A DNA stretch of 64,000 nt. Source: Robiginitalea sp. Its GTDB lineage: Bacteria > Bacteroidota > Bacteroidia > Flavobacteriales > Flavobacteriaceae. The notes beneath the pieces were generated by a model. The model searched no databases and was not told the origin of the DNA. It saw only the letters and a program-made list of their open reading frames with translations. Position 1 is the first letter of the stretch, and each line of letters begins with the position of its first letter. Positions 1 through 64,000 of this stretch are shown piece by piece. The translations under genes were made by a program, and so were the position numbers. The DNA lies in assembly GCA_024642005.1 (NCBI GenBank), contig JAHECA010000019.1, forward strand, positions 1-64,000, in the 5' to 3' direction.

Positions 1-2
1 CG

Positions 3-86
3 TACCTCGGGTGGGAATCGAACCCACACGATATTGCTATCACTGGATTTTGAATCCAGCGCGTCTACCAATTCCGCCACCGAGGC
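3..86 (-). tRNA. tRNA-Leu (anticodon CAA)
   Basis: Read on the minus strand the segment folds as a class II tRNA. The acceptor strands are GCCTCGG and CCGAGGT, with A as discriminator base. The anticodon stem CTGGA/TCCAG encloses loop TTCAAAA, so the anticodon is CAA, reading UUG leucine codons. A long variable arm (TGATAGCAATATCGTG region) and the T-arm GTGGG-TTCGATT-CCCAC are clear; the long variable arm fits tRNA-Leu. The 3' CCA is not encoded. The gene is divergent from prs and has its own upstream promoter at 99-126. Confidence 0.95.
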
Positions 87-98
87 AAATAGGGTCTG

Positions 99-126
99 CA
101 AAGCTAAAAAATTATTTGATTAGCAA
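99..126 (-). promoter_or_regulatory. Bacteroidota-type promoter of tRNA-Leu
   Basis: On the minus strand TTG (126-124) is followed after 17 bases by TAGCTTTG (106-99), an exact match to the Bacteroidota TAnnTTTG -7 consensus with normal spacing. It ends 13 bases before the tRNA 5' end. Confidence 0.75.
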
Positions 127-150
127 GGTCCAAAATTGGCTGTTTAATAC

Positions 151-180
151 TTTAGCACTTCAAATAAATGTGTAAATTTG
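151..180 (+). promoter_or_regulatory. Bacteroidota-type promoter of prs
   Basis: TTTA (151-154), an 18-base spacer and TAAATTTG (173-180) match the TTTG-N17-23-TAnnTTTG promoter form, about 45 bases before the prs start codon. Confidence 0.7.
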
Positions 181-224
181 CACCTCCTTTCTAGTGAGGG
201 ACTTAGGCCAGTAAAGCAGCTCGC

Positions 225-1166
225 ATGTCATATACGGTACCGGAACCCAAACTTTTTGCCTGCACCCAAAGCCAGGATCTCGGCCAGAAAATAGCCGAGG
301 CCTATGGGGCAGAACTGGGGAATGTTATTTTCTCCCGTTACAGCGACGGGGAATTTCAGCCTTCGTACGAAGAATCGATCCGGGGTGCCCGCATATTTGT
401 AATCGGCTCCACCCATCCGGGATCTGACAACCTCATGGAAATGCTGCTGATGCTCGACGCTGCCAAACGGGCCTCGGCCCGCCATATCACGGCGGTGATC
501 CCCTACTTTGGCTGGGCGCGCCAGGATCGCAAAGACAAGCCCCGTGTACCTATAGCGGCCAAGCTCATCGCCAAGATGCTGGAGGCGGCCGGCGCCACGC
601 GCATCATTACCATGGATTTGCACGCCGACCAGATACAGGGCTTTTTTGAGAAGCCGGTAGACCACCTCTTTGCCTCTACCCTCTTTCTGCCCTACCTGAA
701 AAAGCTGAACCTCGCTAACCTGACCATAGCCTCCCCGGATATGGGCGGTTCCAAACGGGCCTATGCCTATTCCAAGGCCCTGGAGAGCGATGTGGTGATC
801 TGTTACAAGCAGCGGGCCAAAGCCAATGTGATTTCACACATGGAGCTCATTGGCGACGTGGCGAATAAAAACGTAGTACTGGTAGACGATATGGTCGACA
901 CGGCAGGGACCCTGGCCCGGGCCGCCGACCTGATGCTCGACCGGGGTGCCCTGAGCGTTCGGGCCATTACCACCCACGGCCTGCTTTCGGGCAACGCCTA
1001 TGAAAAAATTGAAAAATCGGGGCTACAGGAGCTGATCGTAACCGATTCCATCCCGATTCGGAAGGAAAGCGATAAAGTGAAGGTGCTGAGCTGCTCCGAG
1101 CTGTTCGCCGATGTGATGCACCGGGTGCACCACAACACGTCCATCTCATCAAAATTTGTTCTTTAA
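225..1166 (+). CDS. prs: ribose-phosphate pyrophosphokinase
   Basis: Makes 5-phosphoribosyl-1-pyrophosphate (PRPP) from ribose 5-phosphate and ATP in the cytoplasm, feeding purine, pyrimidine, histidine and NAD synthesis. The 313 residues match the family length. Visible motifs are the ATP flexible loop YFGWARQDRK (94-103), DLHADQIQGFF (131-141) and the PRPP-binding loop VVLVDDMVDTAGTL (217-230). The start ATG follows a good promoter. It is followed after 20 bases by rplY, so the two probably form one transcript. Little doubt about function. Confidence 0.97.
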   Translation: MSYTVPEPKLFACTQSQDLGQKIAEAYGAELGNVIFSRYSDGEFQPSYEESIRGARIFVIGSTHPGSDNLMEMLLMLDAAKRASARHITAVIPYFGWARQDRKDKPRVPIAAKLIAKMLEAAGATRIITMDLHADQIQGFFEKPVDHLFASTLFLPYLKKLNLANLTIASPDMGGSKRAYAYSKALESDVVICYKQRAKANVISHMELIGDVANKNVVLVDDMVDTAGTLARAADLMLDRGALSVRAITTHGLLSGNAYEKIEKSGLQELIVTDSIPIRKESDKVKVLSCSELFADVMHRVHHNTSISSKFVL

Positions 1167-1186
1167 TAGTTATATAATTCACAATA

Positions 1187-1819
1187 ATGAAATCAATTAC
1201 AATCAAAGGATCCCAAAGAGAAAGCGTGGGCAAGAAGTCTAGTAAGGCCCTACGTAATGCTGGAAAGGTCCCTTGCGTGGTATACGGAGGGGAAACGCCA
1301 TTACACTTTTCAGCAGACGAAATGTTGTTCAAAGACCTGGTATACACCCCTAGTGCGCATACCGTGGTAGTTGAGCTCGACAACGGCACGAAAATCGACG
1401 CGGTCATGCAAGACATTCAGTTCCATCCGGTAACTGACAAGATCATCCACATCGATTTCTACCAGCTGTTCAGCGACAAGCCGGTAACCATGGCCATCCC
1501 CGTGCGCCTGAACGGGAATGCTCCCGGGGTGCGCAACGGTGGCCGCCTGCTGTTCCGCAACCGGAAACTCACCATCCGCGCCCTGCCGGGCAACCTGCCC
1601 GATTTCTTCGACGTGGATATTACCACCCTGAAAATCGGCGACCTGATTGCCGTGGAAAGCGTCAAGAGCGACGCCTTTACCATTCTGCATCCCGACAGTA
1701 CGGTAATCGTACAGGTAAAAACTTCTCGTACGGCCATTACAACCGGCGAAGAGGAAGGAGAAGAAGAAGGAGGCGAAGAAGCCACTGCCGAGGCACCAGC
1801 CGCAGAGGGCAACGAATAA
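1187..1819 (+). CDS. rplY: 50S ribosomal protein L25 / general stress protein Ctc
   Basis: Binds 5S rRNA in the large ribosomal subunit. The 210-residue protein is the long TL5/Ctc form: an N-terminal L25 beta-barrel (about 1-95), the C-terminal Ctc domain (about 100-190) and a strongly acidic Glu/Ala tail typical of Bacteroidota members. It sits 20 bases behind prs and before pth, the prs-ctc-pth order also found in many other bacteria. A rho-independent terminator follows at 1842-1878. Confidence 0.95.
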
Positions 1820-1841
1820 CCCATCGGGTAATCACAGCAAG

Positions 1842-1878
1842 GCACCCTTGCCGCTTCAGTTCGGTAAGGGTGCTTTTT
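1842..1878 (+). terminator. rho-independent terminator after rplY
   Basis: GCACCCTTGCCG (1842-1853) pairs with CGGTAAGGGTGC (1862-1873), with one G-T pair, around an 8-base loop, followed by a run of T. It separates the prs-rplY unit from pth. Confidence 0.85.
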
Positions 1879-1903
1879 GTATTTTAGGCCAAAGTTCGCG
1901 CCC

Positions 1904-2533
1904 ATGTTCTCCAGGATACTATCCCGGCTGGTGCCCGCCGCGGCCAAACTTGACGAATCGGACTCCATGAAAAAGTACCTCATCGCCGGCCTGGGAAACA
2001 TTGGCCCTGAGTACGCCAATACCCGCCACAACATCGGTTTTCAGGTGGTAGACAGACTGGCCGGGGCCGAGGGGGTTTCCTTTGAACCGGCCCGCCTGGG
2101 CGACGTGGCAACCCTTAGGGTCAAAGGGCGTTCCATCTTGCTCTTAAAACCGTCTACTTATATGAACCGCAGCGGGAAAGCGGTCCAGTACTGGCTCGAC
2201 AAGGAAAAAATCCCCCTTGAAAACCTGCTGGTGGTAACCGACGACCTGAACCTGCCCTTCGGCACCATTCGCCTGAAAACCCAGGGTAGCGACGGGGGGC
2301 ACAACGGCCTGCGCGACATTCAGGAAGTGCTCGGCTCAACGGCTTATGCCCGTTTCCGGTTCGGGATTGGGTCTGAATACAGCAGGGGCAGGCAGGTAGA
2401 CTACGTGCTGGGTACCTGGAACGAGGAAGAGGCTGCAGCTTTGCCAGAACGTTTAGACCGGGGCGCAGAACTGCTGCGTTCGTTCGTACTGGCCGGCCCA
2501 AAAATTACCATGAACACCTATAACGGGACCTGA
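1904..2533 (+). CDS. pth: peptidyl-tRNA hydrolase
   Basis: Releases tRNA from peptidyl-tRNA that drops off the ribosome. Visible family motifs are GLGNIGPEYANTRHNIGF, with catalytic His at residue 42, KPSTYMNRSG, DDLNLPFG and GGHNGLRDI. The reading frame is open back to a TTG at 1877, but that codon lies inside the rplY terminator, so ATG 1904 (209 residues) is chosen. ATG 1967, giving MKKYLIAGLG, is a possible shorter start (188 residues). The stop codon abuts that of the convergent lipoprotein gene with no gap. Confidence 0.93.
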   Translation: MFSRILSRLVPAAAKLDESDSMKKYLIAGLGNIGPEYANTRHNIGFQVVDRLAGAEGVSFEPARLGDVATLRVKGRSILLLKPSTYMNRSGKAVQYWLDKEKIPLENLLVVTDDLNLPFGTIRLKTQGSDGGHNGLRDIQEVLGSTAYARFRFGIGSEYSRGRQVDYVLGTWNEEEAAALPERLDRGAELLRSFVLAGPKITMNTYNGT

Positions 2534-3217
2534 TCAAAGCACCCGGAAGGAGTAAACTCCTGAGCGCGATGTGTTGCCTTCGGCATCCAGGCTCAAGATT
2601 TCCCAAAAGTAAATGGTGCCGCTAACCACAGCTACGGCGTATTCGGTCTGGCCTGATGTAAGGGTGACCTGCTTGGTCAGGGAAGAAGCACTGGTTCCAA
2701 AATACACTTCAAACCCGGTGAGGTCGTTGTCTGCGTCGGCCCCGCTCCAAAGCAGCACTACCTGTCCCGATTTATCGGGGGTGACCGATTCGCCCGAACC
2801 CGGCGACTTGATTACGGCCGGAAAGGGCGGGTAAGTGGTTTCCGAACCCGCGTTGTAAAACTGCCAGCTCGAACCGGCCGGACCTTGCTCCCCGGAAGCA
2901 TTGCGGGCCGTGACCTGCCAGGAATAAGCCGCACCCTTGTCCAGTACCAGGCTGGCTCGGGTGTTCGAAGTGGTTACGTTTTCGAAGGTCCCCGAACCGA
3001 TCCGGGTTACCGAAAGGTCGTAGCGCGAGGCATTGGGGGTCGCCTCCCAGACAAACTCGACTTCGCTGGTGGTCTGGGAAAGGGAAATTCCCGCTATGCA
3101 TTCCGAGTTGTTTTCGGGGAATACCAGGCCAACGGCCCCAGGCACCTTGGGGGTGTCGTCCTTGCTGCATGAAGCCAGCGTTAGGAATATCCCGGCTATG
3201 AGGGCGGCCCTTTTCAT
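2534..3217 (-). CDS. lipoprotein with fibronectin type III-like domains
   Basis: A 227-residue protein of unknown role. It starts with a lipoprotein signal peptide whose lipobox LASC predicts lipidation at Cys17. The mature part contains two fibronectin III-like modules (about 30-120 and 130-227), each with the Y.W.V/Y.W.I core pattern of the fold, joined by a proline-rich linker. Its ATG overlaps the stop codon of the upstream metalloprotease by four bases (ATGA), so the two are translationally coupled and may act together at the cell surface. No catalytic motif is visible. Confidence 0.75.
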   Translation of the reverse strand: MKRAALIAGIFLTLASCSKDDTPKVPGAVGLVFPENNSECIAGISLSQTTSEVEFVWEATPNASRYDLSVTRIGSGTFENVTTSNTRASLVLDKGAAYSWQVTARNASGEQGPAGSSWQFYNAGSETTYPPFPAVIKSPGSGESVTPDKSGQVVLLWSGADADNDLTGFEVYFGTSASSLTKQVTLTSGQTEYAVAVVSGTIYFWEILSLDAEGNTSRSGVYSFRVL

Positions 3218-6200
3218 TGGCGGTACACTTTAAAGGTTTCTTCGCGCCCGTCGCAGCGAACCCTTACCAGGTAAACTCCCGATGGCAGGTTGGCTACCGG
3301 CAGGGTAGCCTGGGGTTCCTGCGACACCCATTCGCGGCTCAAGACCAATGCGCCTGCCAGGTCGAAAATTTGAACCTGCAGCAGGCGACCCGTCTCAGGA
3401 ACCTGGATTTGCAGATAATCGGTAAAGGGATTCGGGGCTACGGCCATCCTGTCGGCGTAATAGTAGACTGCCTCAAAGGTGCCCGCACAGGACGGTATGG
3501 CTTCTACCCTGAGGGTATTCGGGCCCGGGGCCAGCTTCAGGGACAACTGGGAGGCGCTCACGGCCTGTGGCTGCCCATTGAGGGTTATCTGATAATTGCC
3601 GGGGCCTTCCAGCGCCAATGCGAGCAGGGAGCCGTCCAAAGACTGGCTTGCCAGCACGCTTAAGGGGGGCGGGCTGCCGATGACCAGATCGTAGCACTGC
3701 AGCTCGTAAACGATCGAGCCATTGGATCCTTCAACACACAATTGGTAGGCGCCTTCAGAAAGGCCGCCAAGTTCGTAGCTGCTGGTAAAGGCGGCATCTT
3801 TGTTCACGCCATTGCCCTGGATGTTGACCAGGTAATTCAGCGACTCAGAAGCCTGTATCCTGATAACGCCATCTCCGCTACCCACACAACGCTCGCTTTC
3901 CAGGGAGATGGTGAACTGGTCTGGATCGAAACGGTATACCGGGCAGCCGGTGGCATCGACCTCCACCCCGGCCGGTGTTCCCAAACACAGGTCATCCCCA
4001 TCGTCGAAGACCCCGTCTCCGTCAGCATCGGGACGAAACTGCCCTTCTACGCAAAGCTCAAGGCTAAAAGCTTTCAGTTGCCCGCCATCGGCCGGGGCCG
4101 TGTCCTGTATGGTAAGTACCCACCCCCCGAAGCTCGATTCGCCGGCAAACGAATTGAGCGACCCCAGCGGCCGCACCACGCCCGATATCGCCGGGTTGTT
4201 GGCGCAAACGAAAGGTGGTGCCCCGGCCTCAAAGGTGGCCAGGACGTCGTTAGCCTCCGCGCAGGAATTAGCGATCAGGGTTACCTCGGTGCCGGCAGGC
4301 GAAGTCAGGGTAATCACCAGGTCGGAAAGGTAGCTGTGCTCCAGATCGAGGTGCACCCGGGCGCTAACCACAGGCAAATCGTCGGCAAAGGTGATGGTAG
4401 AGGTAACCGTCGGGGTGCCTGTGGCCGAAATGGCAATTGGCATGCCGTTGGCCGTAAGTGTTTTGCAGTCTCTTGCTATGGTATGAAACTGGAAAGGACT
4501 GCTCCAGGCTCCCAGGCCACAACCGCTTTGCGGTCTTACACGCCAGAAAAAGTCGGTATTGTCGGAAAGGGTCGATGGCCGGTATACTGTGCCATAAACA
4601 GTCTGCTGGGCTATAAGGTTCGTGAAGGCTGCGTCGGTGGCCAATTCAAATTCATAGGCGGGAATAGCCGGGTTCCCCTGCCACTGCAGCTCTGGGTTCA
4701 GCGGCACATCTGGTGTCCCGTTGGCCGGGCTCAACAGCACCTGGGCAGGAAAAGTACCATCGGAAACGGTCAGTTCAAAAGGCAGGCTGAAGGTGGCGCT
4801 CGGGCCGGACCCGTTCAGCACCAGGGGGTAGACGCCCGGGGCCGCCAGGTCTGAGTTGGAGAGGGTCAGGGTCACGGCTGTGCTGTCGGTCTGTACCGTG
4901 GGCACATCAAAAGAGGCGGTCATTCCGGCCGGAAGGCCTGAAACATCGAGGCTGACGGTTTCGGCATACCCCCCGAAACTCCGGTACAGGAACCCGAGCC
5001 GGGCGTCGGCGGGTTGGCAGGCGGTAATGTCGAGCGATTCGGACTGCAATACAAAAGCCTGCTCGGTAATCGTGAAATCGGCTCCATTCACGGCAAAAAA
5101 GATATTGTCGGCTGCCTTGACCATAAACCGGCCGGCGCTGGTGGCATCCCCGGGCAACTGAATTTGGGTATTGCCTGTATTGGGGATGGCCCTGGCAAGG
5201 GCCATCGGAAAACTAAGCCCCCCGTCGAGCGACATGAAAAGGTCTACCTCGTGGCAGTTGATGGGCCCGGCATCGGTGCCGGCAACTTCCCAACTAATCG
5301 ACTGCACACTGCCGGCGGCATAGGTTTGAGGGCTCAATTGCGACCGCACCTCAAAAGGGCCCGCCCCCGCCAGTACGCTCACGGTTACCAGGTCTGAACC
5401 TACCTGCCCCCCTCCCGGGGCATTGTCGCGCACGGTGAGGGCGAAGTTCAGGTCGCGTTCGATGGTGGCAACAGTCTCCCAGGCCGAATCGGTGGGCGGG
5501 TTGGTCTGGGTCAGGTTCCCGGCTGCCACCTCCGACAGCCTGGGGAAGTACCGGTGCGGATCGGGACCGGGGTGAAGCGATCGGAAATTGGCCCCGTTCG
5601 GGTTCTCGGGGCCAAAGGTAGCAGTGGTTACCACCCCGTCGTCTGTCTGCTCCCAGGCATAGGTCAGCACATCGTCCGGGTCGGTATCTGCAGCCAGCCC
5701 TTCCAGCACGAAGGCCGTCCCTTGCGGAATCAGGTAATCGGGAAGGGGCGTTACCACCGGTGGGGTGTTAACCAGCGGAATTTCGGTGGCACAGTTCAGG
5801 CCGGCGACAAATTGCGATATCTGTACGATGCTGTAATAGTGGAAGTACTCATCGCCTGTCATGGTTACGTTGTTGCCCTGCACGATGCCGGCATACCCCA
5901 TGATGGTGGTGCCGCTGGCAGGCTCTGCCTGTACGCCCGTTCCTTCACTGTCGAAAGACCAGGTGTGGTTGGCCCCGAATTGGTGCCCCATTTCGTGGGC
6001 CACAAAATCGAGGTCGAAGCGGTCTCCCTCGGGGATGGGTGTTGCGGCATAGGCGCTCCCCTTCTCGTTGTCGGTGCAGACCGCACCGATATACCCGGCA
6101 TTGCCCGTCTCGCTGGCCCTGTGGAACAGGTGGCCTACATCATAGGCCCCGGCCCCAATGCGGGTGGTAAGCGTATTCTGCACCTCGGCACTCAGGTTGC

Positions 6201-6999
6201 CCCCGAAAGGATCGGTATCCGGGTCGGTATAGATTACCTGGTCGGTAGTGGCGATCAGTTCGAGGCTAATGGCCAGGTCGCGTTCAAAGACTTCATTGAT
6301 ACGGGTCACGGTGGCGTTGATGGCAGCCAGGGCATCGGGCACCGTGCCCCCGTGGTATTGGGTATATTCGCCCGTGGCGGCCACCGCCAGGCGGTAGCGG
6401 CGCAGCACCCCGTCTTCGACCAGTTGGGCCGGGAGCGTCTCGGCAACCGCTTTGGCGCCTGAGGGCTCCGTTTTGCAAATCCACCCCCCGGGCAGGCCCT
6501 GCTTATCGTCCCTGGAAAACTGGAGGTAAGATTTCGACCTCCCGCGTATTTTTTCGATGAATTGCGTCTTCCGGCTGGCCGGATTCGACACCATGGCCTG
6601 AAATCCCTGAGGGGAAAGGCTGAAACGGATGCGGGTATGCGTGCCGTCCTGGCTCAATCCCAGATACGACCTGATTTCAGGATACCTGCTCTGCAATTCG
6701 GGGCTCATTACCGGCCGTTCTTCGACCCGGAAGGGCTGTAGCTCGCCTTCAGAATCGGGAAAAAAAAGCGTGACTGCATTGGAAACACCGCTGCGCAAAG
6801 GCTCGAGCGACCGCCTTATTTCGGCCTCGTCGAGCGTAAAGTGCCGGCCTGCCCCCTCATGCAATTGCTGGCCGGAGGCCGTGCTCCCCCCCGCTCCAGC
6901 ATTGTCTTCCTGCCAGTATGCCCCCAGATTTTGGGAGAAGGAAGAAAAGCAGAAAAAGAATATGGGAATTGATAAAACAAGACGTAATTTTGTCTTCAT
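3214..6999 (-). CDS. secreted reprolysin-like zinc metalloprotease with T9SS sorting domain
   Basis: A large 1261-residue extracellular protease. In order: Sec signal peptide (1-22), a propeptide region, a metzincin catalytic domain (about 200-410) with zinc motif HEMGHQFGANH at 335-345 (His335, Glu336, His339, Gly342, His345), Ig-like and fibronectin III-like modules, a P-domain of the proprotein convertase type (about 850-995), a calcium-binding DADGDGVFDDGDD repeat (about 1000-1035) and a type A T9SS C-terminal sorting domain (1185-1261; starts VAPNPF and ends SGVYLVRV...KVYRQ). The sorting domain predicts export over the outer membrane with C-terminal processing. Coupled to the lipoprotein gene downstream. 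Confidence 0.92.
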   Translation of the reverse strand: MKTKLRLVLSIPIFFFCFSSFSQNLGAYWQEDNAGAGGSTASGQQLHEGAGRHFTLDEAEIRRSLEPLRSGVSNAVTLFFPDSEGELQPFRVEERPVMSPELQSRYPEIRSYLGLSQDGTHTRIRFSLSPQGFQAMVSNPASRKTQFIEKIRGRSKSYLQFSRDDKQGLPGGWICKTEPSGAKAVAETLPAQLVEDGVLRRYRLAVAATGEYTQYHGGTVPDALAAINATVTRINEVFERDLAISLELIATTDQVIYTDPDTDPFGGNLSAEVQNTLTTRIGAGAYDVGHLFHRASETGNAGYIGAVCTDNEKGSAYAATPIPEGDRFDLDFVAHEMGHQFGANHTWSFDSEGTGVQAEPASGTTIMGYAGIVQGNNVTMTGDEYFHYYSIVQISQFVAGLNCATEIPLVNTPPVVTPLPDYLIPQGTAFVLEGLAADTDPDDVLTYAWEQTDDGVVTTATFGPENPNGANFRSLHPGPDPHRYFPRLSEVAAGNLTQTNPPTDSAWETVATIERDLNFALTVRDNAPGGGQVGSDLVTVSVLAGAGPFEVRSQLSPQTYAAGSVQSISWEVAGTDAGPINCHEVDLFMSLDGGLSFPMALARAIPNTGNTQIQLPGDATSAGRFMVKAADNIFFAVNGADFTITEQAFVLQSESLDITACQPADARLGFLYRSFGGYAETVSLDVSGLPAGMTASFDVPTVQTDSTAVTLTLSNSDLAAPGVYPLVLNGSGPSATFSLPFELTVSDGTFPAQVLLSPANGTPDVPLNPELQWQGNPAIPAYEFELATDAAFTNLIAQQTVYGTVYRPSTLSDNTDFFWRVRPQSGCGLGAWSSPFQFHTIARDCKTLTANGMPIAISATGTPTVTSTITFADDLPVVSARVHLDLEHSYLSDLVITLTSPAGTEVTLIANSCAEANDVLATFEAGAPPFVCANNPAISGVVRPLGSLNSFAGESSFGGWVLTIQDTAPADGGQLKAFSLELCVEGQFRPDADGDGVFDDGDDLCLGTPAGVEVDATGCPVYRFDPDQFTISLESERCVGSGDGVIRIQASESLNYLVNIQGNGVNKDAAFTSSYELGGLSEGAYQLCVEGSNGSIVYELQCYDLVIGSPPPLSVLASQSLDGSLLALALEGPGNYQITLNGQPQAVSASQLSLKLAPGPNTLRVEAIPSCAGTFEAVYYYADRMAVAPNPFTDYLQIQVPETGRLLQVQIFDLAGALVLSREWVSQEPQATLPVANLPSGVYLVRVRCDGREETFKVYRQ

Positions 7000-7018
7000 C
7001 CATGGGGCTTTGCAGCGC

Positions 7019-7026
7019 TAAAAATA
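7019..7026 (-). promoter_or_regulatory. possible -7 element of the metalloprotease gene
   Basis: TATTTTTA on the minus strand matches TAnnTTTG at seven of eight positions, 20 bases upstream of the protease ATG. It lies in the 51-base divergent gap shared with ribF. I see no convincing -33 partner. Confidence 0.4.
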
Positions 7027-7050
7027 CGCCTTTTTTATTATTTTGATTCC

Positions 7051-7983
7051 GTGATAACCGTCCGTGGCCTTTCTGAATACACCTATACGAGGCCCAGTGT
7101 GGTTACCATCGGAACCTTTGATGGCGTGCACATTGGCCATCGCAAAATACTCGAGCGGCTCATAGCCTCTGCCCGCACGCTCGACATGCAGGCCACCCTG
7201 CTTACCTTTTTCCCCCATCCGCGCATGGTCTTGCAGAAAGACAGCGGCCTGAAATTGCTAAATACCATCGAGGAAAGGACCCAGATCCTGGAATCTCTTG
7301 GCCTTGATTGTCTGGTGATACATCCCTTTACCCGCGAATTCTCACGGCAGACCGCAACAGCGTTCGTGCGCGACGTGCTGGTTTCTACCCTGCGGGCCCG
7401 CAAGGTCATCATTGGCTACGACCACCGCTTCGGGCGGAACCGGACCGCCAATTTCCAGGACCTGGAAGCTTTCGGCAGGCTTTACGACTTCAAGGTGGAA
7501 GAAATCCCTGCCCAGGAAATCGATGCGGTTTCGGTGAGCTCCACCAAAATCCGCAAAGCCCTGGAAGCAGGCGACCTGGAAACGGCCAACCGGTATCTCG
7601 GGTACGCCTATATGCTTTCGGGCACGGTTCACCGCGGGAAGGGCCTGGGCAAAACCCTGGGATTCCCCACGGCCAACCTGCAGCTCGACGCCCCCTACAA
7701 GCTCATCCCGGCCAATGGGGTATACCTGGTCAAAAGCCAGGTTTCGGGGCGGGAAGTAGCCGGAATGATGAATATCGGCACCAACCCCACGGTCGATGGC
7801 AATGCCCTGCACCTGGAAGTGCATTTCTTTGACCTCGAGCAAGACCTGTACGGCGCCCCCTTGCAGGTGTCGCTGCTGGAACGGCTCCGCGACGAGCGGA
7901 AGTTCGAATCCCTGGATGCCCTTCGCCGGCAATTGGAAGAAGACCACCGGCACGCCCGTGCCCTGCTTGACCGCATGAGATGA
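7051..7983 (+). CDS. ribF: bifunctional riboflavin kinase / FAD synthetase
   Basis: Phosphorylates riboflavin to FMN and adenylates FMN to FAD. The 310 residues hold an N-terminal nucleotidyltransferase domain with GTFDGVHIGH (21-30) and SVSSTKIR (161-168), and a C-terminal flavokinase domain with GKTLGFPTANL (200-210). GTG is used as start; it places the GTFDGVH motif at the usual distance from the N terminus. The last codons overlap the next gene by four bases (ATGA), coupling it to the gamma-carboxylase-like protein. Confidence 0.95.
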   Translation: MITVRGLSEYTYTRPSVVTIGTFDGVHIGHRKILERLIASARTLDMQATLLTFFPHPRMVLQKDSGLKLLNTIEERTQILESLGLDCLVIHPFTREFSRQTATAFVRDVLVSTLRARKVIIGYDHRFGRNRTANFQDLEAFGRLYDFKVEEIPAQEIDAVSVSSTKIRKALEAGDLETANRYLGYAYMLSGTVHRGKGLGKTLGFPTANLQLDAPYKLIPANGVYLVKSQVSGREVAGMMNIGTNPTVDGNALHLEVHFFDLEQDLYGAPLQVSLLERLRDERKFESLDALRRQLEEDHRHARALLDRMR

Positions 7984-9341
7984 ACCGCCTGCTTTTCAGC
8001 CGTATAGACAACAGCCCCCTGATCTTTTTCCGGATCTGTTTCGGGTCGCTGATCGCCCTGGAAAGCTTCGGGGCAATTGCCACCGGCTGGGTCAGGCGCA
8101 CCCTCATTGACCCCGACTTCACCTTTTCCTTTATCGGTTTTGAATGGCTGCAGCCCCTGCCCGGGGGCGGCATGTATTGGTATTTCGCCCTCATGGGCGT
8201 GCTGGGGGTCTGTGTTGCCCTGGGCTACCGGTACCGCCTCAGTACGATCCTTTTCACCCTGCTCTGGACCGGGGTTTACCTCATGCAGAAAACCGCCTAC
8301 AACAACCACTATTACCTTTTGATACTGCTCTCGGCCATGATGTGCCTGTTCCCGGCCCACCGGGCGGTTTCCCTGGATGTGAAACGCCGGCCAGCCCTTG
8401 CAGAGAACAGCATGTTCGCCTACATCAAATGGCTCGTGGTGGCGCAACTCTGGATCGTGTATACCTTTGCCGCCATCGCCAAGTTATACCCCGACTGGCT
8501 CGACCTCAGCTTCATCTCGCAGCTCATGGAACCCAAGGCGGGCTACCCGCTTATCGGTCCGGTGCTGCAACAGCCCTGGGTTCAGCGCGGTATAGCCTGG
8601 TTCGGGATCGGGTACGATTTTCTGGTAATCCCGCTCCTGCTCTGGCGACCCACCCGACGTCTTGCCTTTGCGGCTTCCGTCTTTTTCCACCTTTTTAATG
8701 CCCTCGTTATTCAGGTAGGCATTTTCCCTTTTCTCTCCCTGGCCCTGATGGTGTTCTTCTTCGACCCGGAAGGGGTGCGGCGGCTTTTCTTCCCGCGCAA
8801 ACCGGTTTTTAACGCCCGGGAATTGCACCTACCTGCAGCCGCACCGGCCATTTCCTGGGCCATGGGGCTCTACCTGCTTCTGCAACTGGCCCTGCCGCTG
8901 CGCCACCACCTTATCGAAGGCGACGTGCTCTGGACTGAGGAAGGCCACCGCCTGAGCTGGCGCATGATGCTGCGCACCCGCCAGGGCGATCTTCGCATGC
9001 GGGTGGAAGATGCGCGCACCGGCTTTAGGGAAGTGGTCAAACTGGAAGACTACCTCACCCCAGACCAGCGTGAAAAGGTAATGGCCTATCCCGATTTTAC
9101 CTGGCAGTTCGCCCAGAGACTCAAAGCGAAGTATGCCGCCCAGGGCCACCAGGTTGCCATCTATGCCCGGGGCAGCCTTAAGCTCAACCGACGGCCCTTC
9201 CATCCCTTTATAGACCCGACGGTAGACCTGGCCGCTGAACCCTGGGACCCCTTCCGGCACCATCGCTGGATACTGCCCCCACCGGGCCGGGAACCGGTCC
9301 CTGATTTGAAAGGGCCCGGAGAACCGCGGCCACGGCCCTGA
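7980..9341 (+). CDS. vitamin K-dependent gamma-carboxylase homologue (HTTM domain)
   Basis: A 453-residue integral membrane protein with several transmembrane segments in residues 10-310. Recalled features of animal gamma-glutamyl carboxylase appear in the same order: KTAYNNHYYL (104-113), matching the segment that carries the catalytic Lys218 (KTSWNNHSYL); IVYTFAAIAKLYPDWL (159-174); an FFHxxN segment; LSWRMM; and a C-terminal DPTVDL...W.PF...W..P block. The large C-terminal beta region of the animal enzyme is missing. Known family chemistry couples reduced vitamin K oxidation to carbanion formation on Glu; whether this one carboxylates protein is unknown. Translationally coupled to ribF. 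Confidence 0.85.
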   Translation: MNRLLFSRIDNSPLIFFRICFGSLIALESFGAIATGWVRRTLIDPDFTFSFIGFEWLQPLPGGGMYWYFALMGVLGVCVALGYRYRLSTILFTLLWTGVYLMQKTAYNNHYYLLILLSAMMCLFPAHRAVSLDVKRRPALAENSMFAYIKWLVVAQLWIVYTFAAIAKLYPDWLDLSFISQLMEPKAGYPLIGPVLQQPWVQRGIAWFGIGYDFLVIPLLLWRPTRRLAFAASVFFHLFNALVIQVGIFPFLSLALMVFFFDPEGVRRLFFPRKPVFNARELHLPAAAPAISWAMGLYLLLQLALPLRHHLIEGDVLWTEEGHRLSWRMMLRTRQGDLRMRVEDARTGFREVVKLEDYLTPDQREKVMAYPDFTWQFAQRLKAKYAAQGHQVAIYARGSLKLNRRPFHPFIDPTVDLAAEPWDPFRHHRWILPPPGREPVPDLKGPGEPRPRP

Positions 9342-9394
9342 AAGGCTGGGCCCCGCTTTTTGCGAACCAGCCTGTAAAGTTGCACTGAGTTCCC

Positions 9395-9402
9395 TAACTT
9401 TG
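9395..9402 (+). promoter_or_regulatory. -7 element of serS
   Basis: TAACTTTG is an exact TAnnTTTG match, 19 bases before the serS ATG. No -33 element at standard spacing is obvious. Confidence 0.55.
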
Positions 9403-9421
9403 CGGCCTAAATTCAGCGGAA

Positions 9422-10702
9422 ATGTTGCCATTGCAAACCTTACGGGAAGATGTGGACCGTATTGCGGAGGCCCTTGCGAAAAGGGGGCTCGACGCACGGC
9501 CCATGCTCGACGAGATCCTCGAGCTGGACGAGCGACGCAGAAGCCTGCAGCTCCAACTCGACAATACCCTGGCCGAGGCCAACCGGCTCTCCAAGGAGAT
9601 CGGCAACCTGTTCAAGACCGGCAAGGCCGCAGAAGCACAGGCGCTCAAAGACGAATCGGCCCGCCTGAAGGAGACTTCCAAAACCCTGGGGGAATCACTG
9701 AACGAAGCAGCAGAGGCGCTTCAGCAAGCCCTCTACCAGGTTCCCAACACACCCCACGAATCGGTTCCGGCAGGGAAGGATGCCACAGCAAACCAGGAGG
9801 TACACCGCAGCGGGGACCACCCCCAACTGGGCGCCGGGGCCCTTCCGCATTGGGAACTGGCCAAAAAATACGACCTGATCGATTTTGAGCTTGGGGTCAA
9901 GATCACCGGGGCTGGGTTCCCCGTGTACAAAGGCAAGGGCGCCCGCCTGCAACGCGCCCTGATCAGCTACTTCCTCGACCGCAATACGGCAGCCGGCTAC
10001 CAGGAAGTACAGGTGCCGCACCTGGTCAACGAGGCTTCGGGCTACGGAACGGGGCAGTTGCCCGACAAGGAAGGGCAAATGTATGAGGTAGGCGAAGACA
10101 GGCTCTACCTGATTCCGACAGCAGAAGTGCCGGTAACCAATCTCTTCCGCGATGTTATTCTCGACCGGGCAGAACTGCCTCTTAAATATACTGCCTACAC
10201 CCCTTGTTTCCGGCGCGAAGCTGGCAGTTACGGGGCACATGTACGCGGCCTGAACCGCCTGCACCAGTTCGACAAGGTCGAAATCGTGCGGGTGGAACAA
10301 CCCGAGGGTTCCTATCAGGCCCTTGACGAAATGGTCGCCCATGTGCAAAGCCTCCTCGAAGCCCTGCGACTCCCTTACCGCATTTTGCGGCTTTGCGGGG
10401 GCGATATGGGTTTTACCTCAGCCCTGACCTACGATTTCGAGGTCTGGTCGGCAGCCCAGGAGCGCTGGCTCGAGGTGAGCTCTGTCTCCAATTTCGAAGC
10501 CTTCCAGGCCAACCGGTTAAAGCTCCGCTACCGCGATGCCTTAAACAAGACCCAGCTGGCGCACACCCTTAACGGCAGCGCTTTGGCCCTGCCGCGGATA
10601 CTGGCAGGCATCCTGGAAGACTATCAGGACGAGACAGGCATTCAAATCCCGGAAGTACTGGTGCCCTATACCGGCTTTAGCCGTATTGGCGGCGGCGACT
10701 GA
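9422..10702 (+). CDS. serS: serine--tRNA ligase
   Basis: Charges tRNA-Ser with serine. The 426 residues match the class II family: an N-terminal antiparallel coiled-coil arm that grips the tRNA variable arm (about 30-105), motif 2 with FRREAGSYG, and motif 3 ending in SSVSNFEAFQANRLKLRYRD, slightly changed from the usual SNCxDFQARR but in the right place. ATG 9422 follows a clear -7 element. It stands between the gamma-carboxylase-like gene and a TPR gene with its own promoter. Confidence 0.96.
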   Translation: MLPLQTLREDVDRIAEALAKRGLDARPMLDEILELDERRRSLQLQLDNTLAEANRLSKEIGNLFKTGKAAEAQALKDESARLKETSKTLGESLNEAAEALQQALYQVPNTPHESVPAGKDATANQEVHRSGDHPQLGAGALPHWELAKKYDLIDFELGVKITGAGFPVYKGKGARLQRALISYFLDRNTAAGYQEVQVPHLVNEASGYGTGQLPDKEGQMYEVGEDRLYLIPTAEVPVTNLFRDVILDRAELPLKYTAYTPCFRREAGSYGAHVRGLNRLHQFDKVEIVRVEQPEGSYQALDEMVAHVQSLLEALRLPYRILRLCGGDMGFTSALTYDFEVWSAAQERWLEVSSVSNFEAFQANRLKLRYRDALNKTQLAHTLNGSALALPRILAGILEDYQDETGIQIPEVLVPYTGFSRIGGGD

Positions 10703-10743
10703 AAGCGCGGCTCAAAGTAAACCGCAGGGGAGCCCTAAGTTCG

Positions 10744-10751
10744 TATCTTTG
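10744..10751 (+). promoter_or_regulatory. -7 element of the TPR protein gene
   Basis: TATCTTTG is an exact TAnnTTTG match, 17 bases before ATG 10769. No TTG at normal -33 distance is visible. Confidence 0.5.
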
Positions 10752-10768
10752 CTGAAAGCCCGGCTGTG

Positions 10769-12550
10769 ATGCGCCTTGCCAGATACTTACTATTACTTAT
10801 TGCCTGCAACCTGTGGTCTCAGGACGATTTCCTGGCCAAGCGGTATTTCAGCGACGGGGAGTTCGACAAGGCAGTGGTATTTTACGAAAAGCTGGTCGAG
10901 GCCAACCCGGGTCGATCTGACTACGCCGAAAGCCTGGTGAACTGTTACCAGCAATTGCAGGCATACGACCGGGCAGTCGAGTTCCTGAAAGGTCGAATCG
11001 CCACAGGCACAGCGTACCCCACGGTCTATATAGACCTCGGGTATACCTATCTGCTTATGGATCGGCCGTCTGAATCGGATGTCTGGTACCGAAAGGCCCT
11101 GGAAGCCATTGAGACCAATCCGAACATGGGGTACGGCATCGGCTTCAAATTTCAGCGTTACACCTTGCTCGACTATGCCCTGCGGGCCTACCGCCGCGCC
11201 ATGGAGCTCAATCCAGATCTCGATTTCAGCTTCCAGATCGCCCAGATATATGGGGAACAGGGCCGGATTTCCGAAATGTTCGACGCTTATATGGACCTGC
11301 TGGCGGTGCGGCCCACCGCCAAACAGAATATCATGCGGGCCCTGGAGGCCTTTATCGGTTCAGACCCCGAAGCCGAGAACAACCAGCTGTTGCGCAGGGT
11401 ACTACTCGGCAGGGCCCAGCGGTCGCCCGACCCGGTTTGGAATGAACTGCTGAGCTGGCTAATGGTGCAACAAAACCAGTACGCGGCAGCCTTCAGCCAG
11501 GAAAAAGCCATTTACAGGAGGGTTCCCGAAGCAGGCCTCGACCGGGTAATCGAATTGGGCCGAATGGCAGAAGCGGCCGGACAGCTCGAAGCAGCCGACC
11601 AGGCCTATGCTTTTGTAGAGGCCGAAAGCCGCGATTCGATTAGCCGGCTCAATGCCCGCCTCCACCGCATCGACATCGACCTGATCCTGCGCCCTGAGAA
11701 GGGCCTGCAGGAAGCGACCAAGACCTATGAAGGGTTAATGGCCACCTACGGTTATTCCCCCGAAACAGTACAGTTGCAGGTGGCCTATGCCAATTTCCTG
11801 GCCTTCCGCGATAACCGGCCCGGGGAGGCTGCCGCCATTTTGAAAAAGAGCCTTGAGCTGCCCCTTTCTGACTATTCTGAGGGTTATCTGAAACTGAATT
11901 TGGGCGACATTCTGGTGTTTGACGAGCGATTCAATGAAGCGCTCATCCTGTTTTCGCAAGTACAGAAAAACCTGAAAAACGACGTGATGGGGCAACAGGC
12001 CCGGTACAAGGTGGCACAGGCCAGTTTTTACAAAGGAGATTTTGACTGGGCCCTCACCCAGTTAAAAGTGCTCCGCGGCTCCACCTCACAACTCATCGCC
12101 AACGATGCCATGCAGCTGAGCCTGATCATCTCAGACAACTCCCTTGAAGATTCCACCCAAACGGCCCTGCGGAAATACGCCCGGGCCGACCTGCTTGCCT
12201 ACCAGAAAAAGGAAACCGAGGCCATTGCCACCCTGGAGGAAATTCTGGAACAGCACAAAGGGGAAGCCATCGAAGACGAAGCGCTCCTCATGCATGCCCG
12301 GCTGCTGGAAGCCAGGGGCGATTATTCCGGAGCCCTGCTCAGCTACCGGAAGATCGTGGAATTCTACGGACAGGATATCCTGGCTGACGATGCACATTTC
12401 GCCCTGGCCGAACTCTATCGTACCCGCCTTGGCGAGCCCGAGAAGGCCATGGAACACTACCGGGAAATCCTTTACCGCTACCAGGACAGCTATTATTTTC
12501 CACAGGCGCGAAAATACTTCCGCAACCTCAGGGGCGACCCTGTCAATTAA
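10769..12550 (+). CDS. exported tetratricopeptide-repeat protein
   Basis: A 593-residue protein made almost entirely of TPR-like helix pairs (for example YFSDGEFDKAVVFYEKLVEANP and YRRAMELNPDLDFSFQIAQIYGEQGR regions), preceded by a hydrophobic signal sequence ending near CNLWSQ. The cysteine in LLLIAC could alternatively be a lipobox. TPRs scaffold protein-protein contacts, so a periplasmic assembly role is plausible but the partner is unknown. A GTG three bases upstream (10766) is an alternative start. It opens the run of genes that continues to 17236. Confidence 0.85.
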   Translation: MRLARYLLLLIACNLWSQDDFLAKRYFSDGEFDKAVVFYEKLVEANPGRSDYAESLVNCYQQLQAYDRAVEFLKGRIATGTAYPTVYIDLGYTYLLMDRPSESDVWYRKALEAIETNPNMGYGIGFKFQRYTLLDYALRAYRRAMELNPDLDFSFQIAQIYGEQGRISEMFDAYMDLLAVRPTAKQNIMRALEAFIGSDPEAENNQLLRRVLLGRAQRSPDPVWNELLSWLMVQQNQYAAAFSQEKAIYRRVPEAGLDRVIELGRMAEAAGQLEAADQAYAFVEAESRDSISRLNARLHRIDIDLILRPEKGLQEATKTYEGLMATYGYSPETVQLQVAYANFLAFRDNRPGEAAAILKKSLELPLSDYSEGYLKLNLGDILVFDERFNEALILFSQVQKNLKNDVMGQQARYKVAQASFYKGDFDWALTQLKVLRGSTSQLIANDAMQLSLIISDNSLEDSTQTALRKYARADLLAYQKKETEAIATLEEILEQHKGEAIEDEALLMHARLLEARGDYSGALLSYRKIVEFYGQDILADDAHFALAELYRTRLGEPEKAMEHYREILYRYQDSYYFPQARKYFRNLRGDPVN

Positions 12551-12563
12551 TCTGAAAGCCCCT

Positions 12564-12875
12564 ATGATCATTTACAACGTAACCCTTCATGTCGAAGATG
12601 CTGCCCGGGAAGCCTGGGTGGCCTGGATGCAGAACACCCATATCCCAGAGGTGCTGGCTACGGGCAAATTCAGGGAGGCACGCCTCTGCCGGGTACTGAC
12701 CGAGGGATCCCAGGGAGGCACGTCATATGCCGTGCAGTACCTCGTTTCAGACCGGGAGCTATTGGAACGCTATTATCAGGAAGATGCCCCCCGCCTCCGC
12801 CAGGCCCTGGCAGCCGGTTTCGGCGATCAGGTTGTCGCCTTCCGCACCGAACTGGAACTGATAAGCCAACATTGA
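12564..12875 (+). CDS. DUF4286 family protein
   Basis: A 103-residue soluble protein of unknown function, recognised as DUF4286 from MIIYNVTLHVE at the start, WMQNTHIPEVLATG and the ending QVVAFRTELELI. The fold is probably a ferredoxin-like dimeric barrel. The frame is open far upstream but that part overlaps the TPR gene in another frame; ATG 12564 gives the family start. It lies 13 bases after the TPR gene and shares TGATG with the next gene, so the genes are co-translated. Confidence 0.85.
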   Translation: MIIYNVTLHVEDAAREAWVAWMQNTHIPEVLATGKFREARLCRVLTEGSQGGTSYAVQYLVSDRELLERYYQEDAPRLRQALAAGFGDQVVAFRTELELISQH

Positions 12876-13210
12876 TGGACCCCGGGACCCACCCCCTTTT
12901 TGTCTACGGAACCCTGCTCGACCCACAGGTTCAGCAGCTGGTCTTCGGCAGGCAGATACAGGGCCGCCCAGACCGGTTGCCGGGCTTTGAGAAACGGGAA
13001 AGGTCTGTGGCCGGGCGGTACCCTGAGGTCTGCCCCGATGTCTCGGGCAGGGCCTTTGTCGAAGGGCAGTGCCTGGAGGTAGACGCCAGCGACCTGCACC
13101 GGGCCGATGCCTATGAAACCACCCTGTACTACCGGGAAGTGGTGCGCCTGGCATCGGGGAAGCAGGCCTGGGTATACCGGGCCGCCCCAACCCAAACCAA
13201 AACGGCATGA
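12875..13210 (+). CDS. gamma-glutamylcyclotransferase (AIG2-like) family protein
   Basis: A 111-residue cytoplasmic protein with the family signature FVYGTLLDP near the N terminus, GFEKRER, and [13 protein letters not shown], whose Glu is in the position of the catalytic acid of gamma-glutamylcyclotransferases. Family members cyclise gamma-glutamyl amines to 5-oxoproline or act on related adducts; the substrate here is unknown. ATG 12875 overlaps the DUF4286 stop codon by one base. Its stop overlaps the rsmA start by four bases. Confidence 0.85.
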
Positions 13211-14070
13211 GTGCGGCCAAACGCTTTCAGAAGCCCTCCGGCAAAAAAGGGGTCACCCAGCGAACCACAGGTGTGTCTGCAAAAAAGCACCTGGGGCAGC
13301 ACTTTCTGACCGATCAATCTGTGGCCCAGCGTATTGCTGAAACCCTTCCTGAAGACGGCCCAACGCACGTTCTGGAAATAGGGCCCGGCACCGGGGTGCT
13401 TACCGTGTACCTGTTGCAGCGGCCGGTAGACCTGCTGGCCGTGGAACTCGATACCGAATCGGTGCGCTACCTGCAGGAAGTATTCCCCCTCGAAATCGCC
13501 TCCCGGAACCTGCCGTACAAATCGTTTCAGGTTTTGCAGGCCGACTTCCTGAAACTCGACCCGGCCCCCTTGTTCGGGGGAGAACCCTTCGCGCTTACGG
13601 GGAACTTTCCCTATAACATCTCGACCCAGATCGTGTTCAGGTTGCTGGAATTCCGGCACCGTATCCCGGTCTTCAGCGGCATGTTCCAGAAAGAAGTGGC
13701 CCAGCGCATCTGCGCGGGCCCGGGCAGCAAGACCTACGGCATCCTTTCGGTACTCGCCCAGGCCTATTACCGGGCCGAGTACTGCTTTACCGTACCCCCG
13801 CACGTTTTCGACCCGCCCCCCAAGGTAGAATCGGGGGTAATCAGGCTCGTCCGGCGCGACGATGCCGACCCCGACTGGGACGAGCAGGCCCTTAGGACCC
13901 TGGTCAAAACCGCCTTCAACCAGCGTCGCAAAACCCTGCGGAACAGTCTAAAAAGCCTGCACCTCTCAGATAATCTCAAAGAAGATACTATCTTTGACAG
14001 GCGCCCGGAACAACTGTCTGTACCGGAATTTATAGCGCTGGCCAAGAGGATCGCGCATGACACCCTTTAA
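13207..14070 (+). CDS. rsmA: 16S rRNA (adenine1518/1519-N6)-dimethyltransferase
   Basis: Dimethylates two adjacent adenines in the 3' terminal hairpin of 16S rRNA during small-subunit assembly, using S-adenosylmethionine. Visible are [12 protein letters not shown] (25-36), the SAM loop LEIGPGTG (56-63), acidic Glu80 and the catalytic NFPY (133-136, usually NLPY). The first 24 residues are a basic extension absent from most homologues; the four-base ATGA overlap with the upstream gene supports this start. The 3' end overlaps mgtE by 14 bases. Confidence 0.95.
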
Positions 14071-15409
14071 ACTCACAGACGAACTGCTGGCCCAGATCGA
14101 GGAACTGATCGATTCCGGCCAGAACGACTCCCTGCATACCCTGCTGGAGGAAGTGCATTATGCCGATGTGGCCGAGATTCTCAACGAACTCGACAACGAC
14201 CACGCCACCTACCTGATCAAGCTGTTCGACAGCGACAAGACTTCCGACGTGCTTACCGAGCTCGACGAAGATGTGCGGGAGTCTGTCCTCAAAAACCTTT
14301 CGTCCAAGGAAATAGCAGGGGAGCTCGAAGAACTCGATACCGACGATGCAGCCGACATCGTGGCCGAGCTGCCCAAGGAGATCGTACAGGAGGTCATTTC
14401 GGAAATCACCGACCGCGACCACGCCCGCGATATCGTAGACCTGCTCCGGTATGACGAGAATTCGGCCGGGGGGCTCATGGCCAAGGAACTGGTGAAGGTA
14501 AACGAGAACTGGAACGTGCTGACCTGCGTCAAGGAAATGCGGCACCAGGCCGAAAACGTGACCCGGGTGCACTCCATTTACGTGGTAGACGACGAGGGCA
14601 TCCTCAAGGGGCGCCTGTCGCTGAAAGACCTGCTGACCACCTCTACCCGCTCGCCCATACGCGACATCTATATTCCCAAGGTAGACCGGGTGAACGTGAA
14701 TGAAAAGCCCGAGGAAGTGGCCAAAATCATGTCGAAATACGACCTGGAAGCCATTCCCGTGGTCGATGAGATCGGCCGGCTGGTGGGCCGCATCACCATT
14801 GACGACATCGTGGACGTAATCAGGGAAGAAGCCGACAAGGATTACCAGCTGGCAGCTGGTATTTCGCAAGATGTGGAGGCCGACGACAGCATCTGGGAAC
14901 TCACACGGGCCCGTCTTCCCTGGCTGTTCCTGGGGATGTTCGGCGGAATGGGCGCCGCCGCCATCATGGGTGGATTCGAAACCATGATGGCCCAGCACGG
15001 GATGCTCTTTTTTTTCACGCCCCTTATCGCGGCCATGGCGGGAAATGTAGGGGTGCAATCCAGCGCCATTGTGGTGCAGGGCCTGGCAAACGACGACCTT
15101 AAGGGGAGCATCAGCAGCCGGCTCATGAAAGAAATGCTGCTGGCCTCCCTGAACGGCCTCATCCTGGCCTCGGTATTGCTCCTGCTTACCTGGTTCTGGA
15201 AAGGGAGCTTTCCCACAGCCCTTGCCATCTCCATTTCGCTGATCAGTGTAATTGTGGTGGCGGGCATCATCGGCACATTTATCCCGCTTTTCCTGCACAA
15301 AAGAGGGATCGACCCGGCAATAGCCACGGGGCCCTTTATTACCACCAGCAACGATATTTTCGGCATCCTGATCTATTTCAGCATTGCCAAGGTACTGCTG
15401 GGTATCTAA
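14057..15409 (+). CDS. mgtE: magnesium transporter MgtE
   Basis: An inner-membrane Mg2+ channel of 450 residues. It has the cytosolic superhelical N domain with many Asp/Glu (about 1-125), two CBS domains that sense Mg2+ (about 130-255) and a five-helix membrane domain (about 275-450) that contains [15 protein letters not shown], the conserved pore segment. The start overlaps rsmA by 14 bases, so translation is coupled. No Mg riboswitch is visible because there is no free leader. Confidence 0.95.
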
Positions 15410-15436
15410 GCCGGCCTTAAACCCTTTGAGCGCATT

Positions 15437-15802
15437 ATGAAACCAATCAACATCAGGGAGAAACTGACCCGCTTCAGCGACCACTGGCATCCGCACCGGA
15501 TTGCAGCGGTTAACGACATGCAGGTGTTACTCGCAAAAATCAAGGACGAATTCGTCTGGCACGCCCACCGGGAAGAAGACGAACTGTTCCAGGTGCTCAG
15601 AGGCACCCTCTACATGCAGTTTCGCGACCGCACCGAAGTGGTTCGGGAGGGCGAACTGATCGTGGTGCCAAAAGGCGTGGAGCACTGCCCCCGCACCGAA
15701 GGGGGCGAAGAGGTGCACCTGCTCCTGTTTGAACGCCTGAGCACAGCCCATACAGGGGAAGTAACACACGAGAAAACCCGTACCCATTACCCGGAAATCT
15801 GA
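15437..15802 (+). CDS. cupin domain protein
   Basis: A 121-residue single-domain cupin. The two metal-binding motifs are visible: HAHREEDELFQVLRG (His/His/Glu) and a second motif PKGVEHCPR with the second His. Family members range from isomerases to dioxygenases and sensors, and no substrate can be assigned. It lies 27 bases after mgtE and 25 bases before the dehydrogenase gene, probably in the same transcript. Confidence 0.85.
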   Translation: MKPINIREKLTRFSDHWHPHRIAAVNDMQVLLAKIKDEFVWHAHREEDELFQVLRGTLYMQFRDRTEVVREGELIVVPKGVEHCPRTEGGEEVHLLLFERLSTAHTGEVTHEKTRTHYPEI

Positions 15803-15827
15803 CCTCCGGGCCTAAAAAAACCGATTT

Positions 15828-16781
15828 GTGAAACGCGTACTCCACCTCGACACCAACCACCCCAGCCTGGAAGCCGGCCTGGCTGCCCTCGGGTTTCGGA
15901 ACGAGACCGACTACGATAGCCCGCGCGAGGCAATATTAGACAAGATCGGCGCTTATGAAGGGGTCATTCTGCGCAGCCGCCTCCCGATTGACGCCGAATT
16001 TCTCGACCGGGCGACCCGCCTGGAGTTTATCGGCCGGGTTGGGGCAGGGCTTGAAAACATCGACACCGCATACGCCAACGCGAAGGGGGTGTATTTGGCG
16101 GCCGCCCCCGAAGGGAACCGCAATGCGGTGGGCGAACACGCCCTGGGCATGTTGCTGGCCCTGATGAACAAGCTGCATACTGCCGATGCGGAGGTGCGCA
16201 GCGGTTTGTGGCGACGTGAGGCCAACCGCGGGCATGAGCTCGACGGCAAAACAGTGGGCCTTATCGGTTATGGGAATACAGGGAAGGCCTTTGCCAAAAA
16301 ACTGCGGGGTTTTGAGGTGGAAACCCTCTGTTACGACATTGCCCCGGGGGTTGGCGACGCCAATGCCCGGCAGGTAGCTTTTTCGGAATTCCGGGAACGC
16401 TGCGAGGTGGTTAGCCTGCATGTGCCCGAGACCCCCCTGACCGTCGGCATGGTAAACCAGGCCTTCATCGAGGCGTTCAACAAGCCCTTCTGGCTGCTGA
16501 ACACGGCCCGCGGAAAATGCGTGCGCACCGAAGACCTGGCAGCGGGGCTTCGCTCGGGCCGCGTACTCGGGGCAGGTCTGGATGTTTTGGAATACGAGAA
16601 ATCGTCTTTTGAATCACTCTTCGAACCCGGCGGCATGCCGCCCGCCTTCCAGTATCTGATACAGGCTCCCAATGTCTTGCTGACCCCGCACGTTGCCGGC
16701 TGGACGGTGGAGAGCAAAGAAAAACTGGCCCGTACCCTGGTCGAAAAAATAGGGGACTACTATAAAAACAGGAAAATGTGA
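15828..16781 (+). CDS. NAD-dependent D-2-hydroxyacid dehydrogenase
   Basis: A 317-residue enzyme of the phosphoglycerate dehydrogenase-like family, with catalytic domain split around a Rossmann domain. Visible are the nucleotide motif GLIGYGNTG (144-152), the substrate-binding Arg in LLNTARGKCV and catalytic His in TPHVAGWT. It lacks the ACT regulatory domain of full-length serine-pathway SerA enzymes, so either 3-phosphoglycerate or another 2-hydroxyacid may be the substrate. The start codon is GTG. The stop overlaps the next gene by four bases. Confidence 0.88.
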   Translation: MKRVLHLDTNHPSLEAGLAALGFRNETDYDSPREAILDKIGAYEGVILRSRLPIDAEFLDRATRLEFIGRVGAGLENIDTAYANAKGVYLAAAPEGNRNAVGEHALGMLLALMNKLHTADAEVRSGLWRREANRGHELDGKTVGLIGYGNTGKAFAKKLRGFEVETLCYDIAPGVGDANARQVAFSEFRERCEVVSLHVPETPLTVGMVNQAFIEAFNKPFWLLNTARGKCVRTEDLAAGLRSGRVLGAGLDVLEYEKSSFESLFEPGGMPPAFQYLIQAPNVLLTPHVAGWTVESKEKLARTLVEKIGDYYKNRKM

Positions 16782-17236
16782 AATACACTGCCAACACCCC
16801 TGAGGAGTATGTCGCACAGCTCCCCGAAGACCGGAAAGAAGCCGTTCAGCAACTGCGGGAAGTCTTGCGGGCCAATTTGCCTACAGGCTTCGAGGAGACG
16901 ATGAATTACGGCATGATCGGTTATGTGGTCCCCCACAGCCTGTACCCGGGGGGCTACCACTGCGACCCGAAACTGCCTTTGCCCTTTATGAGCATCGCTT
17001 CGCAAAAACATTTCATCGCCGTGTACAGCAGTTCGGTGTACGCCAACCCCGAATTACAGGACTGGTTCCTGCAATCCTATGCCAAACTGGGCCTGGGCAA
17101 ACCCGACATGGGAAAGAGCTGCATCCGCTTCAAGAAGCCCGAGCGCATTCCCTTTGAGCTGCTTGGCGAACTGGCCGGGAAAATGACTGTGGCCGAATGG
17201 ATTGCCCTGTATGAGCGAATCATTAAGAAAGGGTAA
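16778..17236 (+). CDS. DUF1801 domain protein
   Basis: A 152-residue soluble protein with the YdhG/DUF1801 pattern: TPEEYVAQLPEDRKE at the N terminus, EETMNYGMIGY in the middle and a C-terminal GKSCIRFKK segment with a following helix. Function unknown; the fold is the compact alpha/beta one of this family. It begins with GTG overlapping the dehydrogenase stop (GTGA), so it ends the co-translated run that begins near 12564. Confidence 0.85.
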   Translation: MKYTANTPEEYVAQLPEDRKEAVQQLREVLRANLPTGFEETMNYGMIGYVVPHSLYPGGYHCDPKLPLPFMSIASQKHFIAVYSSSVYANPELQDWFLQSYAKLGLGKPDMGKSCIRFKKPERIPFELLGELAGKMTVAEWIALYERIIKKG

Positions 17237-17273
17237 CGGAAGGCATCAGGTAGGCAACGATTGAATTTTTCCG

Positions 17274-17281
17274 TACCTTTT
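17274..17281 (+). promoter_or_regulatory. possible -7 element of the VOC gene
   Basis: TACCTTTT matches TAnnTTTG at seven of eight positions, 27 bases before ATG 17309. It lies within the in-frame upstream extension, which argues against the earlier TTG start at 17261. Confidence 0.4.
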
Positions 17282-17308
17282 CCATTGCAATCCACAGATC
17301 CCATTCCC

Positions 17309-17698
17309 ATGAATAAACGTGTGACAGGCCTGGGCGGTTTTTTCTTCAAGGCCGAAGACCCAGACCAGATCAAAGCCTGGTACCGTGACCATCTGGGCAT
17401 TCCGACCGATCAATACGGCTGGACCTTCTGGTGGCACGACAAGCAAGGTAACCCGCGCAGCACCCAATGGAGCCCGTTCAAGGCAGACACCGCGTATTTT
17501 CAACCCAGCGAAAAACCCTTTATGATGAACTTTCGGGTCGAGAACCTGGAAGAATTGCTCGAACAGCTCCGGGCCGAAGGGGTTCAGGTGGTCGGCGAAA
17601 TGGAGACACACCCCTATGGCAAATTCGGATGGATTCTGGACCCCGAAGGCAACAAAATCGAATTGTGGGAACCCGAAGACTCGGCGTTTCTCCAGTAG
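17309..17698 (+). CDS. VOC family (glyoxalase-like) protein
   Basis: A 129-residue vicinal-oxygen-chelate fold protein with two beta-alpha-beta-beta-beta units, visible as FFFKAEDPDQIKAWYRDHLG and FGWILDPEGNKIELWEPED, whose Glu is a typical metal ligand. Family members include glyoxalases, extradiol dioxygenases and resistance proteins. Substrate unknown. ATG 17309 is preferred over TTG 17261 because the family starts near the RVTGLGG strand. Confidence 0.85.
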   Translation: MNKRVTGLGGFFFKAEDPDQIKAWYRDHLGIPTDQYGWTFWWHDKQGNPRSTQWSPFKADTAYFQPSEKPFMMNFRVENLEELLEQLRAEGVQVVGEMETHPYGKFGWILDPEGNKIELWEPEDSAFLQ

Positions 17699-17746
17699 CG
17701 AATTAATTTCTACATTTAAGCTACCAACAACCAACACCCTGGTATT

Positions 17747-18148
17747 ATGTCAGACGATAACAAAGATTTCGGAGAAAAAGCCGAAGAGGCATTCGACAAA
17801 GCAAAGGAAGAAGCCAAAACTTTTGGCAATGAGGCTAAGAAAACAGCTTCTGAATTCGCCGATGGCCTCAAGGGCGCCGGAGGAGACAACAAAAAAATAC
17901 TGGCCGGCATCCTGGCCATTATTGTGGGTTCGCTGGGCATTCACAAATTTGTCCTGGGTTACCAGAAAGAAGGCATTATCCTGTTGGTGGTCACCATTAT
18001 CGGCATGGTGCTTTCCTGTATTGGGATTGGGATATTCCTGGTCTGGGCCACCGGCCTGATTGGCCTGATCGAGGGGATTATTTACCTGACCAAGACTGAT
18101 GAAGATTTTTACAATACCTATCAGGTGGGCCGCAAGCCCTGGTTCTGA
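17747..18148 (+). CDS. TM2 domain protein with amphipathic N-terminal helix
   Basis: A 133-residue membrane protein. Residues 1-45 form a charged Lys/Glu/Ala helix similar to LEA or YtxH-type stress proteins. From about residue 47 there are two hydrophobic spans with the TM2 signature GSLGIHKFVLGY and a second span through GIGIFLVWATGL. TM2 proteins are common in Bacteroidota and of unknown role. A strong terminator follows directly. Confidence 0.85.
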   Translation: MSDDNKDFGEKAEEAFDKAKEEAKTFGNEAKKTASEFADGLKGAGGDNKKILAGILAIIVGSLGIHKFVLGYQKEGIILLVVTIIGMVLSCIGIGIFLVWATGLIGLIEGIIYLTKTDEDFYNTYQVGRKPWF

Positions 18149-18151
18149 AAA

Positions 18152-18185
18152 AAAAAAGCCGGAAAATAACCCCGGCTTTTTATAT
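18152..18185 (+). terminator. rho-independent terminator after the TM2 gene
   Basis: AAAAGCCGG (18154-18162) pairs with CCGGCTTTT (18172-18180), and T-rich sequence follows. It isolates the TM2 gene from the arsR promoter that starts about 15 bases later. Confidence 0.85.
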
Positions 18186-18195
18186 TTCAAAATAA

Positions 18196-18211
18196 ATCGT
18201 AATATTGCGAT
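18196..18211. promoter_or_regulatory. palindromic operator over the arsR -7 element
   Basis: ATCGTAATATTGCGAT is a 16-base imperfect palindrome (14 of 16 positions symmetric). It fully covers TAATATTG (18200-18207), a seven-of-eight match to the TAnnTTTG -7 consensus, and ends 13 bases before the arsR ATG. The placement fits autorepression by the ArsR protein; this is inference. Confidence 0.6.
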
Positions 18212-18224
18212 ATATAAATCACTA

Positions 18225-18554
18225 ATGGGCGCTTCCAAAACGCAGCTTTTCGACACCCAGCAAAACGAGCTGGCCCTGGTGGCCAAGGTTCTGGCCCATC
18301 CGGCGCGGGTGGCCATCTTGCAGTACATCAGCAGGCAGGATGCCTGTATTTGCAGTGACCTGGTCGAAGAAACGGGCCTGGCGCAGGCCACCATTTCGCA
18401 ACACCTGGCCGAAATCAAAAAAATTGGGCTGCTGCAGGGGAACTTCCAGGGGAAGAACCTCTGCTATTGCATCGACAAAGAGCGGTGGGATGCCCTGCAG
18501 GAAATGTTCAATTCATTCTTTACCCGCATTGGCGCCCAATGCTGCTCCTCTTAA
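18225..18554 (+). CDS. ArsR/SmtB family metal(loid)-responsive repressor
   Basis: A 109-residue winged-helix repressor. The helix-turn-helix is in LVEETGLAQATISQHLAEI (46-64). A Cys-x-Cys pair at 41 and 43 (DACICSD) sits where the ELCVCDL arsenic site of ArsR lies; further cysteines are at 80, 82, 106 and 107. It heads a four-gene arsenic-type cassette. The frame is open back to 18099 but the upstream part crosses the terminator and operator, so ATG 18225 is chosen. Confidence 0.9.
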   Translation: MGASKTQLFDTQQNELALVAKVLAHPARVAILQYISRQDACICSDLVEETGLAQATISQHLAEIKKIGLLQGNFQGKNLCYCIDKERWDALQEMFNSFFTRIGAQCCSS

Positions 18555-18564
18555 AAACACTCTT

Positions 18565-19044
18565 ATGAAAACCAGAGAATTTCTCGCACTTCTGAACCAG
18601 CACCCGTCCCGGCCCCTTCATTTTGAGTACAGGCCAGGGGCACGCCTGAAGCCCGGTTACCACATTACCGAGGTGAAAAACCTACACATCGACGCCACCG
18701 ACTGCGGCGGACGCACCGATTCCTGGCAGGAAACCGTTATCCAGCTTTGGGAAAGCCCTGTGCCCGAAACCACCCCGAGGCCCATTACGGCCCGAAAAGC
18801 CCTGGCCATTCTCGGGCGGGTAAACCGGAGCCGGCCCCTGCTGCAAGACAGCCTCCTCAAATTCGAATACGGCAATGCCGAATTTCACACGGCCCACCTG
18901 CAGGTAGCCGGCGCCTTCCTGGAAGAAGAAGGGCTCATTGTCGCCCTGACCCCCGATACCACCCAATGCAAGGCCAGCGACCTGTGCGGCGTACCGGAAG
19001 CGAAAGCTGCTGCCTGCTGCGAACCGGGTTCAGGGTGCTGTTAA
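18565..19044 (+). CDS. DUF6428 family protein of arsenic cassettes
   Basis: A 159-residue cytoplasmic protein of unknown function. The family is recognised from LLNQHPSRPLHFEY, GYHITEVKN, DCGGRTDSWQETVIQLW and the location between arsR and later ars genes, an order I know from Bacteroidota arsenic loci. The C terminus has five cysteines in 16 residues (AAACCEPGSGCC), suggesting metalloid binding or transfer. ATG 18565 follows the arsR stop by ten bases; the frame is open further upstream within arsR, which is a shadow. Confidence 0.8.
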   Translation: MKTREFLALLNQHPSRPLHFEYRPGARLKPGYHITEVKNLHIDATDCGGRTDSWQETVIQLWESPVPETTPRPITARKALAILGRVNRSRPLLQDSLLKFEYGNAEFHTAHLQVAGAFLEEEGLIVALTPDTTQCKASDLCGVPEAKAAACCEPGSGCC

Positions 19045-19053
19045 ACAGAAACC

Positions 19054-19545
19054 ATGCAAATCAGGCGTATGCAACCCGCAGACTGGCCCGAGGTGGCCCG
19101 CATCTATGCCGAAGGCATGGCAACGGGCCTGGCCACGTTCGAAACGCAGGTTCCGGAATATGAAGCCTGGGACCGGGCCCACCTGAGCACCTGTCGCTGG
19201 GTGGCCGATACCGGAGGCAGCCTGCTCGGATGGGCAGCACTTTCGCCCGTTTCAGGGCGCTGCGTGTACGGCGGGGTGGCCGAACTGAGCATTTACGTGG
19301 GCTCTGGCCATCGCGGGAAGGGCCTGGGCAGGGCCCTGCTCACCGTTTTGATCCCCGACAGCGAAGCCGCAGGGCTCTGGACCCTGCAATCGGGCGTTTT
19401 TCCCGAAAATACGGCCAGTATCGGCCTGCACCTGGCCATGGGGTTCCGCCAGCTGGGCTACCGGGAACGGATCGGCAGGCGCGACGGGTCCTGGAAAGAC
19501 AATGTGCTATTCGAACGCCGAAGCCCGAAGATCGGGATTGATTAA
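19054..19545 (+). CDS. GNAT N-acetyltransferase, ArsN-like
   Basis: A 163-residue GNAT fold enzyme close to the phosphinothricin acetyltransferase group: RRMQPADWPEVARIYAEG at the start, the acetyl-CoA loop GSGHRGKGLGRALL and the VFPENTASIGLHLAMGFRQLGY segment. Related ArsN1 enzymes acetylate the organoarsenical antibiotic arsinothricin; position in an arsenic cassette supports this but is not proof. The gene follows DUF6428 by nine bases. Confidence 0.82.
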   Translation: MQIRRMQPADWPEVARIYAEGMATGLATFETQVPEYEAWDRAHLSTCRWVADTGGSLLGWAALSPVSGRCVYGGVAELSIYVGSGHRGKGLGRALLTVLIPDSEAAGLWTLQSGVFPENTASIGLHLAMGFRQLGYRERIGRRDGSWKDNVLFERRSPKIGID

Positions 19546-19573
19546 ACCCTAGCGACGCATCCAACCACAGCTT

Positions 19574-19999
19574 ATGAAAAATATTTTAGTGCTCTGTACC
19601 GGAAATTCATGCCGAAGCCAGATGGCACATGGCTACCTGGAGGCCCTTCAGCCCGGACCCCTGGCGCATATTTACAGCGCCGGGATCGAGACCCACGGGC
19701 TCAACCCCGGGGCGGTGTCGATCATGGCAGAAGACGGGATCGATATTTCAGGGCATACCTCCAACCATGTGGCGGAGTATGCCGGCATATCCTGGGACTA
19801 CATCATCACGGTTTGCGACCACGCCCGGGAACATTGTCCGTTTATTGCGGCACCCGGCGCCAAGCGGCTTCACCACAACTTTACTGACCCCTCAAAAAAT
19901 ACCGGAAGCCCAGAGGAAAAGCACCGGGCCTTCGAGCAGACCCGCGACGCCATAAAAGCCTATTGCCGCGATTTTATTGAACGGGAATTGGGGGGTTAG
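19574..19999 (+). CDS. arsC: arsenate reductase, low-molecular-weight phosphatase type
   Basis: A 141-residue enzyme reducing arsenate to arsenite. The P-loop CTGNSCR (8-14) has nucleophile Cys8 and Arg14. Cys81 and Cys88 in VCDHAREHCP match the redox pair of thioredoxin-coupled ArsC, which distinguishes it from tyrosine phosphatases. It ends the cassette; no arsenite permease (ArsB or Acr3) follows. The stop overlaps the convergent acyltransferase gene by four bases. Confidence 0.88.
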   Translation: MKNILVLCTGNSCRSQMAHGYLEALQPGPLAHIYSAGIETHGLNPGAVSIMAEDGIDISGHTSNHVAEYAGISWDYIITVCDHAREHCPFIAAPGAKRLHHNFTDPSKNTGSPEEKHRAFEQTRDAIKAYCRDFIERELGG

Positions 20000-21816
20000 T
20001 CGGCGCTCTGCGACTCGGAGAGCCGGCGCTCCAGCTCGGCCTGGAATTCTTCCATCACCGGCCGCACCGTATCTTCGGGCAGGTCGGCTATCTTGATGTA
20101 CATGAGCCCGTCTACGGAATTATTGAAAAGGGGGTCTACGTTAAAAGCCACCACCTTGGCATTCTGCTTGATGTACTTCTTGATGAGCACGGGCAGTCGC
20201 AGGCTGCCGGGTTCCACCTCCTCGATGAGCTTGTCGAACTTGTTCAGATCGGCCTCGGTCTCGTCAAAGACAAATTCCTTGTCTGCGTCTTTCAGTTTTA
20301 CCTTGAACTCCTTCTTGGGGCGCACATATTGGGCCACATAGGGGTCCCAGTAATTCGACTTCATGAACTCGATCATCAGCGATTTGGAGAAGTTCGAAAA
20401 CTGGTTGCTGATGCTTACCCCCCCGATCAGGTACTTGTGCTCCGGGTGCCGCAGGGTGGTATGCACAATACCCTTCCAGAGCAGGAACAGCGGCATGGGT
20501 TTTTGCTGGTACTCCTTGATAATATAGGCCCGGCCCATCTCGATGGACTGCTGCATCATCTTGTACAGCTCGGGCTCGAACCGGAAGAGGTCTTGCAGGT
20601 AAAAGCCGTCGATACCGTACTGTTCGAAGATCTCAGAGCCCATACCCATGCGGTAAGCCCCCACGATCTGCAATTCCTGGTCGTCCCACAAAAAGAGGTG
20701 GTGGTAATATTCGTCAAAACGGTCGAGGTCGATGGCATTGTTGGTGCCTTCGCCGATGGCCCGGAAGGTTAGTTCCCGCTGCCTGCCGATTTCATTGAGG
20801 ATAAAGGGCATATCCTTTTTCTGGGCCAGGAACACCTCGTAGTTCTTGCTCTGCAAAAGCCGGCAACCCTTTTCGCGCAGCTTCTCGATTTCGCCCTGGA
20901 TGACCTCTTTCCGAACAGCCGTGGCGATTCGCCTCGGGGGTTTCGGGATTTTGAGCGTCCCCGGAATCTGGTCGATCAGCCGTTCGCGCTCGTAGGCATT
21001 GGACAGGATATAGGTCTTGCGCCGGAGCAGGTCTGAGAATTCCTCCAGGGTTTCCTGTTCTTGCTGAACCGCCACCTGAATGGGATGGCCAATGCGCACC
21101 TTGATGGGGCGATTGCGCTGGGTAATGAGCTCGGAGGGGAGCTTGGCTGTCCGGTACATGGGGTTGATGCGCGAGAGGTAATAGAACAAGCGGCTGTTGC
21201 GGGCATGGAAATAGATGGGCACCACGGGCACCTCGGCTTTGCGGATGAGCTTGAGGGCCGCCTCTTCCCAGGGTCGGTCTACAATGAGCTGACCGTCTTT
21301 GAAAGTGGAGACCTCCCCGGCCGGGAAAATACCCAGGGGATGGCCCGCGTTCAGGTGTTCCATGGCCCGTTTGAACCCGGCAACGGAGCCCTTAACATCG
21401 CGGTGATTTTCAAAAGGGTTCACCGGCAGGATGTAGGGCGCCAGGGGGCCGATGCGCTGCAGCAGGAAGTTGGCCACGATCTTGTAGTCGGTGCGATGCT
21501 GCAACAGGAGTTTTAGCAGGAGTACGCCGTCGATACCACCCAGTGGGTGGTTGCTTATGGTGATAAAAGCCCCGTCTTTGGGGAGCCTCCTGAAATCTTC
21601 CTCCGGAATCTCAAAGTCGATTTCGTAATGTTCCAGAATGCTGTCGAGGAACTCCGGGCCGGACAGGTGGGAGTGCCGGCGGTAAAAACGGTTCAGGCTG
21701 CTGATCCGGGTAAGTCGCATAAGCAGCCAGCCCATAAAGGTCCCGGCAATTCCATACTTGTCCAGGTGGATGGCTTTGGCAACTTCCTTGGCATTTACTA
21801 AACTCATCGTTGGCAT
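19996..21816 (-). CDS. PlsC-like acyltransferase / GNAT fusion (aminolipid synthesis type)
   Basis: A 606-residue two-domain protein. The N-terminal half (about 60-260) is a glycerolipid acyltransferase-like domain with NHPLGGIDG (89-97); the His-Asp spacing is HX5D rather than the usual HX4D. The C-terminal half (about 310-560) resembles OlsB-type N-acyltransferases with a GNAT core (VGAYRMGMG, IDGFYLQDLF, MGRAYI). This domain pair matches OlsF-type enzymes that build ornithine or glycine lipids by N- then O-acylation. Acts at the inner membrane. The amino acid acceptor cannot be read from the sequence. Confidence 0.75.
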   Translation of the reverse strand: MPTMSLVNAKEVAKAIHLDKYGIAGTFMGWLLMRLTRISSLNRFYRRHSHLSGPEFLDSILEHYEIDFEIPEEDFRRLPKDGAFITISNHPLGGIDGVLLLKLLLQHRTDYKIVANFLLQRIGPLAPYILPVNPFENHRDVKGSVAGFKRAMEHLNAGHPLGIFPAGEVSTFKDGQLIVDRPWEEAALKLIRKAEVPVVPIYFHARNSRLFYYLSRINPMYRTAKLPSELITQRNRPIKVRIGHPIQVAVQQEQETLEEFSDLLRRKTYILSNAYERERLIDQIPGTLKIPKPPRRIATAVRKEVIQGEIEKLREKGCRLLQSKNYEVFLAQKKDMPFILNEIGRQRELTFRAIGEGTNNAIDLDRFDEYYHHLFLWDDQELQIVGAYRMGMGSEIFEQYGIDGFYLQDLFRFEPELYKMMQQSIEMGRAYIIKEYQQKPMPLFLLWKGIVHTTLRHPEHKYLIGGVSISNQFSNFSKSLMIEFMKSNYWDPYVAQYVRPKKEFKVKLKDADKEFVFDETEADLNKFDKLIEEVEPGSLRLPVLIKKYIKQNAKVVAFNVDPLFNNSVDGLMYIKIADLPEDTVRPVMEEFQAELERRLSESQSAD

Positions 21817-21885
21817 AAGGTGTGGGGGTAAAGATAGAAAATTGGCCCCTGCCCCCGCCGATTTTTGAAAATTTCGATGCCAGCC

Positions 21886-23136
21886 TTACTGGACCACCAG
21901 CTGCACGGTCTCCTTGCTGCGCTGCTCCAGGAGCACTTCGCGCCCGTTCTGGAGCGACTTGATCGACTCGTTGTCGAAGTGCCTCACGGTATAGAGGGAA
22001 ACCCCCTCGTAATGCACCACGTTAAAGCGCGCCTTCAGCTTTGAGAGCAATTCGGGCAGGGTGCCGTACTTGTTGTCGACACAGACCGAAAAACTGATGG
22101 CCGAATTCTGGATGAGGTCTACCTTCATCCGGTGGTCGTGCAGCATCTTGAACAGGTCGCCGATGCTGTCTTCCACGATAAAGGAAAAATCCAGGGACGA
22201 GAGTTTCATGAGCACCTGGTCTTTCTTTAAGATAAAGCAAGGAACCTCTGGTTCGATGCCCTGCCCTTTCCCTACCGTGGTACCCGCATCGCCAGGGTTC
22301 AGGAACGATTTTACGTGAAGGGGGATTTCTTTTCGCTGCAAGGGCTGCAGGGTTTTCGGGTGGATAACCGAAGCCCCGTAAAAGGCCAGCTCTATGGCTT
22401 CACGGTACGAGATGCGGTTTAGCAGGCTCGCCTTCTCAAAATAGCGGGGATCGGCGTTTAACACGCCCGGCACGTCCTTCCAGATGGTTACCGACTTGGC
22501 ATTCAGGCAATAGGCTATTATGGCCGCCGTGTAATCCGATCCCTCCCGCCCCAGGGTGGTGGTGAAATTGTTCTCATCGCTGCCCAGGAAGCCCTGGGTA
22601 ATAAAGAGTTCCTTGCGGGCTGCCAGTTCTGAAATGGCGGCCTGGGTCTTCTCCCAGTTTACGTTGGCATCGCGATAGTGGGAATCGGTTTTCAGGTAAT
22701 TGCGAACATCGAGCCAGTTGTTGGGCACCCCATTGTCGGCCAGATACGCGCTTACAATGGTGGTGGAAAGCAATTCCCCGTAGCCAACCACCTGGTCGTA
22801 TACAAAGCTGTTCTTGGGGGATTTGTTCCAGGCCAGAAAGCCGCGCACCTCGTCGAGGAGCCCGCGCACCTGCCCGTAAACAACATGGCTTTTGGAGGGG
22901 AACAACTCCTTCAATATTTCGCCATGGTACGCTTCTACCTGCTGCAAAGCTGCCGGCAGCGAGGCCTTGTCGTCAAAATAGGCCCGCACCACTTCTTCCA
23001 TGGCGTTGGTGGTTTTACCCATGGCAGAGACCACCAGAAAGGTGTTTTCTGTACCTGTTTGCCGCAATACGGCCAGAAGGTTGCGAACGCCTTGTGCATC
23101 TTTTACCGAGGCGCCCCCGAATTTAAATACCCGCAT
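21886..23136 (-). CDS. aspartate kinase (monofunctional)
   Basis: Phosphorylates aspartate, the first step to lysine, threonine, methionine and diaminopimelate. The 416-residue protein has the kinase domain beginning FKFGGASVKD, TTLGREGSDYTA and the WKDVPGVLNADPR segment, followed by two ACT domains (from about 300) for feedback control. Unlike ThrA-type enzymes there is no homoserine dehydrogenase part. The gene starts inside the 3' end of the GNAT gene (14-base overlap), so both form one minus-strand unit. Confidence 0.93.
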   Translation of the reverse strand: MRVFKFGGASVKDAQGVRNLLAVLRQTGTENTFLVVSAMGKTTNAMEEVVRAYFDDKASLPAALQQVEAYHGEILKELFPSKSHVVYGQVRGLLDEVRGFLAWNKSPKNSFVYDQVVGYGELLSTTIVSAYLADNGVPNNWLDVRNYLKTDSHYRDANVNWEKTQAAISELAARKELFITQGFLGSDENNFTTTLGREGSDYTAAIIAYCLNAKSVTIWKDVPGVLNADPRYFEKASLLNRISYREAIELAFYGASVIHPKTLQPLQRKEIPLHVKSFLNPGDAGTTVGKGQGIEPEVPCFILKKDQVLMKLSSLDFSFIVEDSIGDLFKMLHDHRMKVDLIQNSAISFSVCVDNKYGTLPELLSKLKARFNVVHYEGVSLYTVRHFDNESIKSLQNGREVLLEQRSKETVQLVVQ

Positions 23137-23611
23137 AATCTTTCAAATAGGCTGCTATCCCTTTCTTGTCGAGGTGAACGACATTCCATTCGCGCATTAC
23201 GTGGGCTCCGCGGCCCTCGTAAAAGGCGATGGCAGGGTCGTTCCAGTCAAGTACCTCCCAACTCACCCGTTTGGCCCCCAACCCGGCTGCATGCCGGATT
23301 ACCTCGGTCAGCAGGGCGCTGCCCAGACCAGTTCCCCGGGCCGATTCGGTAACGATCAGGTCTTCCAGGTGTATGACCGGCCCTTTCCAGGTCGAATAAC
23401 GGGGGTAGAACAGGGCCATCCCTGCAATAACACCATTGTGGCTTCCGACCAAACAAGAATATTTGGGGGATTCCCCAAAGCCGTCCGCCAGGAGCTGTTC
23501 CAGGGTCACTTCTACCGCCTCCGGTTCTTTCTCAAATACGGCCAGTTCGTGGATAAGCCTGAGCACATCGGCCATATCGGCTTCCCGGGCCGGGCGAATG
23601 GTATAATTCAT
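23123..23611 (-). CDS. GNAT family N-acetyltransferase
   Basis: A 162-residue acetyltransferase. The first half has IRPAREADMADVLRLIHELA and the acetyl-CoA motif ESARGTGLGSALL; the C-terminal WEVLDWNDPAIAFYEGRGA is typical of the diamine/spermidine acetyltransferase subgroup, though the substrate is not certain. It has a TAACTTTG -7 element upstream and overlaps aspartate kinase by 14 bases. Confidence 0.88.
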   Translation of the reverse strand: MNYTIRPAREADMADVLRLIHELAVFEKEPEAVEVTLEQLLADGFGESPKYSCLVGSHNGVIAGMALFYPRYSTWKGPVIHLEDLIVTESARGTGLGSALLTEVIRHAAGLGAKRVSWEVLDWNDPAIAFYEGRGAHVMREWNVVHLDKKGIAAYLKDYAGI

Positions 23612-23630
23612 AATTGTTACAAATAAAACA

Positions 23631-23638
23631 CAAAGTTA
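23631..23638 (-). promoter_or_regulatory. -7 element of the GNAT-aspartate kinase unit
   Basis: TAACTTTG on the minus strand is an exact TAnnTTTG match, 20 bases upstream of the GNAT ATG, in the 116-base divergent gap shared with fbp. Confidence 0.5.
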
Positions 23639-23670
23639 TATATCTTCAAAATCGGCCTGTTACGAAATCG

Positions 23671-23699
23671 TTGTAGTTTCACAAAATACGCGATATTTG
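23671..23699 (+). promoter_or_regulatory. promoter of fbp
   Basis: TTG (23671-23673), an 18-base spacer and GATATTTG (23692-23699; seven of eight matches to TAnnTTTG) lie 29 bases before the fbp ATG. Confidence 0.55.
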
Positions 23700-23727
23700 T
23701 GGGCAACTAAACCTAAAACCTCCTTAT

Positions 23728-24735
23728 ATGCAGTGGAAAACGAAGACCCTGGGCGAATTCATCATCGAAAACCAGGCCGAATTCCAGTATTCCACCGGAG
23801 AACTTTCCAAGCTTATCAACGCCATCCGCCTGGCGGCAAAAGTAGTGAACCACGAGGTGAACAAGGCCGGGCTTATCGACATCCTGGGCGCTGCCGGCGA
23901 GACCAACGTACAGGGGGAAAGCCAGCAAAAGCTCGATGTGCTCGCCAATGAAAAATTCATTCAGGCCCTCGAGAACCGGGAGATTGTATGTGGCATCGCC
24001 TCGGAGGAGGAGACCGATTTTATCACGGTGAATTCCCTGGATGAAAACCACCAGAACAAATATGTGGTGCTTATAGACCCCCTCGACGGTTCGTCAAACA
24101 TCGACGTAAACGTATCGGTGGGGACCATTTTCTCCATATACCGGCGCCTGACTCCCAGCGGGAGCCCGGTAACCCTGGAAGACTTTCTGCAACCCGGCAT
24201 CAACCAGGTGGCAGCCGGGTATATCATTTACGGCACCTCGACCATGCTGGTCTACACCACCGGCCACGGGGTAAACGGCTTTACGCTCAACCCGGCCATA
24301 GGCACCTTTTACCTGTCGCACCCGAATATGCAGTTTCCGGATACAGGGCGTATCTATTCAGTGAATGAGGGGAACTACATCCACTTTCCACAAGGGGTAA
24401 AAGACTATATCAAGTATTGCCAGATGGAGGAAGGCGACCGGCCCTATACCTCCCGATACATTGGCTCCCTGGTTTCCGACTTCCACCGGAACCTCATCAA
24501 GGGCGGCATTTACATGTACCCGAAAAGCAGCCTGAATTCGAATGGGAAACTGCGCCTGCTCTACGAGTGCAACCCCATGGCACTGCTGGCCGAACAGGCG
24601 GGCGGCAAAGCCTCAGACGGCCACCGGCGCATCCTGGAGATCCAACCCGGGGAATTGCACGAGCGCGTGCCGTTTTTCTGCGGGAGCCCCCGCATGGTCG
24701 AAAAAGCAGAGGAATTTATGGGGCGTTACCCCTGA
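23728..24735 (+). CDS. fbp: class 1 fructose-1,6-bisphosphatase
   Basis: Hydrolyses fructose 1,6-bisphosphate in gluconeogenesis. The 335 residues match class 1 enzymes: the metal-binding motif [10 protein letters not shown] (117-126), SEEE upstream of it (92-95), GGIYMYPKS and the [17 protein letters not shown] segment. It has its own promoter and converges with the TerB gene, four bases after its stop. Confidence 0.96.
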
Positions 24736-24739
24736 AGTC

Positions 24740-25168
24740 CTATTTTTTCTGACTCACCAAATACAAGTAATCTTCGAAATCGACCCGGCCGTTGAATATG
24801 GCTATGGAACGGGCAATGACGCTTTCGGCCTTGGTGGCGCTAAAGCCCAGCCCGATCGCGTACTTCCTGACCAAAACCATCTCCTCTTCGTCAATGGCGT
24901 GGTCTGAATAGATGAGGCGGAAAAAATCGAACAGGCGCTCGTAGCGTTTTTCCAGCTCGAAGGGAGCTTCCACCGGGTATTTGTTTTCCCTTTTCATCAC
25001 CTCCTTGTACTCAGCCGGGGTGATGTTCAATTTATTGGCAAAACGGTCCAGGATGGCTTTTTCCTCAGGGTTTACCTTTCCATCGACGGCAGCCAGTGTA
25101 GCCAGGGCGGCAAAATGCGCCAGGTTCCGGCGCTGTTCGGAATGGCTGTAAAGATCAACAATGGGCAT
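24740..25168 (-). CDS. TerB-like helical protein
   Basis: A 142-residue all-helical protein of the tellurite-resistance TerB/DjlA-type fold. Visible are two acidic metal-site segments, AAVDGKVNPEEKAIL and YSDHAIDEEEMVLVRKYA, in the spacing of the family. TerB-like proteins bind metals and associate with membranes; the role is not known here because no other ter genes are present. ATG 25168 follows a -7 element; the longer open frame upstream is not supported. Confidence 0.8.
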   Translation of the reverse strand: MPIVDLYSHSEQRRNLAHFAALATLAAVDGKVNPEEKAILDRFANKLNITPAEYKEVMKRENKYPVEAPFELEKRYERLFDFFRLIYSDHAIDEEEMVLVRKYAIGLGFSATKAESVIARSIAIFNGRVDFEDYLYLVSQKK

Positions 25169-25189
25169 GTCTGGGTGTATATTTTGAAA

Positions 25190-25197
25190 CAAATATA
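25190..25197 (-). promoter_or_regulatory. -7 element of the TerB gene
   Basis: TATATTTG on the minus strand is an exact TAnnTTTG match, 22 bases upstream of ATG 25168. Confidence 0.5.
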
Positions 25198-25323
25198 CCC
25201 AATTAATAGACCTTTTCACAGCGGCCAGGCCCTTAATCTTTGCCCCTGTCAAAGGCATCGCCCCAGCAGTGCCCACAGGAATAATACGTACCTTCACCAG
25301 GCACCGAACCCTCCCTTGCCGGC

Positions 25324-27813
25324 ATGAAACCTGACCGCCCGAACAAGCAAATGCTCCTGAATGCGGCAACTGCCTGGTTCTCCGACCAGGGCTGGACGCC
25401 GTTTGCTTTCCAGGAAGAGACCTGGGAGGCGTTTCTGGACGGCAAACACGGCTTGCTAAACGCCCCGACCGGGAGCGGCAAAACCTATGCGCTCTGGTTT
25501 CCCATTTTACTGAACTACATGTGGCAGCACCCCGATTTCAAAACCCGGCGCAAACCCGGGCTGAAGGCGGTTTGGATCACCCCATTAAGGGCACTCTCCC
25601 AGGAAATCCGCCAATCGGCTGAGCGCATCACTTCAGACCTGCAAATCCCCTTCGAAGTGGGCATACGCACCGGAGATACTTCCACAGCCGAACGGGCGCG
25701 GCAGCGCAAGACCCTGCCCGACCTGCTGATCACCACGCCGGAGAGCCTGCAACTGCTGCTGGCCAGCAAAGGCTACGCCACTGCTTTCCGCGACTGCTAC
25801 GCCATTGTGGTCGACGAATGGCACGAGTTGCTCGGCAGCAAGCGCGGGGTACAGATGGAGCTGGCCCTCTCGCGCCTGAAAACCGTATGCCCCACCCTGC
25901 GTATTTGGGGCATCTCGGCCACCATCGGCAACCTCGACCAGGCCAGGCAGGTACTGCTCGGGCCGGGCTCAGAAGCCTATGCGAACTCAGTCCTGATCAG
26001 GGCCCGGCTGGATAAGCAAATTACTGTCAAAAGCCTGTTTCCCCAAAAAATGGAGTCGTTCCCCTGGCGGGGCCACCTGGGTCTCCACCTCCTGGAAGCG
26101 GTGATTCCCATAATCGAGCAGAGCAAAACCACCCTGCTCTTTACAAATACCCGCGGGCAATGCGAGATCTGGTTCCAGAAACTGCTGGAGAAACACCCCG
26201 AACTGGCCGGGGAAATTGCCATGCACCACGGCAGCATAGACAAAGACACCCGCCTTTGGGTCGAACAGGCCATTCGCAACGAAAGCCTCAAGGCAGTGGT
26301 TTGTACCTCCAGCCTCGACCTGGGGGTAGACTTCGCCCCGGTTGAAACCGTGATCCAGATCGGGGGTCCCAAAGGGGTAGCCCGCTTTTTGCAGCGCGCC
26401 GGTCGCAGCGGGCACCGGCCCGGGCAGGAGAGCCGCATCTATTTTCTGCCCACCCACGCCATTGAGCTGGTAGAGGCCTCGGCCCTGCAGCAGGCCGTTC
26501 GCACCGGGGCCGTGGAAGACCGCATACCTTACCTGGCCAGCTTTGACGTGCTGGTGCAGTACCTGACCACCCTGGCCGTTTCGGATGGGTTTTATCCGGA
26601 GGAAATTTACCGGGAAGTCTCAGGAACCTTTTGCTACCAGGGGCTGTCGCCCAACCAGTGGGAATGGTTGCTGAATTTTCTGGTGCTGGGCAGCCAGAGC
26701 CTCAAGAGCTATGACGAATACAAAAAGGTGGAAGTGCAGCCCGATGGCCTTTTTCTGGTGACCAACCGGGGAGTGGCCCTCAGGCACCGTTTCCAGATTG
26801 GCACCATCGTGGGCGATGCCGACATCAAGGTAAAATACCAGAAAGGCGGGTATATCGGCACCATCGAAGAATGGTTCATTTCGAAATTGCAGCCCGGCGA
26901 TGTATTTACCTTTGCCGGCCGGAACCTCGAATTCATCCGCATCAAAGAGATGGTGGCCCTGGTGCGCAATTCTGCTGAGAAAAGCACCAAGACCCCGAGT
27001 TGGATGGGCGGGCGGCTCACCCTCTCGAGCGAGATGTCGCAGCTGCTGCGTACAGAACTCTATTCGGCCGCCCTGCACGAAAGCGAGCAGTCGGAAGAGA
27101 TCAGGGCCCTGGCCCCCCTTTTTGACCGGCAGCGGGAAGAGAGCCTGGTGCCCGGGCCCGATGAATTCCTGATCGAAACCTTTCAGACCCAGGACGGCTT
27201 TCATCATATTTTTTACCCTTTCGAAGGCCGTTTTGTCCACGAAGCCATGGCGAGCCTGCTGAGCTACCGCATCAGCCTGCTGGCCCCCATCACCTTTTCC
27301 CTGGCCTATAACGACTACGGCTTTGAGCTGCTTTCAGACCAGGAGGTAGATATGCAGATGGTGCTCGACAACGACCTCTTCAGCACCGACTTCCTGCTCG
27401 ACGACCTGCAGAAAAGCCTGAATGCCACAGAGATGGCCCGTCGCAAATTCCGCGACATCGCGGTAATCAGCGGCCTGGTGTTTAGCGGCTACCCGAAAAA
27501 GAACATACAGATGAAACACCTCCAAAGCAATGCCCAGCTCCTTTTTGAGGTGTTCCGCGACTACGAGCCCGACCACCTGCTCTTTCAGCAGGCCTATCGT
27601 GAGACCTTTGAGCACCAGCTCGAAGAAGGGCGGTTGCGCCTGGCTTTGGAGCGCATCTCCAGGCAACGGATGGCCTGGAAGGCCTGTCACAACCCCACTC
27701 CCTTTGCGTTCCCCATCATTACCGACCGCCTGCGTGAAAAGCTCTCCTCCGAGCGGCTTGCCGACCGCATCCGCAAAATGACCCATATCCTGACCACCCG
27801 CGGCAGGCGCTGA
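25324..27813 (+). CDS. ligase-associated DNA damage response DEXH-box helicase
   Basis: An 829-residue superfamily 2 helicase of the Lhr-like group. Walker A is APTGSGKT (47-54), the Walker B box is DEWH (164-167), and motif VI is QRAGRSGHRPGQ. A long C-terminal region follows the two RecA domains. In many bacteria this gene clusters with an ATP-dependent DNA ligase, an exonuclease and the PdeM endonuclease; here only pdeM is adjacent (50 bases downstream), and ligase and exonuclease are not in the window. Likely acts in DNA repair in the cytoplasm. Confidence 0.92.
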   Translation: MKPDRPNKQMLLNAATAWFSDQGWTPFAFQEETWEAFLDGKHGLLNAPTGSGKTYALWFPILLNYMWQHPDFKTRRKPGLKAVWITPLRALSQEIRQSAERITSDLQIPFEVGIRTGDTSTAERARQRKTLPDLLITTPESLQLLLASKGYATAFRDCYAIVVDEWHELLGSKRGVQMELALSRLKTVCPTLRIWGISATIGNLDQARQVLLGPGSEAYANSVLIRARLDKQITVKSLFPQKMESFPWRGHLGLHLLEAVIPIIEQSKTTLLFTNTRGQCEIWFQKLLEKHPELAGEIAMHHGSIDKDTRLWVEQAIRNESLKAVVCTSSLDLGVDFAPVETVIQIGGPKGVARFLQRAGRSGHRPGQESRIYFLPTHAIELVEASALQQAVRTGAVEDRIPYLASFDVLVQYLTTLAVSDGFYPEEIYREVSGTFCYQGLSPNQWEWLLNFLVLGSQSLKSYDEYKKVEVQPDGLFLVTNRGVALRHRFQIGTIVGDADIKVKYQKGGYIGTIEEWFISKLQPGDVFTFAGRNLEFIRIKEMVALVRNSAEKSTKTPSWMGGRLTLSSEMSQLLRTELYSAALHESEQSEEIRALAPLFDRQREESLVPGPDEFLIETFQTQDGFHHIFYPFEGRFVHEAMASLLSYRISLLAPITFSLAYNDYGFELLSDQEVDMQMVLDNDLFSTDFLLDDLQKSLNATEMARRKFRDIAVISGLVFSGYPKKNIQMKHLQSNAQLLFEVFRDYEPDHLLFQQAYRETFEHQLEEGRLRLALERISRQRMAWKACHNPTPFAFPIITDRLREKLSSERLADRIRKMTHILTTRGRR

Positions 27814-27829
27814 AGCCGACCGGAACCAA

Positions 27830-27859
27830 TTGGCCCTTTGGGCCGATTTGATACCTTTG
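27830..27859 (+). promoter_or_regulatory. promoter immediately before pdeM
   Basis: TTG (27830-27832), a 19-base spacer and TACCTTTG (27852-27859) form a full promoter, but only four bases separate it from the pdeM ATG. A transcript from it would be leaderless or nearly so. Confidence 0.55.
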
Positions 27860-27863
27860 CCCC

Positions 27864-28523
27864 ATGCTGCACGAACTCGAAATTGCCGGGGAAACCCTCG
27901 CCCTCCATCCCTGGGGGGTGGCTTACTGGGAGCGTCCTTCCATGCTGCTGGTCAGCGATGTGCACCTGGGCAAAGTCATGCACTTCCGCAAACACGGGGC
28001 AGCAGTGCCGCGCCGTGCGCTGCAGCAAAATTTCGATCGGCTCACGGCAGTGGTTGCCCACTTCAGCCCCAGGACAATCTGCTTTTTGGGCGACCTCTTT
28101 CATTCGCATATCAACCGCGAATGGCTCCTGTTCGAACAATGGGCCCGCAGCAACCCGGCCCGGCTCGAACTGGTTTGCGGCAACCACGACATCCTTTCTC
28201 CTTTGCGTTATGAAGCCCTGGGCATGCGCTGGCAGGAGCGTTGGCAGACAGGCCCCTTCCTGTTTACGCACGAGCCTGAAGAAACCGGCCCCCTGTTCAA
28301 TATCTCGGGCCACATCCACCCCGCTGTGCGCCTGGCCGGCCCGGGGCGGCAACAGCTGCGCCTGCCCTGTTTTTACCTCCGCAACAAACAACTTATACTG
28401 CCAGCCTTCGGCGCTTTTACCGGCACCCATGTGCTGCCTCCGCAGCCCGGTGACCGCTTCTTCGCCCTGGCCGGAGACCGCGTAATTGCCCTGGAAGAGT
28501 TGGCCGGGGGACGCCGGGCCTGA
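27864..28523 (+). CDS. pdeM: ligase-associated DNA damage response endonuclease PdeM
   Basis: A 219-residue calcineurin-like phosphoesterase. All metal motifs are visible: SDVHLG (31-36), GDLFHS (76-81), GNHD (106-109) and SGHIHP further on. It is the usual partner of the DEXH helicase encoded just upstream, and is thought to nick DNA in a repair pathway. The 3' end is followed closely by mfd, so three repair genes stand in a row. Confidence 0.9.
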   Translation: MLHELEIAGETLALHPWGVAYWERPSMLLVSDVHLGKVMHFRKHGAAVPRRALQQNFDRLTAVVAHFSPRTICFLGDLFHSHINREWLLFEQWARSNPARLELVCGNHDILSPLRYEALGMRWQERWQTGPFLFTHEPEETGPLFNISGHIHPAVRLAGPGRQQLRLPCFYLRNKQLILPAFGAFTGTHVLPPQPGDRFFALAGDRVIALEELAGGRRA

Positions 28524-28532
28524 TCCGGGGGA

Positions 28533-28563
28533 TTGCCAGGCTGGGAATTCCGCCTTACTTTTG
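28533..28563 (+). promoter_or_regulatory. promoter of mfd
   Basis: TTG (28533-28535), a 20-base spacer and TACTTTTG (28556-28563) match the Bacteroidota promoter. It supports the TTG at 28579 as mfd start, since upstream in-frame codons would lie before the transcript. Confidence 0.65.
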
Positions 28564-28578
28564 CCCAAAATTTCGCGG

Positions 28579-31500
28579 TTGAGCGTAGCCCACATCCGGG
28601 AACAATTTGCACAGGCCCCTGTTTTCAAGGATCTGCAGGAAGCTCTTGGCCGTCCCGGAGCCAAACTGCGCCTGACGGGCCTCAGCGGCTCCTCGCTTTC
28701 CTTCCTGCTCGCCGAGTCGTTCAGGGTTCAGCATCACCCTTTTTTGCTGCTGATGAACGACAAGGAAGAGGCGGCCTACCTGCTGAACGACCTGGAGGAA
28801 CTGCTGGGCAGTGAAGACGTATTGTTCTTCCCCGACAGTTACCGCCGGCCTTACGAAATCGAGCAGACCGACAACGCCAATGTCTTGTTGCGCGCCGAGG
28901 TGCTGAGCCGGATCGGGTCGCGCAAGAAGCCGGCCCTGATCGTGAGTTACCCGGAAGCACTCTTCGAGCAGGTGGTAACCCGAAAGGAGCTCAAAAAAAA
29001 CACGCTCAAGCTCCACACGGGCGATTCCCTCTCCCTCGATTTTTTGAATGAAACCCTGTTTGAGTACCACTTCCGCCGCGTCGACTTTGTGACCGAACCG
29101 GGTGAATTCTCGGTTCGCGGGGGCATCGTAGACGTCTTCTCCTTCTCGCACGACCAGCCGTTCCGCATTGAGTTTTTCGGCGACGAGGTCGAGAGCATTC
29201 GCGCCTTCGACGTGGAGTCGCAGCTTTCCACCGACAAGCGCAGCAAGATCACCATCGTGCCCAACGTGGCCGACAAGATGCTGCTGGAGGCCCGGGAGCC
29301 TTTCCTGAGCTATATCTCAGACCAGGCCCTCCTGTTTGTGCGCCAACCCCAGCTGTGCTACGGGAAGCTCGACCAGTTGTTTGCCAAGGCCTTGGAAGCT
29401 TTCGGGCGCCTGAGCCCCGACCTTGCCCATGCCCGGCCCGAAGAACTCTTCCTCGATGGGAAGGCCCTGAAACGCGAGCTGGAACCCTTCCGGATCGTCG
29501 CCCTGGAGGGTGATCCACCGGGGGCGGTTACCCCGGGGGCCGTGTTGGATCTCCAGCTGCCGGTGATGCCGCAACCGGCCTTCAACAAGCATTTCGACCT
29601 CCTGCTCGACACCCTGCGCGAAAACCACAGGAAGGGGATGCAGAATTATTTGTTCTGCGCCTCCGAACAGCAGGCCCGCCGCTTTCACGACATCTTTGAG
29701 GAGATCGGGCGGGAAGTACCCTATACCACCCTGGTGATGCCCCTCTATGCGGGCTTCCAGTCTGAAGCACTCGGGCTCTGTTGCTATACCGACCACCAGA
29801 TTTTCGAACGCTACCACCGCTTCCACCTGCGCAACGGCTACGCCAAGAAGCAGGCCATTACCCTGAAAGACCTCAACAAACTGGAGGTAGGCGACTACGT
29901 GACCCATATCGACCACGGGATAGGAAAATTCGGCGGCCTGCAGAAAATCGATGTGGAAGGCAAACAACAGGAGGCCATAAAACTCATTTACGGCGACCGC
30001 GATATTTTGTATGTGAGTATCCACTCCCTGCACAAAATCGCCAAGTACAACGGCAAGGACGGGGCCGTTCCCAAAATCTACAAACTGGGGTCGGCCGCCT
30101 GGAAAAAGCTGAAGGCCAAGACCAAATCGAGGGTCAAGCAAATCGCCTTCGACCTCATCAAGGTATACGCCAAGCGCCGGATGAAACAGGGCCACGCCTA
30201 CGCCCCCGACAGCTACCTCCAGCACGAGCTGGAAGCCTCTTTTCTGTATGAGGATACCCCCGACCAAAGCACCGCAACCGAGGCCGTAAAAGCCGATATG
30301 GAGAGTGAGCGGCCCATGGACCGCCTCATCTGCGGAGACGTGGGCTTCGGCAAGACCGAAGTGGCCATACGGGCTGCCTTCAAGGCCGTCGACAACGGGA
30401 AACAGGTAGCCGTGCTGGTACCTACCACCATCCTGGCTTTTCAGCACAACCGGACATTCCGGGAAAGGCTGTCGGAATTCCCGGTAACGGTAGACTACCT
30501 GAACCGCTTCCGCTCGGCCAAAGAGCGGAAAAACCTACTGGAAAACCTGGCCTCGGGCAAGCTCGACATCGTGATCGGCACCCACCAGCTGGTGAGCAGC
30601 CAGGTAAAATTCAAGGACCTCGGCCTGCTCATTGTAGACGAGGAACAGAAATTCGGCGTAGGGGTTAAAGACAAGCTGAAGAGCCTGAAGGAAAACATTG
30701 ACGTGCTCACCCTGACGGCTACCCCAATCCCCCGTACGCTCCAATTCAGCCTGATGGCTGCCCGCGACCTCTCGGTGATCAATACGCCCCCGCCCAACCG
30801 CTACCCGATTGAGAGCAGGGTGATCCGCTTTGAAGAAGAAACCATACGCGATGCGGTGAGCTACGAGGTGCAACGGGGCGGGCAGGTCTTTTTCGTGCAC
30901 AACCGCATCGAGAATATCCGGGAAGTGACCGGCATGCTGCAACGGCTTGTCCCGGATGCGCGTATCGGCATTGGCCATGGCCAGATGGACGGTAAAAAGC
31001 TCGAATCGCTCATGCTCGACTTCATGAACGGAGAGTTCGACGTACTGGTATCGACCACCATCATCGAAAGCGGCCTCGACGTGACCAATGCCAACACCAT
31101 CTTTATCAATAACGCCCACAATTTCGGCTTAAGTGACCTGCACCAGATGCGGGGGCGGGTGGGAAGAGGCAACAAAAAGGCCTTCTGCTATTTCATTACG
31201 CCGCCCTATGAGCACATGACCCCGGAGGCGCGCAAGCGCATCCAGGCCCTGGAACAATTCACAGAACTGGGCAGTGGCTTCCATATCGCCATGAAGGACC
31301 TCGAAATCAGGGGGGCCGGCGACCTGCTGGGGGGCGAGCAGAGCGGGTTTATCAACGAGATCGGCTTTGAGACCTACCAGAAGATCCTGGCAGAGGCCAT
31401 CGAGGAGCTGAAAGAAAACGAGTTCAGGGAACTGTACCAGGAAGAACGCCAGACCCGCCAGTCGTTTGTGCGGGAGACCCAGATCGACACCGATTTCGAA

Positions 31501-31959
31501 CTGCTGTTTCCCGACGACTATGTGAACAACATTACCGAGCGGCTCAACCTCTACACCGAGATGAACGAGTGTGACTCGGAAGCGGCACTGGAAAACTTCC
31601 GCCTGCACCTGCGCGACCGCTTTGGCCCCCTGCCCCGGGAGGCCTCCGACCTGCTCGATTCGGTACGGATCAAATGGCTGGCCACCTCCCTGGGCCTGGA
31701 AAAGGTGGTTATGAAGAAAGGCAAATTGGTCGGGTACTTCATCGCCGACCAGCATTCCGACTTTTACCAGAGCCACACCTTTACACGCATCCTGCATCGG
31801 GTGCAACTGCATCCGGGGAAGGCAACGCTCCAGGAAAAACAGACGCGGTCGGGTTTGCGCCTGCTGCTGGTGGTGGAAAAGGTGAATGCTCCTGCCCGTG
31901 CACTGGAGGCCCTGCGTCTTTTTGCAGAAAGCCCTCCCCAGGCTCCGGTGCAGCCATAG
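28579..31959 (+). CDS. mfd: transcription-repair coupling factor
   Basis: Removes RNA polymerase stalled at DNA lesions and recruits UvrA. From TTG 28579 the protein is 1126 residues, the length usual in Bacteroidota. It holds the UvrB-like N-terminal domains, an RNA polymerase interaction (CarD-like) domain around VGDYVTHIDHGIGKF, a RecG-like translocase with GDVGFGKTE (586-594) and DEEQKFGV (687-694), and the TRCF C-terminal domain. No ATG occurs near the N terminus; the promoter position excludes the open frame back to 28486, so a TTG start (MSVAHIREQF) is proposed. Confidence 0.94.
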   Translation: MSVAHIREQFAQAPVFKDLQEALGRPGAKLRLTGLSGSSLSFLLAESFRVQHHPFLLLMNDKEEAAYLLNDLEELLGSEDVLFFPDSYRRPYEIEQTDNANVLLRAEVLSRIGSRKKPALIVSYPEALFEQVVTRKELKKNTLKLHTGDSLSLDFLNETLFEYHFRRVDFVTEPGEFSVRGGIVDVFSFSHDQPFRIEFFGDEVESIRAFDVESQLSTDKRSKITIVPNVADKMLLEAREPFLSYISDQALLFVRQPQLCYGKLDQLFAKALEAFGRLSPDLAHARPEELFLDGKALKRELEPFRIVALEGDPPGAVTPGAVLDLQLPVMPQPAFNKHFDLLLDTLRENHRKGMQNYLFCASEQQARRFHDIFEEIGREVPYTTLVMPLYAGFQSEALGLCCYTDHQIFERYHRFHLRNGYAKKQAITLKDLNKLEVGDYVTHIDHGIGKFGGLQKIDVEGKQQEAIKLIYGDRDILYVSIHSLHKIAKYNGKDGAVPKIYKLGSAAWKKLKAKTKSRVKQIAFDLIKVYAKRRMKQGHAYAPDSYLQHELEASFLYEDTPDQSTATEAVKADMESERPMDRLICGDVGFGKTEVAIRAAFKAVDNGKQVAVLVPTTILAFQHNRTFRERLSEFPVTVDYLNRFRSAKERKNLLENLASGKLDIVIGTHQLVSSQVKFKDLGLLIVDEEQKFGVGVKDKLKSLKENIDVLTLTATPIPRTLQFSLMAARDLSVINTPPPNRYPIESRVIRFEEETIRDAVSYEVQRGGQVFFVHNRIENIREVTGMLQRLVPDARIGIGHGQMDGKKLESLMLDFMNGEFDVLVSTTIIESGLDVTNANTIFINNAHNFGLSDLHQMRGRVGRGNKKAFCYFITPPYEHMTPEARKRIQALEQFTELGSGFHIAMKDLEIRGAGDLLGGEQSGFINEIGFETYQKILAEAIEELKENEFRELYQEERQTRQSFVRETQIDTDFELLFPDDYVNNITERLNLYTEMNECDSEAALENFRLHLRDRFGPLPREASDLLDSVRIKWLATSLGLEKVVMKKGKLVGYFIADQHSDFYQSHTFTRILHRVQLHPGKATLQEKQTRSGLRLLLVVEKVNAPARALEALRLFAESPPQAPVQP

Positions 31960-32004
31960 CCCGGGTAGCACCTGAGAACGGGTGTGGGTAACCGGGAAAT
32001 CTGT

Positions 32005-32012
32005 TATCTTTA
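32005..32012 (+). promoter_or_regulatory. possible -7 element of the S15-type hydrolase gene
   Basis: TATCTTTA matches TAnnTTTG at seven of eight positions, 24 bases before ATG 32037. No clear -33 element. Confidence 0.4.
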
Positions 32013-32036
32013 GTACCGTTACTCAAACCCGACCCT

Positions 32037-33956
32037 ATGAAACGACTTTTCTCCCTGTTGGCGCTCCTGGCTGTATCCCTGGGAAGCGTTACCGCCCAAA
32101 AGGTGGATTCCCTTTACATGCGCACCCACTACGACCTGGCCGAATACCACATCCCCATGCGCGACGGGGCCGAATTGTTCACCGTCGTCTATACCCCGAA
32201 AGACAACAGCAGGAAGTACCCCATTTTGCTTAACCGCACCTGCTACAACGCCTCGGGCTACACCGATTACCAGGTATCGCGCTACCCTTCCGACTTCCTG
32301 ATCCGCGACGGATACATACTGGCCTACCAGGATGTACGTGGCCGGTATATGAGCGATGGCACCTTTGACAATATGACCCCGAACATTCCGGGGAACGACC
32401 CGTCCAACCCGAATGACATCGACGAGAGTTCTGATACCTACGACACCATCGAATGGCTCATCAACCACATTGGCAACAACAACGGGCGCGTGGGCATGTA
32501 CGGGGTGTCTTACCCGGGCTTCTATACGGCCGCGGCCCTGCCCGATGCCCACCCGGCCCTGAAGGCTTCCTCCCCGCAGGCCCCCATTTCCGATTTCTTT
32601 TTTGACGACTTCCACCACCAGGGCGCTTACCTGGAAAGCTATACGGCGGCCTTTGCCGTCTTTGGCTACCAGAAACCGGGGCGCACGCGCGACGACTGGT
32701 TCCGCGACCCGATCATGCGTTTTTACGGGGAGCCCGCCAGCGACGGGTACGACTTCTACCTGAAACAGGGGCCGCTGAAAAACATCACCGAGAAGTACCA
32801 CAGCGACAACTTTTTCTGGAAGCAGATCACGGAACACCCAAACTATGACGACTTCTGGCAAAAGCGGAGCATCCTGCCCCACCTGAGGGGGATAAACCAC
32901 GCCGTCATGACCGTTGGAGGGTGGTTCGACGCCGAAGACCTGTACGGCCCGCTCAATATTTACAAAACTGTGGAGGCCAATAATCCGAAGGCGAAGAACA
33001 CCATTGTGATGGGCCCCTGGGACCACGGCGGCTGGGCCCGCGAGCGCGGGCAAACCACCCACAACCACATCTACTTTGGCGACAGCATTTCCACGGGCTA
33101 CCAGCGGGATGTGGAACGCCGCTTTTTCAACTACTACCTTAAAGACGAAGGCGATATGACCCTGCCCGAAGCGTTCATGTTCGACACGGGCACCAAGGAA
33201 TGGAAGAGCTTCGACCACTGGCCGCCCAGGGAGGTAGCTCCTGTATCCTTTTACTTCGGGGAGAACGGGGAACTGTCGGTCGGGAAACCCACCGATGAAA
33301 AAGCCGTGTTCGACTATGTGAGCGACCCGGCAAAACCCGTGCCCTACACCTCCCAGACCGAGGGGTTAACCTTTACACCGAGAAGGTTTATGAGCGACGA
33401 CCAGCGCGAGGCCTCCCGCAGGCCCGACGTGCTTACCTTTGCCACCGAACCCCTTACAGACCCCCGCACCATTGCCGGCGAGATTCTGGCAAAGCTCAAG
33501 GTTTCCATGACGGGGTCCGACGCCGATTTCATCGTGAAGCTTATAGACGTGTACCCTCCCGACCACCCGAAGTACGAGCACAACCCAGATAACATCGTGA
33601 TGGGGGGCTACCAGCAGCTCGTGCGTTCCGAGGTTTTCCGGGGTAGGTTCCGAAACAGCTTCGAGCACCCGGAGCCGTTTGTGCCCGGGGAGGTATCGGA
33701 TGTGAACTTTCGCCTGCAGGATGTCTTGCACACCTTCAAGCCCGGCCACCGGATCATGATTCAGATCCACAGCACCTGGTTCCCGTATATCGATCGCAAC
33801 CCGCAGCAATACGTAGACAATATCTTCCAGGCCGAGGCTTCCGATTTTATCAAATCGACTATCAGCATCTACGGGGGGTCTTCGGTCGAAGCCGGTGGGT
33901 CAGTAGCTGAGCCTGCCCCTGTGGCACTGCCCCTGGAGGGGGCTATCAAGGATTAG
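32037..33956 (+). CDS. secreted CocE/NonD (S15) family hydrolase
   Basis: A 639-residue exported serine hydrolase. After a signal peptide (cut near AQ at 20-21) comes an alpha/beta-hydrolase domain with nucleophile Ser158 in YGVSYPGFY, an acidic residue in VGGWFDAEDLYG and His in GPWDHGGWA. The C-terminal jelly-roll domain with its GxxSxV-like beta strands is typical of X-Pro dipeptidyl peptidases, cocaine esterase and alpha-amino acid ester hydrolases. Substrate could be an N-terminal dipeptide or a beta-lactam-like acyl ester; not decidable here. Confidence 0.88.
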   Translation: MKRLFSLLALLAVSLGSVTAQKVDSLYMRTHYDLAEYHIPMRDGAELFTVVYTPKDNSRKYPILLNRTCYNASGYTDYQVSRYPSDFLIRDGYILAYQDVRGRYMSDGTFDNMTPNIPGNDPSNPNDIDESSDTYDTIEWLINHIGNNNGRVGMYGVSYPGFYTAAALPDAHPALKASSPQAPISDFFFDDFHHQGAYLESYTAAFAVFGYQKPGRTRDDWFRDPIMRFYGEPASDGYDFYLKQGPLKNITEKYHSDNFFWKQITEHPNYDDFWQKRSILPHLRGINHAVMTVGGWFDAEDLYGPLNIYKTVEANNPKAKNTIVMGPWDHGGWARERGQTTHNHIYFGDSISTGYQRDVERRFFNYYLKDEGDMTLPEAFMFDTGTKEWKSFDHWPPREVAPVSFYFGENGELSVGKPTDEKAVFDYVSDPAKPVPYTSQTEGLTFTPRRFMSDDQREASRRPDVLTFATEPLTDPRTIAGEILAKLKVSMTGSDADFIVKLIDVYPPDHPKYEHNPDNIVMGGYQQLVRSEVFRGRFRNSFEHPEPFVPGEVSDVNFRLQDVLHTFKPGHRIMIQIHSTWFPYIDRNPQQYVDNIFQAEASDFIKSTISIYGGSSVEAGGSVAEPAPVALPLEGAIKD

Positions 33957-33983
33957 GAGCCGGCTCCTGGCGGCCCGAGAGAT

Positions 33984-34643
33984 TCAGAGCGATTTGAGGT
34001 CCTTTATCACCGCAAAGGCCGTATCGACCTGCTCGTCGTCCACCAGAATGGTAAACTCGTTGGTGGTTGAGATTACCTCGTAGAGCACAATCCCTTCCCA
34101 TGCCAATCGCTGAAAGATGAAATAGTATATGCCGGGCACGGAGACGTTTTCGGCAGGTAATTTCACCGTAATGGAAGCCAGGTTTTCGGCCTTTTGGGTA
34201 AGCCGTTCGCCCTTAAAATGCTTTTCGACTGCACCATTCAGGCTGTTGCTTACCACGATGTTGAGTTCATTTACCCCACGGGAAGATGTGTAGAAGACAT
34301 CTTTTTTGCGGGCTATCTCTTCGAGCAGTTTCCGCTGGTTTTCCAGGAGGGTGTCTGAGAGCAGGAAGGTGTAGTCGGTCAGGGAACTGCGCACGGTAAT
34401 TTCCCCTATGTTCTTTAATACCTTGACGATGCGGTGCGTGGCCCGGAATTCCAGGTCGTCTGACAACCGTTTGAGCGCCATCACGATAGCCCCGTTGCGC
34501 ACTTCCTTACCGAGCTGGGCTTCGATTTCGGGCTTTACCTGACGCGAAAGGGAAGTCAGGTTGATGATTCCCTGGGCCAGGGCGGTCTGCAGGAAAGGTT
34601 TTTTCTTGATGAAGTGTTCTACGACAGAAGAAATCGTTTTCAT
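33984..34643 (-). CDS. conserved ACT-like protein of unknown function
   Basis: A 219-residue cytoplasmic protein conserved in Flavobacteria. The N-terminal part (1-70) looks like a small helical domain (VVEHFIKKKPFLQTALAQG), and the C-terminal region has two ACT-like beta-alpha-beta patterns similar to those that end aspartate kinases (VSVPGIYYFIFQRLAWEGIV and NEFTILVDDEQVDTAFAVIK). No kinase domain is present. A ligand-binding regulatory role is only an inference. It has a good promoter and a palindrome upstream. Confidence 0.7.
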   Translation of the reverse strand: MKTISSVVEHFIKKKPFLQTALAQGIINLTSLSRQVKPEIEAQLGKEVRNGAIVMALKRLSDDLEFRATHRIVKVLKNIGEITVRSSLTDYTFLLSDTLLENQRKLLEEIARKKDVFYTSSRGVNELNIVVSNSLNGAVEKHFKGERLTQKAENLASITVKLPAENVSVPGIYYFIFQRLAWEGIVLYEVISTTNEFTILVDDEQVDTAFAVIKDLKSL

Positions 34644-34666
34644 GTTGCTTTACTTGATGCAATTTT

Positions 34667-34698
34667 CAAAAATAACAAAATGTTATAGACGCCACAAA
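34667..34698 (-). promoter_or_regulatory. promoter of the ACT-like gene with internal palindrome
   Basis: On the minus strand TTTG (34698-34695), a 20-base spacer and TATTTTTG (34674-34667) form a promoter. ATAACA-AAA-TGTTAT (34672-34686), a perfect six-base-arm palindrome, lies in the spacer and touches the -7 element, suggesting an operator. Confidence 0.6.
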
Positions 34699-34701
34699 CT
34701 T

Positions 34702-35061
34702 TTAAAAAAAGTAAAATGCGTCCTCCAGGTGTATCAATCGATAGCCAGCCGGTGCCCGTACGATTTGGATGATGTCGAACCGCACTTCCAAGCCCAGGCC
34801 GCTTTCGCAAATGAAATGGTGGGTAGCTTCTACCAGCCGTCGTATTTTCGCCTTGGGAATACTATCGGTTAGCGCCTCATAAAACCCGCCCGTACGCGTT
34901 TTTACTTCTACCACCACAAGAGATGAGCCCTGGCGGGCCAGGATATCGATTTCGGCCTTGCGGTATCTGTAGTTTCTGCAGAGGATGGCATAGCCGGCCT
35001 GTTCCAGATACGACACGGCGTAGTCTTCCCCTTCATTGCCAAGTTCCAAAGTATTGTTCAC
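34702..35061 (-). CDS. YraN family endonuclease-like protein
   Basis: A 119-residue protein of the restriction-endonuclease-like UPF0102 group. The signature GNEGEDYAVSYLEQAGY starts the protein, and the nuclease-type core EIDILARQGSSLVVVEVKTR contains the conserved acidic-x-acidic and EVK residues. GTG 35061 is preferred over the further upstream TTG 35079 because it places the family start a few residues before LGNEGED. The function in vivo is not known. Confidence 0.82.
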   Translation of the reverse strand: MNNTLELGNEGEDYAVSYLEQAGYAILCRNYRYRKAEIDILARQGSSLVVVEVKTRTGGFYEALTDSIPKAKIRRLVEATHHFICESGLGLEVRFDIIQIVRAPAGYRLIHLEDAFYFF

Positions 35062-35260
35062 AGGGTCAATTCGGATCAAATTGTGAAGATTTTCTGCAAT
35101 TCATCGAAAAAAAAGGTAGTTGGCCGCAATTTTCAAGCAAAGCGCGTACTTTCAGATGACCATACAACGAAAAACGAACTTATCTGATACTAAGCCCACT
35201 GTACACGCGTTAAGAATTTGCCCCCTGAACACATGAACGTTCTTAAAGCCTGCACTGCTA

Positions 35261-36769
35261 ATGGATTACTTTGTGAATTGCAATACGGCGCCCCTAACGC
35301 CGTACGCACCCCCCTTGGACCGGGCCCGGGTACAACACCTGTTTCGGCGGCTGGGATTCAGCGCTTCAGTACAGACCGTTGACCAGGCAGTAGGCCAGAC
35401 AGCCAACGCCCTGGTGAACAGCCTGATCAATGATGCCTTATCCCTGGCTCCCCTGCCTGCTCCACCATGGGCCGACTGGAACCGGACCAACTATCCGGCA
35501 GACGACGACCTGGCCGGGCAGACTGTCCGGTCGCAGCGCGACAGCTGGAGGCTCGACTACACCCGAGGCTTGCTCACCAACAACCTGAGAGACCGCCTGA
35601 GTTTTTTCTGGAGCAACCACTTCGTGACCGAGGTCGACATCTATGAAAGCCCGGGTTACCTCTATTATTACACGAATTGCCTGCAGCGGAATGCCATCGG
35701 CAATTTCCGCACCTTCGTTTCCGAAATAGGTCTTACCTATGCCATGCTCTATTACCTGGACGGGGTATACAACAACGGCGAGAACCCCAATGAAAATTAC
35801 GCCCGCGAACTTTACGAACTCTTTACCCTGGGGGAAGGGAACAACTATACCGAACAGGATATTATTGAGACGGCCCGGGCCCTGAGCGGGTATACCGACC
35901 GGGGTACGGAAACCTGGGATCCGGTTACCTTTGACATCAGCACCTACGACCCGACCAGCAAAACCATTTTTGGCCAGGCAGGCACCTGGGGGTACCAGGA
36001 TGTGATGAACATTCTCTTTACGCAGCGTGAGAGCGAAATTGCCCGGTTTATCTGTACCAAACTCTACGAATTTTTCGTGCACCCCGATTCGGCAGATGCC
36101 ACCGGGAATGCCCAAACCATAATCTCGGGCATGGCGGCAACCTTTATCTCGAACAATTTCGAGCTGGCCCCAGTGCTTTCCCAACTTTTCAAGAGCCAGC
36201 ATTTCTTTGACGAGAATGCTTTCGGGGTCATTATCAAGAGCCCCTTTGACCTTTACCTGAACTTTATCAATGAGACCGGGTTCGGCTACAACGACGGCGA
36301 CATCTCCTTTGCGATGGATTCTTCGGCCCTGGTAGGGCAGGACGTCTTCGACCCCATTGATGTGGCCGGATGGCAGCGCGACCGCACCTGGATCAACACC
36401 AACTTTATCATCGGCCGCTGGCTTACCCTGGAAGTAGTTATCCAGGGGTTTTACCAGCGCGATGCGGAAGCCTTCCGCACCCTGGCCATGGATGCTGTTG
36501 GTGCCGGCAACAGTACTACCAGCAACCCCGAAATCGTAGTACGAGCCCTGGTAGACAAGTTCCTCCCCAAAGGCTTGCTTACCCCCCAGGACTTCGAGAA
36601 TGCCATGGATGTATTCAAAATCGAAGACGTTCCCGAGAACTATTACGGATCAGATTACATCCCCGGCGGCCTCGGCCTCTGGATGCTGGCGGTTAGCCCG
36701 GAGGTACCCCAACAGGTCTTCCTGCTGCTGATGTACCTCTCCCGCCAACCCGAGTTTCAGTTAAAGTAA
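35261..36769 (+). CDS. DUF1800 domain protein
   Basis: A 502-residue protein of the DUF1800 family, recognised from RDRLSFFWSNHFVTE, NENYARELYELFTLG and DIIETARALSGYT. In Bacteroidota and Planctomycetota it is nearly always encoded next to a DUF1501 protein, as here (11 bases apart). No signal peptide is visible in the first residues, so its location is unclear. The pair is presumed to act together in an exported process, chemistry unknown. Confidence 0.85.
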   Translation: MDYFVNCNTAPLTPYAPPLDRARVQHLFRRLGFSASVQTVDQAVGQTANALVNSLINDALSLAPLPAPPWADWNRTNYPADDDLAGQTVRSQRDSWRLDYTRGLLTNNLRDRLSFFWSNHFVTEVDIYESPGYLYYYTNCLQRNAIGNFRTFVSEIGLTYAMLYYLDGVYNNGENPNENYARELYELFTLGEGNNYTEQDIIETARALSGYTDRGTETWDPVTFDISTYDPTSKTIFGQAGTWGYQDVMNILFTQRESEIARFICTKLYEFFVHPDSADATGNAQTIISGMAATFISNNFELAPVLSQLFKSQHFFDENAFGVIIKSPFDLYLNFINETGFGYNDGDISFAMDSSALVGQDVFDPIDVAGWQRDRTWINTNFIIGRWLTLEVVIQGFYQRDAEAFRTLAMDAVGAGNSTTSNPEIVVRALVDKFLPKGLLTPQDFENAMDVFKIEDVPENYYGSDYIPGGLGLWMLAVSPEVPQQVFLLLMYLSRQPEFQLK

Positions 36770-36780
36770 ATCCTACGACT

Positions 36781-38475
36781 ATGTGCAACACCCATATACA
36801 CCTTCCCAAAGATTCCAATGCCCACGACCGGGAACATATCGTCTGGAGCCGCCGCTCCTTCCTGCAGGCATTGGGCATCGCTGGGTCGGGAACCATGATG
36901 CTCGGGCATAACCTGATCTCTGCATCGGCTCCCTCTCCCCTTACTGCGGCCATCGCCAACGCTCCGGGCGACGGCATCCTGATTTTAATTCGTCTCTCGG
37001 GTGGTAACGACGGGCTAAGCACGGTAATCCCCATCGAGCAATACGACACCTACGCCAATGCGCGTCCCAATATCTACATCCCGGAAAGCAAGATTCTGAA
37101 ACTCACCGACGAGTTTGGGATTCCATCCTATATGCAGGCCCTGGAAAGCATGTGGGGCGAAGGTGCCTTCAAAGCAGTCCACGGGGTGGGATACCAGAAC
37201 CAGAGCCTCTCACACTTTACCGGCTCCGACATCTTTGCCAACACCGACCTGACCACCACCAATTTCACCGGGGAGCGGACAGGCTGGATGGGCCGGTATT
37301 TCGAAAACCTGTACCCCGACTACCTGATCAACCCCCCGGCATCTCCGGCGGCCATCCAGATCGGACAGTACGGAAACCTGGTCTTCCAGGGAGAAGAGAC
37401 GAATTACGCCTTCGTGACTTCCAACATAGACCAGCTGGAACAGATTGCCGAAACCGGGGTGCAATACAGCCTCGATCCTGCCCTGTTCGATGGTTGTATG
37501 TACGGGGATCAACTGCGTTTCCTGCGCGGGGTGGCCAACACCACCTATGAATATTCGGGGCTTATACACGAAGCCTATATGCGCGGGCAGAACGAGGTGC
37601 AATACCAGGACAACTACTTTGCCCGTCAGATGGCCCTGCTGGCCCGCCTGATCAAAGGCAACCTGGGCACCCGGGTTTATATGATTTCCATGGGCGGATT
37701 CGATACCCACGGCAACCAGCCCCTGGCCCACGAGCGGCTTATGACCGACCTCTCGGTGGCGGTCAAAGACTTTTACGACGACCTTACCTTTACCCAGCAA
37801 GACGACAAGGTGCTCAGCATGACTTTCTCGGAATTCGGGCGCCGTATTTTCGAAAACGGCTCAAACGGAACCGACCACGGAAAAGCAGCCCCTACCCTGT
37901 TTTTCGGGGCCGGACTGGAGGGCAGTGCCTTTGTGGGCGACCACCCTTCGCTCGACAGCCCGAACAGCCGCGGGAACCTGGAGTACACCATGGATTTCAG
38001 GGACCTCTACGCAACGGTGCTGGCCGAGTGGCTGTGCGTAGACATTCCCCTGGTGGAACAGCACCTGCTGGGTCATCCGTATAACCCGGTGAACCTCGGC
38101 TTCAATTGTTCGGGCGTTACCTTCCCCGACGTCGCCTACAGCGACCAGCCCCCCACCCCGCCCACCCAGGGTGGCGGCCCGGAAGGCGAGAACCCCACCG
38201 ACGCCATGATCGAAGCCATTGTGCACAAGCCATACTACCCCTCCGACAACAACCCGTATATCCATGTGGAGATGCCCTTCAGCGCCCATATTGATGTTAC
38301 GCTGTACAACATCCTGGGGCAGAAGGTGGCAACCCTGTTCAACGAGATGGTCTTCGAGGGCAACCTCGACATCGATGTGCGCGGCAGCGCGCCCCAGTAC
38401 CTGGCCACCGGAAAATACATCTACCGGATCGGCGTACAGGACCGGCACCTGGCCAAGTCTATCCTGGTAGCCTGA
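36781..38475 (+). CDS. DUF1501 protein with Tat signal and T9SS-type sorting domain
   Basis: A 564-residue protein of the alkaline-phosphatase-like DUF1501 family. It starts with a twin-arginine motif SRRSFLQ (23-29) followed by a hydrophobic stretch, so it is probably folded before export by Tat. The catalytic domain has GGNDGLST and SMGGFDTHGNQ. The last 80 residues (about 485-564; IDVTLYNILGQKVATLF and ATGKYIYRIGV) form a T9SS type A-like sorting domain. The combination suggests Tat transport to the periplasm and then T9SS release to the surface. A strong terminator follows. Confidence 0.85.
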   Translation: MCNTHIHLPKDSNAHDREHIVWSRRSFLQALGIAGSGTMMLGHNLISASAPSPLTAAIANAPGDGILILIRLSGGNDGLSTVIPIEQYDTYANARPNIYIPESKILKLTDEFGIPSYMQALESMWGEGAFKAVHGVGYQNQSLSHFTGSDIFANTDLTTTNFTGERTGWMGRYFENLYPDYLINPPASPAAIQIGQYGNLVFQGEETNYAFVTSNIDQLEQIAETGVQYSLDPALFDGCMYGDQLRFLRGVANTTYEYSGLIHEAYMRGQNEVQYQDNYFARQMALLARLIKGNLGTRVYMISMGGFDTHGNQPLAHERLMTDLSVAVKDFYDDLTFTQQDDKVLSMTFSEFGRRIFENGSNGTDHGKAAPTLFFGAGLEGSAFVGDHPSLDSPNSRGNLEYTMDFRDLYATVLAEWLCVDIPLVEQHLLGHPYNPVNLGFNCSGVTFPDVAYSDQPPTPPTQGGGPEGENPTDAMIEAIVHKPYYPSDNNPYIHVEMPFSAHIDVTLYNILGQKVATLFNEMVFEGNLDIDVRGSAPQYLATGKYIYRIGVQDRHLAKSILVA

Positions 38476-38500
38476 CACACTTCTCCCGAAACCGTTAATG

Positions 38501-38557
38501 CCCTCGGACACTGGACGCCCCTGATTATCGCATCTGTCCAGTGTCTCGAGGGTTTTT
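38501..38557 (+). terminator. strong rho-independent terminator after the DUF1800-DUF1501 pair
   Basis: CCCTCGGACACTGGAC (38501-38516) pairs with GTCCAGTGTCTCGAGGG (38536-38552) with one bulged T, forming a 16-pair stem, followed by TTTTTA. Confidence 0.92.
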
Positions 38558-38572
38558 ACTTTTACGCCTGTC

Positions 38573-38604
38573 TTGGCACAGGCCCGTAATTTTGGTTATT
38601 TTTG
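38573..38604 (+). promoter_or_regulatory. promoter of metG
   Basis: TTG (38573-38575), a 21-base spacer and TATTTTTG (38597-38604), an exact -7 match. It overlaps the in-frame TTG at 38602 and so supports ATG 38623. Confidence 0.7.
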
Positions 38605-38622
38605 TGCGCAAATCCGCATCAC

Positions 38623-40698
38623 ATGGCAGCAGACTCAGGCGCCTTCAAAAGAACTACCATCACGGCGGCCCTGCCTTATACGAACGGCCCCATACACATC
38701 GGCCACCTGGCAGGCGTGTACGTGCCGGCCGACATCTACGCCCGATTCCTGAGGTTGCAAAAGAAGGAAGTACTCTTTGTCTGCGGCAGTGACGAACATG
38801 GGGTGGCCATCCCCATGAAAGCGAAAAAGGAAGGGATCAGCCCCCGCGAGCTCATCGACAAGTACCACGCAATCATCAAGAAATCTTTTGAAGATTTCGG
38901 TATCGCCTTCGACAATTACTCGCGCACCTCGGCCGAAATCCACCACCAGACGGCATCGGATTTCTTTTCATCCCTCTACAGGCAGGGCGATTTCATCGAG
39001 GAGGTTAGCGAGCAGCTCTACGACCCGGAGGCCCAGCAGTTTCTGGCCGACCGTTTTGTGGTGGGCACCTGCCCGAAATGCGGTCATGAGTCGGCCTACG
39101 GCGACCAGTGCGAACAATGCGGCTCTTCCCTGAATGCCACCGACCTGATCAACCCGCGTTCCGTGATCAGCGGGGCCACCCCGGTGCTCAAAAAGACCAA
39201 ACACTGGTTTTTGCCCCTCGACCGGTACGAATCTTTCCTGAAAGGATGGATTTTGGAAGGGCACAAAGACGACTGGAAGCCCAATGTCTACGGACAGTGT
39301 AAATCGTGGATCGACGATGGGCTCAAACCCCGGGCGGTTACCCGCGACCTCGACTGGGGCATCCCGGTTCCGCTCAAAGGGGCCGAAGGCAAAGTATTGT
39401 ACGTATGGTTCGACGCCCCCATCGGTTACATTTCCTCCACCAAGGAGTGGGCCGCCCGCGAAGGGCAGGCCTGGGAACCCTGGTGGCAGGACCCCGAGAC
39501 CCGCCTGCTCCATTTTATCGGCAAAGACAACATCGTCTTCCACTGCATTATCTTTCCGGCCATGCTCAAGGCACACGGCACTTACGTCCTTCCCGACAAC
39601 GTGCCGGCCAATGAGTTCCTGAACCTGGAAGGCCAGAAGCTCTCCACCTCGCGCAACTGGGCCGTATGGCTGCACGAGTACCTGGAGGAATTCCCGGGCA
39701 TGCAGGATGTCCTGCGCTATACCCTTACGGCCAATGCCCCCGAGACCAAAGACAACGACTTTACGTGGAAAGACTTCCAGGCGCGCAACAACAATGAGCT
39801 GGTAGCCATTTTCGGGAATTTTGTGAACCGGGTATCGGTGCTCACCGGGAAGTATTTTGACAGCTGTCTTCCCCAACCGGCTGCCCTTAGCCCCCGCGAC
39901 GAGGAAACCCTGGAGCAGCTGAGGGCCTTCCCTGAGCGCATAGCCGATTGCCTGGAACGATTCCGATTCAGGGAAGGCTCACAGGAATTGATGAACCTGG
40001 CCCGCCTGGGCAACAAATACCTGGCCGACGAAGAACCGTGGAAAGTTATCAAGCAAGATCCGCAGCGGGTTGGCACCATCCTTTTTATCGGCCAGCAGAT
40101 CGCTGCCGCCCTGGCAGTATTGAGCGAACCCTTCCTGCCATTTACGTCCTCAAAACTGCAGGAGATGCTGCGCATGGATACCCTTGCCAGCCCCTGCAAC
40201 TGGGAACAGGTGAGCCGGGCAGAATACCTGCTGCCAGCCGGGCATTGCCTGGGGGAAGCACAGCTGCTGTTCCGCAAGGTAGAAGATTCTGAGATTCAGG
40301 CCCAGCTAGACAAACTAGAGGCCACCAAAAAACAAAACGACATGGAAAACACCTCCCTGCCCGCCCAAAAGGAAACCATCCAGTATGACGATTTCGGGAA
40401 AATGGACATCCGCGTGGGTACCATCCTGCAGGCCGAAAAAATGCCCAAGGCCAATAAGCTTATCGTGATGAAGGTAGATACCGGCATCGACACCCGCACC
40501 ATCATCTCGGGTATTGCCGAACATTTTACCCCCGAAGAGCTGGTGGGCAAGCAAGTATCTGTTTTGGTTAACCTGGCGCCCAGGCCCTTGCGCGGGGTAG
40601 AGAGCCAGGGCATGATTTTGCTGGCCGAAGACGCCAGCGGGAAACTGGTGTTCGTAAGCCCCGAACAGGCCGTAGGCAACGGGGCGGTGGTGCGCTAA
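38623..40698 (+). CDS. metG: methionine--tRNA ligase with C-terminal tRNA-binding domain
   Basis: Charges tRNA-Met. The 691-residue protein has HIGH at 25-28, a four-cysteine zinc knuckle (Cys150, Cys153, Cys163, Cys166), KLSTS at 339-343 in the KMSKS position, an anticodon-binding helical domain, and an EMAP-II-like tRNA-binding domain (about 581-691; [11 protein letters not shown]...[15 protein letters not shown]) that makes it the dimeric long form. ATG 38623 is chosen because the promoter -7 element lies just upstream. Confidence 0.96.
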
Positions 40699-40718
40699 CT
40701 CCAACCCGGCCGGCCACC

Positions 40719-41621
40719 TTGCTCAAGATAGCCTCACACCCGCAGTACCGGCACCCACTTCCCGGGGGGCATCGTTTCCCCATGGATAAATACGAGCTGC
40801 TGCCCCGGCAGTTGCTGCACGAAGGCACCTGTACCCACGAAAATTTCTTTGAGCCCGGAATGCCCGACGAGGCCGATATCTTGCTGGCCCACGAGCCCGG
40901 CTACCTGCATGACCTGAAGGCCGGGAACCTTTCGGCCCGGGCCATGCGCAAAGTGGGCTTCCCCTGGAGTCAGGCCCTGGTGGAGCGTGAGCTCCGCATT
41001 GCCCAGGGGAGCATACAGGGCAGCCTCTACGCCCTGGAAAACGGGGTGTCCATGAATATCGCCGGCGGCACCCACCATGCGTATGCCGACCGGGGAGAAG
41101 CCTTCTGCCTGCTCAACGACCAGGCCATTGCTGCCCATGTGTTGCTGGCCCGCGGCCTGGCCAGGCAAATCCTGATTTTAGACCTCGATGTGCACCAGGG
41201 CAATGGCACCGCCGAGATTTTTAAACAAGAACCACGGGTCTACACATTTTCCATACACGGCAAGGCCAATTATCCCTTTAAAAAGGAAGTGTCAGACCGG
41301 GATATCGCCCTGGAAAAAGGCACTGGCGATCAGGCCTATCTGGCCTTGCTGGAAGCGCAGCTCGAATGGCTGTACCGGGAGGTGAACCCCGATTTTGTGT
41401 ATTTCCTCGCCGGGGTCGATGTACTTGAAACCGATAAGCTGGGGACCCTGTCGCTAACCCTGGAAGGGTGCCGCAGGCGCGACGAAATGGTGCTGCAATG
41501 GTGCCATGGGCACGGGCTGCCAATACAGTGCAGCATGGGCGGGGGGTATTCTCCCCTGCTGCGGACCATCGTGGAAGCCCATTCGAACACATACCGCCTG
41601 GCGCAGCGCATTTATTTTTAG
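40719..41621 (+). CDS. histone deacetylase family (acetoin utilisation-like) protein
   Basis: A 300-residue zinc-dependent amidohydrolase of the class II HDAC-like group. Visible are the catalytic His pair in GGTHHAY (His119, His120), the metal ligands in DLDVHQG (Asp155, Asp157, His159), AGVDVLETDKLG and the transition-state tyrosine in GGGYSP. Bacterial members deacetylate acetylpolyamines or acetylated proteins. The start codon appears to be TTG; no ATG gives the family N terminus (LKIASHPQYRHPLP). It follows metG by 20 bases. Confidence 0.88.
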   Translation: MLKIASHPQYRHPLPGGHRFPMDKYELLPRQLLHEGTCTHENFFEPGMPDEADILLAHEPGYLHDLKAGNLSARAMRKVGFPWSQALVERELRIAQGSIQGSLYALENGVSMNIAGGTHHAYADRGEAFCLLNDQAIAAHVLLARGLARQILILDLDVHQGNGTAEIFKQEPRVYTFSIHGKANYPFKKEVSDRDIALEKGTGDQAYLALLEAQLEWLYREVNPDFVYFLAGVDVLETDKLGTLSLTLEGCRRRDEMVLQWCHGHGLPIQCSMGGGYSPLLRTIVEAHSNTYRLAQRIYF

Positions 41622-41691
41622 GGAGCATTGTTGCCATCGGGAGCCCGGAGCCGATTTTTTCCTAATTTGCAGAAAACCAACACCACTGCTC

Positions 41692-42741
41692 ATGCGATTG
41701 CACCTATTCCCTGTTGGCCTGCTCGCCCCTGCCGGGATGCTCTTCCTGATCGTTTCCTGTGGCAGCAAGGGCCCGAAACCTCCAGCAGAAGTCCCGGGCG
41801 ACAGTCCCTCCCTTTCCAAAGTAAAGGTCATCTTCGACACCGATGCCAACAACGAGCTCGACGATCAGCACGCCCTGGCCTACTTGCTGATGAACGGCCC
41901 CGTTTTTGACCTGAAGGGGGTAACCGTAAATGCCACCGTAAACGGAGGGGGCATCGAGGGGCATTACCGCGAGGCCGAACGCGTGCTGCAACTTTGCAAC
42001 CTGGGCGGAAAAGTCCCGCTGCTGAAAGGAGCCGACGGGAACTACCCCGAAATTGCGGCCGGTTTCGACCCGCTGGACTTCGACGGCCAACAGGCCGTAG
42101 ACTTTATCCTGGAGCAGACCCGAACCGATTCGGTGGTGCTCGTGGCGGTGGGCAAACTCACCAATATCGCCCTGGCCCTGAAAAAAGACCCGGGCCTTGC
42201 CACCCGCACCCGGTTGGTCTGGCTGGGTTCCAACTACCCGGACCCCGGTGAATACAACCAGGACAACGACACTGCCTCGGTGAACTACGTACTGCGCAGC
42301 CAGATCCCGTTTGAAATGGTTACCGTGCGTTTTGGCCAGCCCAGCGGCACCGCTGCGGTCTTTGTAACCCAGCAGGAGATCAACACGAAAATGCCCGGGC
42401 TCGGGCCCCGTGCCGAATTCCCGGTAACTGGTCGCCACGGTGGAACGTTCGGGAATTTCGGTGACTATTCGGTAAACCTTTTCGAGCATATCGATTACCA
42501 CTCTGATCCACCTTCCCGGCCCTTGTTCGACATGGTGGCCGTTGCCGTGCTCAAAAACCCTTCCTGGGGGCAAAAACGGCAGCACCCGGCCCCGGTCCTG
42601 ATCGACAACCAATGGCAGGAACAGCCTGGCAATCTCCGTCAGATCAGCATTTGGGAGTATTTTGACCGGGAAGCTATTCTGGCAGATTTCTTCCAAACCC
42701 TGTCCGATCCTCAACTGGTCTCAACCCCTTCCCAGCCATGA
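41692..42741 (+). CDS. nucleoside hydrolase lipoprotein
   Basis: A 349-residue inosine-uridine-preferring nucleoside hydrolase-like enzyme with a lipoprotein signal peptide (lipobox IVSC, Cys23). The calcium-binding cluster DTDANNELDD (49-58) is intact and a further acidic motif DMVAVAVLKNPSW lies near the C terminus. It should cleave N-glycosidic bonds to release ribose outside the cytoplasm. Its stop overlaps the ribokinase start (ATGA), with a GRP-type sugar transporter next: a ribose-salvage module. The open frame upstream of ATG 41692 overlaps the deacetylase and is not coding. Confidence 0.9.
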   Translation: MRLHLFPVGLLAPAGMLFLIVSCGSKGPKPPAEVPGDSPSLSKVKVIFDTDANNELDDQHALAYLLMNGPVFDLKGVTVNATVNGGGIEGHYREAERVLQLCNLGGKVPLLKGADGNYPEIAAGFDPLDFDGQQAVDFILEQTRTDSVVLVAVGKLTNIALALKKDPGLATRTRLVWLGSNYPDPGEYNQDNDTASVNYVLRSQIPFEMVTVRFGQPSGTAAVFVTQQEINTKMPGLGPRAEFPVTGRHGGTFGNFGDYSVNLFEHIDYHSDPPSRPLFDMVAVAVLKNPSWGQKRQHPAPVLIDNQWQEQPGNLRQISIWEYFDREAILADFFQTLSDPQLVSTPSQP

Positions 42742-43640
42742 ACAGGGTAGCTGTAATCGGTAGTTCAAACACCGACATGGTTGTAAAGACCTCTCGCTTT
42801 CCCACCCCCGGTGAGACGGTTCTGGGGGGTGAATTTTTTGTTTTCCCGGGCGGTAAAGGGGCAAACCAGGCAGTGGCCGCGGCCCGAATGGGCGCCGACG
42901 TGCGTTTTTTCTGCGCCTTGGGTGACGACTCTTTCGGGCAACAGGCCCGGCAGGGGTATGCCCGAGAGGGCATTCGCACCGATGCCATTTTAAAGGTGCC
43001 TGATACGGCCACAGGGGTGGCGCTTATAACGGTAAACGAAGCAGGGGAAAACGAAATTGTGGTGGCCCCCGGGGCCAATGCCAGACTTACCGCCGAATTC
43101 CTGAAAGAGCAGGCCTTGCTTTTACAGGAAACCGACCTCGCCCTGGCTCAGCTCGAAATCCCCATCGCAGTCATCAGCTTTCTGGCTGGCTTCTGCAGGG
43201 AAAAGGGCATCCCGCTTCTGCTGAACCCTGCCCCGGCTCAGCCCCTGGCCTCCGACCTGTTGGAAGGCCTGTTCGCAATAAGCCCGAATCAGTCAGAGAC
43301 CGAAAGGCTTACAGGCATCAGGCCAGACAGCCCTGCGACAGCCGAAAAGGCAGCCGCGGTGCTCCGGAAGCAGGGTGTCGAAAACGTCGCCATTACCCTT
43401 GGGGCAGCAGGGGTGTTCTACCTGGGAACAGAAGGTAAATTCCAGCTGCCCCCACCCCGGGTAAAAGCGATAGATACCACTGCCGCGGGAGATGTATTTA
43501 ACGGGGTGCTTGCGGCCGGGCTTGCCAGCGGAAACACCTGGAAAGACAGTCTGATTCGGGCCAACCGGGCAGCAGCCCTCTCGGTGACCCGCATGGGCGC
43601 CCAGGCCTCTGCGCCTTATCTGAAAGAACTCGAACCCTAA
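42738..43640 (+). CDS. rbsK: ribokinase
   Basis: Phosphorylates ribose to ribose 5-phosphate. The 300-residue PfkB-family sugar kinase has the N-terminal substrate motif GGKGANQA (38-45) and the C-terminal anion-hole motif DTTAAGD (246-252) with catalytic Asp252. It is co-translated with the nucleoside hydrolase and precedes the transporter gene by 14 bases. Its product feeds the pentose phosphate pathway and PRPP synthesis. Confidence 0.93.
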   Translation: MNRVAVIGSSNTDMVVKTSRFPTPGETVLGGEFFVFPGGKGANQAVAAARMGADVRFFCALGDDSFGQQARQGYAREGIRTDAILKVPDTATGVALITVNEAGENEIVVAPGANARLTAEFLKEQALLLQETDLALAQLEIPIAVISFLAGFCREKGIPLLLNPAPAQPLASDLLEGLFAISPNQSETERLTGIRPDSPATAEKAAAVLRKQGVENVAITLGAAGVFYLGTEGKFQLPPPRVKAIDTTAAGDVFNGVLAAGLASGNTWKDSLIRANRAAALSVTRMGAQASAPYLKELEP

Positions 43641-43654
43641 ATCCTATACTAAAA

Positions 43655-44650
43655 ATGTTTGTCATTGACCACTATCCGGTTGCCGTACTATTCTGTATCA
43701 TCACCATGCTGGCCTGGGGTTCCTGGGCCAACACCCAAAAACTGGCATCCCCCGGCTGGCGTTTTGAGCTCTACTACTGGGACTATGTGCTGGGCATTCT
43801 GCTGTTCGCCACCTTGCTGGCACTCACAGTTGGCAGCACCGGAAACGAAGGGCGCGCATTTATCGCCGACCTGGGGCAGGCCAGCGGCGAAAATCTGGGT
43901 TCGGCTTTCCTGGGCGGGGTCCTTTTCAACGCTGCCAACATTTTGCTGGTCGCCGCTATAACACTGGCGGGCATGTCGGTGGCCTTCCCTGTCGGCATCG
44001 GCCTGGCCCTGGTCATAGGAGTCGTGGTCAATTACCTGGATACCCCGGTGGGGCAGGCAGAAACCCTGTTTTTCGGGGTCGCCCTGGTGGTACTGGCCAT
44101 CGTCATCAACGCCCTGGCCTACAAACGACTTTCCCAGGCCCGCAAAACGGTCCCTGCCAAGGGCCTGCTGCTGGCTATTGTGGCCGGGGGGCTTATGGGC
44201 CTTTTCTACAAGTACGTAGCCCAATCTATGTTTTCCGATTTTACACAGCCCCTGCCGGGCAAATTAAGCCCGTACACGGCCGTATTTATCTTCTCCCTGG
44301 GGATATTGGCCAGCAACCTGGTTTTCAACACCCTGCTGATGCGCAGACCTGTAGAAGGGGCCCCCGTACGGTTTAAGGACTACCTGCAGGGCAGTTCGCG
44401 CAACCACCTCATGGGTTGGCTGGGCGGGATTATCTGGTGTATCGGCATGTCGTTCAGCATCCTGGCCTCCGACAAGGCAGGGCCGGCCATTTCATACGGC
44501 CTCGGACAGGGCGCGACCGTTGTTGCCGCCCTTTGGGGCATCTATATCTGGAAGGAATTTGCAGGGGCGCCCAAGGGTGTCTCGAAGATGCTCCATGCCA
44601 TGCTGCTCCTCTATGTGGCAGGTCTTGCCCTGATCGTACTGGCCCGGTAA
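43655..44650 (+). CDS. GRP-family sugar transporter (ribose or glucose porter)
   Basis: A 331-residue inner-membrane protein with about ten predicted transmembrane helices in the drug/metabolite transporter superfamily. The N terminus AVLFCIITMLAWGSWANTQK and the GQGATVVAALWGIYIWKEF segment resemble the glucose/ribose porter (RbsU-like) family. Gene order behind a nucleoside hydrolase and ribokinase points to ribose, or possibly nucleosides, as substrate; this is inference from context. Confidence 0.82.
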   Translation: MFVIDHYPVAVLFCIITMLAWGSWANTQKLASPGWRFELYYWDYVLGILLFATLLALTVGSTGNEGRAFIADLGQASGENLGSAFLGGVLFNAANILLVAAITLAGMSVAFPVGIGLALVIGVVVNYLDTPVGQAETLFFGVALVVLAIVINALAYKRLSQARKTVPAKGLLLAIVAGGLMGLFYKYVAQSMFSDFTQPLPGKLSPYTAVFIFSLGILASNLVFNTLLMRRPVEGAPVRFKDYLQGSSRNHLMGWLGGIIWCIGMSFSILASDKAGPAISYGLGQGATVVAALWGIYIWKEFAGAPKGVSKMLHAMLLLYVAGLALIVLAR

Positions 44651-44675
44651 GCCCAGAGCAAGTAGCACATCGCCA

Positions 44676-44707
44676 TTGCTTAAAAAGCGCAAGGTTTCGT
44701 ACCTTTA
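44676..44707 (+). promoter_or_regulatory. promoter of the ferritin gene
   Basis: TTG (44676-44678), a 21-base spacer and TACCTTTA (44700-44707; seven of eight) lie 15 bases before the ferritin ATG. Confidence 0.55.
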
Positions 44708-44722
44708 TGGAAAATTTCAGTC

Positions 44723-45241
44723 ATGCTTAAAAAGAAGGTCGAAACCGCCCTGAACGAACAAATCCGCATAGAAGCGGAATCTTCACAGATTTATCTCTCC
44801 ATGGCTTCCTGGGCCGAGGTCAAGGGATTGGAAGGCATTGCCCAGTTCCTCTATAAGCATTCCGACGAGGAGCGGATGCACATGCTCAAATTCTTCAAAT
44901 ACGTGAACGAACGCGGCGGGCACGCCATCGTGTCTGAACTCTCGGCTCCCAAGATCGATTTCGGTTCGTTCCAGCAGTTGTTCCGCGAGCTGTTCGAGCA
45001 TGAAATCATGGTGTCGGAATGCATCAACAACCTGGTGCATATTACCCTGGAAGAGAAAGACTACGCCACCCACAATTTCCTGCAATGGTTTGTGGCCGAA
45101 CAAATAGAGGAAGAGGCCCTGGCCCGAACCATCCTCGACAAGATTGACCTGATCGGGAGCGACAAAGGCGGGCTTTACCTCTTTGACCGCGATATCCAGC
45201 AGCTAACCGTCAACAGTGCCGCCGATCCGGGCCCGGCCTAG
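44723..45241 (+). CDS. bacterial non-heme ferritin
   Basis: Forms a 24-subunit iron-storage cage. The 172-residue protein has all ferroxidase residues at the E. coli FtnA numbers: Glu17, Glu50, His53, Glu94, Gln127 and Glu130. It is a non-heme type with no Dps or bacterioferritin features. It has its own promoter. Behind it, after 58 bases with a separate promoter, lies a cysteine-rich gene that may also handle metals. Confidence 0.95.
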   Translation: MLKKKVETALNEQIRIEAESSQIYLSMASWAEVKGLEGIAQFLYKHSDEERMHMLKFFKYVNERGGHAIVSELSAPKIDFGSFQQLFRELFEHEIMVSECINNLVHITLEEKDYATHNFLQWFVAEQIEEEALARTILDKIDLIGSDKGGLYLFDRDIQQLTVNSAADPGPA

Positions 45242-45255
45242 CTTGTTAAATTTTA

Positions 45256-45284
45256 TTTAGATTTATTATAAATTACTACCTTTG
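45256..45284 (+). promoter_or_regulatory. promoter of the cysteine-rich protein gene
   Basis: TTTA (45256-45259), a 17-base spacer and TACCTTTG (45277-45284), an exact -7 match, 15 bases before ATG 45300, in a very AT-rich gap. Confidence 0.7.
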
Positions 45285-45299
45285 ACAGGAGCCGCTGTC

Positions 45300-45518
45300 A
45301 TGGGAAAGAAAAAAACAGCCGAGAAGGAAAAAAAAGCCGAGAAGAGCCGTGCCAAACGGCTTAAAAAGCTTGCCGTTACCTGCTGTTCCCCTAAAGGGTG
45401 CAAATCGAAATGCTGCGAGAAATACGCCAGGTGCGAAACCAAGCGTTGTAAAAATTGCCCCTGCCTGGACCTGCTCCAAACCCTTCAGGAATCCCGATTG
45501 TTTAGCGAAGTGGCCTGA
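45300..45518 (+). CDS. small basic nine-cysteine protein, unknown function
   Basis: A 72-residue protein. Residues 1-25 are a highly basic Lys/Glu/Arg helix (MGKKKTAEKEKKAEKSRAKR). Then nine cysteines fall within about 30 residues (TCCSPKGCKSKCCEKYARC and ETKRCKNCPC), a density like metallothioneins or tight zinc clusters, and a short leucine-rich tail ends it. It stands beside ferritin under its own strong promoter, so it is expressed on its own. I do not recognise the family; metal storage or nucleic-acid binding are both possible. Confidence 0.75.
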   Translation: MGKKKTAEKEKKAEKSRAKRLKKLAVTCCSPKGCKSKCCEKYARCETKRCKNCPCLDLLQTLQESRLFSEVA

Positions 45519-45530
45519 TCTTCGGGCGCG

Positions 45531-45935
45531 TTACTGCCTCTTGGCCACAGGGAGGGAACCTTCCTTGCCGGCACTGGTGTATGCTTCCAGTTTGTCCGGA
45601 CCGAACTGGATGTAATACGAGGCCTGCAACAAATAATAATCGCCGTGGTCGCATGTGGTGTCGCACAAGGGTCGGTGGGCGGCATAGACGTTGTGTTTGG
45701 CCTCCAGATAGAACCGAAAGGCATCGGGCTTCTGTCTGAGCAAGGCCTGTTCAAAGGCCCGCTGATCCTTCCAGTAATCGAGTTCGTCCTGTTCTGCCGA
45801 GAAGCGCACTACCTGTTCGTAAACGCCGTCTGAGTGCCCCATATTTGAAAAGAAGGAGCCCTCATCCTTTTGCGCCCACCCCCAGGATGGACCCATCAGG
45901 GCAACTAGCAGGGTTATGTACACAATCCGACGCAT
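45531..45935 (-). CDS. exported hypothetical protein
   Basis: A 134-residue protein with a signal peptide (MRRIVYITLLVALMGPSWGW, cut near AQ). The mature part contains a Cys pair in LCDTTCDHGDYYLLQASYY and aromatic-rich helices. No domain is recognised. It converges with the cysteine-rich gene 12 bases away. The frame extends upstream to a TTG at 45953, but ATG 45935 gives the normal signal peptide. Confidence 0.6.
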   Translation of the reverse strand: MRRIVYITLLVALMGPSWGWAQKDEGSFFSNMGHSDGVYEQVVRFSAEQDELDYWKDQRAFEQALLRQKPDAFRFYLEAKHNVYAAHRPLCDTTCDHGDYYLLQASYYIQFGPDKLEAYTSAGKEGSLPVAKRQ

Positions 45936-46006
45936 CAGGGAGCTTTTTATCAAATAAGACGAAATGCTTTCCCTTAAGTTACAGGAAGTTGCGTGTTTTC
46001 TACAAA

Positions 46007-46029
46007 AAAAGAGGCCAATGGCCTCTTTT
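46007..46029 (-). terminator. terminator of ssb (works in both directions)
   Basis: AAAAGAGGCC (46007-46016) pairs with GGCCTCTTTT (46020-46029) around AAT. On the minus strand it ends with seven T, fitting termination of ssb, whose stop is 24 bases upstream of it. Confidence 0.85.
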
Positions 46030-46052
46030 CCCGGTTAAAAGCAAGAAAGCGC

Positions 46053-46385
46053 TTATTTGCCCAATAAGAGCAACTCTGTACAACGAACCTCCGTCACATA
46101 CTTGCGCTGCCCTTCGGCCGTGTCGTAATGCCGGTGGATGAGTTTGCCCTCCACGGCCACTTCCTTGCCCTTGTTCAGGTAATTCTCGGCAATTTCAGCC
46201 GTTTTGCCCCAGGCGACCACCTGGTGCCACTGGGTGTCGGTTACCTTTTCGCCCTCCCCGTTGCGGTAGGTTTCATTCGTTGCCAGTGAAAAGCGCGCCA
46301 ATCTGCCGCCACCCTCCAGGACGGTCACTTCCGGGTCTTGCCCGAGGTTGCCAATCAATTGTACTCTGTTCCTCAATGCGTTCAT
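46053..46385 (-). CDS. ssb: single-stranded DNA-binding protein
   Basis: A 110-residue OB-fold SSB: MNALRNRVQLIGNLGQDPEV, FSLATNET, WHQVVAWGKTAEIAENYLNKG and the C-terminal strand TEVRCTELLLLGK. It lacks the acidic DDDIPF-type tail that recruits partner proteins in long SSBs, so it is a short form seen beside mobile or secondary ssb genes in Bacteroidota. ATG 46385 is chosen; the upstream open frame crosses the promoter. Confidence 0.9.
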   Translation of the reverse strand: MNALRNRVQLIGNLGQDPEVTVLEGGGRLARFSLATNETYRNGEGEKVTDTQWHQVVAWGKTAEIAENYLNKGKEVAVEGKLIHRHYDTAEGQRKYVTEVRCTELLLLGK

Positions 46386-46626
46386 GGTTCTGAAATTTGT
46401 ATAAGATGAATATGTGGTGCCCGGAATTGACCCCGGCCTTGCAAACTTAGGCTCCTGCCATGCCGGTTGTCGGTCGGCAAACGCTTGTATTCGTTTGTAA
46501 ACGCCTTGCTGAAGTCCAGTTGGGCAGAAACACGTCTTGCTGCCCATTGAATTGCCTGCCTGCCTTGGCAGAAACATTTGAATAATACGTATCTTACTTT
46601 CTCATTCGAACACAAACCAACCCGAC
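46386..46626. other. intergenic region between ssb and the M28 peptidase gene
   Basis: A 241-base divergent gap. I see the ssb -7 element (46442-46449) and a small inverted repeat CAAACG-N8-CGTTTG (46478-46497). A minus-strand open frame of 77 codons crosses it but has no recognisable protein features. Confidence 0.5.
46442..46449 (-). promoter_or_regulatory. -7 element of ssb
   Basis: TAAGTTTG on the minus strand is an exact TAnnTTTG match, giving a leader of about 50 bases before the ssb ATG. Confidence 0.5.
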
Positions 46627-48180
46627 ATGAAACGAATCTTTTTACTGGTGCCCGCGCTGCTGCTTCTCACCGCACCGCTCCGGGCACAGGATGCCGCACA
46701 GGTGGTGGCCCAAATCGAAAAGGAAGCCATTGAATCTTCCCAACTGCAAACCATGGCCCACCAGCTGATGGACGTAATAGGCCCCCGGCTCGTGGGAACG
46801 CCCCAGATGCAAAAAGCCCATGAATGGGCGGTAAACACCTTTAAGGGGTGGGGCATTGCGGCCGCAAACGAAACATGGGGCACCTGGCGGGGCTGGCAAC
46901 GCGGTATTTGCCATATAGACCTCATGGAGCCCAGGGAAGTAACCCTGCACGGCCGGCAACTGGCCTGGAGCCCAGGCACCTCCTCCAAGGGTATTACCGC
47001 CGGGCTGGTTACCCTGCCAGAAGCAGCCGATTCCCTGGCCTTTGCCCGCTGGCTTCCTCAGGTGAAAGGCAAATGGGTCTGCGTTTCGATGCCCCAGCCC
47101 ACCGGTCGGCCCGACGACAACTGGGAAGAGTTCGCCACTGCTGAATCTTTTGAAAAAATGAAGCGTGAAAGGGAGGCCCAGAACAAAGCATGGGACGACA
47201 ACCTGAGACGTACAGGCTACGATTCCAGGTCGCTGAACACTGCCCTGGAAGCTGCCGGTGCGGCCGGCATACTGCAGTCGAGGTGGTCCAATGCCTTTGG
47301 CGCCAATAAGATTTTCAGTGCCAACACCGAAAAGATCCCGGTTATCGACCTGGCCCAGGAAGACTACGGCCTGGTCTACCGGCTGGCTGTGAACGGCGAC
47401 CAACCCATAATAAAAGTGGTTGCCGAGTCTGAGGAGCTGGGCAGGGTGCCTACCTTCAACACCGTGGCACGCATTCAGGGCACCGAGCTCCCAGACGAAT
47501 ACGTGGTGCTTTCAGCCCATTTCGATTCGTGGGACGGGGGAACTGGGGCAACCGACAACGGCACCGGCACCATCACGATGATGGAAGCAGCGCGACTGCT
47601 CAAAAAGGTTCTGCCCAACCCGAAACGCACCATCCTGATTGGTCTGTGGGGCAGCGAGGAACAGGGACTGAACGGGTCGAGGGCCTTTGTGGAGGACCAC
47701 CCGGAAGTGGTTTCGGGCCTGCAGGCCCTGTTCAACCAGGACAACGGCACCGGCAGGGTGGTCCAGATCTCGGGGCAGGGCTTCCTGCACGCCTACGACT
47801 ATCTGGGCAGGTGGCTTGAGGCGGTACCCGATACCATTACCCGCCACATTGAAACCACCTTCCCCGGGAACCCGGGGCGCGGGGGCTCCGATTACGCCTC
47901 CTTTGTAGCCGCCGGGGCACCTGCCTTTTCGCTGAGCTCCCTGAGTTGGAGCTATTGGAATTATACCTGGCATACAAACCTAGACACCTACGACAAAATT
48001 GTGTTCGACGACGTGCAGAACAATGCCATTCTCACCGCCGTGCTGGCCTATATGGCCAGTGAGGACCCACAGCGTACTTCCCGAGAAAAGGCCGTGCTAT
48101 CGAAAGACCCCAGAACGGGCGAGCAGCGGCAATGGCCCGAGCCCAGAAGCCCCGAACGCGAAGGCGGCAAAAACGACTGA
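46627..48180 (+). CDS. secreted M28 family zinc aminopeptidase
   Basis: A 517-residue exported peptidase. Signal peptide 1-20; a PA-like insert lies within about 115-250; the M28 catalytic domain has zinc ligands His298, Asp310 (SAHFDSWDGGTGATDNGTG), the catalytic/ligand Glu pair at 344-345 (GSEEQG), Asp372 and a His near the C terminus (YTWHTNLDTYDKI). M28 enzymes of this kind remove N-terminal residues from peptides or act as carboxypeptidases (glutamate carboxypeptidase type). The next gene starts 40 bases later, so they are probably co-transcribed. Confidence 0.92.
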   Translation: MKRIFLLVPALLLLTAPLRAQDAAQVVAQIEKEAIESSQLQTMAHQLMDVIGPRLVGTPQMQKAHEWAVNTFKGWGIAAANETWGTWRGWQRGICHIDLMEPREVTLHGRQLAWSPGTSSKGITAGLVTLPEAADSLAFARWLPQVKGKWVCVSMPQPTGRPDDNWEEFATAESFEKMKREREAQNKAWDDNLRRTGYDSRSLNTALEAAGAAGILQSRWSNAFGANKIFSANTEKIPVIDLAQEDYGLVYRLAVNGDQPIIKVVAESEELGRVPTFNTVARIQGTELPDEYVVLSAHFDSWDGGTGATDNGTGTITMMEAARLLKKVLPNPKRTILIGLWGSEEQGLNGSRAFVEDHPEVVSGLQALFNQDNGTGRVVQISGQGFLHAYDYLGRWLEAVPDTITRHIETTFPGNPGRGGSDYASFVAAGAPAFSLSSLSWSYWNYTWHTNLDTYDKIVFDDVQNNAILTAVLAYMASEDPQRTSREKAVLSKDPRTGEQRQWPEPRSPEREGGKND

Positions 48181-48220
48181 TCAACCCGAAACGAGAGACC
48201 CAACCACAAACCCATTCCCG

Positions 48221-51200
48221 ATGAAAGCAAAACTCCTTTTGCTGGCCCTGCTGCTGACCCTAGGCGCACAGGGGCAACGAAAAAAAACCAGGATCCCCGA
48301 ACCCGTTCTGAACGACAGCCTCTACCAGGGCCTGAAATGGCGCAATATCGGCCCCTTCAGGGGTGGCCGCAGTGTAACCGTCTGCGGTGTTCCGAGCCAG
48401 CCTGGCACCTTTTACATGGGGTCTACCGGGGGTGGGGTCTGGAAAACTACCGACGGGGGGATTCGCTGGGATAACGTCTCAGACGGCTTCTTCAAGACCG
48501 GCACCGTGGGCGACCTCGCCGTATCGGCCTCCAACCCCAACGTGGTGCTGGCAGGCATGGGCGAACACCCCGCCCGGGGGGTAATGACTTCCATGGGAGA
48601 CGGGGTGTACCTCTCGCGCAATGCAGGCAAGAGCTGGGAACACCTGGGCCTGGCGAAGAGCCGTCATATCTCAGATGTCATCATCCATCCCCGCGATGAA
48701 AATACCTACTACGTGGCCGTACAGGGGGCGCAGTACGGACCCAGTCCAGACCGCGGCATCTACCGCACCACCGACGGGGGCAAGACCTGGGACCGCATCC
48801 TCTATGTGAATGAGGTTACCGGGGCATCTTCCCTGAGCATGGACCCCGGCAACCCCCTGATATTGTACGCGGCCTTCTGGGAACACCGCCGCAAGCCCTG
48901 GACCATGGAATCTGGAGGGCCTAATTCAGGTCTCTATAAATCAGAAGACGGGGGAACCACCTGGAAAAAGCTCAAAGAAGGCCTTCCGGAAGCTTTCGGC
49001 AAAGCCGGCATCTCGGCTTCAGGAGCCCGGCAAGGCCTCGTGTTTGCCGTTTTGGAAGCCGAGGGCGACAAGGCCGGGGTATACCGCAGCGACGACGGGG
49101 GCGACTCCTGGCAGCAGGTCAATAAAGACCGGATCAACGTGGCGCGTTCGTGGTATTATATGGAAATTTTCGCCGACCCCGTAGACCCCAACCGGGTGTA
49201 TGTGCTGAATGCCCCGGTAACCCGTTCCATAGACGGGGGGAAAACCTTTCAGCCCCTTTCCACACCGCACGGAGACAACCACGACCTGTGGATACACCCG
49301 GGCGACAACAACATCCTGGCCAATGCCAACGACGGTGGGGCCAACATCAGCTACAACGGCGGGCAAACCTGGAGCAGCCAGGAAAACCAACCCACCGCCC
49401 AATTCTACCGGGTAATCGCCGACAACCGTTTCCCGTATTACGTTTACGGCGGACAACAAGACAATTCGGCCATCGCCATCGCCAGCCGCACCAACGGGGC
49501 GGGGATCGATTGGAAAGACTGGTACTCGGTGGCCGGCTGCGAGAGTGCCTACCTGGCCTTCGACCCTGATAACCCCGATCTGGTATACGGCGGCTGTTAC
49601 CAGGGCATTATTGAGAAATGGGTGGCGGCCACCCATGATGCCAAGGAAATCAAGGAATACCCCGAGCTATCGCTGGGCAATCCGCCCAACCGGCACCGGT
49701 ACCGCTACAACTGGAATGCCCCAATCATCAGCGACCCACACGACCGTGCAACCCTCTACCATGCGGGCAACGTGGTATTCCGCTCGAGCGACCAGGGCCA
49801 GAGTTGGGAAGCGATCAGCCCGGACCTGACCCGGAACGACCCGGCCCATCAGGGGCCCGGGGGGCAGCCGTATACGAACGAGGCAGCCGGAGGGGAAAAT
49901 TACAATACGCTGATGTACCTGGTTGCCTCGCCTCACGAGCAAGGTGTTTTATGGGCCGGAAGTGACGACGGGCTGGTACACCTGACCCGTGACGGCGGGC
50001 AGAACTGGGCAAACGTTACCCCTGCAGGCATGCAGGAAGGCATTGTGAACAGCATCGAGGTGTCGCCCCACAACCCGGCCACCGCCTATGTTACCCTGAT
50101 GCGGTACAAGTTCATGGACCTGACCCCATATGTGTACAAGACCACCGACTACGGCCAGCAGTGGACGCTTGTCACGAATGGCTTCGACGATCCGAATGGT
50201 TTCCCCAGGGTGGTGCGGGAAGACCCGGCCAGGCCGGGCCTGCTTTATGCGGGTACCGAAACCGGCCTGTACCTGTCTGTAAACGGGGGGCAGCTCTGGG
50301 AGCGGTTCCAGCTTAACCTGCCTGTGGTGCCGATTAACGACCTGGGCTTTCGGGCCAACGACCTGATTGCCGCTACGGCCGGCCGCGCCTTCTGGATCCT
50401 GGACGATTTGTCGTCGTTGCAGCAACTGGCCGGACAGGAAAAAGGCTTCAGCCTCGTTAGCCCTCGGGACACCTACCTATTCAGCGGCGGTTCAGTCGAC
50501 AAATTCGAACCGGGCCTCGGACAAAATCCAAAATCAGGGGTTTTGCTCGATTATTACCTGGCCAAAGATTCCGATTCTGCCAAGATAAAGCTGGAGATCC
50601 TGCAAGGCGAAAAGGTGTTGCGCACCTATTCCAACCAGGCCCCAAAAGACTTCAAATCATGGCCGGGGGGGCCTTCCAAGCCCGAGGTCTTACCGGCCAA
50701 AAAGGGCCTGAACCGTTTTGCCTGGAATTTCAGGCGCGAGGCGTTGCCTGCCGTTAACGGCGTCTTCGTATACGGCGATTACAGCGGCTCAAGGGTTGGC
50801 CCCGGCACTTATACAGCCCGGCTTACCCTCGATTCCCTGGAAGTGAGCCGGGAATTCCGGGTGCTGGCCCGGCCCGGCCTGCAGGCAACCCCTGCACAAT
50901 TCGCAGAGCAACAGCAGGCCCTGGCCCAGATCGAAGGGGCCATTCGCGACATGCACGAAGCGGTAAACCAAATGCGCTCGGTTCGCGACCAGCTCAAGGG
51001 TTACAAAGGGCTGCTCGCAGAACAGGAAAAAGCCAAACCCCTGCTGGAAAAGGGAGACGCCCTGCTGGAGCGCATCAAGGCCTGGGAAGAACGGCTCATC
51101 CAACCCGACCAAAAGACCTTTCAGGACGTAATCAATTTCAACAACCGGCTCAATGCCGAACTCATGTACCTGAAATCGTATGTAGACGCCCCCCTGCCCG

Positions 51201-51352
51201 AACTCACCCAAGGGGCGCGGGAACGCCTGGGAGACCTGATGGGCGAATGGGCTTCCCTGGCGAGGGAACGCGATGCGATCGTAAACGGGGAAATGCAGGG
51301 GTATAACCAGCTCTACCGCGAACTCGACCTGCCCGCCCTGATTATGGAATAA
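48221..51352 (+). CDS. secreted VPS10/Asp-box beta-propeller protein
   Basis: A 1043-residue exported protein with signal peptide MKAKLLLLALLLTLGAQGQ. Residues 30-720 carry about eleven Asp-box repeats of the form S-x-D-x-G-x-T-W (for example TTDGGIRW, RNAGKSWE, EDGGTTWK, SDDGGDSW, TRDGGQNW, NGGQLWER), forming one or two BNR/sortilin-like propellers. A beta-sandwich stretch follows, then a helical coiled-coil-like end (about 880-1040). No sialidase catalytic triad was recognised. Coupled in position with the M28 peptidase; could bind or present peptides. The frame upstream of ATG 48221 overlaps the peptidase gene and is not coding. Confidence 0.85.
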   Translation: MKAKLLLLALLLTLGAQGQRKKTRIPEPVLNDSLYQGLKWRNIGPFRGGRSVTVCGVPSQPGTFYMGSTGGGVWKTTDGGIRWDNVSDGFFKTGTVGDLAVSASNPNVVLAGMGEHPARGVMTSMGDGVYLSRNAGKSWEHLGLAKSRHISDVIIHPRDENTYYVAVQGAQYGPSPDRGIYRTTDGGKTWDRILYVNEVTGASSLSMDPGNPLILYAAFWEHRRKPWTMESGGPNSGLYKSEDGGTTWKKLKEGLPEAFGKAGISASGARQGLVFAVLEAEGDKAGVYRSDDGGDSWQQVNKDRINVARSWYYMEIFADPVDPNRVYVLNAPVTRSIDGGKTFQPLSTPHGDNHDLWIHPGDNNILANANDGGANISYNGGQTWSSQENQPTAQFYRVIADNRFPYYVYGGQQDNSAIAIASRTNGAGIDWKDWYSVAGCESAYLAFDPDNPDLVYGGCYQGIIEKWVAATHDAKEIKEYPELSLGNPPNRHRYRYNWNAPIISDPHDRATLYHAGNVVFRSSDQGQSWEAISPDLTRNDPAHQGPGGQPYTNEAAGGENYNTLMYLVASPHEQGVLWAGSDDGLVHLTRDGGQNWANVTPAGMQEGIVNSIEVSPHNPATAYVTLMRYKFMDLTPYVYKTTDYGQQWTLVTNGFDDPNGFPRVVREDPARPGLLYAGTETGLYLSVNGGQLWERFQLNLPVVPINDLGFRANDLIAATAGRAFWILDDLSSLQQLAGQEKGFSLVSPRDTYLFSGGSVDKFEPGLGQNPKSGVLLDYYLAKDSDSAKIKLEILQGEKVLRTYSNQAPKDFKSWPGGPSKPEVLPAKKGLNRFAWNFRREALPAVNGVFVYGDYSGSRVGPGTYTARLTLDSLEVSREFRVLARPGLQATPAQFAEQQQALAQIEGAIRDMHEAVNQMRSVRDQLKGYKGLLAEQEKAKPLLEKGDALLERIKAWEERLIQPDQKTFQDVINFNNRLNAELMYLKSYVDAPLPELTQGARERLGDLMGEWASLARERDAIVNGEMQGYNQLYRELDLPALIME

Positions 51353-51359
51353 AGCGAAG

Positions 51360-51926
51360 ATGGAATTTTTTACTGATCGTGAATTTCAGACCGCCGACCT
51401 ACCTTCGGGTGGTCTTTCAAAAGGATCATACGACTCCTGTACCTTTAGGGGTCTCAATCTCTCGGGAGGCTATCTCGACGGTTGCCATTTTTTGGATTGC
51501 GAGTTCGTGGATTGCAACCTGAGCAATGCAAACATCGGCGGCGCCCAATGGAATGGGGCCCGTTTTCGGGGATGCAAGATGGTGGGTCTCCGTTTTGAAA
51601 CTTGCGGGCAGTACATCACAGGACTGCGGTTTGAAAAGAGCCAGCTCGACTTTTCCTCCTTTAGCGGAATCGCAGTACAGGGAACCTTATTTGAAGACTG
51701 CTCGCTGCGGGAAGTAGATTTTACGCAGGCCGATTTAAGCCGTGCGGCGTTTACGCGTTGCAACCTGGATCGGGCTGCTTTTTCGCAAACGAATCTGGAA
51801 GGTGCCGATTTGAGCACGGCCCTTCACTTTTCGATCGACCCGGAACAAAACCGGCTGCGCAAGGCACGCTTTTCCACCGAAGGCCTGCCGGGGCTGTTGG
51901 GGAAATACGGGATATTAATTGAATAA
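51360..51926 (+). CDS. Qnr-like pentapeptide-repeat protein
   Basis: A 188-residue right-handed quadrilateral beta-helix protein built of A(D/N)LxX repeats: CTFRGLNLSGGYLDGC, CEFVDCNLSNANIGGAQW, CSLREVDFTQADLSRAAF and others. A C-terminal cap HFSIDPEQNRLRKARFS follows by GLLGKYGILIE, as in YjbI/Qnr-type proteins. Such proteins mimic DNA and can protect gyrase from inhibitors; that role is not proven here. It sits seven bases after the propeller gene and is followed by a zinc-ribbon gene. Confidence 0.85.
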   Translation: MEFFTDREFQTADLPSGGLSKGSYDSCTFRGLNLSGGYLDGCHFLDCEFVDCNLSNANIGGAQWNGARFRGCKMVGLRFETCGQYITGLRFEKSQLDFSSFSGIAVQGTLFEDCSLREVDFTQADLSRAAFTRCNLDRAAFSQTNLEGADLSTALHFSIDPEQNRLRKARFSTEGLPGLLGKYGILIE

Positions 51927-51934
51927 TAAGGCTT

Positions 51935-52315
51935 TTGAAAGGACGTTGTCTGGAATGCAATACCGAATTCAGGGGGCGTACCGACAAGAAATTCTGTTCG
52001 GACTATTGCAGGAACGCCTATCACAACCGGATAAACCGCGACAGCAACAACCTGGTTCGCACGGTAAACAACCGCTTGCGGAAGAATTACCGCATTTTAC
52101 AGGGTATAGCCGCAAGGCCTGGGGCCGAGCCAATCGGGCGATCCCAGCTAACTGACCGCGGGTTTGACTTCAACAGCATAACAGGCATCAGCGCCACCCA
52201 GCAGGGCAGGCCATGTTACTGCGTGTACGACCTGGGTTATATTGCCCAGGGGGCAGACTCCGTAAAAATTGTGAAGGCACCCCCGAATACGGGCGCCGCG
52301 TCTCGCTATTTATAG
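51935..52315 (+). CDS. zinc-ribbon domain protein
   Basis: A 126-residue protein. An N-terminal treble-clef/zinc-ribbon with CLEC (Cys5, Cys8) and FCSDYCRNAYHN supplies four cysteines for a zinc site. A basic helix and a C-terminal beta-rich part (about 80-126) follow. The start appears to be TTG (51935), eight bases after the pentapeptide gene. It is conserved in Flavobacteria; function unknown, perhaps nucleic-acid binding. The 3' end overlaps the CBS gene by ten bases. Confidence 0.75.
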   Translation: MKGRCLECNTEFRGRTDKKFCSDYCRNAYHNRINRDSNNLVRTVNNRLRKNYRILQGIAARPGAEPIGRSQLTDRGFDFNSITGISATQQGRPCYCVYDLGYIAQGADSVKIVKAPPNTGAASRYL

Positions 52316-52776
52316 TTGTGTGAGGAGAGTTTCAGTGCGGCTACCACAATATCTTTCCGGCTGATTTGGCCTACCAAAAGACCATCTTTCATAACCGGTA
52401 AACGGCGGCGGTTGTTTTTATGGAAGCGGTCGGCGGCATCGAAGATAGACATGTCGTGGGGTATGGTATCCACGTTTTTGGTCATGAAGGCCTCCACACT
52501 CTTCTCAAGAATCGGCTGGTTGAAATAGCGGCTCTCAGAGATCTGCTTCATGCAGTCGGCTTCGGATACAATCCCGACCAGAAACCCGTTATCGTCCAGT
52601 ACTGGGCCCCCTGAAATGCGGTTTTTTGCAAAGGTTTCCATTACTTCAAGAATAGACTGTTCCGGGTGAAAGGTCACCAGTTTGCGCGTCATATAATCAG
52701 ATACCAGTATAGGGGCGTCGTACTCTTTTTTCGACACTTCCCTGGCCCTGCGGCCCACAAAGCTTTTGATTCCCAT
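52306..52776 (-). CDS. tandem CBS domain protein
   Basis: A 156-residue cytoplasmic protein made of two CBS domains: residues about 27-82 (VSDYMTRKLVTFHPEQSI) and 92-150 (AFMTKNVDTIPHDMSI). Pairs of CBS domains bind adenosyl ligands such as AMP or ATP, so an energy-sensing role is likely; no effector domain is present. The start ATG 52776 is read from the AT-rich divergent gap that holds repeated TTTTGATAT motifs. Confidence 0.85.
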   Translation of the reverse strand: MGIKSFVGRRAREVSKKEYDAPILVSDYMTRKLVTFHPEQSILEVMETFAKNRISGGPVLDDNGFLVGIVSEADCMKQISESRYFNQPILEKSVEAFMTKNVDTIPHDMSIFDAADRFHKNNRRRLPVMKDGLLVGQISRKDIVVAALKLSSHNYK

Positions 52777-52902
52777 GGGTCATTAATTAGTAGGGTGAAG
52801 CTCTAAATATATCAAAATTCTTTTAATTATTTTCACGATATTTTGATATTACATGCCGACCTTCTAATATTTTAAACTTTTAACTGTCTTTTTGATATCC
52901 CA
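52777..52902. promoter_or_regulatory. AT-rich divergent regulatory region with TTTTGATAT repeats
   Basis: The gap between the CBS and M28 genes is AT-rich and holds an inverted pair ATATCAAAAT (52809-52818) and ATTTTGATAT (52840-52849) and a third copy TTTTGATAT (52890-52898), which ends four bases before the M28 ATG. A minus-strand TATATTTA -7-like element overlaps the first copy. Confidence 0.55.
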
Positions 52903-55188
52903 ATGAAACCCACCACCTCCGTTGTTTCTTTCCTGATTTTGCTTTTTTTCACCTACCTGGCTTTCCAGTTTGCCATGCCGGCATACCGGCCCGATGCCAG
53001 CCTGCCCAAAACCGATTTTTCTACGGACCGGGCACTGGAACAGCTGCGACACATTTCCCAAAAGCCTCATGGAGTGGGTTTTCCGGCGCATACGGCAGTG
53101 CGCGATTACATACGCGAAGCCCTCGAAGGGATGGGGTTGCAGACCGAACTCCAGACCGGTTACACGGCAGGCGATTGGGGGAACCTCAGCAAGGCCGAAA
53201 ACATTTTGGCCCGCCTCCCCGGCCGGGAGCCCGGGAAAGCCCTGCTGTTATTATCCCATTACGACAGCAGCCCCCATTCGTCCCTGGGCGCCAGCGATGC
53301 CGGCAGCGGGGTGGTTACCATCCTCGAGGGCCTCAGGGCCTTTCTGGCAGCGAACCAACAACCCAAAAACGACCTCATTGTCCTGATTTCAGATGCCGAA
53401 GAACTGGGCCTGAACGGAGCCGACCTGTTTGTTAACAGCCACCCCTGGGCCCATGATGTGGGCCTGGTTCTGAATTTCGAAGCCCGGGGAAGCGGCGGGC
53501 CCGGGTACATGCTTATCGAGACCAATGGGGGCAATGCCGGCCTGATCGATGCCTTCACGGCGGCCGCCCCTCCCTATCCGGTAGCCAATTCCCTGGCCTA
53601 CAGCATCTACAAAATGCTGCCCAATGATACCGACCTGACCGTTTTCAGGGAAGACGGCGACATTCAGGGCTTCAATTTTGCATTCATAGACGACCATTTC
53701 GACTACCATACCGCCCTGGATTCGTGGGAGCGGCTCGACCGCAATACCCTGGCGCATCAGGGGAGTTACCTGGTTTCCCTCCTGAGCTATTTCAGCGAGG
53801 CCGACCTGGCCAGGTTGCAGAGCCCCGACGATTCGGTTTACTTCAATATGCCCTTTCTGGGGCTGATGCACTATCCTAACACCTTCATCTGGCCCGGTTT
53901 CGCGCTCGCCTTGTTGCTGCTGTTGGCCACGCTGATAACCGGGCTGCGCAACGGCACACTTTCGGCCCGGGGCATGGCCTTTGGCCTGTTACCCGCCCTG
54001 GCGGTGCTTGGCCTCAACGGGTTGCTCGGCTATTTCGCCTGGCCGATGCTGAAAGCCGCCTACCCGGCCTATACCGACATGCTCCATGGCTTTACCTATA
54101 ACGGCTATCTGTACATAGGCGCCCTTGCCGCCCTGGCATTCGGCAGCGGTTTTCTGATATACGGCAGGCGCTACAAGGGCAATGCCGCAGATGCACTGGT
54201 CGCCCCTGCCCTATTGTGGCTCTTGCTTTGCGGGGCACTGAACCAGTACCTGCCCGGGGCTGCCTTTTTCGTTTTGCCCGGCATTGCCCTGCTCGCCGGC
54301 CTGCTCATCCTGGTCCTGGAGCCCCGCCCCAGCCCCTATTTGTTCACCATGCTGGGAGTGCCGGCCCTTTGGCTATTCGCCCCTTTTGTGAAAATGTTCC
54401 CGGTCGGGCTTGGTCTTAAAATGCTGGTGACCGCCAGCCTGATGAGCAGCTTTATTTTTCTGCTGCTACTCGGCATATTCCTGCAATATCCGCAACGACG
54501 GCGTTTCGGATGGCTGGGCGTGCTGGTCGGGGCAGGTCTGCTGGTCGGAGCCCACCTGACCAGTGGCTTTACACCCGAACGCCCCAAACCGAGCAGCCTG
54601 TTGTACGTGATGAATGCCGAAAATGGCCAGGCGCACTGGGCGACCTATGAGAAAGTCCCTTCTGCATGGACCCGGGCCTACCTCGGCAGCAACCCTGCCG
54701 ATGCCGCAAGCAGCAATGGCCTTGCGCTGAGCAGTAAATACAGCACTGGCTTTTCATTCGTTGCCGAGGCCCCGTCCAAGGAGGTGTTGCCCCCCGAGCT
54801 ATCGGTTAGCCAGGACACCCTGGTAGGAGGGCAGCGATTGCTCACCCTTGAAATCACTTCCCAAAGGCCTGTAAACCGCCTCGAAGTATTTACCGGCGAC
54901 TCCCCGATAGACCGGGCAGCGGTAAACGGGATACCCCTTTCTGAGGCATTCTTGCAGCAACGAAGGGGCGGAAAACTGATCACTCATTTTGTGAGCGACA
55001 ACGACCCAACCCGTCTGGAATTGGCGCTTCCGGCCGGAAGCTCCCTCGACCTTACTGTCTATGAGGCCTCCAATGACCTGCTGACCAACCCGCTTTTCAG
55101 TGTCCCACCCCGGCCCGAAGATCAGATTCCAATGCCTTTTGTGCTGAACGATGCCATCCTGGTCATTAAATCCATCCATTTTGAATAG
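52903..55188 (+). CDS. M28 family peptidase with multi-pass membrane domain
   Basis: A 761-residue membrane peptidase. An N-terminal anchor (8-26) is followed by an M28 catalytic domain (about 40-300) with ligands His119, Asp132, Glu166/Glu167, Glu193 and His269 (HYDSSPHSSLGASD, DAEELG, DDHFDYHTALD). The middle and end hold about eight hydrophobic spans (about 325-555), then a C-terminal extracytoplasmic beta domain. The layout resembles ER metallopeptidase (Fxna-like) proteins. It probably degrades peptides at the periplasmic face. Confidence 0.9.
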   Translation: MKPTTSVVSFLILLFFTYLAFQFAMPAYRPDASLPKTDFSTDRALEQLRHISQKPHGVGFPAHTAVRDYIREALEGMGLQTELQTGYTAGDWGNLSKAENILARLPGREPGKALLLLSHYDSSPHSSLGASDAGSGVVTILEGLRAFLAANQQPKNDLIVLISDAEELGLNGADLFVNSHPWAHDVGLVLNFEARGSGGPGYMLIETNGGNAGLIDAFTAAAPPYPVANSLAYSIYKMLPNDTDLTVFREDGDIQGFNFAFIDDHFDYHTALDSWERLDRNTLAHQGSYLVSLLSYFSEADLARLQSPDDSVYFNMPFLGLMHYPNTFIWPGFALALLLLLATLITGLRNGTLSARGMAFGLLPALAVLGLNGLLGYFAWPMLKAAYPAYTDMLHGFTYNGYLYIGALAALAFGSGFLIYGRRYKGNAADALVAPALLWLLLCGALNQYLPGAAFFVLPGIALLAGLLILVLEPRPSPYLFTMLGVPALWLFAPFVKMFPVGLGLKMLVTASLMSSFIFLLLLGIFLQYPQRRRFGWLGVLVGAGLLVGAHLTSGFTPERPKPSSLLYVMNAENGQAHWATYEKVPSAWTRAYLGSNPADAASSNGLALSSKYSTGFSFVAEAPSKEVLPPELSVSQDTLVGGQRLLTLEITSQRPVNRLEVFTGDSPIDRAAVNGIPLSEAFLQQRRGGKLITHFVSDNDPTRLELALPAGSSLDLTVYEASNDLLTNPLFSVPPRPEDQIPMPFVLNDAILVIKSIHFE

Positions 55189-55993
55189 GACAATTGGGGT
55201 ACTCGGCTGCGGGTGGCTTGGTCTGCCGCTGGCCCAGGAATTGCTGGCATCCGGGAATCGGGTGCGCGGCAGCAGCACAAGCCCTGCAAAAGTTGCCATG
55301 TTGACCTCCCTGGGTTTTGAGGCCTACCTCCTCCAGCTCGATTCCACAGGGTTCAGAGGCGATATTTCAGGGTTCCTGCGGGGCCTTGATGTACTGGTTT
55401 TTAACATCCCTCCAGGGATTCGCAAAAACCCCGGAAACAACTATGTGGGCAGGGTCGATCATCTGATGAAAGCCATTCGTCGGGCAGCACTTCCCCGCCT
55501 CATTTATATTAGCAGCACTTCGGTATATGGCCGGCAACAGGGGGTGGTAGACGAAACCAATCTTCCCGAGCCCGATACGGAAAGTGGCCGGCAGTTACTC
55601 GAAGCGGAGGCCCGAGTCTGGCAGGATCATGTGAGCCGATCGACCCTGATTGTTCGGCTGGGGGGGCTGCTGGGCCCCGACCGGCACCCTGCAACCACGC
55701 TGTCGGGACGTGCGGGTCTCACCGGGGGTGGCGACCCGGTAAACCTCATCCGCCGGCACGAGGCGGTGCACCTGCTCAGGCTCGCCCTGGAACGATCCGA
55801 TTGGGAAGGGCTGGTCAATGCAGTACATCCGGAACATCCCACAAAGGCCATATTCTATGGTCGTGAAGCCAGGCGGCTGGGCCTGGAGCCCCCTTTGTAC
55901 GAGAATGAAGCTGATGAAAACCCAGGGAAGACGGTAGTGAGTCGCTATGCGAGGGAACTCCGGCCCGTCTTCAACACCTCCATTTTCGGATGA
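55181..55993 (+). CDS. NAD(P)-dependent epimerase/dehydratase-like SDR protein
   Basis: A Rossmann-fold protein of 270 residues from TTG 55181 (NRTIGVLGCGWLGLPLA, the first strand with GxGxxG). SSTSVYG and a GLLGPDRHP segment mark an atypical SDR of the YeeZ type; the usual YxxxK is not obvious. The frame is open to ATG 55151, which would overlap the M28 gene by 38 bases; both starts are possible, TTG giving the tighter family fit. Substrate unknown. Confidence 0.75.
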   Translation: MNRTIGVLGCGWLGLPLAQELLASGNRVRGSSTSPAKVAMLTSLGFEAYLLQLDSTGFRGDISGFLRGLDVLVFNIPPGIRKNPGNNYVGRVDHLMKAIRRAALPRLIYISSTSVYGRQQGVVDETNLPEPDTESGRQLLEAEARVWQDHVSRSTLIVRLGGLLGPDRHPATTLSGRAGLTGGGDPVNLIRRHEAVHLLRLALERSDWEGLVNAVHPEHPTKAIFYGREARRLGLEPPLYENEADENPGKTVVSRYARELRPVFNTSIFG

Positions 55994-56022
55994 ATCGCCC
56001 CCGGTTCTTGGAAAAATTAATG

Positions 56023-56030
56023 TAGTTTTG
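56023..56030 (+). promoter_or_regulatory. -7 element of the TPR protein gene at 56046
   Basis: TAGTTTTG is an exact TAnnTTTG match, 15 bases before ATG 56046. No -33 element at standard spacing. Confidence 0.5.
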
Positions 56031-56045
56031 CGCTCGGATAAATCC

Positions 56046-56756
56046 ATGGCGATGAGAAAACTAGCATGTTTGGCCGTTTTGATGACGGCAGGTGCCCTTC
56101 AGGCACAGACCCCGGAAACACTTAAGAATCACTTCGAGGCCTATTACTTCCAGATGCGGTTGCAGGGCGACGTACAGGGCGTGATCAATGCCCTTACACA
56201 CCTTAATGTAATCGAGCCTTCCGTGGAACGGCGCGATACCCTGGCCTATATCTATGCCAATAACGAGATGCACCTCCAGGCGCTGAACCTGTTGGGCATT
56301 GAACTCAACCCGGATGATTCACAACTGGCTTTGCAGGTAAAAGCACTTTCTCTGAAATCCCTGAATCAGCCCAAGCGGGCCCTGGACCAATTCCAGGCGC
56401 TTTTCAAGCTGACGCCGAACGCATACCTGGCCTATGAAATGGCCGACCTGAAAATACAGCTTGGGGAAAATGCGGGGGCGCTGCTCGATATCGACTACGG
56501 GGTGGAAAACGCCACTGACGATATGAAATACGCCTTTTACGAACGGCAACAACCTTACGAAGTGCCGCTCAAGGCTGCCCTGATCCACCTGCGCGGGCTG
56601 GCCCAATACGGGATGAACCGGAACAATATCGACAAGGCGCTCGCCAGTTTTGACGAGGCCCTGGCGCTGGCTCCCAATTTTAACCTGGCGAGCCTGAGCA
56701 AACAGGCCCTTGAGAGTCGCAATAACACTCCCGAAAACCCGGAAAACAAGAACTAG
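56046..56756 (+). CDS. exported TPR-like repeat protein
   Basis: A 236-residue exported protein. A signal peptide (RKLACLAVLMTAGALQAQ) precedes helical TPR-like repeats (FEAYYFQMRLQGDVQGVINALT; ALSLKSLNQPKRALDQFQALF; LASFDEALALAPNFNLASL). Role unknown; TPRs suggest a protein contact. ATG 56052 (MRKL) is an equally good start. It converges with the trehalase gene, three bases away. Confidence 0.78.
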   Translation: MAMRKLACLAVLMTAGALQAQTPETLKNHFEAYYFQMRLQGDVQGVINALTHLNVIEPSVERRDTLAYIYANNEMHLQALNLLGIELNPDDSQLALQVKALSLKSLNQPKRALDQFQALFKLTPNAYLAYEMADLKIQLGENAGALLDIDYGVENATDDMKYAFYERQQPYEVPLKAALIHLRGLAQYGMNRNNIDKALASFDEALALAPNFNLASLSKQALESRNNTPENPENKN

Positions 56757-56759
56757 GCC

Positions 56760-58370
56760 CTAATTTTCAGGAAGCATGGGGGCATCTTCGGGGCTGCGCA
56801 ACAGCTCGCGAAACCCTACGGCCACCCCGTTGCTCCAGCCAAACCCGTCCTGGGTAGGGTATTCGCCCCCTCCTGACAACAGCGTGGTATCTCTTACGTT
56901 GTATTTTTCAAGCATTTTGCCGGTGTCGCGGTATACCTTTTGATTGAGGGACACCCACCGCGACATGATTTGCCGGGCTTCCTGGGTGTAGCCATAGCGC
57001 AACAGCCCGCCCACAGCCATCCATTGCAGGGGTGCCCAGCCGTTTGGGGCATCCCATTGCTGGCCGGAGGCCTTCAGGGTGGTAACCAGCCCTCCCGGGC
57101 TCAGGAAATCGTCCATAAGCCGCTGGCGGACGGCAGAAGCCTGGCTGGGCGAGGCCATACCAAAATACAGGGGGAATACCCCTGCCAGGGTTATCTCCCG
57201 GCCGGCCAGCCGGTCCTTAAAATCGTAGTCGACATAGAAGCCCGCCACCGGGTCCCAGAGCAAATTGTTAATTACGGCCTGCCTGCGCGAAGCACGTTCG
57301 GCCATTTGATCGGCTTTGGCGGCCTGGCCCCGGGTTCGGTAGCCTTCCGAAAGCAGGTTTTCCATAAAGAACAAAAGGGCGTTCAGGTCTACCGGGAGCA
57401 GCTCGGTAGTCTGGGTGGTAGCAAAGGATCCCTCTTCTGCATACCAGCGGCTGCTGAAGTCCCAGCCCGAGGCGGCAGCTGCACGTAAATTGGCATACAA
57501 CGCTTCTTTCGCGGCTTCTGTGGGCAAGCTCGAGGCCAGTTCCAAATCTTCCCGGTACGATTCCGGGCGCGGGGTGCGCCCGCTGTCCCAGTACCGGTTC
57601 ATCAGCGTATCGCCGTCGAGTCGCACCGCCCGCCCGGCCGCCTGCCAGGAATCGAGCTCCCCTGCCCCGTCCATCCAGTAGGCGTATTCCTTTTCGAGCT
57701 GGGGAAAGTAGCGGTCCAGCACAGTAGGATCCTGACCCGCCAGCAAGTCCACCATCAGGCTGAAAAAAGGAGGTTGGGAGCGGGTGAGGTAGTAATCCCT
57801 TGTACCATTTGGTATAAAACCTATGGAATCAATCAGGTGCCCGAAGTTGGCGAGCATGTTTTCAGCCAGGTCGGTCTGGCCGTCAGCTACCAGGCCCAGC
57901 ATGGTAAAATAACTGTCCCAGTAATAAATTTCACGAAACCTACCGCCCGGTACAATATATTCCTGAGCCAAAGGAATGCTGGATGCCCCGGCCGAAGCCG
58001 GAAGGGGTTCCCGTTTGAGCACGTCCCACATCACGCTGATATGATCGAACATGGTGCGGGAGGGATCAGATTTAAAATCGGCGTGATAGGCGGGCAACGG
58101 CACGAAGTGATCGGCCACAAAGTCCTCCAGGTTGAACCCGGGCACCTGCCGCTGCTCCAGATAGCGCTTTTCGAGTTCCTGAAAAGGCAGGTCGCGCTCC
58201 ATATCGACAAAGGTCTTGGAGTCGGGAAACATCCTGGCCAGCTGCACATCCCGAAATAATTCCGTTTCGTAGAAAGTTCCGGCCACCGCCTCCGGGGCGG
58301 GCTCGGTCTTGCACTGCATAAACAGCACTACTGCCGGGCAAACCAGGGCGAGCGCAATCTTTTTTTTCAT
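56760..58370 (-). CDS. trehalase lipoprotein (GH37)
   Basis: Hydrolyses trehalose to glucose. The 536-residue protein carries both trehalase signatures: PGGRFREIYYWDSYF (141-155) and QWDAPNGWAP near the C terminus. A lipoprotein signal peptide (LFMQC, Cys20) places it outside the inner membrane rather than in the cytoplasm, as TreA. It is the last gene of a three-gene minus-strand unit with the SnoaL-like and small lipoprotein genes upstream. Confidence 0.93.
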   Translation of the reverse strand: MKKKIALALVCPAVVLFMQCKTEPAPEAVAGTFYETELFRDVQLARMFPDSKTFVDMERDLPFQELEKRYLEQRQVPGFNLEDFVADHFVPLPAYHADFKSDPSRTMFDHISVMWDVLKREPLPASAGASSIPLAQEYIVPGGRFREIYYWDSYFTMLGLVADGQTDLAENMLANFGHLIDSIGFIPNGTRDYYLTRSQPPFFSLMVDLLAGQDPTVLDRYFPQLEKEYAYWMDGAGELDSWQAAGRAVRLDGDTLMNRYWDSGRTPRPESYREDLELASSLPTEAAKEALYANLRAAAASGWDFSSRWYAEEGSFATTQTTELLPVDLNALLFFMENLLSEGYRTRGQAAKADQMAERASRRQAVINNLLWDPVAGFYVDYDFKDRLAGREITLAGVFPLYFGMASPSQASAVRQRLMDDFLSPGGLVTTLKASGQQWDAPNGWAPLQWMAVGGLLRYGYTQEARQIMSRWVSLNQKVYRDTGKMLEKYNVRDTTLLSGGGEYPTQDGFGWSNGVAVGFRELLRSPEDAPMLPEN

Positions 58371-58374
58371 TGGG

Positions 58375-58884
58375 TTAATGTGTTACCGTTTCGGAACGAA
58401 GCAATGTTTGGCGCATCAAGCTGTCTTTTTCCTTTTTCAGGCCAATGGCCTCCTGAATGGTCTCATTGGGCACGGTCAGGGAAAGCACGTAATGGGCGAT
58501 CTTCCATCCTTCAGGGGTCTTTACAGCCACCCCTGACCCCCGGCACAATTGCATCCAGGTGTCGAGCAGTTCGTCGAACCAGGCCATTTGCCCGTCGGGG
58601 CTAAAGAAAATATGCCGCTCAAGGGCTTTGAAATCCCAGGCCTTGCCCTGGTCAAAATACGGTTTTGAGAAGGCCATGAAGGCCTCCCGGTCCCAATTTT
58701 CTGCGGCGTCGGTGCCAATAAACACCGCCCCCGGAGCCATGGCCCCGAAGTAGGCATCGAAATCGGCATCGGCGGCCGCCCTGTGCCAGGCCGTCAGCAA
58801 GGCATCGACCGCTTCCGTATCGGTCTGCTGGGCCCGAACCCCCAGCGAAAGGCAGGCAATTACTGCAAATAGTATCCTATTCAT
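58375..58884 (-). CDS. exported NTF2/SnoaL-like protein
   Basis: A 169-residue protein with a signal peptide (MNRILFAVIACLSLGVRAQ). The remainder has the cone-shaped NTF2-like pattern: DALLTAWHRAAADADFDAYFGAMAP and FIGTDAAENWDREAFMAF, with W.IAHYVLS strands at the end. Such proteins are enzymes or ligand binders. It lies five bases before trehalase and overlaps the small lipoprotein gene by eight bases. Confidence 0.82.
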   Translation of the reverse strand: MNRILFAVIACLSLGVRAQQTDTEAVDALLTAWHRAAADADFDAYFGAMAPGAVFIGTDAAENWDREAFMAFSKPYFDQGKAWDFKALERHIFFSPDGQMAWFDELLDTWMQLCRGSGVAVKTPEGWKIAHYVLSLTVPNETIQEAIGLKKEKDSLMRQTLLRSETVTH

Positions 58885-59371
58885 GTTCGAAAATTTTTGG
58901 GTCCAGATTCTCTGCTACAACCCGGTTGAGCTGCTCGCGGAAAGCATTGTAAGCCACTAAGGCCTGGATGAGCGATTCGCGCGGGTTGAGCCGGTAATGC
59001 AGGTCGGCCTGTGTCTTTTGCAGGAAGGTCCTGAAGACCTTCAGGCGGCTTTTGACCGAGGGGCGGTCGAAGTTTACCGGGAATTCGGAAGTCTCCAATT
59101 CCTGGCAGGCCCCTGTGAGTTCCTCGAGCAGGAGTTCCAGCTCTTCGTTCTCCTGACCACGGTAAACCGACTCCATGCGCTGTTGCAGGTTCTCCAGGGC
59201 CGCCCAACCCTCTATTCCAGCCTGCGCCTCGGCACTCAGCGGCAGGGTGGCGGGAAGTTGCAGGGAATCTTGAGAGGCCGACTGGAGCGATTCGTCCCGG
59301 GCCGCAGGTTCTTCCTGCCGACAGGCCATCAACAGCAGTAATCCCAGCATCAAACCAGACAAAATACGCAT
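58877..59371 (-). CDS. small helical lipoprotein
   Basis: A 164-residue lipoprotein: signal peptide MRILSGLMLGLLLLMAC with Cys17 lipidated. The mature part is Gln/Glu/Leu-rich and mostly helical, with coiled-coil-like heptads (LENLQQRMESVYRGQENEEL region). No domain is recognised; homologues in Flavobacteria are called viral A-type inclusion proteins only because of coiled-coil similarity. ATG 59371 is chosen as the lipobox start. First gene of the trehalase unit. Confidence 0.72.
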   Translation of the reverse strand: MRILSGLMLGLLLLMACRQEEPAARDESLQSASQDSLQLPATLPLSAEAQAGIEGWAALENLQQRMESVYRGQENEELELLLEELTGACQELETSEFPVNFDRPSVKSRLKVFRTFLQKTQADLHYRLNPRESLIQALVAYNAFREQLNRVVAENLDPKIFEHE

Positions 59372-59400
59372 AGGGCGAATGTACAAATTTTACAAAGAGT

Positions 59401-59408
59401 TATCTTTA
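59401..59408 (+). promoter_or_regulatory. possible -7 element of the threonine dehydrogenase gene
   Basis: TATCTTTA matches TAnnTTTG at seven of eight positions, 28 bases before ATG 59437. Confidence 0.4.
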
Positions 59409-59436
59409 CCCCCACATGGAATAAAAGCGAGTTCTG

Positions 59437-60384
59437 ATGCCCAAAAACATACTGATTGTGGGTGCCTGCGGACAAATTGGCACCGAACTGACCCTGGCCT
59501 TGCGTTCCCTCTACGGCAAGGATAGGGTAATTGCCAGCGACATAAGGCACGGGGGAAGCGAACTGATGGATTCCGGACCCTTTGAAACGCTCGATGCCAC
59601 CGACCCGAACGCGGTCGAAGAGGTGGTGGTACACCACGGGGTAGACGAAATATACCTGATGGCAGCCATGCTGAGCGCCACAGCCGAGAAATTTCCCGAC
59701 CGGGCTTGGAACCTAAACATGAATTCCCTGTTCCACATACTGCGCCTGGCCCGGGAACGCAAGATCTCCAAGGTTTTCTGGCCTTCCAGCATAGCCGTCT
59801 TCGGACGCACCACCCCCCGTGAGCAAACGCCCCAAACCACTATCATGGAGCCGGGCACAGTCTACGGGATAAGCAAGCAGGCCGGGGAGCGCTGGTGCGA
59901 GTATTATTCCCGGAAGTTTGGCGTAGACGTGCGCAGCCTGCGCTATCCGGGCCTGATCAGCTGGAAGACCGAACCGGGTGGCGGAACCACGGATTACGCG
60001 GTGGAAATCTTCCACGAGGCCCTGAGACATGATGCCTATACCTGTTACCTGCGGGAAGACACGCGCCTGCCCATGATGTACATGGACGACGCCATACGGG
60101 CCACCATAGAGCTGATGCAGGCAGACGCCGAAAGCGTGCGGGTACGCTCTTCCTACAACCTGAGTTCAATGAGTTTTACCCCGGCCGAGCTGGCCCAGGC
60201 GATACGGGTGCACCAGCCCGATTTCAAGATGTCTTATGCCCCCGATTTCAGGCAGGAGATTGCAGAAACCTGGCCCGGCAGCATAGACGATTCCGAGGCG
60301 AAGGCCGACTGGGGCTGGAAGCCCGAATTTAACCTGGAACGCACCACGGCCGTGATGCTCGAAAAACTGGGAACCCGGGTTTAA
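59437..60384 (+). CDS. L-threonine 3-dehydrogenase, SDR type
   Basis: Oxidises threonine to 2-amino-3-ketobutyrate with NAD+. The 315-residue protein has an N-terminal Rossmann motif GACGQIG (9-15), the catalytic Tyr143/Lys147 (YGISK), and the threonine-specific [20 protein letters not shown] segment, which distinguishes it from sugar epimerases. This UDP-epimerase-like form is typical of Bacteroidota and differs from zinc TDH enzymes. The stop overlaps the convergent RimB-RimK gene by four bases. Confidence 0.93.
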
Positions 60385-61772
60385 ACTATTATTTCACCGG
60401 GGTGCGGATGGTACTTGAGCTTCCGTTCGATTGCCCGGATCATTTGGTCGGCAATGTCTTTTCCGGTGGCATTTTCGATGCCTTCCAGCCCGGGGGAAGA
60501 ATTGACCTCGAGCAGCAGGGGCCCCTTGTTCGATCGGATGATGTCTACCCCGGCCACCACCAGGTTTAAAACCTTGGCAGCCTTTATGGCCAGTTTCCGT
60601 TCTTCGGAAGTTATCCTGATCTTGGAAGCGCGGCCGCCCTGGTGGATGTTTGCGCGGAACTCCCCTTTCTCGGCCTGGCGCTGCATGGAAGCCACCACCT
60701 TGCCGTCGACTACAAAACAGCGGATGTCCTGCCCGTTAGCCTCCTTGATGAATTCCTGTACCAGGATGTTGGTCTGCACACTTTTAAAGGCATTGATAAC
60801 GCTTTCGGCAGCTTTATTGGTCTCGGCCAGCACTACCCCTTTGCCCTGGGTACTTTCGAGCAGCTTGATAATAAGCGGGGCTCCATTTACCATTTTGATC
60901 AGGTCGCGTGTATCGTTTGGCGACTTGGCGAACCCGGTAATGGGTATGTGGATGTCGTGACGGGCGAACAACTGGGACGCGTAAAGCTTGTCGCGCGACT
61001 GGGTAATGGCCTCGGCCGAATTCAGGCAATAAACCCCCAGGTAATCGAACTGACGGATCAGGGCGCACCCGTAAAAGGTCACAGAAGGCTTAATCCGCGG
61101 AATAATGGCATCGAATTCATTGAGAATGTTTCCGCCCCGGTAGCGGATCTCGGGCGAATTGGCATCGAGCTTCATATAGGCGAGCTCCACATTGAGGAAT
61201 ACGATTTCGTGCCCCCTCGCTTCGGCCGCCTCCATGATCCGCTTGTTGCTGTACAGGGCCGGGTTGCTGGCCAGCAGGGCAATGCGGAGGCCGCTCTTTT
61301 CATGGATGAAAGGGGCATACTTCTGCATGATATCGGCCTCGGTAAAGCTACTTTGGATAAAGCTCTTTGCCGGGTCGACCAGAAACCGGCCAGACAGCGC
61401 TTCCCGGCCCAGGAGCATCCGGTATTCCATGGTATCGCGGTTGGCCAGGGTGAGCTCGATTTCAAAGATTTCGTCGCCCAGTCGAAGGGCGGTCTTGATT
61501 ACCAGCCGTTCCTCGGAAATGCCCGAAGAACTCTTCACGGTGCGACGGGTTACCAGGCGCGCCTCGCAGCGCAGGGCAATGCTCCGGTTTTCCTGGAGCG
61601 GGAATACTTCGAACTGCACCCATTCCTCCCCGTGTTTCATCACGATCTTCAGGTTGGTGGCCTGAATGGAAGATGTCTTTGCACCGGAATCGACTCGCGC
61701 TTTGATGGCGGGAATGCCCAGCCCTTCAAAAACGCACCATTCTTCGCTGCCGATAAGTTGTAGTGAATTCAT
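60381..61772 (-). CDS. rimK: RimB-RimK fusion: retropepsin-like domain plus S6 glutamate ligase
   Basis: A 463-residue fusion. The N-terminal part (1-145) is a RimB-like aspartic-protease-fold domain with the active-site motif [10 protein letters not shown] (Asp28-Ser-Gly) and MLLGREAL at its end. The C-terminal part (about 165-463) is an ATP-grasp ligase homologous to RimK, which adds glutamate residues to ribosomal protein S6. In Proteobacteria these are separate proteins encoded together; here they are one chain. Likely controls glutamylation, with addition and removal by the same polypeptide. Confidence 0.9.
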
Positions 61773-61824
61773 ATGCTAAGCTTGCTAAGGGCCCGATGCC
61801 TGGCCCACCGGAAGAGCGGTTTTC

Positions 61825-62244
61825 TCAATCCCTCCGGAATACGTCTGAAGGCTGCAGAAAGTGCTTGAATTCCACCATATAGCCGTTGGGGTCCTCCACA
61901 AAAAAAGAGCGGTGGGTGCCTACATGTCCCTGCAGGAAAAGGGAATTTACCGGCAGTTCCAAAGAAAGGCCCTCCAGGCGCTTGAGCAACTCTTCCCATT
62001 GACTGCCTTCAACGAGTACCCCAAAATGAAAGGCTGGCAAAACCGCCTCTTCAAACTTGTAGGATTTGAACTGGAAATTGAAGACGCCCGATTGGATGAA
62101 GGTGATCTGATTGCCAAACAGGTCTACATCTACCCACTGTGTAGACATGCGCCCGAGGGTAGCCCCCAGGGTTTGAGAATAAAACTTCTTGGTGGCCGAA
62201 ACGCTGATGCAGGGCAGTGACAGGTGAAAGGCGGCTTTTGGCAT
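61825..62244 (-). CDS. VOC family protein
   Basis: A 139-residue vicinal-oxygen-chelate fold protein. It begins AAFHLSLPCISVSATKKFYSQTLG, with the typical first His, and ends RSFFVEDPNGYMVEFKHF, whose Glu is a metal ligand. The middle HFGVLVEG provides a third ligand. Two VOC genes lie in this window and differ in sequence; neither has an identified substrate. Confidence 0.86.
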   Translation of the reverse strand: MPKAAFHLSLPCISVSATKKFYSQTLGATLGRMSTQWVDVDLFGNQITFIQSGVFNFQFKSYKFEEAVLPAFHFGVLVEGSQWEELLKRLEGLSLELPVNSLFLQGHVGTHRSFFVEDPNGYMVEFKHFLQPSDVFRRD

Positions 62245-62259
62245 AGTTGGCTGAAGGGT

Positions 62260-62571
62260 TTATATATCGGAATCTTCGTCCTCTTCCATTTCGATATCGG
62301 GAATGTTTTCTTCCGGATCTTCGTTCTGGAAATCCTCGTAATCGTCCTCATCGTAATTTGCCATAGTCTTTTCGAGCTTGGCGCTGATCTTAACCAGGTA
62401 TTTGGTGTCGTCTGTAGAGACCTCCACCGCCTCAATCCGCTCGCCTTGCGCATTGCGGAAGGTCACGATCTGATCTTCGTCATAGCCGTCGGGGTACTTC
62501 TCCACCAGAAGCTTTAAGACTTCGGGGGTAAGCTTCTTAAAATCTACTATGACACGCTTCTTATTATCCAT
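62260..62571 (-). CDS. small acidic conserved protein
   Basis: A 103-residue cytoplasmic protein. The first half (VIVDFKKLTPEVLKLLVEKYPDGY) has a compact alpha/beta pattern conserved in Flavobacteria; the C-terminal 35 residues are almost entirely Asp/Glu. Often labelled DNA primase in databases, but I see no primase motif. It is two bases before the deoxyhypusine synthase-like gene in coding order (downstream of it), so is likely co-transcribed. Confidence 0.72.
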   Translation of the reverse strand: MDNKKRVIVDFKKLTPEVLKLLVEKYPDGYDEDQIVTFRNAQGERIEAVEVSTDDTKYLVKISAKLEKTMANYDEDDYEDFQNEDPEENIPDIEMEEDEDSDI

Positions 62572-62573
62572 AG

Positions 62574-63551
62574 TTACATGTTCAAAAGATAGGCAAAAAT
62601 TAAAGGTGCAACAATAGTCGCGTCGCTTTCAATAATAAATTTCGGAGTGTCGATTCCGAGTTTTCCCCAGGTAATTTTTTCATTCGGAACAGCCCCCGAA
62701 TACGAGCCGTAGCTGGTGGTGCTGTCGCTTATCTGGCAGAAGTAATTCCAAAAGGGGGTATCGGTCCTTTCCATATCCTGATACAACATGGGTACCACGC
62801 ATATCGGGAAATCGCCCGCAATGCCTCCCCCGATCTGGAAAAAGCCGATCCCTTTCCCGGAATTAGCCGTATACCAGTCGGCCAAAAAGGTCATGTATTC
62901 TATCCCGGACTTCATGGTAGCGGCCTTGAGCTCCCCTTTTAATACATACGATGCAAAAATATTGCCCATGGTGCTGTCTTCCCAGCCCGGGCATACCAGC
63001 GGCAGGTTGGCCTTGGCCGCGGCATACATCCAGGAATTTTTGATGTCTATTTCGTAGTACTGTTCCAGCACCCCTGAAAGGAGTAGCTTATACATGTATT
63101 CGTGCGGAAAATAACGCTCCCCGGCATCTTCGGCAGCCTTCCAGATTTCGAAGATGTGCTTCTGGAGCCTGCGAAAAGCTTCCTCTTCGGGGATGCAGGT
63201 GTCGGTAACCCGGTTCAGGCCCTGTTCGAGCAGCTCCCATTCGTCCTGAGGGGTCAGGTCGCGGTAATTGGGAATCCGCTTGTAATGGCTGTGCGCTACC
63301 AGGTTCATGAGGTCTTCTTCCAGGTTTGCCCCGGTACAGGATATGATGTGCACCTTCTCCTGGCGGATCACTTCTGCGAAAATCCGGCCCAGCTCGGCGG
63401 TGCTCATGGCGCCTGCGAGCGACACCAGCATCTTGGAACCGCCCTTGAGCTGGTCTTCGTACGCTTTGGCGGCATCGACCAGGGCGGCGGCATTGAAATG
63501 CCGGTAATAATGGGTTATGAAATCGGAAATGGGTCCTTTTTTGGCAGTCAT
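62574..63551 (-). CDS. deoxyhypusine synthase-like protein
   Basis: A 325-residue NAD-dependent aminobutyl transferase-like enzyme. Features shared with deoxyhypusine synthase are CTGANLEEDL (72-81), SGKGIGFFQIGGG, and YSGAVPNEKITWGKL (284-298) with Lys297 in the position of the catalytic Lys329 of the human enzyme. Bacteria lack eIF5A, so the target is unknown; homospermidine-type polyamine chemistry is possible. The ATG lies two bases after the arginine decarboxylase stop. ATG 63551 is chosen over a longer frame that overlaps the decarboxylase. Confidence 0.88.
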   Translation of the reverse strand: MTAKKGPISDFITHYYRHFNAAALVDAAKAYEDQLKGGSKMLVSLAGAMSTAELGRIFAEVIRQEKVHIISCTGANLEEDLMNLVAHSHYKRIPNYRDLTPQDEWELLEQGLNRVTDTCIPEEEAFRRLQKHIFEIWKAAEDAGERYFPHEYMYKLLLSGVLEQYYEIDIKNSWMYAAAKANLPLVCPGWEDSTMGNIFASYVLKGELKAATMKSGIEYMTFLADWYTANSGKGIGFFQIGGGIAGDFPICVVPMLYQDMERTDTPFWNYFCQISDSTTSYGSYSGAVPNEKITWGKLGIDTPKFIIESDATIVAPLIFAYLLNM

Positions 63552-63552
63552 C

Positions 63553-64000
63553 TTATTGGAGTTTGTTGCTGTGGTGTTCTGCAGGGGCTTCCTCCTGCGC
63601 CGTACTGGGTTCGTAGCCCAAAATGCGCAAGTGGTCTTCAGCGCGCTGTTGTTCGCTGAATACCGTAACATGCAGGGCCCCCGAAGCGTCCCGGTCGACC
63701 AGCAGGTGTTTCGGGTGCGGGATCAGGCAGTGCTGCAACCCCCCGTAGCCCCCGATGGTTTCCTGATAGGCCCCGGTGTTGAAAAACCCGATGTACAGGG
63801 GTTTGGCCGAGTGGAATTTGGGCAGGTAAATGGCGTTCATATCCTGCTGGCTGTTGTAGTAATCGTCGCTGTCGCAGGTGAGCCCGCCCAGCAGCACCCG
63901 TTCATACGAGTCGTTCCACCTGTTGATTGGCAGCATGATAAAGCGCTTGTTGATGGCCCAGGAATCGGGCAGGGTAGTGATAAACGAACTGTCGATCATA
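63553..64000 (-). CDS. arginine decarboxylase (3' part; cut by the window end)
   Basis: Only the C-terminal 148 residues are present; the gene continues beyond position 64000. The segment MLPINRWNDSYERVLLGG and CDSDDYYNSQQDM is typical of the fold-III PLP ornithine/arginine decarboxylases, and the acidic CDSDD supplies the cofactor-side residue of the dimer partner. In Bacteroidota this enzyme makes agmatine for polyamines, fitting the deoxyhypusine synthase-like gene that follows it after one base. Confidence 0.85.
   Translation of the reverse strand, partial: MIDSSFITTLPDSWAINKRFIMLPINRWNDSYERVLLGGLTCDSDDYYNSQQDMNAIYLPKFHSAKPLYIGFFNTGAYQETIGGYGGLQHCLIPHPKHLLVDRDASGALHVTVFSEQQRAEDHLRILGYEPSTAQEEAPAEHHSNKLQ

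Follow-up and report, generated by a model that had tools for sequence, protein, structure and literature searches.

A ribF-linked bacterial homologue of vitamin K-dependent gamma-carboxylase in Robiginitalea sp.

Domain content, sequence and predicted fold agree in strongly supporting the homology of the protein encoded between ribF and serS, in the 64,000-nucleotide stretch of Robiginitalea sp. DNA analysed here (the window), to the animal gamma-glutamyl carboxylase (GGCX). The open reading frame is intact, with 453 codons, and the gene is an ordinary member of the GGCX family in its lineage. The homology, the fold, the conserved catalytic residues, the purifying selection and the gene contexts were all computed from sequences and models; building on them, we consider that the product, a ribF-linked bacterial homologue of the vitamin K-dependent gamma-carboxylases (VKGC), probably acts as an inner-membrane, menaquinol-dependent protein carboxylase facing the periplasm.

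Table 1. The carboxylase homologue, its domains and key residues, and the flanking genes, in window coordinates
Feature	Positions	Strand	Basis
ribF, bifunctional riboflavin kinase/FAD synthetase	7051–7983	+	domain match
GGCX/VKGC homologue, 453 residues, group B (ribF-linked)	7980–9341	+	ORF, domains, alignment and predicted fold
HTTM domain, PF05090 (residues 7–263)	7998–8768	+	Pfam, 242.6 bits
Lys104, equivalent to human Lys154 (structural), not the base	8289–8291	+	alignment
Asn108-Asn109-His110, equivalent to human N158-N159-H160, glutamate pocket	8301–8309	+	alignment
IVYTFAAIAKLYPDW block, containing Lys168 and Trp173 (human W223)	8454–8498	+	sequence, alignment
Lys168, equivalent to human Lys218, predicted catalytic base, within AIAKLYPDW	8481–8483	+	alignment
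FFHLFN block (human F286-H287..N290, quinone pocket)	8682–8699	+	alignment
VKGC_lumenal_dom, PF22777 (residues 292–433)	8853–9278	+	Pfam, 161.9 bits
His323, replacing human Tyr395 (Glu-binding)	8946–8948	+	alignment; His in all 32 group-B rows
LSWRMM block (human M401-M402, wall separating the two pockets)	8952–8969	+	alignment
DPTVDLAAEPWDPF block	9213–9254	+	sequence, alignment
serS, seryl-tRNA synthetase	9422–10702	+	Pfam domain match

Homology and predicted fold

The protein has the arrangement by which the VKGC/GGCX family is recognised, an HTTM domain followed by the VKGC lumenal domain, and both scores lie far above the curated Pfam cut-off of 27.7 that applies to each (Table 1); NCBIfam lists no family for the 453-residue protein. 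A phmmer search against PDB sequences matched human GGCX with E 6e-26 over both domains in order, residues 7–433 being aligned with about 57–504 of the 758 human residues. The preliminary description, made from the DNA letters, had called the protein colinear with the animal carboxylase over most of its length; Pfam, phmmer and Foldseek bear out the colinearity over the HTTM and lumenal domains, and the extent holds for the bacterial protein but not for human GGCX, of which only the span just given is covered. The sequence blocks it had picked out (IVYTFAAIAKLYPDW, FFHLFN, LSWRMM and DPTVDLAAEPWDPF) are all present. An AlphaFold2 model, built from a 39-sequence alignment of the window and locus proteins, has a mean pLDDT of 90 and a pTM of 0.88, and its predicted fold is that of GGCX: Foldseek against the PDB library returned 16 matches at E <= 0.001, all of them GGCX (TM by query length 0.63–0.83), with the next match at E 1.4, so the predicted structure that had been suggested as a check on the carboxylase fold comes out in its favour.

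What the window protein has in common with human GGCX (PDB 9mqb, 9wfc, 9bvk and others) is the HTTM core and the core of the lumenal domain, at 22–26% identity in the structural alignments. In contrast to the much longer human enzyme it ends at about human residue 504 and lacks the remaining propeptide-binding domain and the arch, as well as the C99-C450 disulfide, whose positions are taken by Phe and Arg. Since the full propeptide-binding domain, the arch and this disulfide are absent, we do not file the protein as an animal-type GGCX, and the missing propeptide-binding lobe and arch, together with the changed pocket residues described below, imply that its choice of substrate must differ from that of the animal enzyme. 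These comparisons cover Bacteroidota and human sequences. The gene is under purifying selection, with dN/dS of 0.14–0.24 in five of six pairs of the window gene with congeners (dS is saturated in the sixth, and locus L255 was left out of the table), values that are rough because dS is near saturation.

Active-site residues

Human residue numbers follow the structure paper on GGCX (PMC12589487, in its accessible part). Lys218 starts the reaction in the human enzyme, and Lys218 and His160 are described as essential for activity in the available text of PMC9146348. The equivalent of Lys218 is kept in all 85 bacterial rows of the alignment, the window counted among them, and so the retention of the catalytic lysine, singled out earlier as notable for a bacterial homologue, is the norm. 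It is also a different lysine from the one first proposed: the preliminary description took Lys104 as catalytic and let its reading depend on the match of this residue to Lys218, whereas Lys104 aligns with human Lys154 and is ruled out as the base by the alignment of Lys168 with Lys218; the homology to GGCX stands all the same. Human Lys154 hydrogen-bonds D442 and Q446 at the contact of the transmembrane and propeptide-binding domains (PMC12589487, same part), and both partners are kept in the window protein as D372 and Q376.

Among the 85 bacterial rows, Trp223 and Phe299 are kept in 85 each, His160 and Asn159 in 84 each and Lys154 in 75. The window protein itself has equivalents of human Lys218, Asn158-Asn159-His160, Trp223, Phe286, His287, Asn290, Phe299 and Met401-Met402. 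According to the accessible part of the structure paper (PMC12589487), the substrate glutamate is coordinated by His160, Asn159 and Tyr395; in the window protein H110 and N109 are kept and Tyr395 is replaced by His323. Elsewhere human Lys217 is replaced by Ala167 and Arg436 by Lys366, at a variable position, and the quinone-pocket residue Phe294 corresponds to Ile244. The Phe294 column has Phe in 30 of the 32 group-B rows, Leu in one and Ile in the window, and in a smaller alignment Phe in all 23 group-B relatives (this alignment and the first locus table leave out the L045 copy, found by tblastn; L072 was also left out as it duplicates part of L044).

Two gene contexts in the Flavobacteriaceae

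Of 149 genomes of Flavobacteriaceae, the window's family, sampled at one per genus, 115 carry the lumenal domain PF22777; in a phylum sample it is found in 82 of 395 genomes. Two contexts account for 146 of the 150 matches listed: 99 adjoin ribF on the same strand, 47 adjoin imelysin and 4 neither; lower-scoring copies fall outside these 150, and one of them, the ribF-linked G118, was seen in locus L212. Among the best 80 of 576 named relatives, 78 have ribF as the immediate upstream neighbour and 65 have serS immediately downstream. In an 86-row tree the ribF-linked copies group together (support 98/94), and so do the imelysin-linked copies (100/99), joined there by one row whose contig stops before the imelysin position; the 38 distant loci in the tree, 29 of which have imelysin adjoining the GGCX homologue, come from 40 fetched (no ORF was recovered in L214 and L220). 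Eight of the 10 genomes from the window's genus carry a ribF-type copy, the window's included, and the seven congener copies are 61–65% identical to the window protein, with ribF adjoining in all six examined; of the other two genomes one has an imelysin-type copy only and one (74% complete) has no match. The branch of the window protein in the tree measures 0.75, against 0.17–0.51 for the seven other rows of its group, and this long branch together with the modest identity between congeners suggests that the gene is fast-evolving in the genus. Some other members of the family are interrupted: two Flavobacteriaceae copies (G049, G098) each have one stop codon inside the match, and a distant GGCX homologue (L249:4528-5976, + strand) is split across two ORFs.

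The start of the window gene and the stop of ribF overlap in an ATGA at 7980–7983, the four bases reported in the preliminary description, and co-translation with ribF is therefore likely. Is the gene then functionally tied to flavin supply, its co-expression with ribF reflecting a flavin-dependent role or partner? Besides the overlap and the 99 listed matches beside ribF, the tight spacing speaks for this, the predicted start (taken as the first possible codon) lying -44 to +4 bases from the ribF stop in 76 of the 78 named loci with ribF upstream. However, of the 19 loci in which the gene is missing beside ribF (18 of the 34 no-match genomes plus G071; L212 was dropped, the gene being present there, and L196, with a 126-aa opposite-strand ORF between ribF and serS, was counted as adjacent), 17 have ribF directly before serS, and the 47 imelysin-adjoining matches have another setting altogether. 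To our knowledge human GGCX needs no flavin either. We therefore regard the link as positional, given the adjacency of ribF and serS where the gene is absent; gain or loss of the gene between these two neighbours explains the gene order, and a flavin-related function is very unlikely. The coupling to flavin synthesis proposed at the outset thus survives as a conserved gene order, with no sign of a functional flavin link.

The imelysin-linked homologues (groups A and C) are 28–35% identical to the window protein and resemble it in length, in the two-domain build seen by alignment, in the catalytic lysine and nearly always in the histidine. They differ in having mostly Leu158, Thr290, Val401 and Tyr/Phe395 where the window group has Asn, Asn, Met and His, and in standing with imelysin and a TonB receptor or a di-haem oxidoreductase instead of with ribF. 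A gene set that recurs in Bacteroidota, seen in locus L040 (5655-11853) and similar loci among L033-L042 and L213-L247, comprises a DUF4856 or other protein, imelysin, the GGCX homologue and a TonB receptor. By position, imelysin is a candidate substrate of the imelysin-linked paralogue, and imelysin and the TonB receptor its partners. For Riemerella anatipestifer, a table in a section on Fur regulation under iron restriction gives locus tags spaced by five without a gap to four entries: a TonB receptor, a vitamin K-dependent gamma-carboxylase, an imelysin and a hypothetical protein (PMC5609570, in its available part); we found no study of an imelysin-carboxylase link in the open-access literature searched.

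All 38 A-type imelysins adjoining a GGCX homologue (L033-L042, L213-L247) end in exact DGD, and when 59 loci, some with the same genes, were reread at the upstream gene, 58 had this end, L030 also having a DGD-ended ORF; the upstream imelysins of di-haem oxidoreductase operons have different C-terminal ends where seen. The tag was rejected as a recognition signal for the carboxylase homologue. It is kept by imelysins of the same subfamily in L264 and L268, from two genomes with no PF22777 match, and it occurs in imelysins that do not adjoin a GGCX homologue (e.g. L273 and L275); it thus follows the imelysin subfamily, as it is kept where the gene is absent or not adjacent. A DGD DNA pattern matches the window's genome 14 times and its reversed control 23 times; none of the 14 belongs to a DGD-ended open frame of more than 66 codons.

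A possible second HTTM-like protein of the window's genome (L002:1093-2232, + strand, G000:C69) is without a lumenal domain and is of uncertain kinship: in the genome search HTTM scores 36.9 bits along a part of its profile, a whole-protein scan gave no Pfam family at E <= 0.01, and the active-site Lys and His columns of the alignment are occupied by Lys and His. Its gene lies between two ORFs that by eye resemble ATP-grasp proteins.

Substrate, quinone and reaction

The gene that diverges from ribF on its other side encodes a secreted M12B metalloprotease with a P-domain and a T9SS sorting tail (window:3214-6999, - strand), and in the family such metalloproteases are frequent near ribF whether or not the carboxylase homologue is present. 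That the window enzyme acts on this kind of divergent protease (of type M12B or M43, carrying a P-domain and a T9SS tail) would fit the presence of one close to ribF at 15 of the 24 group-B loci and at 62 of the 80 named loci (the best 80 of 576 relatives), but one is also there in 12 of the 19 loci lacking the gene (Fisher p 0.24 against the named loci); being about as frequent without the gene, the protease is not supported as the substrate, and we hold the idea highly improbable. A role of the window enzyme in imelysin-type iron uptake, like that of the paralogues in imelysin-TonB operons, is suggested by the share of listed family matches that adjoin imelysin, and has next to no likelihood here, since the window's genome has no imelysin match and imelysin occurs in only 5 of 65 genomes in which the ribF-linked copy alone is listed; for this genome the reading is largely refuted and imelysin was dropped as a substrate of the window copy. 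DUF4382 lipoproteins are not supported as substrates for the ribF-linked group either, with 49 of 100 genomes carrying the ribF-linked copy having them against 17 of 49 without it (Fisher p 0.12). Acidic DUF4382-like lipoproteins with a C-terminal Asp run, below Pfam's cut-off, are encoded directly upstream of a distant GGCX homologue in L248 (3407-4132, + strand) and L249 (3720-4436, + strand), where they are a possible substrate; the terminal Asp run is absent from twelve sampled DUF4382 proteins and from the window genome's own.

An animal-type vitamin K cycle would have VKOR in the same genome. A search found 0 matches in the window's genome, which extends genome-wide the earlier remark that none is nearby. 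VKOR is present in 23 of the 149 family genomes, 18 of 115 with the carboxylase homologue and 5 of 34 without (Fisher p 1), and with no association it was rejected as a partner; the other 97 of the 115 genomes likewise do without it. The Gla domain PF00594 had no match in the 149 genomes, in a search that returned no positive-control match either. MenD is encoded in the window's genome (330.2 bits for a joined frame, cut-off 244.2), so menaquinone is likely available and, judging from the genes, is a plausible co-substrate.

By analogy with human GGCX, from which we infer the chemistry, orientation and cofactor of the window protein, its catalytic transmembrane core (HTTM) in the inner membrane would bind menaquinol, which Lys168 as the base would deprotonate; oxygen would then turn the quinol into the epoxide by way of a superbase. 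An exported protein, bound by Asn108-Asn109-His110 together with the periplasmic lumenal domain, would offer a carboxylic-acid side chain (glutamate being the likeliest) from which this superbase would remove a proton, and CO2 would add to the deprotonated side chain. The group B copy between ribF and serS is a paralogue distinct from the imelysin-TonB-linked one.

For this carboxylase reading we count the domains, the match to GGCX, the model and its Foldseek matches, the active-site residues, dN/dS, menD and the many carboxylase-bearing genomes that lack VKOR; against it, the four substitutions at Tyr395, Lys217, Arg436 and Phe294 and the lack, in the window's genome, of a VKOR for recycling the epoxide. 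The main rival is that the protein carries out only the quinol oxygenation half-reaction, as a menaquinol epoxidase or with other superbase chemistry, the acceptor being another acid, a lipid or a small molecule and not a protein glutamate. It would account for the retention of Lys168 in a group in which the glutamate-coordinating Tyr395 is invariably His, for the poor conservation of Arg436, for the animal propeptide-binding region being mostly absent and for the lack of any supported substrate gene nearby, and the Leptospira homologue of GGCX reportedly has altered activity. We nevertheless consider it rather unlikely, as all 32 group-B rows retain His110 and Asn109, whose human counterparts coordinate the substrate glutamate. 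The Leptospira protein, likewise a bacterial homologue of GGCX, is known here from its citation alone (in the accessible part of PMC4555120).

For the lineage as a whole, the protein carboxylase reading leads to a tentative proposal, which we hold to be less likely than not: Flavobacteria could have a VKOR-free, menaquinol-driven protein carboxylation of their own, with one paralogue serving the imelysin lipoprotein operon, related to iron, and the ribF-linked paralogue, with His for Tyr395, acting on a different exported substrate. Whether bacterial vitamin K-dependent carboxylation takes place, and on what, looked open in the accessible parts of the open-access literature searched. Across the Flavobacteriaceae sampled it is usual to find a GGCX core that retains its catalytic residues, and this core does not track VKOR; if the proposal is true, Gla-type residues would be widespread in Flavobacteria.
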